Source: a virus. Taken from it: a stretch of DNA of 31,263 bases. Positions 1-31,263 of the stretch are shown here, piece by piece. Under the pieces are notes generated by a model, which ran no database searches, had not been told where the DNA came from, and worked only from the letters and a program-made list of their open reading frames with translations. The first letter of the stretch is position 1, and each line of letters starts with the position of its first letter. The stretch covers positions 1 through 31,263 of the IMG/VR virus record IMGVR_UViG_3300035698_005763; one strand, given 5' to 3'. The translations under genes and the position numbers were made by a program.

Positions 1-14
1 AGGAGAAATAAGTT

Positions 15-2447
15 ATGACAGTTGCAGCCATATATGTACCGAAGAAGTACGAAATAGACTCAGTATCTGCGGGGCAGACTTTCGCTATCCCTTTCCCCTA
101 CATAGCTTCAGCCGATATACGGGTCACAATCACAGACGCGGTTACTGGGGTGGACACAGACCTTATTAATACTGAACAGGGAGGTTCTGGTTTCACTGCC
201 ACACTTTCCCCTGAACAGATAACAGTGACTGGCGCTTTGGTGATACCTGATCAGTTGACGATCTGGATGGATATGGATTTTTTGCAGCCTACAGACTATC
301 TTAATACAGGCAGCTGGGACATGGAGGTCACTGAGACAGATTTTGACAAGGCGACATTAGCTGTGCAGCAGTTGAAAGAAGAAGTTGATAGAGCTGTTAA
401 GGTTGAAGTTACAAGATCTGAAACACCAGCGGCGCTGCTGCAGTCTATATATGACAGCGAAACAGCAGCAGCACTATCAGAAACAGCCGCGGCAGCAAGT
501 GAGACAGCAGCGGCAGCAAGTGAGACAGCAGCGGCAGCGTCTGGAGCATCCTTGAGCACTGGGAACTTAGCTACACTAAGCGCTTTAGACCCCGGCGGCT
601 TCACAGCTGGCGTCGCAGTTTTCGTTAATGGCTACGCTACAGCAGGTGACGGCGGCGGTGGTAAGTTCATATGGAGCACCAGCGATCTATCAACTGAAGT
701 CACAGCCGACACACAAGAAGGTATTTATATAGCTCCTGATTCAGACGCAACAGGAGCCAGCGGTGCGTGGGTTAGAGATTATACAGGTGGTATAAGCGTT
801 CTTTGGTTTGGTGCTATTTTAAATGATGGCTCCGATGATTCAGCATCCATCCAAGCGGCAATAGATTATGCGTCAACACAGGTAACAACTAATGGGTCAT
901 ACCCCTTAATGACTGCTAAAGTTTATTGCCCAACTGGAAGGCTTAATGTAGCAGCTGCAAAGACACTTATACTTAAAAAAGGTGTGTCAATATATGGTGA
1001 TGGGTCACAGCTGTCATGGATATACCATGCTGGCGGGTCAGTTCCGCTGTTTGAAACAGACATGGTAGCAACAGACAATTACTGGTGGTCAATATCTGAT
1101 TTATCTCTTATTGGTGCAAATGATGGCTCATCAACATATGGTGTAAGGGCGCACAGAAGTAATTTTAAGTGTTATTTATTGAGGGTTAATATCAGCAAGT
1201 TTGATGTTAATGTGTGGCTTCTAAACTGCTGGACATTTAAGATATTAAAGTCTGATATCAACAACGCGGTCACCGATAATATACAGATATATAACGGCAC
1301 TGATATGGTTATAAGTAATTGTAGGGTGTGGCTTGCAGGTGAACATAATATTTACATAACTAAAGCTGTAGAGGAACTGGTAACACCTCCACTTTCTGCG
1401 GATTTCCAAACGGTAACAATAACTTTGAGAAATGTTTTATGTAGCCAGTCGGGTAAGTCTGGGATGTATATTGTTGATGTTATAAATATCAACATAGATG
1501 GCTGTTCATTTGAAGATAACAATAAAGATGAGGAATCATGGGGGCAGATTCACCAAGAGATAGGAGGCGACCCAACATCATCCATCTTAAATATAGATGG
1601 CTGTTATTTTACTTCTACTAAAAGAGTTGCTGAAACACTAACAAATGGTAGGGCCATATACGCTGAATTTGATGATATCTCGGTAAGTAATTGTAGGATT
1701 GTTAGCACGAGTTCTAATGGTAGATATGAAGACGCTATTGAGTTGGCTGCTGGTGTTGACAGACTTACGGTACATAATTGTAAAATATCGGGTGTTATTA
1801 CTGGTGAATATATTGAGGTTGCAAGTCCTACTACAACAGTTGTAGATATAACACCACAGCTTATTGGAACAGCTACATCAACAGCTAATCTTAATAATTT
1901 TGATGTTAGTACAGGTATCGGTACTCTGATTATTTCCAACAGTGGGGATATAGATTTTAGTGGATTAACAGGAGGCAGAATTGGGGATAATTTAAATGTA
2001 TTAAAAGGGCTAAATGCTGACACTATAACTATTAAACATAACGCTGGTACTGGCGATCAAGATATTTTCACAAACACTCTTCAAGACATAGTAGTTCCAT
2101 CAGGGTACGGAGGGGTTACATTAGTGTGTACTGGTACAAGGTGGAATGTACTTACGCTAAATAATGTTAGTAGTAAGGTAACGCCTCTTGATGATACAGG
2201 AACACCGTCGGTAATTGGTGGAGAGAATTTTAGAACTGGTGGAACTACTACAATAACAGATTTTGATTACGGTGTTTTGGGGCAGACAATTAAGATAAAG
2301 GCCAACCATGCCGTAACAATAACAGATGGCGCAATAATAGTATTAAACGGAAGTGCTAATTTTGTTATGGCTGTTGGGGATACACTGACACTAACAATGT
2401 TTGATGATCAAGTATGGCAAGAAACTGGAAGAATGGTTAATTTATAA
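15..2447 (+). CDS. Tail spike / tail fibre protein, T7 gp17-like N-terminus with pectate-lyase-like beta-helix
   Basis: This 810-residue virion protein probably binds, and perhaps degrades, a host surface polysaccharide. Residues 1 to about 130 resemble the T7 tail-fibre N-terminal domain that attaches to the tail (start MTVAAIYVPKKYEID, then FDKATLAVQQLKEEVDRAV). A linker at residues 148-176 has four SETAAA-type heptads and is probably a trimeric coiled coil. From about residue 258 there is a Pectate_lyase_3-like start (LWFGAILNDGSDDSASIQAAID), followed by repeats such as NIDGCSF and ISNCRVW typical of a right-handed beta-helix up to about 620. The C-terminal 180 residues are beta-rich and unrecognised. 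An AGGAG motif at 1-5 precedes the ATG at a usable distance. The N-terminal attachment domain is the surest part; catalytic activity is inferred only. Confidence 0.88.
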   Translation: MTVAAIYVPKKYEIDSVSAGQTFAIPFPYIASADIRVTITDAVTGVDTDLINTEQGGSGFTATLSPEQITVTGALVIPDQLTIWMDMDFLQPTDYLNTGSWDMEVTETDFDKATLAVQQLKEEVDRAVKVEVTRSETPAALLQSIYDSETAAALSETAAAASETAAAASETAAAASGASLSTGNLATLSALDPGGFTAGVAVFVNGYATAGDGGGGKFIWSTSDLSTEVTADTQEGIYIAPDSDATGASGAWVRDYTGGISVLWFGAILNDGSDDSASIQAAIDYASTQVTTNGSYPLMTAKVYCPTGRLNVAAAKTLILKKGVSIYGDGSQLSWIYHAGGSVPLFETDMVATDNYWWSISDLSLIGANDGSSTYGVRAHRSNFKCYLLRVNISKFDVNVWLLNCWTFKILKSDINNAVTDNIQIYNGTDMVISNCRVWLAGEHNIYITKAVEELVTPPLSADFQTVTITLRNVLCSQSGKSGMYIVDVININIDGCSFEDNNKDEESWGQIHQEIGGDPTSSILNIDGCYFTSTKRVAETLTNGRAIYAEFDDISVSNCRIVSTSSNGRYEDAIELAAGVDRLTVHNCKISGVITGEYIEVASPTTTVVDITPQLIGTATSTANLNNFDVSTGIGTLIISNSGDIDFSGLTGGRIGDNLNVLKGLNADTITIKHNAGTGDQDIFTNTLQDIVVPSGYGGVTLVCTGTRWNVLTLNNVSSKVTPLDDTGTPSVIGGENFRTGGTTTITDFDYGVLGQTIKIKANHAVTITDGAIIVLNGSANFVMAVGDTLTLTMFDDQVWQETGRMVNL
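456..539 (+). repeat. Four in-frame 21-bp repeats encoding SETAAA(A/L) heptads
   Basis: Four consecutive 7-residue units fall at residues 148-175 of the tail spike. The last copies are nearly identical at DNA level, which suggests recent slippage duplication. They form the hinge between the attachment domain and the beta-helix, and their heptad length suits a trimeric coiled coil. Confidence 0.85.
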
Positions 2448-2459
2448 TAAAGGAATAAA

Positions 2460-2612
2460 ATGAGCGTTCAACCTACAGATGGAAATAGTTTTATTTTTAA
2501 GGATTTGAATAGTTTTATATTTGCAGGGTTTACTAATCCGTTTATGTACTATGATTTTGATCTTACGCCATATGTCGGTTGGATAGAAATAGATGCAAGA
2601 CCAGCATTATAG
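2460..2612 (+). CDS. Small hypothetical protein (50 aa) downstream of the tail spike
   Basis: This is an ATG ORF 12 nt after the tail-spike stop, with an AAAGGA site 4-5 nt upstream, so it is probably co-transcribed and co-translated with the spike gene. The protein is rich in aromatic residues and contains the short internal repeat NSFIF (residues 9-13 and 17-21). It ends in RPAL. There is no signal peptide and no recognised domain. By position it could be a small virion or spike-assembly accessory protein, but that is speculation. It is followed at 2622 by a 7-codon reading frame that also begins ATGAGCG and is probably not a gene. Confidence 0.5.
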   Translation: MSVQPTDGNSFIFKDLNSFIFAGFTNPFMYYDFDLTPYVGWIEIDARPAL

Positions 2613-2679
2613 GGATAAATTATGAGCGAAATTACAACAAATTAAAATACTATAAATGTATTAAGAAAGAGAATAAATA

Positions 2680-3075
2680 ATGAGGGTTGAACTATTCAGG
2701 TTAGAGCACACAACGGCACACACCATCTCGACAATGCGGGTTGATGGTGTGTCTTTCTGCTCCACCCTTGAACCTGCGTGGAGAGACAATACGCCGTTTG
2801 TATCTTGTATACCCTGTGGCATCTATAAAGTTAAAAGGTTCATTAGTCAGCTCTATGGCGCTACCTGGCGGGTGGTTGATGTGCCAGGCAGAACGCATAT
2901 ACTTTTTCACCCGGGAAACTGGGCCAGCAATACGGAAGGCTGCATACTGCTGGGCCAGTACCCGGGCAAACTTAGAGGTGAGAGATCCGTTGACAACTCG
3001 GGCGCTACGTTTGAAAAGTTTATGCTGTGCACGCAGGCTGTAGACAGTTTTGACCTATTCATTGTGAGCGTTTAA
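2680..3075 (+). CDS. DUF5675 family protein
   Basis: This 131-residue protein matches the DUF5675 pattern. It has an N-terminal strand region with a THTIS-like segment, a conserved IPCGIYKV segment (residues 44-51), VPGRTHILFHPGN (68-80) and NTEGCILLG (84-92). H77 and C88 sit in an order that recalls the His and Gly-Cys motif of YkuD-type L,D-transpeptidases, so action on peptidoglycan is possible but unproven. Members of this family often lie near phage tail or lysis genes, and here the gene follows the tail spike. An AGAGA-type site lies upstream of the ATG. Its 3' end is only 13 bp from the convergent replication operon. It is the best candidate in this window for a cell-wall enzyme, but only at a guess. 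Confidence 0.75.
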   Translation: MRVELFRLEHTTAHTISTMRVDGVSFCSTLEPAWRDNTPFVSCIPCGIYKVKRFISQLYGATWRVVDVPGRTHILFHPGNWASNTEGCILLGQYPGKLRGERSVDNSGATFEKFMLCTQAVDSFDLFIVSV

Positions 3076-3088
3076 TTTAGCGTTTAAC

Positions 3089-3646
3089 TTAAACTGGGTG
3101 GTGCTGCGTCTCTACTGTCAGCAGCTCCGTCATAAATCTTGAAGCTGTAACTTTCAGATCCTCTATACTCCCGCTGTTATACACAGTCATATCATAATCA
3201 AACTCAGCTACATTTTTATCCGCGTGGTTACTATAGAGTTCAGCAACATGCTCGCGCTTAATTAGTACTGTGGTGATTTCGCCGCAGCGTCTTGTTACAG
3301 TTGACTTTAAAACTTTTATCTCTTCAGGCTCGCGTATCATTACAAAGAACACAAGGCGCTTGCTATGCTGTGTGGCTACACTATGCTGCAGATTGTAAGC
3401 TGACATAATATACACAAGTGGCCCGTCGTAGTACTGCGTGCTGAGGTCTTTAAGCTCCGACAGGAACGAGCGGCCATAATCATCCTTTAAACCACCCCAG
3501 CCCAGGATCTCAGCAGCCTCTTTAACTCTGTCCACACTGCTTATACTCTCAACAATTTGCCCTGGCGCACACTCCTTACAGAAGTCTACAAAGCTGTCTT
3601 TACCAACCCCGGGGTGCCCGTTAATTACTACCATATGATGTTGCAT
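3089..3646 (-). CDS. P-loop nucleotide kinase-like protein (possible dNMP kinase)
   Basis: This is a 185-residue protein with a Walker A motif GHPGVGKD at residues 10-17, directly after a hydrophobic strand (MVVIN). This is the layout of nucleoside-monophosphate kinases and related small P-loop enzymes. A later VFFVMIREPEE segment fits a second core strand. I chose the ATG at 3646, not the longer frame from 3703. It starts 1 nt after the polymerase stop, has GAAAGG upstream, and puts the P-loop in its normal N-terminal place. As the last gene of the replication operon it could supply dNTP precursors. The substrate cannot be read from the sequence, and a general P-loop NTPase is the alternative. 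Confidence 0.7.
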   Translation of the reverse strand: MQHHMVVINGHPGVGKDSFVDFCKECAPGQIVESISSVDRVKEAAEILGWGGLKDDYGRSFLSELKDLSTQYYDGPLVYIMSAYNLQHSVATQHSKRLVFFVMIREPEEIKVLKSTVTRRCGEITTVLIKREHVAELYSNHADKNVAEFDYDMTVYNSGSIEDLKVTASRFMTELLTVETQHHPV

Positions 3647-3647
3647 A

Positions 3648-5993
3648 TTATGCCTTTCTGTACCGTCTGCCCCGCCAACCTTCCGATGCCATAGGAAGCC
3701 CAAGCGCCCAGTCCGGTGTTTGGATTATGAGACTATTATAAAAATCAAGATCGCCTGAACCTTCAGGCACCTCGGCTACAGGTTCGTCGTGTACGTGCAT
3801 TACTATTGGGTACCCAGCTTCCTCTGACTTAAACATAGCGTGGCGCAGCAAACAGTTGCTTGCGGCCTGGTCAGCGTTCTCACAGAGTTTACCGCCATAT
3901 GTGTCAACACGCCGCCACTGGCCTTCATTCACCCGCATGTATGTTATTGTGTTGACGAACTTTCCAAACTTCTTACGCTTCAGGATCTGTGGTTTATAAT
4001 AGCGCACGCACCTGCCGGACGGAAGCTGCATCAGCAGGTAGTCTTTCATCATACCAAATTTTATATAAGGCCCAGCTGAGAATGTTTGACTTGGATTTTG
4101 TATAGCTGCAAAAGCTGCAGTTTCTAAAGCGCTCCAGAATGTTAACACTTTAGGCCGGTCAACCCTCCATCTCTGTTTTATTATATCGCAGGACATAGCA
4201 GCCTCTAAACTCATACGGTCAAGAAAACTCGCATTACCAACGTTCTTTTCAAGTTTTAATTTGATAGCATCTTCTAAGTTTTTTAAATACGTTTTAGCTA
4301 TAGACTCAGCTTTTTTAAATTCATAACCGGTAGCAGTTGGCATGACAAGTGCAACTAGTGTCTCCAGGTCAATGCCATAATTCCGCGCCATTGACGCAAA
4401 AGCTCCAATGCCGCCGCCGTAGCCCAAGGATAGTATGCACACCTTGCCTACAGACCTTTGAGCACCCGTAACATCGTCGTACTTAACTCCAAAAATATCA
4501 GAGGCTGCAACCATATACGCATCCCTGCCGTCCCGGTACACCTGCAGGCCCACTTCATCGCACGCCATCCAGAGAAGCATACGCGCTTCAATGCTGCTGA
4601 AATCTGATACTATAAACTCGTTTCCTGGGGCTGCTGTGATGGCCCCGCGCACAGCTGAAGCGGCAAGGCCCATAACATCGCCATACAATGCTTCCACTTC
4701 TCCCCACCCACAGGCCATAGCTCTGTATGCTGCTTCAATATCCTCATCTGTTTTAAGCTCAAACGTTCCGCGAGGCATGTTGTGGAGTTGAAGTAGCTTG
4801 GCTGTCCATCTTCCTGGAGCAGCTCCATTGTTGATAAACACCCCGCGTACCCTAGCGTCGGTCTCCGAAGCCGCACGTAGCATAGCCTCATATTTCGTGG
4901 TCGACGTTTGACCACAGGCAACTCTAATCTCAAGTAAACGTTTGACGTCACCTGGCAGCTCCACATCTCTTAAAAAATATTCAAGTGTATCTTTTGCCGT
5001 ATTCGGCATATCAACCCCGCGCTGAAAGCAGTACTCTTTTATCTTTTTATGCTGGTTAACTGTCTGTATTTTACCACCAGTTACATCTTTTAACTGAGCG
5101 GTCATGTATGCTTTGTAATCGTTAACCATATTGATAGCATCTTGTGCGCCTTTTACATCTATGTGCACACCACGCTGATTGATCTCCTGGTCAAGCCTCC
5201 ACAATTTCATATCATCATAATTCATAGGAGGCATCCGGGTGCTTGCATCATACTCAGCTTCTACATCCTGCAGGCAATACTGACATAGTCGCACAAGATC
5301 CTGCGCGCCCTCAACTGTATCGTGGTGCCAGAAAAGGAAGCTGGCGGGGTCAAAACCCTCCGCCGCAATGTCACTCCAGTTGTCTGCGACAAACGTGCTG
5401 TATGCTTTGCCTTTGGCGTTAGACGCTTCTCTATACATCTGTTTAGCTCTTTCGTAATACGTACAGCCGATAAGCAATCCATCAAGTTTCTCCCATCTCT
5501 TTTTATTCATTGGTAGTGGCTTACACATCTTAAGCATGAGTGCGTGGCCCGCCAAGTCTTTACCCCTACCCGCAGCCGCCAGGCCCAGGGCTTCTGATAG
5601 CGTTTCCAGATCACGCGGCAGCGCGTTTGTTGCCGCCTGCGCTGCGCTGCAGGATCTACGCTCAAGTGGTATCATTGGTACGTCATAGCGTGGCTCCATT
5701 ATATACCTATCAATGGCTTGTTCAAATCCATCATTGTGTGACTCTGTTGTAGTAGTTCCATTATAGTACGCCTGAAGCACAAAATCACTGATAAGATGCA
5801 GCTTGTGGCTACCTGGTAGAAGCCTTCTAAACTTAGGATTAACCCAGATTAAAGACTCGTCAGGGCACCCCTCAGCTATTATTTTTATAGCCAAACAAAT
5901 AACCTGGGTAGACGGGTGCTGCGCATATTTTGCAGCACCCGCTTTTGCCAAATCAACCGCTGAGCATGTTTCATAGTCGCGAATTATTTTCAA
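3648..5993 (-). CDS. DNA polymerase, family A, with 3'-5' exonuclease domain
   Basis: This is the 781-residue phage replicative polymerase. The exonuclease domain shows Exo I DYET (D6, E8), an Exo II-like HNDGFE (D88) and Exo III YCLQDVE (Y239, D243). The polymerase domain has motif A SDFSSIEAR (D464), motif B RSVGKVCILSLGYGG (R513, K517, Y525) and motif C HVHDE (H735, D736, E737). Motif B has Leu at 521, where E. coli Pol I has Phe. The start is TTG at 5993. The next in-frame Met is near residue 98 and would remove Exo I, so TTG is required. The upstream site is only a weak GGTAAG, and the leader is long and structured behind a hammerhead ribozyme, which suggests controlled translation. It ends 1 nt before the kinase-like gene. 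Confidence 0.96.
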   Translation of the reverse strand: MKIIRDYETCSAVDLAKAGAAKYAQHPSTQVICLAIKIIAEGCPDESLIWVNPKFRRLLPGSHKLHLISDFVLQAYYNGTTTTESHNDGFEQAIDRYIMEPRYDVPMIPLERRSCSAAQAATNALPRDLETLSEALGLAAAGRGKDLAGHALMLKMCKPLPMNKKRWEKLDGLLIGCTYYERAKQMYREASNAKGKAYSTFVADNWSDIAAEGFDPASFLFWHHDTVEGAQDLVRLCQYCLQDVEAEYDASTRMPPMNYDDMKLWRLDQEINQRGVHIDVKGAQDAINMVNDYKAYMTAQLKDVTGGKIQTVNQHKKIKEYCFQRGVDMPNTAKDTLEYFLRDVELPGDVKRLLEIRVACGQTSTTKYEAMLRAASETDARVRGVFINNGAAPGRWTAKLLQLHNMPRGTFELKTDEDIEAAYRAMACGWGEVEALYGDVMGLAASAVRGAITAAPGNEFIVSDFSSIEARMLLWMACDEVGLQVYRDGRDAYMVAASDIFGVKYDDVTGAQRSVGKVCILSLGYGGGIGAFASMARNYGIDLETLVALVMPTATGYEFKKAESIAKTYLKNLEDAIKLKLEKNVGNASFLDRMSLEAAMSCDIIKQRWRVDRPKVLTFWSALETAAFAAIQNPSQTFSAGPYIKFGMMKDYLLMQLPSGRCVRYYKPQILKRKKFGKFVNTITYMRVNEGQWRRVDTYGGKLCENADQAASNCLLRHAMFKSEEAGYPIVMHVHDEPVAEVPEGSGDLDFYNSLIIQTPDWALGLPMASEGWRGRRYRKA

Positions 5994-6021
5994 TTCTTAC
6001 CATTTCTGTTTTAAGGCTAAA

Positions 6022-6039
6022 GGCTGTGCGTCCACAGCC
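6022..6039 (-). other. Short hairpin in the DNA polymerase leader
   Basis: This is a perfect 7-bp stem, GGCTGTG with CACAGCC and a 4-nt loop, 29 nt upstream of the polymerase TTG. It has no T-tract after it on the minus strand, so it looks more like an mRNA leader element than a terminator. Confidence 0.5.
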
Positions 6040-6055
6040 CTACCCTATTTATATT

Positions 6056-6169
6056 AAGAGGCTTCGTATCTGGCTACCACATCCCGCCTGTCCAGTCTTA
6101 GCTGTCAATGCTTAAAAAGATTTAAGCGCTCACAGCTAAGGGCGGGCCTTGTCCCACTCACAGCCTCTT
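6056..6169 (-). ncRNA. Extended nested stem structure in the polymerase leader
   Basis: Four pairs of complementary segments nest inside one another. They are 6056-6063 with 6162-6169 (8 bp), 6083-6088 with 6141-6146 (6 bp), 6097-6105 with 6132-6140 (9 bp), and 6110-6116 with 6121-6127 (7 bp, loop AAGA on the plus strand). No ORF explains the region. On the minus strand it lies just after the hammerhead cleavage site, so it would be part of the new 5' end of the polymerase mRNA. It could protect that mRNA, control translation, or act as a DNA hairpin in replication. Stem complementarity is seen directly; function is inferred. Confidence 0.55.
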
Positions 6170-6177
6170 CAATGGGC

Positions 6178-6233
6178 CTACGCTATAACCCCCGCAGGGG
6201 TTATTTCGAGTTATAAACTCTCATCAGGCGTAG
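6178..6233 (-). ncRNA. Hammerhead self-cleaving ribozyme (type I topology)
   Basis: On the minus strand the order is stem I 5' arm CTACGC, core CTGATGA, stem II GAGTT-TAT-AACTC, core GAA, stem III ATAACCCC-TGCG-GGGGTTAT, cleavage nucleotide A, then stem I 3' arm GCGTAG. Every core base of the hammerhead consensus is present, including the G-C closing pair of stem II and the A-U pair of stem III before the cleavage base. The cleavage triplet is ATA, which fits the NUH rule. Cleavage would fall between minus-strand bases 6184 and 6183. The open end is stem I, giving type I topology. Stem I is short and loop II has only three bases, so tertiary contacts may be weak. It begins 4 nt after the ssDNA-binding gene stop. 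Confidence 0.88.
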
Positions 6234-6237
6234 TTTA

Positions 6238-7032
6238 CTAGATAAGGCTTTTAGGCTGCGCCATTACCGGATTGCCATGCTGGTCAACAGGCGCGCCATT
6301 CATATTAATACCGCTGTTCGCTGCAGCCTTGTCGCCTGTATTCAGCCACTCATTTGCCTCAGCTGCAGAAGCCCCGCCGTCTAAAGCATTTCCAGCATAC
6401 AAGCTCGGGTCAGCTCCACCACATGCTGCAAACATATCCGTAATAGGTGGAGCGCCGCCACCGAAGGCTTCGTCTTCACGTACAAGCTGTACACCATTAA
6501 GCCCGAAGGTTACACCGCCGCCGCTGGTTGCGTACGCATACGCCTGCAGGTTGACCTTGTACCAGTAGCCGGATCTGCAGAGATTAGGGTCGATAGCCTC
6601 CATGTTAGGGCCTACAACGTGCGGGCGCTGGCTTTCAAGAGCGCTGGCTGTGATAATGAAGTGGCCTGCGTACTCTGGGTTTGCTTCTTTTATCGGTATA
6701 TGCTTATCATTGATCGCAACATCAGCATCCTTTATCGGACACTTCGGCCCCAGTGTAGGCTGGTCAGCGATGATTGGCGTGCGCGGCCTGCTGGTAGGGT
6801 CAGGCCACTGCTCGTTTACACAGGCGATCAAATCCTCTTTCAGCTTGGACAGTGCTGCCAGGTGCGCCGGGTTATTCTTTGCAAACATGAGAGTGATACC
6901 AAATTTAGGCGCTGAGCCCTCCATATATGCTCTCGCTTTAGCCAATGTTACATACCCACACCGTACTGCGTCAGCGCCGCCGACGCTGGGTATAGTTACT
7001 GCTGGTCTGTTTACTGATTTACCTTTTGCCAT
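6238..7032 (-). CDS. DUF2815 family, single-stranded DNA-binding-like protein
   Basis: This 264-residue protein fits the DUF2815 family, found in phage replication clusters and thought to bind ssDNA. Supporting segments are the basic N-terminus, FGITLMFAKNNPAHL, the PIKDADV and GHFIITASA segments, and YWYKVNLQAYAYATSGGGVTFGLNGVQLVREDEAFGGG near residue 200, where such proteins have their OB-fold-like strands. The frame is open back to a GTG at 7149, but I chose the ATG at 7032 because GGAGGAG lies 9-11 nt upstream and the family starts there. The C-terminus is Gly/Ala-rich and lacks the acidic tip of bacterial SSB. Its partners are probably the DUF2800 protein upstream and the polymerase downstream. 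A hammerhead ribozyme follows its stop codon. Confidence 0.82.
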   Translation of the reverse strand: MAKGKSVNRPAVTIPSVGGADAVRCGYVTLAKARAYMEGSAPKFGITLMFAKNNPAHLAALSKLKEDLIACVNEQWPDPTSRPRTPIIADQPTLGPKCPIKDADVAINDKHIPIKEANPEYAGHFIITASALESQRPHVVGPNMEAIDPNLCRSGYWYKVNLQAYAYATSGGGVTFGLNGVQLVREDEAFGGGAPPITDMFAACGGADPSLYAGNALDGGASAAEANEWLNTGDKAAANSGINMNGAPVDQHGNPVMAQPKSLI

Positions 7033-7156
7033 AATCTTTTGCTCCTCCATATTGTTTAAGTTGATGTAAAATTTGAGTGGGCCGCCGGTGTTCTCTTCTC
7101 TCGGGTTTTGAGGCCATATGCCATCAATCTTAGACACCAGCGCCCTCACTCTTTTA

Positions 7157-8386
7157 TTATGCTATCGCTCCAAACATCCCATCAACAACCGCTACAGATG
7201 TGCCAGGTGCGTCAAGTGACACAAGTGTAGGGCTGCCGGGTTTAGTTTCAACAAGATCCGCAACAGCGGCCTTCGCATTTTTAGCTTTCATACCTTGAGC
7301 TTTCAGTGCGGCTTCAGCTTTAGCTGGAGTCTTAAGCTTCTTATCATAAATCTCGCCATGCAGCAGCGTGTTAAGCTGCGCTGTGGCTACAGATTCATCA
7401 GCCCAGCCCCGCGAGCCCCTACCTTTAACAAGTTTACCCCAAGTATTATTCCCCCGCATAGCCAGCGAGTATTCGTGATCATATATCTCAGTGTACCAGC
7501 TCTTTATAAGACCGAACCTCTCTAACACTTTAGCCCGCATCTCTGGCGGCATATCTTTAGCATCTGGCAAGCTGACCGCTGCAGGTTCTACGGCTGTGAA
7601 CATACCCTGAGCAGTATCATTGTTATACGCTGCCAGCGCTCCACAGCTCCTGCGTGCGTTACACCATCCATCTTTACACCACGGCCCCGGGATACAAGGC
7701 GCATTTGGCTCCATGCACGCTCTAGCTGCTGGAGCATAGACGCTTTTGTACCACGCAACCAACTCTTCAGGTGGGTACATTATTGATCTGATAGACTCAC
7801 CAGCGCCAGCGTTAGGCTGCACGATATCACCGATAAGCTTAGTAAACCCATAAGGGTTATCAAGGCCCATTGACGCGAGAAGATAGAGCTTAACCTGCGG
7901 AGAGCTCTCCTCAACATACGTAAAGCCATTTTTATAATCCGGCACACGGAGCACACCAAAGGGCTGCCTGATCTGCGCATCCGGGGTGCCCCAGCTGTTC
8001 TCGCTAAGCTGCACAGGCTCCTCAATCAGCAACTCAGCGCCCGGCAGATCCGCCACGCACTTGCGCACATGATCAACATATAGTTGAACGTTCTGCGCGC
8101 CATCCGCTTCGATTTTGAAAGCTCTGAGGCCGCTGTCAGCCCCACTCGGTTTAGCTTTTAGCAGAAAGTCCCCGCCTTTGTCGCTGTCGCCACACCACCA
8201 GCCTATATATTGGGTCGTGTTGTGGCCGCGTTTCAGGCAAGCTTCAGCCAGTGCGTGCATGCCAGTACCTTTTGCAGACGCGTCAGAACTGGATCTCGGC
8301 TGCTTCTTTTGCTCCCTTCTATTCCCCGGGCAGTGTAGGTCAAGCTTAGCCCCGGAAAAAGATAAATATGCGTGCTTTTGCGGCAT
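7157..8386 (-). CDS. DUF2800 family protein, RecB/Cas4-like nuclease fold
   Basis: This 409-residue protein is typical of DUF2800, a PD-(D/E)XK nuclease-like family paired with DUF2815 in phages. Visible elements are HALAEA (H44, E48), GTPDAQI (133-139) with D136, the PDYKNG segment with D150 and K152 as the likely catalytic pair, and the following SSPQVKLYLL helix with Q164. A cysteine cluster at C224, C231, C237, C242 and C248 resembles the iron-sulphur site of Cas4/AddB nucleases. The ATG at 8386 has GGAG 8 nt upstream. It probably trims DNA ends for recombination or replication. The exact activity is inferred from the fold family, and the family call rests on motif pattern alone. Confidence 0.8.
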   Translation of the reverse strand: MPQKHAYLSFSGAKLDLHCPGNRREQKKQPRSSSDASAKGTGMHALAEACLKRGHNTTQYIGWWCGDSDKGGDFLLKAKPSGADSGLRAFKIEADGAQNVQLYVDHVRKCVADLPGAELLIEEPVQLSENSWGTPDAQIRQPFGVLRVPDYKNGFTYVEESSPQVKLYLLASMGLDNPYGFTKLIGDIVQPNAGAGESIRSIMYPPEELVAWYKSVYAPAARACMEPNAPCIPGPWCKDGWCNARRSCGALAAYNNDTAQGMFTAVEPAAVSLPDAKDMPPEMRAKVLERFGLIKSWYTEIYDHEYSLAMRGNNTWGKLVKGRGSRGWADESVATAQLNTLLHGEIYDKKLKTPAKAEAALKAQGMKAKNAKAAVADLVETKPGSPTLVSLDAPGTSVAVVDGMFGAIA

Positions 8387-8402
8387 TATCTTTACTCCAT
8401 CT

Positions 8403-9329
8403 CTACGCCCTAGGTGCAGGCATTAAAGTTTTTAAATATTCCATAGCGAGGCCGACTTTATCCTCTGTTACAAGTGTTACGCCCTGCGCGATATCTTTTA
8501 CAGCGTCCTGAATTGCTGCAGGTGATATTTTATGCTTTGTAACAAGTTCACGGGCGAAGTTAACAAGATCATCTTTTGTTACAGATTCATCGTCTGCTGT
8601 CTCCGCCGGGACATCCTGAACTTCAGCGCTTTGGGCTACCGCGGCAGCCATCTTTGATTTAACCAGAGTAGCCGTGCCGTGCAGTATCTCAGACAGGAAG
8701 CCCGCACACATTTCAGGTACTACAGAGTCCTGGCCGGTATACTTCATAACCACCTCTTTAGCAGCCGCAACGCCTATAGTCTCTACGTTAGCCATAAAAG
8801 ATTCCGTGAAAGACTCCCAGGGCATTTCAGTGTTTGTAACTTGTAGGCCATCATCCGCTGCAGGCTCAACCTGGCTGTTTATGTGATCCAGAATAGCTTG
8901 ATGCTTCTTAACATAGTTAGCACCCGCCGCAATATTAACACCGAACTGCTTGATAGCATCATCAATCGCAACCTGTTTTTCACGTGAAGCGTAACGCTTC
9001 TGCATCGGCTGCTGAGCTGGGAGCCACTCACCCTTACCTTGCGCGCTGCTGGGTATGGTAACACCATCCGCAGTGGTACTATAGTTTGGTGCTTCTCCAC
9101 CAACAGCCTCAGCGTCTATAGCATCATCGACATCAACACCAGTACCGTCGACTACATCATCGACATCAACATCTGGCAATTCGTCACCAACCAGTGTAGG
9201 GTTTAGGTGATCCACAGTATCACCACCAACACCGCAGGCATGGCTTATAGCCTGCACCGGGTTAGCTGCGTAGTGCACCAGTTTCTCAAGTGCGGTTGTC
9301 ATTCTCTCCAAACTTTGCTCAATACTCAT
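8403..9329 (-). CDS. Hypothetical acidic protein of the replication operon (308 aa)
   Basis: I do not recognise this protein. Residues 1-30 form a predicted helix (SLERMTTALEKLVHYAA). Residues 48-75 are a very acidic stretch with repeated DVDD units, followed by a flexible segment. The middle and C-terminal parts look helical, and the last 50 residues (DLVNFARELVTKHKISPAAIQDAVKDIAQG) resemble small helical domains found in phage proteins encoded near DUF2800/DUF2815 genes. GAGGAGG precedes the ATG, and the gene starts 1 nt after the preceding stop, so it belongs to the operon. An accessory or ssDNA-mimicking role is conceivable from the acidity but unsupported. Confidence 0.75.
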   Translation of the reverse strand: MSIEQSLERMTTALEKLVHYAANPVQAISHACGVGGDTVDHLNPTLVGDELPDVDVDDVVDGTGVDVDDAIDAEAVGGEAPNYSTTADGVTIPSSAQGKGEWLPAQQPMQKRYASREKQVAIDDAIKQFGVNIAAGANYVKKHQAILDHINSQVEPAADDGLQVTNTEMPWESFTESFMANVETIGVAAAKEVVMKYTGQDSVVPEMCAGFLSEILHGTATLVKSKMAAAVAQSAEVQDVPAETADDESVTKDDLVNFARELVTKHKISPAAIQDAVKDIAQGVTLVTEDKVGLAMEYLKTLMPAPRA

Positions 9330-9330
9330 T

Positions 9331-9828
9331 TTATTCCTCCTCTTTCTCTTCTTCGTTATTAATATAATTAGTGTTAAATTCAGCTATAGCTTCAGGTGAA
9401 AACAAAAAGCCTTCATTCAGTTTTGCTTTAACACCTGCGCGTACTGAAGATACCGGCAGCTCGGCAGCGTCGCACCACATCTCTAAATCTTCTAGTAGGA
9501 GTCCACAGAAGAAAAAGACATACGCGTCGGTTTTCATGTAGTCCCAGTTGTGCACCAACCGTTCATAGTTTCTTATAGCGGTGCACATAGATTTATCATA
9601 TCCTTCAAGATCTTTAATCATCCGCCCGCTGCTGTGTATACTTTTTTTAAACTCCTCAAAAGTTTGTGTAATATGCGCGGGCCTTTTTGGCTCAGGTGTG
9701 AACAAATTTTTTAGTGCTGCAGCTATCGTAGCACGCGCTATCTCTTTTTCAGGGGTAACTGGTATGGGGTTATTTGCGTTAACTGCGTCCTGGATATCCA
9801 TTAATGGTACTGACGTGTTATTGTGCAT
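9331..9828 (-). CDS. Hypothetical protein (165 aa), first gene after an internal promoter
   Basis: The product is unrecognised. It is mainly alpha-helical by appearance, with several Trp and Cys residues in the centre (LVHNWDYMKTDAYVFFFCGLLLEDLEMWCDAA) and a terminal acidic tail of Glu (EEEKEEE). That tail is encoded by the sequence that also supplies the GAGGAGG ribosome site of the next gene. Its own ATG at 9828 has GAGGAG 7 nt upstream. A consensus promoter lies about 50-75 bp upstream, so this gene heads a sub-operon containing the nuclease, ssDNA-binding and polymerase genes. Confidence 0.75.
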   Translation of the reverse strand: MHNNTSVPLMDIQDAVNANNPIPVTPEKEIARATIAAALKNLFTPEPKRPAHITQTFEEFKKSIHSSGRMIKDLEGYDKSMCTAIRNYERLVHNWDYMKTDAYVFFFCGLLLEDLEMWCDAAELPVSSVRAGVKAKLNEGFLFSPEAIAEFNTNYINNEEEKEEE

Positions 9829-9877
9829 TGTTTTTCTCCTCTAAAATTTTTATTATTCTTATGCCTCATGTTTATCA

Positions 9878-9905
9878 AGTATAGTTACTTTTTCGGCATT
9901 GTCAA
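9878..9905 (-). promoter_or_regulatory. Sigma-70 promoter reading left
   Basis: On the minus strand, a perfect -35 TTGACA (9900-9905) is followed by a 16-bp spacer and -10 TATACT (9878-9883). It lies in the 103-bp gap between the helicase gene and the 165-aa gene, so it can transcribe the second half of the replication operon independently. Confidence 0.75.
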
Positions 9906-9931
9906 GAAAAACTTTAATTTTTATTTTATGT

Positions 9932-11515
9932 CTATTTTAACACCAAATTAATATCATATTCTTTCTTTACCGCTTTTGCCATTACAGTTGCATCTATTGA
10001 ACCTTCAACAACTAAATAATAAATGTTTATGCTGCTCGCTTCCTGCCCTATTCTTATCAGTCTATCCTTTGCCTGGTTGTTATCTTTTGGCACGAAGCTG
10101 CTTTCTACAAACACTATTGTATCTGCTGCTGTGAGCGTCCAACCCACCCCTAAAGGCTCCCACCCGCCTATTATAACTCTGCACTCAGGATCTTCTTGGA
10201 ACCGGTCAACCGCTGCCTGCCGCCTTTTCATTATAGTCTTACCATACACCAGCTCAGGCTTGTACTTCTTAAGTCCGTCGCGCAAACCCTCTAAAACTTC
10301 TTGATGATATCCGAAAACTACCAGCTTGTCAACACCTGCTTCTAGCTGGTCTTTTATCCAGTCAATGCTGTCCGGCAGCTTCTCAATACCCATCTCTTTT
10401 CTAAGCTCCGGCAGTGCTCCATACCCCAGCGGCTGCCCGGCGTTAAGAATCTCATCTGCTGTGAATTGTACATTATCCTGTTCTTTTCTTATAATCTCAG
10501 CTGTAGCCGCGTTCTGGGGAAATATTACAAGGTTAGGGCGCTCAGGCGGCAGCTGAGGTAGGACTTCTCTTTTGTCACGCCTGATCATAAAACCAGATCC
10601 GCGCAGCCTGCAGTTAAGCTCACCGTGGTTACGCCCACCCGTTATCTGCCAGCCGAACTTACCCTGCTCGCCTGTTGTGTACCTGCGGGTAAACTGCTGC
10701 TCAGTTAAGCCTCCAGTTACATCCGGGGCTACGCTATTAAGTATAGCCCAAAACTCATGCGCTCTGTTGGGTATTGGTGTGCCTGACATAAGCACTACGT
10801 TATCAGTTCTGCTGGCTATCCCGGTGAGGCACGCTTTAGTGCGCTTTGCTTCAGGGTTTTTTAAATAGTGTGATTCATCAAATATTACAAGATCCCACTG
10901 CTGCGTGGTTATATGCTTAAACCATTTTATATCTGTGGCCAGCTGGTATGATATAATTAAAGGCCCAACTCGGTACCCAGACTCGCGGGCTGTAAGCACT
11001 GGGAAGGCTGGGGCTGGCCAGGTTAACCACTTATCAAGCTCACGCTGCCAGTTAATCCGCAGTGACGCGGGGCACACTACAAGTACGCGCTGAGGGTCAT
11101 ACATATTATGATTTATGATGCCGCACGCTTCTACAGTTTTACCCAAGCCCATAGGGTCTGCTATCAGTACCGCTTTGTTCGCGCTCAGCCGGTCACATGC
11201 TGCGGTGACACCGCCGCTTTGGAAGTCCATGTACTTTAGGCGTTTAGGTGATATGATATTCTCATATGCTTCTTTAGCTCGGCTGGCTCTGATACTTTTA
11301 AACATATCAGAAGATTTTACAAAAACAGTATCATCCACCCGGCACTCGGTATTAAAGAACAGATTAGCTACTCGGTACTGATCAGTTGTAACCCACAGTT
11401 TAGCCTCATCGAACCACTGCAGCCCCGCTTCCTGAGCTACAGGCACATCGGCTACAGACATCTCTTTCGGGTCTGCGTAGAACACTTGTCTGTTGTCATT
11501 ATATTTTAGCAGCAT
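9932..11515 (-). CDS. SNF2-family DNA helicase / translocase
   Basis: This 527-residue ATPase is close in layout to the SMARCAL1/ZRANB3-like branch of SNF2 proteins seen in phages. It shows motif I DPMGLGKT (120-127), motif Ia VVCPASL (146-152), motif II DESH (213-216), motif III LMSGTP (242-247) and motif VI QAKDRLIRIGQ (481-491). About 90 residues before the motor may be a DNA-binding region. It probably remodels or anneals branched DNA during replication or recombination. Its ATG overlaps the stop of the preceding gene (TAATG), so translation is coupled. All core motifs are present, so it should be active. Confidence 0.93.
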   Translation of the reverse strand: MLLKYNDNRQVFYADPKEMSVADVPVAQEAGLQWFDEAKLWVTTDQYRVANLFFNTECRVDDTVFVKSSDMFKSIRASRAKEAYENIISPKRLKYMDFQSGGVTAACDRLSANKAVLIADPMGLGKTVEACGIINHNMYDPQRVLVVCPASLRINWQRELDKWLTWPAPAFPVLTARESGYRVGPLIISYQLATDIKWFKHITTQQWDLVIFDESHYLKNPEAKRTKACLTGIASRTDNVVLMSGTPIPNRAHEFWAILNSVAPDVTGGLTEQQFTRRYTTGEQGKFGWQITGGRNHGELNCRLRGSGFMIRRDKREVLPQLPPERPNLVIFPQNAATAEIIRKEQDNVQFTADEILNAGQPLGYGALPELRKEMGIEKLPDSIDWIKDQLEAGVDKLVVFGYHQEVLEGLRDGLKKYKPELVYGKTIMKRRQAAVDRFQEDPECRVIIGGWEPLGVGWTLTAADTIVFVESSFVPKDNNQAKDRLIRIGQEASSINIYYLVVEGSIDATVMAKAVKKEYDINLVLK

Positions 11516-11712
11516 TAAACACCCTCATCAAAGTTTAAGCATCTTTCACACCTCTCATAACATCCCGATGTATTAAACACAGAAGCACTCATAGCAGCTC
11601 TGTCCAGGTTTGTGTCAAAAAGCACACACATGCCATCATCTAAAAATGGGCACTGAGTTCCACATGCTTCATGGTTGCTGTCATGTACTGATATTTCAAT
11701 CGGTATATTCAT
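11515..11712 (-). CDS. Small Cys-rich protein (65 aa), probable metal binder
   Basis: The protein has six cysteines at 17, 21, 29, 51, 55 and 58, arranged as CxxxC, C, then CxxxCxxC. Two histidines lie in the N-terminal part. This pattern suggests zinc or iron-sulphur binding, but I know no named family. Its start overlaps the end of the membrane/coiled-coil gene by 4 nt, and its stop overlaps the helicase start by 1 nt, so it is tightly coupled to both. A role as a helicase partner is possible from position only. Confidence 0.7.
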   Translation of the reverse strand: MNIPIEISVHDSNHEACGTQCPFLDDGMCVLFDTNLDRAAMSASVFNTSGCYERCERCLNFDEGV

Positions 11713-11969
11713 TTTTGCCCCTTCACATTCAGATTTTTCTTTTCAAGTATTCTCGCCAGTCTGTTTTTAGCCTTTGTCAGCTTCTCGATATCAACATCAC
11801 TATATTCCGTGTAACCCTCATCAAGTATAAGATTAACGTTAGCCTCAACAATTTCAAGCCGTTCCTCTGCAGTGGCAACGCGCTTATACAGAATATCACG
11901 TTCAATCTGTGCGCTGCCGATTATAAGCGCTAACACAAGTATAAATATTATTCCAGGTATCCACTTCAT
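11709..11969 (-). CDS. Small membrane-anchored coiled-coil protein
   Basis: This 86-residue protein has a hydrophobic segment at residues 4-20 (IPGIIFILVLALIIGSA), followed by a charged helical region with coiled-coil character (TAEERLEIVEANVNLIL, then KLTKAKNRLARILEKK). The frame opens at 11984, but the ATG at 11969 has an AGGAA site 6 nt upstream, whereas the earlier ATG has none. A TM-plus-coiled-coil layout fits an inner-membrane spanin or a protein that tethers replication to the membrane. The location inside a replication operon does not favour a spanin. A set of 12-bp tandem repeats lies just upstream. Confidence 0.65.
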   Translation of the reverse strand: MKWIPGIIFILVLALIIGSAQIERDILYKRVATAEERLEIVEANVNLILDEGYTEYSDVDIEKLTKAKNRLARILEKKNLNVKGQK

Positions 11970-11996
11970 ATCATTTCCTATCATTTAAGATTTGTA

Positions 11997-12044
11997 TATC
12001 AATCTGCCTATCAATCTGCCTATCAATCTGCCTATCAATCTGCC
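11997..12044 (-). repeat. Four perfect 12-bp tandem repeats
   Basis: The unit TATCAATCTGCC (GGCAGATTGATA on the minus strand) occurs four times with no mismatch. It lies in the 5' untranslated part of the small membrane protein gene. It could be a replication iteron, a binding array, or a slippage-prone spacer. Confidence 0.9.
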
Positions 12045-12074
12045 TCATCAGTACCTGGGGATCGTTCCAGATAT

Positions 12075-12092
12075 ATGCCTCCTCAGAGGCAT
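12075..12092 (-). terminator. Hairpin after the 136-aa gene, possible weak terminator
   Basis: This is a perfect 7-bp stem, ATGCCTC with GAGGCAT and a 4-nt loop, 24 nt downstream of the minus-strand gene ending at 12116. It is followed on that strand only by ATATCT, without a proper T-tract, so termination would be partial. It could equally be a processing or stability hairpin. Confidence 0.35.
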
Positions 12093-12115
12093 TTCGGCTT
12101 AATTGCCTTTTACTT

Positions 12116-12526
12116 TTATATTAATAATTCATCCACGCGGTACCCCGTGGCCATATAAAGCTCTTTATTTAGAAAGCTGCTGAAGGGGCTTTCACCAAAG
12201 TTATCTTTCTTCACGATTTTAACTTTACATCCGAACTTACTCTCAACATCAGCCATGCTAACTTCTTTTACTTCAGGGACAGCGCGTTCAACCATACTCG
12301 CTGAGTGCAAGTAAGTTTCACCCGTAACAGTGTTTGCGATAATGATGTCATGCACTTTAATACCTTTGAGGCGCCCGTTGTAAGACCCATCTATAAGCTT
12401 TTTAACAACTCTGTATGCAGTGCTACGGTTACTGATGCGATCACTCTGTTTATAATCCATATTTATAGACCAGCTGCCGTCTTCCACTATTACCAAATCA
12501 CCTACTCTTAGATCCTCTGCTTTCAT
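12116..12526 (-). CDS. Hypothetical protein (136 aa), first gene of the leftward operon
   Basis: The product is not assigned. Residues 1-50 (LRVGDLVIVEDGSW) look like a small SH3-like beta barrel. A later segment, VSMADVESKFGCKVKIVKK (about 93-111), matches a short motif seen at the C-terminus of various uncharacterised phage proteins. The ATG at 12526 has AGAGGAG upstream, preceded by an unusual (CAA)6 leader. As the first gene behind a sigma-70 promoter it is probably early. A role in regulation or host takeover would be guesswork. Confidence 0.75.
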   Translation of the reverse strand: MKAEDLRVGDLVIVEDGSWSINMDYKQSDRISNRSTAYRVVKKLIDGSYNGRLKGIKVHDIIIANTVTGETYLHSASMVERAVPEVKEVSMADVESKFGCKVKIVKKDNFGESPFSSFLNKELYMATGYRVDELLI

Positions 12527-12552
12527 GCGCTCGCTCCTCTTCTTTGCTGTTA

Positions 12553-12570
12553 TTGTTGTTGTTGTTGTTG
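12553..12570 (-). repeat. (CAA)6 tract in an mRNA leader
   Basis: Six TTG units on the plus strand read as (CAA)6 in the leftward mRNA, just upstream of the ribosome binding site of the 136-aa gene and downstream of an A9 run (12577-12585). CAA repeats are unstructured in RNA and would keep the start site open. Confidence 0.85.
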
Positions 12571-12606
12571 TTACTGTTTTTTTTTAACATCTTGCTGTTG
12601 TTGTAA

Positions 12607-12635
12607 TTTGTATCAGTGTTTCTCCGTATTGTCAA
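12607..12635 (-). promoter_or_regulatory. Sigma-70 promoter for the leftward replication operon
   Basis: On the minus strand, -35 TTGACA (12630-12635), a 17-bp spacer and a -10-like TACAAA (12607-12612). The -35 is perfect and the -10 moderate. It lies about 80 bp upstream of the first leftward gene and faces away from the primase promoter. Confidence 0.65.
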
Positions 12636-12677
12636 CATGATGTTTTAGAGCTTATAAGTTTTAACTCTTTAATTTTT

Positions 12678-12708
12678 ATTTTCAACACATTTTCAACAAG
12701 CGTTGAAA
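12678..12708. promoter_or_regulatory. Operator-like direct and inverted repeats between divergent promoters
   Basis: ATTTTCAAC occurs twice, 11 bp apart (12678-12686 and 12689-12697). The second copy forms a 7-bp inverted repeat, TTTCAAC-AAGC-GTTGAAA (12691-12708). The 11-bp spacing puts the copies on one face of the helix, as for a dimeric regulator. The site lies between the two -35 boxes. Confidence 0.45.
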
Positions 12709-12727
12709 GCGCCGCCAAAACGCGGTG

Positions 12728-12756
12728 TTGACAATCTACGTTTTTTAGCGTATATA
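12728..12756 (+). promoter_or_regulatory. Sigma-70 promoter for the rightward primase operon
   Basis: Perfect -35 TTGACA (12728-12733), a 17-bp spacer containing a T-run, and -10 TATATA (12751-12756), ending 46 bp before the primase start codon. Direction and spacing are ideal. Confidence 0.75.
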
Positions 12757-12802
12757 TCGTAGCATACCTTATACACCTAAATATTATAAAATTGAGGTTT
12801 TT

Positions 12803-15298
12803 ATGGATAAAACACAAGATAACATAATTAAAGCTCTACAATTCCTGCACCCTGATATGGGCGCGCCAGGCGAGGGTGTTGTTGAGCTAATGGCTACAGG
12901 CGCAAATGGTACAAATAAGCTGCTGTGGAGCAGCTTTTGTGGCGGCAAGAATGGAGTGATTGCAGGCTGGTTCGACAACAGAAAAAAGATATTAAGCACT
13001 GCAACGGATCTGGATCTTGGCTGGAATGACCGGGGTGAGGCGCGCTACCCAGAGTCAGTATACGTAACACTAAACCCTGTGCATGATGCTTTACTCGGCC
13101 GGAGTAACAACAGGATGAAGGGTGGGGCCGCCAGATCAACTGATAAAGATGTGCTTCACTATCGTAATATACTGATAGATATCGACGCAAAGACACCTGC
13201 AGGTACATCATCAAGTGCCCCGGAGCACGCGGCAGCTCACGCGCTGGCGCAGGAGATACGAGAGTGGACACGTAATACTCTATTCTGGCCAGATCCTATG
13301 TACTGTAACTCTGGTAATGGCGCCCACCTTGTCTTTAAAGCTTATGTGGAGAATAATAAAGAGAATACAGCGTTGTTGAAGGAATTTCTTACCCTGCTGG
13401 GCCAGAAGTTTAATACAACAGCCGGTGTCGCTATAGAGGTAGACACTTCTGTATTTAACCCGGCCCGGCTAACAAAGATGTACGGGACCTGGGTACGCAA
13501 AGGTGATGTAACAGCTACCAGGCCCCACCGCCAGAGCTGTGTGATAGAGGCTCCCGCCAGCGGTGCTAAAACTGCAGTAATAACTACTGATTTACTTAAG
13601 GCGGCGGTTGATCTACTGGGGGATAAAATTGCGTGTGCTGATCAAGATGCCTACGTGAGCCCTCACAAATCAGCCGCCCAGCAAGCACCCCGCAAGTACC
13701 CCGCAAGCTTACAGCCCGCTGATATGTTCAAATCAGTCTCCGGTATTGAACCGGTACGCACCGGCGGAAAACTAAAAGTGGATGAGTATTTAAAAGATAA
13801 TAACATAGCATTAAAAGAAATAAAGGAGGGGCCAGGTGATTCCACTCTCTATGTACTTGAAACTTGTATCTTCGACACTTCACATAGCGGTGGGGAGGCT
13901 GCTATTGGGCAGAATGTTGATGGAAAACTTTGGTATCACTGCTTTCACGACACCTGTTCGGGAGATCCTGAAAGAAACTGGGCCGCGGCCAGGAAAATCA
14001 TATCAGAGACAAGCGGCCTGGGAAAGTGGATGGAGGGTGGAGTTTCCGGCATCGAGTTCCCTCATGTGAATAAAGATGGAAAGCCCCTTGCCCGTTTAGA
14101 TAACTTCCGGGTACTCTGCGCAGGCTACGGCGTGCAGCTGCGTTATAACAGCATGACCCGGCAGCCAGAATATAAACTACCAGACGCGTTGTGGAGCACA
14201 TCAGACCGTCTAGCTAATCTCGCCTTAGACGTACTGGAGGAGTGGTGCTGCCAGCACGGGCTTCCGGCGACGAGGCTACAGGGTTTTGTACGCATGCTGT
14301 CTGAAGAGAGGTCGTATCATCCTGTGTGTGAGTGGATTGAGTCTGCAGCATGGGATGGTACGAGCCACCTAGAAGATCTTGCTGCCACAATAAAAGTGCC
14401 TGATGGCCAGAACGAACAGTGGAGGGTTTATATAAAGAAGTGGCTTGTGCAGGCGATAGCTGCTCTGTACCAGCCAGATTTCAGTGCTCGTGGTGTTTTA
14501 ACATTTACCGGTAATCAGGGTGTAGGTAAAACTCAGTGGTTTAGCCGGTTAGTTCCTACGTCTTTGGACGCTTTTGGGGAGGGTATGCACCTTGATCCAT
14601 CAAATAAAGACTCACTGCTTGAGGTACTTTCCTGCTGGATCGTTGAGCTTGGCGAGCTGGATGCTACCTTTAAGAAGGCTGACATATCTAAGATCAAGGC
14701 ATTTCTTACAAAGAAACTTGATAAAGTTAGACCGCCGTATGGCCGGAGTGTTGAAACATGGAGGCGGCAGACATCTTTTGGCGCCACAGTTAATGATCCT
14801 GAGTTTCTTGTTGACGCAACAGGAAACACGCGCTGGTGGGTTATTGCAACAGAGCACATCAACTGGCAGCATGACATCAACACGCAGCAGCTGTGGGCTG
14901 AGGCAAAAGTTCTGTTTGATGCAGGACAGACATGGTTTCTGGATGACTTTGAGACGCGCAAGCTTGATCAGATTAACAAACAGTACGAGATTGCTGATCC
15001 TGTAGAAGAGGGGCTGCATAAAAGTTTTAAATTTGATACACTGCAGGCATCCTGGGTCAATTGGATGACAACTACAGATATACTTGACGTTATAGGTATT
15101 CCAACCAATAACCGGGGCCAAGTGACTAAATGCGGCATTGTTTTAAAAAAGTTGGTGGGGCCAGCTAAGCATACAAAGAAGGACGGGGTGCAGGGCCGGT
15201 ATTACTGCATGCCGCCTCGCAGAGATCTATATGCTGAGCCCGAGCAGCAAGTTAAACATAAAGAGGTTACTCATTTCAAAGATATAACTAAGATATAG
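12803..15298 (+). CDS. Primase-helicase: AEP-like primase fused to VapE-type (VirE) P-loop ATPase
   Basis: This 831-residue protein has two functional halves. The N-terminal half resembles archaeo-eukaryotic primase-polymerases: LIDIDAK with D126 and D128 as metal ligands, CNSGNGAH (168-175), and VDTSVFNPARLTKMYGT (213-229) with D214. A CFHDTC segment (380-385) in the linker may bind metal. The C-terminal half matches the virulence-associated E helicase domain: Walker A GNQGVGKT (570-577), Walker B-like WIVELGELD (612-620), and FGATVNDPEFLVDATGNTRWW (659-679) as sensor region. It would synthesise primers and unwind DNA at the fork for the family A polymerase. The weak upstream ribosome site TTGAGG precedes the ATG at 12803. 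It starts the rightward operon and has its own consensus promoter. Confidence 0.92.
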   Translation: MDKTQDNIIKALQFLHPDMGAPGEGVVELMATGANGTNKLLWSSFCGGKNGVIAGWFDNRKKILSTATDLDLGWNDRGEARYPESVYVTLNPVHDALLGRSNNRMKGGAARSTDKDVLHYRNILIDIDAKTPAGTSSSAPEHAAAHALAQEIREWTRNTLFWPDPMYCNSGNGAHLVFKAYVENNKENTALLKEFLTLLGQKFNTTAGVAIEVDTSVFNPARLTKMYGTWVRKGDVTATRPHRQSCVIEAPASGAKTAVITTDLLKAAVDLLGDKIACADQDAYVSPHKSAAQQAPRKYPASLQPADMFKSVSGIEPVRTGGKLKVDEYLKDNNIALKEIKEGPGDSTLYVLETCIFDTSHSGGEAAIGQNVDGKLWYHCFHDTCSGDPERNWAAARKIISETSGLGKWMEGGVSGIEFPHVNKDGKPLARLDNFRVLCAGYGVQLRYNSMTRQPEYKLPDALWSTSDRLANLALDVLEEWCCQHGLPATRLQGFVRMLSEERSYHPVCEWIESAAWDGTSHLEDLAATIKVPDGQNEQWRVYIKKWLVQAIAALYQPDFSARGVLTFTGNQGVGKTQWFSRLVPTSLDAFGEGMHLDPSNKDSLLEVLSCWIVELGELDATFKKADISKIKAFLTKKLDKVRPPYGRSVETWRRQTSFGATVNDPEFLVDATGNTRWWVIATEHINWQHDINTQQLWAEAKVLFDAGQTWFLDDFETRKLDQINKQYEIADPVEEGLHKSFKFDTLQASWVNWMTTTDILDVIGIPTNNRGQVTKCGIVLKKLVGPAKHTKKDGVQGRYYCMPPRRDLYAEPEQQVKHKEVTHFKDITKI

Positions 15299-15311
15299 AG
15301 GAGATGATAAT

Positions 15312-15470
15312 ATGAAAATTGCAAAAGATGTTAAGTACACTATAATACTCACTGAGCCGGAACACACTTTGCTGCTAAAGTTATTAACAAACTATACTAG
15401 CTCAAATGAGTTATCATTTGATAAAGCCGCACGGATTGAACTTATACGAGGTCTAAGCGCTTTAAATTAG
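15312..15470 (+). CDS. Small hypothetical protein (52 aa)
   Basis: This is an ATG ORF 13 nt after the primase-helicase stop, with a strong GAGGAG site overlapping the end of the preceding gene. The product begins MKIAKDVKYTIILTEPEHTLLLK and looks like a strand followed by two helices, without cysteines or membrane segments. That layout is common in small phage DNA-binding or antirepressor-like proteins, but no family is recognised. Its spacing and ribosome site support real translation. Confidence 0.6.
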   Translation: MKIAKDVKYTIILTEPEHTLLLKLLTNYTSSNELSFDKAARIELIRGLSALN

Positions 15471-15510
15471 CGGAGGTTGATGCTGATGGTAGATAGAGAG
15501 AGAGCTAAAA

Positions 15511-15828
15511 ATGCAAAGTAAAAAGCTATCAATAGTAGAGTCCATATCAAACGTAGGCACCGGGTATTTCATAGCCCTGGGTGTGCAGCTGGCCATATTC
15601 CCGGTTTTTGATATAGAGGTTAAGTTTGCTGAGAACATGATAATTTGTGGAGTATTCACCGTGATCTCCATATGCCGGGGCTACATATTCAGAAGATTGT
15701 TTAATTGGATAGAACAGCGGCGGCGCCGGAACTCGCTGAGATATTACCGCCGGGACGCTTGGGGAAACCTTAGCGAAATGACTGAATATGGACGGGAAAG
15801 ATTATATGAACACACTGATAATAGGTGA
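15511..15828 (+). CDS. Small membrane protein, DUF7220-like
   Basis: This 105-residue protein starts SKKLSIVESISNVGTGYFIALGVQ. It has two likely membrane helices (about 17-36 and 41-60) followed by an RRLFN basic segment, the pattern of the small phage membrane proteins grouped as DUF7220. Residues 66-105 form a basic, cytoplasmic-looking tail. It has no strong ribosome site of its own. A 12-codon frame with a good GGAGG site (15486-15521) overlaps its start, which suggests translational coupling. Its end overlaps the phosphoesterase gene by 23 nt. The function is unknown; membrane association is well supported. Confidence 0.65.
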   Translation: MQSKKLSIVESISNVGTGYFIALGVQLAIFPVFDIEVKFAENMIICGVFTVISICRGYIFRRLFNWIEQRRRRNSLRYYRRDAWGNLSEMTEYGRERLYEHTDNR

Positions 15829-16462
15829 CCCACACGCACCCTTTACTAAGGCGGGGTATCTTGAACACTGTATGTGGGCTAAAGAGGAGTACAGCTGCAG
15901 GCGGGTTGTGTGCACGGGTGATGTATTGGATAACCATTACAGCTCATTTCACACAGCAGACCCTGATGGCTATGGCGCTGGGGATGAACTGTGGCGCGCT
16001 GTTGATATGCTGCGCACGTGGTATTATGCCTTCCCGGAGATGTATATCTGCCTGGGCAACCATGATAACATACCAGCGCGCAAAGCTTTTGAAGCGGGCA
16101 TCAGTGAGCGATGGGTGAGATCTGTGCCCACACTAATGCAGGAAGAAGGCTTTGAATACTGGAAGTGGGCGCCTGACTGGGATTTCGGCGGCATAAAATA
16201 CTTACATGGTATCGGCGGAGTAGCACATCGGCGCATGATACGTGAAGGCTGCAGCATAGTTCAGGGCCATTTACACAGCGCGTCTAACAAAATAGCTTTC
16301 CAGGTAACACCGCACACCCAGCACTTTTCGCTGCAGCTGGGCTGTGGTATAGATATTAAATCGTATGCTATGGCTTATGGTAAACATTTTGATAAACCGG
16401 TTATTGACTGTGCAGTCATAATTGATGACTACACACCGATACCATTAACGATGAAGATGTGA
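15806..16462 (+). CDS. Metallophosphoesterase, calcineurin-like
   Basis: This 218-residue enzyme has all signature motifs of the dinuclear metal phosphoesterase fold: GDPH (D8, H10), GDVLDNH (D39, D42, H44), GNHD (N85, H86, D87) and GHLH (H155, H157), with HGIG between them. Members cleave phosphodiesters in nucleotides, nucleic acids or proteins; the phage substrate is unknown. I chose the ATG at 15806 because GGGAAAG lies 5-6 nt upstream and the first strand of the fold follows immediately. The in-frame ATG at 15788 has no ribosome site. It is coupled by overlap to the preceding membrane protein gene. Confidence 0.9.
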   Translation: MNTLIIGDPHAPFTKAGYLEHCMWAKEEYSCRRVVCTGDVLDNHYSSFHTADPDGYGAGDELWRAVDMLRTWYYAFPEMYICLGNHDNIPARKAFEAGISERWVRSVPTLMQEEGFEYWKWAPDWDFGGIKYLHGIGGVAHRRMIREGCSIVQGHLHSASNKIAFQVTPHTQHFSLQLGCGIDIKSYAMAYGKHFDKPVIDCAVIIDDYTPIPLTMKM

Positions 16463-16477
16463 GGTGGAGGCGGTAGC

Positions 16478-16504
16478 ATGAATTTAGTTAACAGCAGGCA
16501 TTGA
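16478..16504 (+). CDS. Eight-residue minigene with strong ribosome site (leader peptide candidate)
   Basis: The frame reads MNLVNSRH then TGA. A perfect GGAGG lies 7 nt upstream of the ATG. The minigene ends 16 nt before a strongly folded RNA segment, an arrangement seen in attenuation leaders and minigenes. Translation is predicted from the ribosome site only. Confidence 0.35.
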   Translation: MNLVNSRH

Positions 16505-16520
16505 GTTGATAACGCGTACG

Positions 16521-16598
16521 CAGGCACCACCTGGTGTTGGTGACTCTGGGGTTGTCTCAGAGAGCCATTAATTTTTCGAGTGCACCAGGATGTGCCTG
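16521..16598 (+). ncRNA. Structured RNA element, possible cis-regulatory switch
   Basis: Positions 16521-16536 pair with 16583-16598 as two 7-bp helices (CAGGCAC/GTGCCTG and CCTGGTG/CACCAGG) separated by a 2x2 internal loop. Inside is a second hairpin, CTCTG with CAGAG (16544-16548 and 16558-16562), extendable through a G-U pair. A competing pairing also exists: GGTG-ACTC with GAGT-G-CACC would break the upper main helix and the inner hairpin. The element sits in a 185-bp gap with no long ORF, between the phosphoesterase and a zinc-finger-like microprotein. No known riboswitch or ribozyme core was recognised. Confidence 0.55.
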
Positions 16599-16647
16599 GG
16601 TATAGTGTGTTAAAAATCAGGCATTATTAAATAAAAAGGTGATTAAT

Positions 16648-16815
16648 GTGCGGAATATCATACAGAAGTGCAAGGATTGTAACGGGACGGGTGAAGAAGA
16701 GTGTGTTCTTGATTGCCCTGAGAGAATAAGCTGTGGAAATAATGAGTTCCCAGATTGCCCAAAATGTGAAACGTGTAAAGGTACAGGATATATTATAAAG
16801 GAGGACAATAAATAA
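16648..16815 (+). CDS. Microprotein with DnaJ-like zinc-finger repeats (55 aa, GTG start)
   Basis: The product carries two copies of the DnaJ-type cysteine motif: CKDCNGTG at residues 8-15 and CETCKGTG at 40-47, with four further cysteines (19, 23, 29, 37) between them. In DnaJ such CxxCxGxG repeats bind zinc and unfolded protein. GTG at 16648 is used; AAGGTG lies 6 nt upstream, and the ATG two bases earlier gives only a 27-codon frame without the motif. The stop overlaps the start of the next gene (TAATG). A zinc-binding chaperone or regulator role is inferred from the motif. Confidence 0.65.
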   Translation: MRNIIQKCKDCNGTGEEECVLDCPERISCGNNEFPDCPKCETCKGTGYIIKEDNK

Positions 16816-17090
16816 TGGGTAAGATACAAGAGATAATAGATGAATACGAAAATAAGAACGCAAACGCAGAAAGTCCAGAGATGGTGGTGTGTTTGTTTAA
16901 TGATTTAATGTGCGATTTAGACCTTTTGAAAATTGAGCTCGCTCCGCTAGAATATATAAAAGCTAATCCACACACGTTGAATCTAATTTCAGTTGATGAC
17001 GATGGTTTATTTTATACTCACAGTATGAATTTAAGCGACACAACATTTAAGGGTATTATTTTAAAAATTAAAAGATATTTAGAGGAATAG
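16815..17090 (+). CDS. Hypothetical protein (91 aa)
   Basis: The product is unrecognised. The N-terminal half (KIQEIIDEYENK, then a Leu-rich helix to about residue 50) is helical and acidic; the C-terminal part has a short beta-like segment and a terminal helix (IILKIKRYLEE). There is no membrane segment. Its start overlaps the stop of the zinc-finger microprotein by 1 nt, and AAAGGAGG about 10 nt upstream serves as the ribosome site. It appears AT-rich compared with the head genes, as do its two neighbours, suggesting a recently acquired cluster of small genes. Confidence 0.6.
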   Translation: MGKIQEIIDEYENKNANAESPEMVVCLFNDLMCDLDLLKIELAPLEYIKANPHTLNLISVDDDGLFYTHSMNLSDTTFKGIILKIKRYLEE

Positions 17091-17106
17091 AAAGGACAAT
17101 AAATAA

Positions 17107-17412
17107 TTGATAGATAAAATAATTGGTATTGCAGTAATAATTTTAAGCTTGTATATATGGTTCTTTATTCTTGTTCCGTATGCCTATTCAAAAGAGAGGA
17201 TATATATTACAATAGATGATGATAAGGCTAATGTTATGAGCTGTCATTGCGGGTGGTCAGCCGGTTTTCCGTGTGAAACTAAAATAACTGAGATAGGGAT
17301 AGGGTATAATCATACATACGATGGCTGTATTAATAATGGTGAACTTATCTGGGATATACCGGATAAAGTTCCTTATATGTCAGGTTTTGATAATTGCACG
17401 GAGGCTGAGTGA
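17107..17412 (+). CDS. Membrane-anchored hypothetical protein (101 aa, TTG start)
   Basis: A single N-terminal membrane helix spans about residues 5-27 (IIGIAVIILSLYIWFFILVPYAY). The rest is soluble and contains four cysteines (CHC, then C and C), which could form disulphides if periplasmic. The start is TTG at 17107, preceded by AAAGGACAATAAATAA, nearly the same initiation region as the gene before. A small signal-anchored superinfection or envelope protein is possible; no family is recognised. It is the last gene before the origin-like region. Confidence 0.55.
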   Translation: MIDKIIGIAVIILSLYIWFFILVPYAYSKERIYITIDDDKANVMSCHCGWSAGFPCETKITEIGIGYNHTYDGCINNGELIWDIPDKVPYMSGFDNCTEAE

Positions 17413-17437
17413 TTGTGGTGAAATGCGGCGGGGTATA

Positions 17438-17457
17438 TGTGGATAACCTGTGGATAA
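17438..17457 (-). promoter_or_regulatory. Two DnaA boxes (TTATCCACA) in tandem
   Basis: TGTGGATAA occurs at 17438-17446 and 17449-17457, the exact complement of the consensus DnaA box. The 11-bp period places both on the same helical face. Confidence 0.7.
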
Positions 17458-17495
17458 CTCCAATCATAACACAAATCGTATACCCCCCAAAAGTG

Positions 17496-17844
17496 GTTAC
17501 ACCTATCAAGCTCTAGGTGTAACTATCTTGTAACTCACTTAGTGCACTAACTAATTTTAAGCAACGCTTGCTCTAAAAATGCCGGAAAATGTCACGCTAG
17601 GTACGCTTGCTCTAAAAACACAGATAAAATGAAAATGTCGCGCTAACTACGCTTGCTCGTTAAAATGCTATAAAATAACACGCTAGCTCTAAAATATGCT
17701 AAATGTTGCAAAATTGGTTACACCTTGGTAGCGTATAGTTACAAGCTAGTTACACCTTGGGGGCTGTAGGTGTAACCGGGTTAAGTGCTGTAATGGTGGT
17801 AAGTTTTTGGCTTATATTAGTAGATAGTTACACCTGTTACACCT
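17496..17844. repeat. Seven GTTACACCT / AGGTGTAAC iteron-like elements
   Basis: Exact copies lie at 17496-17504 (+), 17515-17523 (-), 17717-17725 (+), 17749-17757 (+), 17768-17776 (-), 17827-17835 (+) and 17836-17844 (+). The first two form an inverted pair and the last two are directly adjacent. They probably bind a phage-coded initiator or repressor. Confidence 0.75.
17564..17694 (+). repeat. Four degenerate ACGCT(T/A)GCTC + A-rich repeats
   Basis: Copies start at 17564, 17603, 17649 and 17680. The first two are identical for 16 bp and the third and fourth diverge by one to three bases. They are separated by AT-rich spacers containing further related pieces such as AAAATGTC(A/G)CGCTA. They alternate with the GTTACACCT elements and look like a second iteron class. 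Confidence 0.65.
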
Positions 17845-18037
17845 TTTACTATTAAACTATTATTGAGGTATGTGTACATAGAGTATGCGAGCAAGTAAAA
17901 GGGGGTAAATAGACACCTAAAAGGAGCTATGTAGGAAAAGCCTGTAACCTCTGTAACTAATGAGCGTTTACAGGTGTGTATTGTAGATATTTAGTAAACT
18001 GTACGAAAATCGTAAATAGATAGGAGAATCGTAAGGT

Positions 18038-18226
18038 ATGGACATTTTAAAGTATTATGACAGGTTTTGTAGGTTCTGTGGAGCGCGCGTAAAAGGTAGT
18101 GTGTTCACAACAGCAGACGCCATGACAGAACCTTGCATGTGCGGCAGGACGCTGGCGGTGGACCTGTATGATGAGAAGCCCCAATACGATACAGAGGAGG
18201 CCAGCCATGACAACGACACTGCCTAA
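18038..18226 (+). CDS. Small zinc-ribbon-like protein (62 aa)
   Basis: The N-terminal part has CRFC (C11, C14) and a later CMC (C33, C35), giving four ligands for one zinc ion in a ribbon-like fold. The C-terminal 20 residues are acidic and hydrophilic. AGGAG lies about 10 nt upstream of the ATG, next to repeats of ATCGTAA. Its 3' end overlaps the resolvase gene by 20 nt, so they are probably translated together. It might help the resolvase bind DNA, a guess from context. Confidence 0.6.
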   Translation: MDILKYYDRFCRFCGARVKGSVFTTADAMTEPCMCGRTLAVDLYDEKPQYDTEEASHDNDTA

Positions 18227-18680
18227 AGCGTGGATAGGTATAGATCCAGGCAAGACAGGAGCTATGGTGCTGCTGGATGATCATGGCTTCATAGGTGTAC
18301 ATGATTGGGTAGATGAGTTAACAATGTACCGGCAGCTGGAGTTATACAGAGATATATGGGATATACAGTATGTGTGCATTGAGAAGGTTTGGGGTGTGAA
18401 GGGTAACAGTGCTAAGAGCAACACTACATTTCAGCAGCATTATGGGGCTTGGCTGTGCATCCTGAAGTTGCTGAAGCTGCCATATGTTGAGGTAACACCA
18501 CAGAAGTGGATGAAGCGCAGGATTAGAGTTAAGAAGAGCGCTAAAGATAAACCCTCAGCTGATTATGTAGCGCAGAAGTATCCAAATGTTGACATCTCCG
18601 GGCCGCGTGGGGGTATCAAAGACGGGAGATCTGACGCGCTGTGCATAGCTGAGTATGCTATGGATATGTCAAATGTTTAA
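18207..18680 (+). CDS. RuvC-like Holliday junction resolvase
   Basis: This 157-residue protein has the RNase H-fold pattern of phage and poxvirus RuvC-type resolvases: IGIDPGKTGAM with D13, YVCIEKVW with E59, a TPQKWMK segment at 97-103, and DGRSDALCIAEYA with D139 and D143. These four acidic residues would hold the two metal ions. It should cut branched DNA before packaging. I chose ATG 18207 because GAGGAGG lies 6 nt upstream and the first strand of the fold follows; the longer frame from 18168 lacks a site. It overlaps the zinc-ribbon gene by 20 nt. Confidence 0.88.
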   Translation: MTTTLPKAWIGIDPGKTGAMVLLDDHGFIGVHDWVDELTMYRQLELYRDIWDIQYVCIEKVWGVKGNSAKSNTTFQQHYGAWLCILKLLKLPYVEVTPQKWMKRRIRVKKSAKDKPSADYVAQKYPNVDISGPRGGIKDGRSDALCIAEYAMDMSNV

Positions 18681-18706
18681 AGAGTGTTGATTAAATGTGT
18701 GCAACC

Positions 18707-18715
18707 TGTGGATAA
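18707..18715 (-). promoter_or_regulatory. DnaA box
   Basis: TGTGGATAA is a third exact match to the DnaA box complement, 16 bp before a sigma-70 -35 box. It may link the downstream promoter to host DnaA or be part of a wider origin. Confidence 0.5.
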
Positions 18716-18730
18716 ACTATTAACATCATG

Positions 18731-18759
18731 TTGACAATTAACCATTTATATGTTATAAG
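18731..18759 (+). promoter_or_regulatory. Sigma-70 promoter ahead of minigenes
   Basis: Perfect -35 TTGACA (18731-18736), a 17-bp spacer, and -10 TATAAG (18754-18759). Transcription would start near 18766, just before the first minigene. Confidence 0.7.
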
Positions 18760-18772
18760 GGAGGTATAAAGT

Positions 18773-18811
18773 ATGATTAAAACCTAGACGGAGGAAGAGA
18801 TCATGAAATAG
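18773..18811 (+). other. Two minigenes (MIKT and MK)
   Basis: ATG ATT AAA ACC TAG lies at 18773-18787, with GGGAGG upstream at the edge of the promoter. ATG AAA TAG lies at 18803-18811, with GGAGG at 18790-18794, 8 nt before its ATG. Such minigenes with strong ribosome sites are known in phage lambda (bar), where they stall translation by peptidyl-tRNA drop-off. Expression is not shown. Confidence 0.4.
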
Positions 18812-18827
18812 CCCACCCCACAGCACA

Positions 18828-18873
18828 CCCGCCGCACCTCTTAACAATGTGAAAATCCGGCGGGTTTTTATTT
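18828..18873 (+). terminator. Rho-independent terminator
   Basis: CCCGCCG (18828-18834) pairs with CGGCGGG (18858-18864), with an extra CAC/GTG pair inside, followed directly by TTTTTATTT. The 23-nt apical loop is long. It would end the short transcript from the 18731 promoter and transcripts from the resolvase operon, before the late genes. Confidence 0.75.
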
Positions 18874-18896
18874 AAACTTCAGATACGGAGACAGGT

Positions 18897-19166
18897 ATGA
18901 CGCATTGTGATGATCACGGGAAGCTAAGTAACAAGTTGAGTTGGATATTAGGTGTACTGTCTGTGGGATCTCTAGTAATAATGCTGCTAATAACAATATG
19001 TTTAGGCGTGCAGAGCTACACCATTGACCGAGTTGATGAGACGCTTAGGGTTACAAATGAGAATAGCGTCAACATCGCTAACATAGAAGGTCAGCTGGCG
19101 AATATCAGCGGCTGCAGTGCTCCTACGGCTGGGGCTGTTGTAGCTTATAACACTGAGGACTTATGA
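18897..19166 (+). CDS. Small single-TM protein, holin-like candidate
   Basis: This 89-residue protein has a hydrophilic N-terminus, one membrane helix at about residues 17-37 (ILGVLSVGSLVIMLLITICLG), then an amphipathic helical part (IDRVDETLRVTNENSVNIANIEGQL) and a short tail. This resembles XhlA-type or other single-span holin-like proteins placed at the start of late operons. GGAGACAGG precedes the ATG at 18897. Its stop overlaps the start of the DUF1353 gene (ATGA). A holin role is inferred from size and topology only; a small membrane protein of unknown role is the alternative. Confidence 0.6.
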   Translation: MTHCDDHGKLSNKLSWILGVLSVGSLVIMLLITICLGVQSYTIDRVDETLRVTNENSVNIANIEGQLANISGCSAPTAGAVVAYNTEDL

Positions 19167-19597
19167 TCGTTAGAAGCATAAAGAGCTTGGAGCACCCAGG
19201 CGCACCACACCGCAACATAATATATGAGGAGATAAGTGGCAAGGGTACAAAGTATAGGCTCCTGAAGACGCACTGGTGCAACGCAGGCATAACAGTTAAC
19301 GCAGAGCTTGGTGCGTACGTAAAGTTAAACAGTAAAGGCTTTCTACGGGTTGGCGCAGGTTATGAGTGGAACGGCCCCAACGTGGTTGTGGATAACAAGA
19401 GTACAATGCGTGCGTCGCTCATACACGATGCACTCTGTCAGCTGGTTGAGATTGGTCAGTTGAGTGATATGTGGATACCAGTGATCAATGATATGTTCGA
19501 GCAGCATTGTATAGAAGATGGGCTGCCGGTGTTCTTAGCTAAAGCGTATCGTAAAGGTTTATATATTGGATGGAAAGAATGGCAGTACCGGAGATAA
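19163..19597 (+). CDS. DUF1353 family protein
   Basis: The 144-residue product carries the DUF1353 signature: GYEWNGPNVVVDN (about 68-80), then RASLIHDALCQLVEIGQL (88-105) and a C-terminal helix ending in WKEWQYRR. DUF1353 proteins are common next to terminase and lysis genes of phages, and their function is unknown. The His-Asp pair in LIHDAL could be catalytic or metal-binding. Translation is coupled to the holin-like gene by an ATGA overlap, and its end overlaps the terminase small subunit gene by 19 nt. Confidence 0.82.
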   Translation: MIVRSIKSLEHPGAPHRNIIYEEISGKGTKYRLLKTHWCNAGITVNAELGAYVKLNSKGFLRVGAGYEWNGPNVVVDNKSTMRASLIHDALCQLVEIGQLSDMWIPVINDMFEQHCIEDGLPVFLAKAYRKGLYIGWKEWQYRR

Positions 19598-20061
19598 AAT
19601 TTGACGCGTTGCTCCTGTTTGCAGAGACACGCGGAATATACTTAACAGAGCGTCAGCTGGAATACTGCAGACGTGTGTTGCACTGCAACGATAGTATCAA
19701 AGCTGCGAGAGATGCAGGCTTTGCAGATCCAGAGGATGATGGCTGCAAGATGTACGATGCTTACAGTGAGATGCTGGAGGAGTGGAGAGCATACAAGCGC
19801 ACAGACTATTTTAATTCATTAAATGTGTACAGAGATGCACAGAAGGCAACAGTAATTAAGAAGATTAAAGTTGAAGGCGGCGACGACATAGAGCAGACGC
19901 AACCTAGTCACAGCACCAGGATACACGGTACTAAAGGTTTGTGTGACATGCTGGGTTTCAATGCACCAACCGAGAGTAAAGTGACAGTCACACCAGGCGA
20001 GATACCAGAGAGTGTACAGGAGATATTAGACCGTGTTTATAAACAGGCTAGCAGCGAATAG
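19579..20061 (+). CDS. Terminase small subunit-like protein
   Basis: This 160-residue protein lies directly before the large terminase. It has LTERQLEYCRRVLHCNDSIKAARDAGFADPEDDG (about residues 21-54), a helix-turn-helix-like start typical of small terminases that recognise packaging DNA, then a helical middle (SEMLEEWRAYKR) and a C-terminal part ending IPESVQEILDRVYKQ. The frame opens at 19570, but the ATG at 19579 has GGAAAG directly upstream and is preferred. It overlaps the large subunit by 29 nt. The assignment rests on position and the HTH-like segment. Confidence 0.72.
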   Translation: MAVPEIKFDALLLFAETRGIYLTERQLEYCRRVLHCNDSIKAARDAGFADPEDDGCKMYDAYSEMLEEWRAYKRTDYFNSLNVYRDAQKATVIKKIKVEGGDDIEQTQPSHSTRIHGTKGLCDMLGFNAPTESKVTVTPGEIPESVQEILDRVYKQASSE

Positions 20062-21622
20062 CTTTTACGCAGAAGCGCTACAGAAGGCACAAGCAGCTGG
20101 TGCGCGGGCGGTTGACGCTGTTATGCGTAAGCTGTGTCTTAATGACCTGTGGTTCCTGCTTACTGTTGTTCTAGGCCGTACTGAGATGAACACTAAGAAG
20201 GAGCTTAAAGCTGATTGGCTGTATGACAGGTGCAAAGAGGTGCAGGAGAACCCGGATGGCTTCTTAGACCTCTGGGCCCGTGAGCACTATAAATCAACCA
20301 TCATAACATACGCTAAAACTATACAAGACATCCTGGCTAACCCGGAGGTGACGATAGGTATATTCTCTATCAAACGTGAGCTGGCACAGGATTTCCTGAA
20401 ACAAATAAAGCAGGAGTTTGAAGGCAACGAGATCCTAAAAAACCTGTTCCCAGATGTATGCTTTGCTGACCCAGAGAACGAGTCAGAGCAGTGGGGCATG
20501 GAGAAGGGAATAAGAGTTAAGCGCAAGAGTATCAGGCGTGAAGAGACTGTGGAAGCTTGGGGCATACTGAGTCTTCCTACTGGTAAGCACTTTGACATCT
20601 TAATATTCGACGATATCGTTACTGAGAAGTCAGTGACTAACCATGATCAGCTGAGTAAAGCTTTTGGGCAGATGAGAGCCGCACTGATGCTGGGGTCACA
20701 TGGTGGAAGGCGTAGGATGATTGGCACTATATACCACTTCAACGATGCGTGGATGCAGGCGATGAAGGTAGGCATAGCCATAAAGAGGTTACACGCAGCA
20801 ACATCAGATGGAACAGTAACAGGGCCAGGCGTGCTGCTGTCACAGGATGCAATCGCTCAGAAGTGGTTAGAGATTGGATCATATATCTTCTCATGTCAGC
20901 AGTTGTTGAATCCTAAAGCTGATCAAGCACAAGGTTTTAATAAGGAGTGGTTAAGCGTCTGGACACCTAAGTGGGAGTTCTGGTCAAAGATGAACATATA
21001 CATACTTGTTGACCCTGCAGGGGAGCGTAAGATGAAGATAACAGGCCATGACTACACGACTATGTGGGTCATAGGCTTTGCCCCGGACGGGCGTAGATAT
21101 CTTATTGATGGGCTGAGAGACAGGTTAAATCTCACAGAGAGGTGCAGTAAACTGTTTAGCTTCGTAAGGACATATAAACCTATAAGAGTAGGGTATGAGA
21201 GCTACGGGATGCAGGCGGACATAGCTCACATAGAGAAGGAACAGATTGATGTTAACTTCCACTTTGAGATTGTGGCACTGGGCGGGAGTATGCCTAAGAA
21301 TGATAGGATACGTATGCTGGTTCCAGAGTTTGAGCACGGCAGGTTCTTCACACCTGGAGTATTGATGGTGAGAGATCACGCAGGTGCATACCGGAACCTT
21401 ATGAAAGAATTTGAAGAGGAAGAGTTCCTGGCGTTCCCTGTTGCAGCTCACGATGATATGCTGGACTGTGCTGCCCGGAGTATGGATCCGATGCTGGAGG
21501 CAGTGTTCCCTGATGTAGATGAGTACATTAAGCTACGCGGGGGCTACCCGAACGCAGGGCTGGAAGCTAACACCAGCGCAGGTTTTAAGGACTATGATCC
21601 TTTAGCGGGGATGAGCGCATGA
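20033..21622 (+). CDS. Terminase large subunit
   Basis: This 529-residue packaging motor has an ATPase with a degenerate Walker A-like AREHYKST (82-89) and Walker B FDILIFDD (187-194). Its nuclease part has YILVDPAG with D327, VGYESYG with E389, and AAHDDMLD with D474, D475 and D478, the three acidic sites of the RNase H-like nuclease. The start is GTG at 20033 inside the small subunit gene, with AGGAG 10 nt upstream; the next Met is residue 31. The REHxKST form of Walker A is common in T7-group podovirus terminases. All motor and nuclease residues are present. Confidence 0.93.
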   Translation: MFINRLAANSFYAEALQKAQAAGARAVDAVMRKLCLNDLWFLLTVVLGRTEMNTKKELKADWLYDRCKEVQENPDGFLDLWAREHYKSTIITYAKTIQDILANPEVTIGIFSIKRELAQDFLKQIKQEFEGNEILKNLFPDVCFADPENESEQWGMEKGIRVKRKSIRREETVEAWGILSLPTGKHFDILIFDDIVTEKSVTNHDQLSKAFGQMRAALMLGSHGGRRRMIGTIYHFNDAWMQAMKVGIAIKRLHAATSDGTVTGPGVLLSQDAIAQKWLEIGSYIFSCQQLLNPKADQAQGFNKEWLSVWTPKWEFWSKMNIYILVDPAGERKMKITGHDYTTMWVIGFAPDGRRYLIDGLRDRLNLTERCSKLFSFVRTYKPIRVGYESYGMQADIAHIEKEQIDVNFHFEIVALGGSMPKNDRIRMLVPEFEHGRFFTPGVLMVRDHAGAYRNLMKEFEEEEFLAFPVAAHDDMLDCAARSMDPMLEAVFPDVDEYIKLRGGYPNAGLEANTSAGFKDYDPLAGMSA

Positions 21623-22137
21623 GTCTTACACAGTACAACTTCACACCGGTAAACAAGCTCATTGATGATGATATAGAGAGTCTATACGACATCATGGAGC
21701 GCGAAGGTTCAGCGGATACAGTGTTTTATGATGGTATCATCAACAGCAGGCGCGCCTTTCTCCGGTTTATAAAGGGATACAGATGCTATCTCGTAAGAGT
21801 GGAGGAGTTCTCTGGGGTGATTGCAGGAGTGTTTTGGCTGAATGAGTTTATTGGGAAGTCAGCAATGCTGCACTTCTGTACTTTTGGCAACGACGTTGGA
21901 GCTAAAGAGCGACTATGTACCCAGGCGATGCAGTGGGTATCAGACAAAAAAGTATTAGATAGCCTTTACGGGCTAACGCCTAAACCTTACAGACATATAT
22001 GGCAGCTGATGAGAGCTATAGGGTGTACGAAGCGTGGGAGTTTACCCGGAGCGTGTCATTTAAAGTATCACGACAGATACGTAGACGGAATTATATCTGT
22101 AATAGATTTAAGGAACTACGATTTAGGAAGGGAGTAA
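21619..22137 (+). CDS. GNAT-like acetyltransferase-like protein
   Basis: This is a 172-residue protein. The N-terminal helices and strands (SLYDIMEREG, then YRCYLVRVEEFSGVIAGVFWLNEFIGKSAMLHFCTFGN) follow the GNAT pattern of a beta-alpha core with a hydrophobic strand before the acetyl-CoA site, but no clear RxxGxG/A loop is seen. Later, LYGLTPKPYRHIWQLMRAIGCTKRG fits the final GNAT segment. Similar proteins follow terminase genes in several podoviruses. Its ATG overlaps the terminase stop (ATGA). Enzyme activity is uncertain without the CoA loop, and it could be a structural homologue. Confidence 0.6.
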   Translation: MSLTQYNFTPVNKLIDDDIESLYDIMEREGSADTVFYDGIINSRRAFLRFIKGYRCYLVRVEEFSGVIAGVFWLNEFIGKSAMLHFCTFGNDVGAKERLCTQAMQWVSDKKVLDSLYGLTPKPYRHIWQLMRAIGCTKRGSLPGACHLKYHDRYVDGIISVIDLRNYDLGRE

Positions 22138-22140
22138 GAG

Positions 22141-22518
22141 ATGGGTGGAGGAAAGAGTCCAATAGGGGTAGGCAGCAACAAAGATGACGAAGAAGCCAGT
22201 TTCAGGTTCAGCAATAGGCGGGGGTCAGAGACGGAGGCTCGTAAGCTATCGGAGGGTAAAGTATTAGGGCCGCAGTTCGGAGGTAGTGCTACTACCAGTT
22301 TAGCTGCGTGGCTTAACCGTAACGCACCAGGACAAAGGAGAAGAGGGATAGGCTCAACATCAGATGCTGATCTCTTAGACAATGTAGCGAAGGACACACC
22401 TTCAGGATTAGGTGTACCTGTGATCACTAAAAGTTTAGATAAGCATAAGAACGCAGCTGATATGCAGCAGCAGATAGGATTTAACACCGGGGGCTTCTCC
22501 GGGTTTAGCTTTACATAA
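22141..22518 (+). CDS. Hypothetical virion-region protein, MGGGKSP N-terminus (125 aa)
   Basis: This hydrophilic protein begins MGGGKSPIGVG, has a charged and polar body rich in Arg, Ser and Asn, and ends in a Gly/Phe-rich tail (GGFSGFSF). No domain is recognised. It sits between the acetyltransferase-like gene and the portal, where phages often encode small head accessory proteins. GGGAG lies upstream of the ATG. Its first seven residues are the same as in the next gene, suggesting that both share a recruitment or modification signal. Confidence 0.6.
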   Translation: MGGGKSPIGVGSNKDDEEASFRFSNRRGSETEARKLSEGKVLGPQFGGSATTSLAAWLNRNAPGQRRRGIGSTSDADLLDNVAKDTPSGLGVPVITKSLDKHKNAADMQQQIGFNTGGFSGFSFT

Positions 22519-22530
22519 GGAGATAAGAAT

Positions 22531-22755
22531 ATGGGCGGAGGCAAAAGTCCAAGCACACCAGATCCACCAGAACCAGCACCAACACCATCATATGATAAGG
22601 TGACGGAGCCTGTTAAAGCATCGGTAAGAAATGCTGCAGCTAAGAGGCTGAAGGCAAAGCGGGGGCACGCTGGTAATATCAAGACAAGCCCTTATGGTGC
22701 ACAAGGTATCCCGGCGTTAGGTTTGGGTGCTATCTTTAATAACTCAAAGGCATAA
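22531..22755 (+). CDS. Hypothetical virion-region protein, MGGGKSP N-terminus (74 aa)
   Basis: This short protein starts MGGGKSPSTPDPPEPAPTPS, a Gly and Pro-rich flexible lead, then a basic helix (VRNAAAKRLKAKRGHAG), ending NTSP-like and hydrophobic (GIPALGLGAIFNNSKA). Such Pro-rich leads with basic helices occur in small phage head or ejection proteins. The AGGAG site is 8 nt upstream. It lies 12 nt after the preceding gene and 4 nt before the portal gene. The function is unknown. Confidence 0.6.
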   Translation: MGGGKSPSTPDPPEPAPTPSYDKVTEPVKASVRNAAAKRLKAKRGHAGNIKTSPYGAQGIPALGLGAIFNNSKA

Positions 22756-22759
22756 GAAT

Positions 22760-24475
22760 ATGGCTGAGAAGACGCTAAAACTAAAAGACGCACATGATAT
22801 AGTTTCTCATTTAGAAGGTGAGAGGCAGGGTGTAGAGGACGAGGATTTCAGGCTCATCTCTGAGTACTTGTTAACCCATCGAGGGTTCTGGCCTAAAGAG
22901 GGAGACACTAAAACCTCTATACTACAAAGGGGTAAGAAGAACATCAACCCCGCTGCTACGTTAAGTTTAGAGCGCGCAGCAGGTGGGCTCACAACAGGTA
23001 TGACCCCTGAAGGTCAGCCGTGGTTTAGTTTAAGGTTAGCTGACTCTAAGCTTATGGAGGCCGAGGGGGTGAGAGATCACCTGGCAGAGCGTGAGCGCGT
23101 TATTAACCATCAGCTGAGAAAGAGCGGGTTTTACCAAGCTATTCACGAGTTTAACATTGAGTTGTTAGGTTTTGGAGGAGCTTTGCTGTTTGATGATACA
23201 TCTGAGGAAACTATCTCAAGGTACGAAGACTGCACGGTGGGCACATACTGCATAGCAATGGATTCCAACAATAAGCTGGACACTGTAACACGGAGGATGC
23301 GCTGGAGTGTTAAAGCGTTAAAGGATAAGTTTGGTTTAACGAAGCTGAGTGATAGAGCTAAAAGATTGTTAGAGACAAAACCTTATACTAAAGTTGATGT
23401 GGTGCATGTTGTGCGTCCAAGGGAACAGAGGGACGATACAAAGATTGACAAGCTTAACATGAAGTATGAGTCAATCATGTACGAGGATATGGTAATGGCT
23501 GAGGATGCTCAGGAAGTAAGCAGAGACATCTTGCGTGAAGGTGGATACCATGAGATGCCTTACGACTATACACCCTACACGAGGGTGGGAGACTCAGACT
23601 ACGGGATGGGCCCAGGACATTTAGTACTGTGGCACTCTCAGCAGCTGAACGAAACAGAGCGACAGAAGATTATAGCTTTACAGAAGCTTATCAACCCACC
23701 TATGAAAAAACCTGCGAGTGTGAAGGGTAGGCTGAATGTAGGCCCGGCACAGGAAACGAGTGTAAGTGCTACAGACTCTCAAGGGGTAGCGCCGCTGTAC
23801 GAGGTACCTGTTCAGGGGTACCAAAGCGTACTACAAGAGATTCAAGATGTTATGCTACGGATAGCAGCTGTAACAAAAGCTGACTTATTCTATGATTTAC
23901 CCGCTGAGATGCGGCCCAAGGATATGACTTTAGGTGAGTACATGGAGAGAAAAAGAGAGAGGATGCAGCAGATCGCTCCGGTAGTTTCTTTGTACGAGCC
24001 AAGCGTGTTGGACAGTGTAATAGTACGAGAGAACAACAGAGCAGATAGGCTGGGACTATTCCCTGAGCCGCCTCCTGCGCTGGTTGAAGCCGGAGAGATT
24101 GAGATAGTGTACACCTCAATGGTTGCAAAATCACTAAGGCAGGTAGGCGCAGAGGCTACACGAGTAGTGTTATCAGATGTTAAGGGAATTGTAGACATAC
24201 AAATGGCTGCAGGAGTTAAACCTACAATACTTAATAAGGTTAACCTGCCACAAGCTTTGGATGAGCTGGCAGAAGGATCAGGCGCTCCTGCAAGCATAGT
24301 AAACGATGACTCAGTGTATGAGGAGCTAACAGCGCAAGACGAGGCTGCTGAAGCCGCAGAGATGCAGAATCAGCAAGCGATGGAAGGGGCAGACGCGATG
24401 TCCAAGATGGGCGGAGTGAGCACACAGGGAACGGTAGCAGGGAAAATTATGGAAGGGCAACAGGGGAACGCATAA
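22760..24475 (+). CDS. Portal protein (phage head-to-tail connector family)
   Basis: This 571-residue protein matches the head-to-tail connecting protein family of podoviruses such as BPP-1. It shows GLTTGMTPEGQPWFSLRL, an FNIELLGFGGALLF segment, a YGMGPGHLVLWHSQQLNETERQKIIALQKLINPP segment (typical of the central part), and a C-terminal Met/Gln-rich tail. It forms the dodecameric ring for DNA packaging and tail attachment. I placed the start at 22760 (MAEKTLKL), 4 nt after the preceding stop, instead of the upstream frame at 22727, which overlaps the previous gene. The TAATGG junction couples it to the next gene. Confidence 0.9.
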   Translation: MAEKTLKLKDAHDIVSHLEGERQGVEDEDFRLISEYLLTHRGFWPKEGDTKTSILQRGKKNINPAATLSLERAAGGLTTGMTPEGQPWFSLRLADSKLMEAEGVRDHLAERERVINHQLRKSGFYQAIHEFNIELLGFGGALLFDDTSEETISRYEDCTVGTYCIAMDSNNKLDTVTRRMRWSVKALKDKFGLTKLSDRAKRLLETKPYTKVDVVHVVRPREQRDDTKIDKLNMKYESIMYEDMVMAEDAQEVSRDILREGGYHEMPYDYTPYTRVGDSDYGMGPGHLVLWHSQQLNETERQKIIALQKLINPPMKKPASVKGRLNVGPAQETSVSATDSQGVAPLYEVPVQGYQSVLQEIQDVMLRIAAVTKADLFYDLPAEMRPKDMTLGEYMERKRERMQQIAPVVSLYEPSVLDSVIVRENNRADRLGLFPEPPPALVEAGEIEIVYTSMVAKSLRQVGAEATRVVLSDVKGIVDIQMAAGVKPTILNKVNLPQALDELAEGSGAPASIVNDDSVYEELTAQDEAAEAAEMQNQQAMEGADAMSKMGGVSTQGTVAGKIMEGQQGNA

Positions 24476-24807
24476 TGGCTAAAAGTAATACAGTATTTAT
24501 GGAGGATTATGGGCTGCCTGGTGACACCCCATCGGGGGAGACAGTAGAGGAGAGAGAAAAGAGTTACCATGCGGATTTACATGATGTTGTTAAAACACCA
24601 GAGGGCGCACGGGTAGTATGCTACTGGCTGGAGCGGTTAGGAACATTTGACCCGGCATGGTCAGATAAGAATGCAAGGATGGCGCAGCAGACAGTTCTCA
24701 AAGACGCAGGTAACGAGCTGTTGGACGATTTGGCCGTTGCCCATCCTAACACACATGATGATATCCAACGTATGATGAGAATAAGAAGAAAATTAATAAC
24801 ACCATAA
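24475..24807 (+). CDS. Bbp19-like small phage protein
   Basis: This 110-residue protein has a DLHDVVKTPEGARVVCYWLERLGTFDPAWS segment (about 36-65) matching the Bbp19-type phage protein pattern, in which a short helix is followed by a TPxGxRVxxxxLxxxGxF motif, then a helical C-terminus. In BPP-1-like phages a homologue lies between portal and scaffold, as here. Its ATG overlaps the portal stop. Its role is not known; a head assembly or virion function is likely from context. Confidence 0.68.
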   Translation: MAKSNTVFMEDYGLPGDTPSGETVEEREKSYHADLHDVVKTPEGARVVCYWLERLGTFDPAWSDKNARMAQQTVLKDAGNELLDDLAVAHPNTHDDIQRMMRIRRKLITP

Positions 24808-24841
24808 ACATAAATAATAACAACAAAGAAGGAGTAGTAAA

Positions 24842-25660
24842 ATGGCAGACCTAAACGCACAGATAGATGCAAAGTCTACGGACGCAGCAGATATCGGAGC
24901 CGCAGCACTAGGCAATGAAGCATTAGTTGATGCAGCCGTACTTGCAGCAGCACCTGTAGTAGATCCTGCAGCAGTAGCAGACGGTGTTGAAGTTACAGCA
25001 GCCTCAACAGCAGCAGCCGCATCACAGGCAGCAGTTAAAGCGGCAGACGCAGTAGAAGCAGATACCAAGTGGTATGCAGATCTACCGGAAGAAATGCACG
25101 AGAAGCTTGGCAGCTTTACATCTGTGGAAGACGCGATGGATGCGATTGACAAAGGTGCGAAGTACACACAGGCAAAAAGTACTGATGACTACAAACTGGA
25201 TCTCGGAATCAACGCAGAAGGCGTAGACATGAACACTGTTGAAGATGGCGGCGTTCTTAACCAATACAAAGAGTTCTGTCTTAAACAAGGCATAGCCCCG
25301 GAGCAGGCACAGGAGCAGCTTACCTGGCAGACGAAAAGGCTAGCTGAAGCGCGGACTCAGTTGATTGAGCAGGGCACCGCAGAGCTGAAAGACAGATGGG
25401 GCAGTAACATGGAGCCAAACCGCACGAAGGGCTTTGAAACGCTGGCAGCACTGGACAGAATGATGGACGGAAGGTTAGCACCAGCAATGAAAGCCAATGG
25501 CGCGTTAAATGATCCCATGTTTATCGAAGCATTATATGTAATTGGACAATCAATAGGTGAGGACAGCTTGGGCCGACAAAGACCAGGCGGAGCTGAACCT
25601 GAACCGCTCTCTACTAAAGACGCGTATCAGAAACTGATGGACGATGCGGGGCCGCAGTAG
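24842..25660 (+). CDS. Scaffolding protein candidate
   Basis: This 272-residue protein has an extreme Ala-rich, acidic N-terminal half (residues 12-75) and a helical C-terminal half with WYADLPEEMHEKLGSFTSVEDAMDAIDKG. A WQTKRLAEARTQLIEQGTAELKDRWGSNMEPN segment follows at about 160-195. This layout, directly before the major capsid gene, is typical of scaffolds in T7 and BPP-1-like podoviruses. GGAGT lies upstream of the ATG. The protein should be lost from the mature head. Confidence 0.8.
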   Translation: MADLNAQIDAKSTDAADIGAAALGNEALVDAAVLAAAPVVDPAAVADGVEVTAASTAAAASQAAVKAADAVEADTKWYADLPEEMHEKLGSFTSVEDAMDAIDKGAKYTQAKSTDDYKLDLGINAEGVDMNTVEDGGVLNQYKEFCLKQGIAPEQAQEQLTWQTKRLAEARTQLIEQGTAELKDRWGSNMEPNRTKGFETLAALDRMMDGRLAPAMKANGALNDPMFIEALYVIGQSIGEDSLGRQRPGGAEPEPLSTKDAYQKLMDDAGPQ

Positions 25661-25700
25661 TAAGAGCCTAACAGTAAAAAATTAACAAGGAGAAGTAACA

Positions 25701-26681
25701 GTGGCAACTACATACAATTTAAAAGAAATAGCAAATAAGTTTGCAAAGAAACAGGCAGCTGAGATGGTGGATGATCTCACCGAAGAGACTCCAATTCTGG
25801 AGCGTTGCAGGTGGGAACCCGCCAGTCATAACCTGTGGAACATGGGTGAAAAAGTTAGTGACATCACCGGAGCAGGGTGGACAGATGCCGATGAAGCACT
25901 TTCAAACATGAACGTATCATCTACTCTGATTAAAACAGACCTCACCGTTCTCGGTGGTGAGATGGAGCAGGCAGAGGATACAGTGGATCAGTTTGGTGGA
26001 GCCGCAGCATACTTCGCTAAAAAGGAGCCTCTTATTCTCAAACAGGCCGGAATGGACACCGAAGCCAAACTGTATTATGATAATTGGTTCGCTAAAGCTC
26101 TGGCTGACGGTAACGCAGTGAACGCAGGAAGTACTGCGGCTACCACATACTCCATTGTGATTGTGCGCATGGCAGCTGGTGAGAACGCAGGCTTGTTTGA
26201 TCCTACCGGGTTTGTACAGGGGTCTCTGTTAAAAAGAGCACTCATCAACAACGGAGCACGGTATCACCTGCGAAGCAAAACCGGCGTACTCGGTTATGGT
26301 GTTACTTTGAAGGGTAGATTTGGTTGGCAGAATCTTTCCACTAAATCTGTAGGAGTCATCGCTAACATCGACGCTTCCAATCTCCCTACTGCTATTGAGA
26401 TTGACAATCTCCTGTCGGATGTGAGAGCGCGTCCTGAGACTACAATGATTTTAATGCATCCTAAATGTAAAGCTTTGGCGATAAATGGTTTTAAAGCCAG
26501 CTCGGTACAGGCTGGGATAACCACAATCGCAGGTGTAACTGAGGCACTTACAGCAAGCGCGCTCCAGATGAACGTGATGGATACAAAGTACAACCGGATC
26601 ATTGACTACTGGAATAACATTCCGATCATAACTTCTTACAATATTAAAGATGGTACTGAAGCATATACAACTACCATTTAG
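25701..26681 (+). CDS. Major capsid protein
   Basis: This 326-residue protein is in the correct place between scaffold and cement genes and matches the BPP-1-like (Bbp17) major capsid type: an N-terminal TPILERCRWEPASHNLWN segment, the DLTVLGGEMEQAEDTVDQFG region, FGWQNLSTKSVGVIANID, a WNNIPIITSYNI segment near the end, and a likely HK97 fold. The start is GTG at 25701 with AAGGAG 7-8 nt upstream. There is no obvious N-terminal delta domain or protease gene, which fits use of a separate scaffold. Its downstream 67-bp gap holds no visible promoter. Confidence 0.9.
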   Translation: MATTYNLKEIANKFAKKQAAEMVDDLTEETPILERCRWEPASHNLWNMGEKVSDITGAGWTDADEALSNMNVSSTLIKTDLTVLGGEMEQAEDTVDQFGGAAAYFAKKEPLILKQAGMDTEAKLYYDNWFAKALADGNAVNAGSTAATTYSIVIVRMAAGENAGLFDPTGFVQGSLLKRALINNGARYHLRSKTGVLGYGVTLKGRFGWQNLSTKSVGVIANIDASNLPTAIEIDNLLSDVRARPETTMILMHPKCKALAINGFKASSVQAGITTIAGVTEALTASALQMNVMDTKYNRIIDYWNNIPIITSYNIKDGTEAYTTTI

Positions 26682-26748
26682 CATGAAGTAGTAAGAAGTT
26701 AATTTGAAGTGTTAACGCAAAATAAATAAGTTAATAAGGAGAAAAACA

Positions 26749-27165
26749 ATGTACGACCATAAAATAGTATTTGCAAGTCAGTATTTTTCAGACGGTCAGG
26801 CAGTTCCTGATGACACTAACGCGGATTGTCAAAACGGGTTGAGGGTTGGCGGAGCAGAAGGTAGACTCGCTGTAACCTTTAAGATGGCGACAGCTACCAC
26901 GTTAGCCATCAATACCACAGTAACTATAACCCTCCTGGAGAGTTCAGACGATGCGGTTTCTGATGCTTACGCAGCTATTGACCCGGCAGTAACTGTTGTA
27001 AAAACGTACGCTGCAGAGAAGGTATTTGAAGCAGGCGAGGAGATCGTGACTGTTCTCGTACCTCGTGGTGTTGATAAATGGATACTGCCGCACATCGCGG
27101 TGAATGACGCAGCTATAACCACTGCCGACCTGTTTGACTGTTACCTAGAATACCTTGCCAACTAA
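26749..27165 (+). CDS. Bbp16-like capsid cement protein
   Basis: This 138-residue protein directly follows the major capsid gene, as Bbp16 does in BPP-1. It is mostly beta (DHKIVFASQYFSDGQ, then EGRLAVTFKMATATTLAINTTVTITLLES and VTVLVPRGVDKWILPHIAVN), as expected of a jelly-roll decoration protein that binds the capsid. AAGGAG precedes the ATG. It is followed by a strong hairpin that could reduce read-through into the tail genes, keeping capsid and cement levels high. The assignment rests on gene order and the overall pattern. Confidence 0.78.
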   Translation: MYDHKIVFASQYFSDGQAVPDDTNADCQNGLRVGGAEGRLAVTFKMATATTLAINTTVTITLLESSDDAVSDAYAAIDPAVTVVKTYAAEKVFEAGEEIVTVLVPRGVDKWILPHIAVNDAAITTADLFDCYLEYLAN

Positions 27166-27188
27166 GGTAGGTATAAATAGTAATCATA

Positions 27189-27222
27189 ATATCTGGGGTA
27201 GAGATGCCCCAGATATATTTTA
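27189..27222 (+). terminator. Hairpin terminator after the cement gene
   Basis: A perfect 10-bp stem, ATATCTGGGG (27189-27198) with CCCCAGATAT (27207-27216), has an 8-nt loop, followed by ATTTTAAA. The T-tract is short, so it is probably a partial terminator or a 3'-end stabiliser for the capsid mRNA. Confidence 0.6.
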
Positions 27223-27234
27223 AAGGAGAAAGCT

Positions 27235-27504
27235 ATGGAACAAAAATATTATAAAGTCGTCGGCGATACCACTTACAATGGTAGGCTCGTAAAGCTGGGA
27301 GATGTCAAACCTTTCCCTGTTAAAAAAGATGGAACAACTGGGTTAGAGAATGCGGCTTGTTGGAGTGAAGTTATTAAACCTGTGGAAAAGAAGCCGGAGC
27401 TAAAGAAATCAATGTTTAAGAAACAGCCAGAGAAATCAATGTTTAAGAAACAGCCAGAGAAATCAATGTTTAAGAAACAGCCAGAGAAAAAATCACAAAT
27501 CTAA
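27235..27504 (+). CDS. Hypothetical protein with triple KSMFKKQPE repeat (89 aa)
   Basis: The N-terminal 45 residues (YYKVVGDTTYNGRLVKLGDVKPFPV) look like a small beta domain. The C-terminal third consists of three identical 9-residue units, KSMFKKQPE, at residues 58-84. The tail is strongly basic with Phe and Met, so it could bind DNA or a virion protein surface. AAAGGAG lies 7 nt upstream of the ATG. It is placed between the cement and tail tube A genes, where head completion proteins are expected. No family is recognised. Confidence 0.6.
   Translation: MEQKYYKVVGDTTYNGRLVKLGDVKPFPVKKDGTTGLENAACWSEVIKPVEKKPELKKSMFKKQPEKSMFKKQPEKSMFKKQPEKKSQI
27406..27486 (+). repeat. Three exact 27-bp tandem repeats
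   Basis: The 27-bp unit beginning AAATCAATG is present three times without a single difference. It is in frame and encodes KSMFKKQPE. The perfect identity points to very recent expansion, and copy number could vary between isolates. Confidence 0.92.
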
Positions 27505-27517
27505 AAAGTGAGGCAGC

Positions 27518-28147
27518 ATGTCACTCTTAAAGATATCTAATAAAGCATTAAGACAGTTAGGGGTTGAAGAGATTATGTCTCTTACCCAGCAGGGCAGCAG
27601 ACCCGCAGCACGTTGTAATGCTGCAGTGGTTGGGGTGGTGAAGGAAGTATTAGCGGAACACCCCTTCAGCTTTGCAACGGTGTGGAATACACTGTCTCTG
27701 AACGCAACATCTCCCCCTTTTGGTTATACGTACTCTTACCAGCTCCCCGTGGAGAAAGTAAAGCTTTTCGACATCAGACAGGAGGAGGACTTAAAAACAC
27801 CAGAGATAAACTTTGAGTCAGTAAGAGGGAACGTGGTGTATACAGACGCGACTCCTTGCTATGCCAGGTACACTGTCTACTTTGAGGCCGACTTAGACGC
27901 CGCACCCGCTCTGTTTTTGAAAGCGTGTGCTATGTCGTTGGGGGCTGAGATAGCTTCACCCCTGTCTAAGATGGATAAAATACCTCTAATGGAAAAGCTC
28001 TACCTCTACTACTTAGACAGAGCGATCCGTGCAGACGTATCAGAGAGCTCCGAGAGGCAGCAAGACCCCAACAGAACAAACACTATATTGGCTTCGCGTC
28101 AGTATCCAGGGCAGGTTAATGATGAAATATATGGATCGGAAGCATAA
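27518..28147 (+). CDS. Tail tubular protein A (T7 gp11-like)
   Basis: This is a 209-residue protein of the gp11-like family that forms the adaptor ring between portal and tail nozzle. Supporting segments are KISNKALRQLGVEEI at the start, the EHPFSFATVWNTLSLN segment (about 47-62) typical of the family, YTYSYQLPVEKVKLFDIR, and a central YTVYFEADLDAAPALFLKACAMSLGAEIASPLS helix region. The ATG has GTGAGG upstream. It lies 3 nt before the nozzle gene, the usual order in T7-like tails. Confidence 0.85.
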   Translation: MSLLKISNKALRQLGVEEIMSLTQQGSRPAARCNAAVVGVVKEVLAEHPFSFATVWNTLSLNATSPPFGYTYSYQLPVEKVKLFDIRQEEDLKTPEINFESVRGNVVYTDATPCYARYTVYFEADLDAAPALFLKACAMSLGAEIASPLSKMDKIPLMEKLYLYYLDRAIRADVSESSERQQDPNRTNTILASRQYPGQVNDEIYGSEA

Positions 28148-28150
28148 CAT

Positions 28151-30730
28151 ATGACAACAGCTAATCTATCCTTTGTTGGTGGTGAGATTTCTGATCTTAT
28201 GATGGCTAACCCTAACCAGCCACACTATCAAGCTGGGTGCACCAGCCTTAAAGACGCTGTGTGCATAGCACAGGGCGCAGCTACACGCAGGCCAGGCTGG
28301 ATGTATTTAGGGATGTCAGGCGATCAGACGATGACAAACAATGTCCGGGTGGAGCCTTTCGTGTTCTCTACGTCAGAGTCAAGGGTGCTAGAGTATTATC
28401 ACAATACAATACGTGTGTGGAAAGAAGATGCACTGGTTCAAAGCGGTGGGGGGGACTATGAAGTAACAACTCACTATACCAGTGCGAAGATCCCAGACCT
28501 AAGACACAAACAGTCTGCGGATGTGGTATACACCGCATCACCTTTAGACCCACCTGCAAAGCTTACACGAGCAGACGATAATGACTGGACACCGGAGGAC
28601 ATTGACTTCCTACCGGACACACCAATCCCTACAGGTTTAGCTATTACAAGTGAGGTGGGGATACCCACAACAAACCAGAGGAGTTACAGGTACAAAGTGA
28701 CAGCGGTTGACGCTACAGACGCAGAGGAGAGCATTCCAAGCGCGGAGTCAAACATAACCACGTCAGTACTCAACTCAGTTGATGGTAATTATAATACAAT
28801 AACATGGTGGGCAAATGCTGTAGCGCCTTTAGAGTACAGGGTGTACAGGTACGAGTCAGGGATTTTTGGGTACATAGGCACAACTCAACCAGCTGCAAAC
28901 ATGTTTGCGGGGAGCACACCACAAGCTACGGAGGCTGTGAACCTCATCGACGGTCATACATATGTAATGATGATGGAGGGGACAGGCACTATTGAAGCTG
29001 GCACAGGGTTATCGCCAGTGTTTGGGACAGCTGCTGAGGGCATCCCTCTTATATTTGTGTCTGACACAACAGGAGCAGTAACCTTCACTATAAAGACATT
29101 AGTACCTACACGTTGGCAGCTGACAGACGCGCTGCTGTTTGATGACGATAATATTGTACCAGACTCAGAAGACTCACCTCCGTCAGCTAATGATCCGTTT
29201 GATGGGCCAAATAACTACCCCAGTTTAGTTTATTTAGTAGATCAGCGTGTGGGGTGGGCAGCTCCTATCAGCAAACCTTTCACGCTTAACATATCACCTG
29301 CTGCACTTTTTGAAAGTCTTAGCGCATCAGTGCCACCCTCTGACAGCGATGCTATTGAAGTGACACTGGCGGCTAACCAAGCTGATGGTATTCAATGGGT
29401 GGAGGGCGACAGAGCTTTAATGGTAGGCACAACAGGGTACGAGTGGTCCGTAGGAAAAACGGATGAGCCTATAACCCCCGCCAATGCTACGCAGTTCACA
29501 CGCCAGGGAGGGCACGGAAGTGAAAGTATCCCGGCGCTTGTTACTGGGGACGCTCTGCTGTTTGTGGAGCGTGGCGGTGACGTAGTGCGGGAGATGGTGT
29601 ACAACTTTTCCACAGATAAATATAACCTGCCGGATCTTTCCATCCGAGCGAGTCACCTGTTAGATGGAAAAAGCATAGTATCTTGGTGCTACCAGCTCAA
29701 ACCTTTCTCTATTGTATGGATGGTGCTGGACGATGGAACGATGCTGGGCATGACATATATGCGAGAGCATGAGGTTGTGGCGTGGCATCACCACACAACG
29801 GGAAGCACTATTGCTGGAACTTTTGTTCCTGACGTAATTGAACACATATGCTGCGTTCCGGGTGAGGGGTACGACAGGGTTCACGCAGTTATCAAAAGAT
29901 TATTACCCGGCTCCGCTACACCTGTAAGAACTATTGAAAGAATGGAAAATTACTACATCCGAGAGACAGACTTAACTAAAGCTTTCTTTGTTGACTCCGG
30001 GGTGAAGTTTGACGGGGCTGCGTTGACAACAGCGTTAGATGGTACGCTTTCGGCAGTCACTGGCGCAGCTGTTACACTCACCACAGCCACCACGTTTTTT
30101 GAGGCAACTGATGCGGGGGAAGTAGCGTGGGGGCCAACAGGTAGCATGACTATAACAACTGTTGATAGCGCTACACAAGTCACGGGGGTAGTTACTGCAG
30201 ATTTTGCAGGCACAACTTTAACAGGTGGGCTGTGGGCAGTGAGAAGATCAACACTCACAGCCGTAGCTCCCCACCTTATTGGCGCAACAGTAAGAATATG
30301 GGCTGACGGGGTGGAGCAAGCAGAGAAGGTGGTAGGAGCAGCGGGCACGGTTATCTTAGACACTGCAGCCGATGTGGGGTGTTTAGGTTTAAGAATGATA
30401 TCAGATGTAAAGCCAGTAAGGCCTGAAGTAGCGTCAGCAGCGGACACAACATTAACAAGAATTGCTAAAGTGAGTGCAGCTAAACTCAGGCTGCATAAGT
30501 CCACTGGGGTGAAGGCAGGAAGATCAGACAGTGTAGATGATTTACAGGAGATACTGGCGCATGATTTAGCTGACCCGGTTGCTCCTCGATATGTTGAGAT
30601 GGAAGATGTGAGAACCGACATAGACACAGGATTCACAGATGAATGGGGTTTCACGATAAGGGCGGATAGCCCAGGGCCAATGACCATTTTAGCGTCTGTA
30701 TACGACGTAGAATTAGCGAAGGAGTTATAA
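28151..30730 (+). CDS. Tail tubular protein B / nozzle (T7 gp12-like)
   Basis: This 859-residue protein starts with the typical FVGGEISDLMMANPNQPHYQAGC and GAATRRPGWMYLG segments of podovirus nozzle proteins (beta-propeller lead). A segment at about 164-212 (TGLAITSEVG, RYKVTAVDA) looks like an inserted FN3-like beta domain. Further typical parts are DQRVGWAAPISKPFTLNIS and GDALLFVERGGDVVREMVYNFSTDKYNLPDLSIRASHL, and the C-terminal region has VEMEDVRTDIDTGFTDEWGFTIRADSPGPMTILAS. It forms the distal tail tube. Its stop overlaps the start of the next gene (TAATG). Confidence 0.9.
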   Translation: MTTANLSFVGGEISDLMMANPNQPHYQAGCTSLKDAVCIAQGAATRRPGWMYLGMSGDQTMTNNVRVEPFVFSTSESRVLEYYHNTIRVWKEDALVQSGGGDYEVTTHYTSAKIPDLRHKQSADVVYTASPLDPPAKLTRADDNDWTPEDIDFLPDTPIPTGLAITSEVGIPTTNQRSYRYKVTAVDATDAEESIPSAESNITTSVLNSVDGNYNTITWWANAVAPLEYRVYRYESGIFGYIGTTQPAANMFAGSTPQATEAVNLIDGHTYVMMMEGTGTIEAGTGLSPVFGTAAEGIPLIFVSDTTGAVTFTIKTLVPTRWQLTDALLFDDDNIVPDSEDSPPSANDPFDGPNNYPSLVYLVDQRVGWAAPISKPFTLNISPAALFESLSASVPPSDSDAIEVTLAANQADGIQWVEGDRALMVGTTGYEWSVGKTDEPITPANATQFTRQGGHGSESIPALVTGDALLFVERGGDVVREMVYNFSTDKYNLPDLSIRASHLLDGKSIVSWCYQLKPFSIVWMVLDDGTMLGMTYMREHEVVAWHHHTTGSTIAGTFVPDVIEHICCVPGEGYDRVHAVIKRLLPGSATPVRTIERMENYYIRETDLTKAFFVDSGVKFDGAALTTALDGTLSAVTGAAVTLTTATTFFEATDAGEVAWGPTGSMTITTVDSATQVTGVVTADFAGTTLTGGLWAVRRSTLTAVAPHLIGATVRIWADGVEQAEKVVGAAGTVILDTAADVGCLGLRMISDVKPVRPEVASAADTTLTRIAKVSAAKLRLHKSTGVKAGRSDSVDDLQEILAHDLADPVAPRYVEMEDVRTDIDTGFTDEWGFTIRADSPGPMTILASVYDVELAKEL

Positions 30731-31263
30731 TGGGGTTTGCACTATTTGCGTTAATATCAGCTATATCCGTCTACGCGTCTTCTGAGAGTAACAGACGCCA
30801 GCAAGAGTACGCATCAGACGTAGCTAAAAAGAATGCGATGGCGAGTGACCAGGAAGCCGCGCTACTGCGTAAGCAGACTGAGATCGCGAGACAGGCGGCG
30901 GATAGAGACAAAACTAAAACAAAGCGGGCCTACATATCAGCTGCGGGGACAAACATGAACTTGATTACCGGGGGAAACGTAGATCCGAGTTCAGGCTCAG
31001 CCCTGGCGCTTCTGGAGGGGAATCTCAACAGGTATGCAGATGACATGGGGGAATTAGAATATGATAAAGAATTAGCTACATGGACAGGTAACAGGCAGGC
31101 ACAGATAAAAGATTGGGAAGCGGACATGGGTTTTAACAATGCTTCGTTCCTATCCCGCACTGCAGGCAGCGTGGGGCAGTCTCTGCTAACCGGAGCAGCA
31201 GCAGGCGCTTCTAGTTACTATGGGGCCAAAAGTGCAGCAGGGTCAAGCGCAGCGCCTACCGTA
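30730..31263 (+). CDS. Internal virion protein A (T7 gp14-like), 3' end beyond the window
   Basis: The frame is open for 178 residues to the window edge and is cut there. It starts MGFALFALISAISVYASSESN, a hydrophobic lead, then a long Gln/Ala-rich helix (KNAMASDQEAALLRKQTEIARQAADRDK), followed by Gly/Ser segments and an Ala/Ser-rich part. This is the pattern of the short internal virion (ejection) protein of T7-like podoviruses, which would line the first part of the DNA channel in the host envelope. Gene order after the nozzle is correct. Its ATG overlaps the nozzle stop by 1 nt. Confidence 0.78.
   Translation, partial: MGFALFALISAISVYASSESNRRQQEYASDVAKKNAMASDQEAALLRKQTEIARQAADRDKTKTKRAYISAAGTNMNLITGGNVDPSSGSALALLEGNLNRYADDMGELEYDKELATWTGNRQAQIKDWEADMGFNNASFLSRTAGSVGQSLLTGAAAGASSYYGAKSAAGSSAAPTV

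Follow-up and report, generated by a model that had tools for sequence, protein, structure and literature searches.

Background

In the glmS ribozyme-riboswitch and in engineered hammerhead aptazymes, a ribozyme is coupled to a folded RNA domain that can control it. Hammerhead ribozymes have been described in prophages as flanking genes or blocks of genes (Perreault et al. 2011, PMC3088659), and the purpose of phage and bacterial hammerheads is still regarded as unsettled (PMC6155905). The RAGATH motifs are structured RNAs near twister- or hammerhead-associated genes, one of which, RAGATH-18, became a TnpB guide RNA (PMC11061315).

Here we describe a locus in a stretch of viral DNA of 31,263 nucleotides (hereafter the window), a 31-kb virus record with podovirus-type head-tail and tail proteins, in which a type I hammerhead is followed at once by a conserved double-pseudoknot RNA. 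We consider it probable that the hammerhead serves as the 5'-end maker for this conserved phage RNA, which is here the leader of a polymerase mRNA, and that the two parts are inherited or transferred as a unit, which we call the module.

Results and discussion

Identification of a type I hammerhead between two replication genes

The minus strand of the window from position 6233 to 6178 reads CUACGC-CUGAUGA-GAGUU(UAU)AACUC-GAA-AUAACCCC(UGCG)GGGGUUAU-A-GCGUAG. Stem I consists of 6 bp (6233-6228/6183-6178) and encloses the core segment CUGAUGA at 6227-6221, stem II of 5 bp with a 3-nt loop (6220-6216/6212-6208), the GAA at 6207-6205, and stem III of 8 bp with an A15.1-U16.1 closing pair (6204-6197/6192-6185); A17 is at 6184, which places the predicted cut at 6184/6183. 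The invariant core CUGANGA/GAA, with A15.1-U16.1 and H17, is thus present and agrees with the consensus at every base, and the three-stem layout, with stems II and III closed by loops and stem I open, is that of type I. The minimum free energy (MFE) fold of the segment is exactly the hammerhead structure (z = -3.4), and the predicted probability of stem I falls to 0.2-0.6 in long flanking contexts. A possible long-range extension of stem I (AGCCU/AGGCU), noticed by eye, would compete with helix P1 of the downstream RNA described below and sits in the end of the coding sequence of the upstream gene.

The hammerhead lies in a minus-strand operon that starts with an ORF of 136 aa, a type II hammerhead (12099-12034) and small ORFs, and continues with genes for an SNF2-type helicase, two unknown proteins, a DUF2800 exonuclease and a gp2.5/Enc34-like ssDNA-binding protein (SSB), the type I hammerhead and the gene for a family A DNA polymerase. 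The SSB gene (6238-7149, minus strand) is directly upstream of the module, and since the homology of its ORF to that of the relative L007 (see below) starts near residue 35, its true start is probably internal. Its stop codon TAG occupies 6240-6238, and the hammerhead starts 4 nt after it. Downstream of the module, the polymerase gene (3648-5993, minus strand) has its predicted start, a TTG, at 5993. Because no terminator was found in the window between the module and the polymerase gene, the module is here part of the polymerase leader, and a separate small RNA is not evident in the window. The earlier note, made from the letters of this DNA, had proposed a complete type I hammerhead at 6178-6233 on the minus strand, in sense orientation between the genes for the ssDNA-binding protein and the DNA polymerase; its coordinates, core bases and placement were all correct, and the MFE fold agrees with it.

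Verification of the hammerhead by simulation and covariance models

A motif scan gave a single type I match in the window. When 9.4 Mb of Markov-simulated sequence with the dinucleotide content of the window was scanned in the same way, one weaker match and none as strong was obtained, and the analytic chance expectation, with G-U pairs allowed, is about 7e-8 per window. The hammerhead models of Rfam, including RF00163, did not report the type I hammerhead of the window even at E <= 10; they also give too low a score to related type I hammerheads of phages, such as that of contig L108 (28.4 bits against a cut-off of 34). As the Rfam models were silent, an independent covariance test was built. 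IMG/VR was scanned with the pattern CCTGATGAG..CGAAA..TAG, in which the core bases and the core-proximal pairs were fixed and the other stem positions left free. The 70 stretches obtained have complementary stems in about 30 of these contigs, which is far above chance and indicates that such hammerheads are common in phages. A covariance model (CM), R1, made from 21 phage type I hammerheads that did not include the window copy, scores the window hammerhead at 43.0 bits (E 1.1e-10), and it gave no match over 935 kb of polymerase-bearing relatives. The stems of 35 distinct hammerheads covary strongly in an alignment that was fitted to the structure and whose members were chosen for pairing.

The covariance search that the earlier note had called for was therefore positive with our own model and negative with those of Rfam. 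Its remark that phage hammerheads usually have other topologies did not hold, since type I hammerheads whose stems are just as short are common among phage contigs, and hammerheads flanking genes or gene blocks in prophages had already been described in 2011 (PMC3088659).

Taken by itself, stem III looks like a common kind of GC-rich hairpin, and the segment might on this ground be taken for a chance resemblance or for a terminator misread as a hammerhead. An expectation of about 1e-7, the match to an independent CM and the conservation of the module speak against this, and no U-tract follows the hairpin, so that the terminator reading was rejected; we regard this explanation as barely conceivable and, as far as sequence can show, effectively refuted already. 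The reading of the segment as coding sequence was likewise rejected. Judged in this way, the segment 6233-6178 is a real hammerhead and, taken alone, an ordinary phage type I hammerhead; its perfect core and its family suggest that it would cleave itself at 6184/6183.

Other hammerheads in the window and in phage contigs

The type II hammerhead near the 5' end of the operon (12034-12099, minus strand) matches Rfam RF02276 with 46.2 bits (cut-off 37), and base pairing is possible between its loop I (CGAUC) and the 3' tail (GAUUG), which would form the pseudoknot described for type II. Two hammerheads of differing type in one operon bracket the middle of the replication operon. Both are on the same strand and appear to belong to one common transcript, so that, as among clustered prophage hammerheads, at least two flank genes of what is presumably a single transcript. 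Neither this type II hammerhead nor the structured RNA directly downstream of the type I hammerhead had been mentioned in the earlier note. A similar type II hammerhead is carried by Roseobacter phage CRP-7 (L106 570-633).

Several further features were observed in the course of the analysis. Directly after the type II core, at 11990-12049 on the minus strand, there are tandem 12-nt repeats (AGGCAGATTGAT), each copy of which repeats the 3' strand of stem II and its pseudoknot partner. A borderline match to the abiF RNA (36.9 bits against a cut-off of 37) at 18828-18865 on the plus strand consists of a GC hairpin with a run of T after it and may represent no more than a terminator. Several contigs (L109, L134, L135 and L147) contain 3-6 hammerheads each, with up to six of type I/III within 2.6 kb in L134 (333-2892) and several of type II within 4 kb in L109 (5603-9632); such clusters agree with what was published on prophage hammerheads (PMC3088659). 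In the isolated Xanthomonas phage RiverRider, an unannotated, lone hammerhead of type I lies a short way upstream of a tRNA cluster (L201 1480-1550). The genes flanking the hammerheads in the collected contigs encode mostly small unknown proteins and ATPases, and none of those tested encodes an SSB or a family A polymerase.

A double-pseudoknot RNA directly follows the hammerhead

Folding showed that the whole gap between the SSB and polymerase genes is strongly structured (z = -6.2), including about 120 nt after the hammerhead. A single G (6177, minus strand) joins stem I to helix Pa of a conserved double-pseudoknot RNA (6057-6176, minus strand), which was defined by an alignment of five copies, pair counts, a helix check and a leave-one-out CM, R3. 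Its helices are Pa (6176-6171/6158-6153, CCCAUU/AGUGGG), P1 (6168-6162/6063-6057, AGAGGCU/AGCCUCU), P2 (6146-6141/6088-6083, CCCGCC/GGCGGG), P3 (6140-6132/6105-6097), P4 (6127-6121/6116-6110) and Pb (6095-6092/6073-6070, CUGG/CCAG). Pa crosses P1 and Pb crosses P2, giving two pseudoknots with compensatory changes in each, and all six helices form fully in every one of the five copies. The mean column identity of the five-copy alignment is 75%, and GGACAAGG and UACGA are invariant. Two-sided changes were found at 13 of 32 pairs and are present in all five helices counted, the crossing ones included; for these five helices, none of 500 shuffles reached the observed covariation score. When R3 was built from the other four copies, it scored the window RNA at 101 bits (E 1.2e-21). 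No Rfam 15 family matched the pseudoknot RNA (6177-6057) in any copy.

A conserved unpaired core within a double pseudoknot is a typical feature of small ribozymes, and in work on twister-sister, pistol and hatchet new ribozyme classes were reportedly found near hammerheads; the pseudoknot RNA might accordingly be imagined as a second, undescribed self-cleaving ribozyme, the pair excising a small RNA. We think this very unlikely, for there is no Rfam match to any ribozyme, the anatomy is unlike the HDV order and no second cut site can be named. An HDV-like fold was rejected: between the 5' strand of P2 and the 3' strand of P1, where HDV-like ribozymes have the P3 hairpin, there are only 3 nt.

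No clear tertiary contact between stem I and loop II was found in the window, and no common one among the relatives. As such a contact is not evident and the pseudoknot RNA is attached where one could come from, gating of the hammerhead was kept as a serious rival explanation. According to it, the pseudoknot RNA would dock at stem I and toggle cleavage, perhaps on binding a ligand or a protein, like engineered aptazymes. The constant one-base link to stem I in every copy, the conserved CUANGC of stem I, the high conservation of the unpaired GGACAAGG and UACGA, and a loop II that has no contact inside the hammerhead itself are all in keeping with a switch of this kind. On the other hand, the neighbouring genes suggest no ligand or shared gene function, a minimal hammerhead can cut unaided, if slowly, and loop II varies between copies; on balance we regard a natural ribozyme switch as unlikely.

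The module is absent from the closest relative and present in unrelated contigs

A search for relatives with the single polymerase protein found no close one. With two-member alignments of polymerase and SSB as queries, only contig L007 came out as close, and a scan of genome contigs gave one distant polymerase. The polymerase of L007 is 61% identical to that of the window and its SSB 65% over 220 residues, and the two genes have the same order; only about 60 nt lie between them, without a hammerhead, and the entire module of about 185 nt is absent. Loss of the core bases in a close relative with the flanking genes kept had been named beforehand as evidence against the hammerhead. Taken literally, this is what L007 displays, but what is missing is the whole module; thus the module behaves as a unit, and the difference points to gain or loss of that unit rather than to decay of the core. 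The genome of L007 also gave a weak match to the type II model of Rfam (G001 37415-37502, 13.5 bits), which was not taken as real.

By comparing the flanks of all collected hammerheads, we found the module of hammerhead and pseudoknot RNA in four more contigs (L108/L204, L132/L162, L145 and L154). In each of the five copies, the last base of stem I is followed by one G and then by the same RNA. Nucleotide matches among the five contigs are limited to these two elements, and among the surrounding proteins the only relationship is that of a distant terminase pair (L204 and L206). No SSB or polymerase gene was seen beside the module in the four other contigs: a queuine tRNA-ribosyltransferase gene is upstream of it in L132, terminase-type genes lie at most a few kb away in L204, L206 and L207, and small ORFs on the opposite strand adjoin it in L145/L205. 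Inspection by eye revealed a terminator-like hairpin after the pseudoknot RNA in L145 and another just before the hammerhead in both L145 and L204. The L145 copy resembles an independent RNA gene that has a terminator of its own more than it does a message leader.

Two other sequences lie downstream of module copies. In L204, a sub-threshold twister-sister match (3384-3454, plus strand; 27.6 bits against a cut-off of 34) follows about 190 nt after the pseudoknot RNA. In L207, a tRNA-like sequence just after the pseudoknot RNA (3697-3768, plus strand) was missed by ARAGORN and is weak in Rfam (tRNA-Sec, 26.8 bits).

The structured RNA was first searched for with a pattern that had two matches, both rejected as chance hits in coding sequence. 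A second pattern, made from the RNA alone, gave 23 stretches, among which the real ones were only the known module copies, all with a hammerhead; the others were chance matches in coding sequence. CM searches over hammerhead and pattern loci (747 kb) and over polymerase loci (935 kb) found no further copies. Nothing resembling the module was found in isolate phages by blastn or in plasmids searched with the window copy, no copy was found in 392 genomes of one phylum, which may not be that of the host, and no description of such a module was found in the open-access literature.

Its presence in unrelated contigs and its absence from the closest relative would also suit a selfish element, a small mobile piece of RNA or DNA that does not serve the phage. 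Such an origin is highly improbable, given that each genome among the pattern-searched records had the module only once and that no ORF and no terminal repeats were seen.

Probable role of the module

The earlier note had regarded the placement as the key and the separation of SSB from polymerase output as the purpose. Separation is possible at this locus; the placement is not the key, as the module occurs in four other contigs in which neither gene is seen beside it. In its general form this idea is one of simple operon processing, in which the hammerhead splits the SSB from the polymerase mRNA for separate making or decay and the downstream structure is a stabilising leader. The hammerhead does lie in sense orientation between two cistrons, a second hammerhead is predicted to cut the operon further upstream, and prophage hammerheads flank gene blocks (PMC3088659). 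Decoupling of SSB and polymerase cannot, however, explain the other locations of the module, where no such gene adjoins, and the sequence of a generic leader, with its two pseudoknots, would not be retained in phages that are unrelated to one another. We therefore consider simple operon processing rather unlikely.

The same pair of elements in four otherwise unrelated phage sequences makes it probable that the hammerhead trims a new phage RNA at its front end. According to this preferred explanation, the type I hammerhead would cut itself at 6184/6183 during or soon after transcription. The upstream SSB message would then have the ribozyme body, and a 2',3'-cyclic phosphate, at its end, and the downstream RNA would start with 5'-OH GCGUAG-G-CCCAUU, leading directly into the double-pseudoknot RNA, for which the provision of a defined 5' end would be the main job of the hammerhead. 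In the window the processed RNA would be the leader of the DNA polymerase message and would most likely protect or regulate that message. End protection, control of polymerase translation, action in trans and control of the hammerhead are possible roles of the pseudoknot RNA. It is possible, and we suggest it tentatively, that the module represents a new natural class of two-domain RNA, in which the hammerhead is coupled either to a pseudoknot domain that gates cleavage by sensing or to a trans-acting RNA that is released.

A hammerhead at constant spacing from a conserved RNA would give a concrete answer to the question of purpose, namely that it makes the 5' end of that RNA, and if the pseudoknot domain gates cleavage, the module would be a natural counterpart of engineered aptazymes. 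The results also add an RNA family that is missing from the current Rfam models and show that the type I model of Rfam misses or under-scores phage hammerheads.

Comparison with known systems

The hammerhead of the window resembles the bacterial and phage type I hammerheads described previously (PMC3088659) in its core, in the order of its stems, in its short stems I and II, and in lying in sense orientation between phage genes with several hammerheads per operon; it differs from them in the one-base join to a double-pseudoknot RNA, in its placement between SSB and polymerase genes and in being missed by the Rfam models. Type II hammerheads (RF02276, represented by 12099-12034 of the window and by that of CRP-7) belong to the same ribozyme class, and the copy in the window shares operon and strand with the type I hammerhead, but in type II the open stem is stem II instead of stem I and no pseudoknot RNA is attached. 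With HDV-like ribozymes the module has in common two interleaved pseudoknots and a compact RNA that starts at the cleavage site; here, in contrast, the hammerhead and not the pseudoknot RNA is predicted to cut, and the conserved bases are others. From glmS and the engineered aptazymes the module differs in its ribozyme and its sequence, and control of the hammerhead is here only a candidate function. Like the RAGATH motifs, it has a conserved structured RNA beside a hammerhead; it is set apart from them by an RNA that matches no Rfam 15 family and by the direct join to the hammerhead, which is fixed in all five copies.
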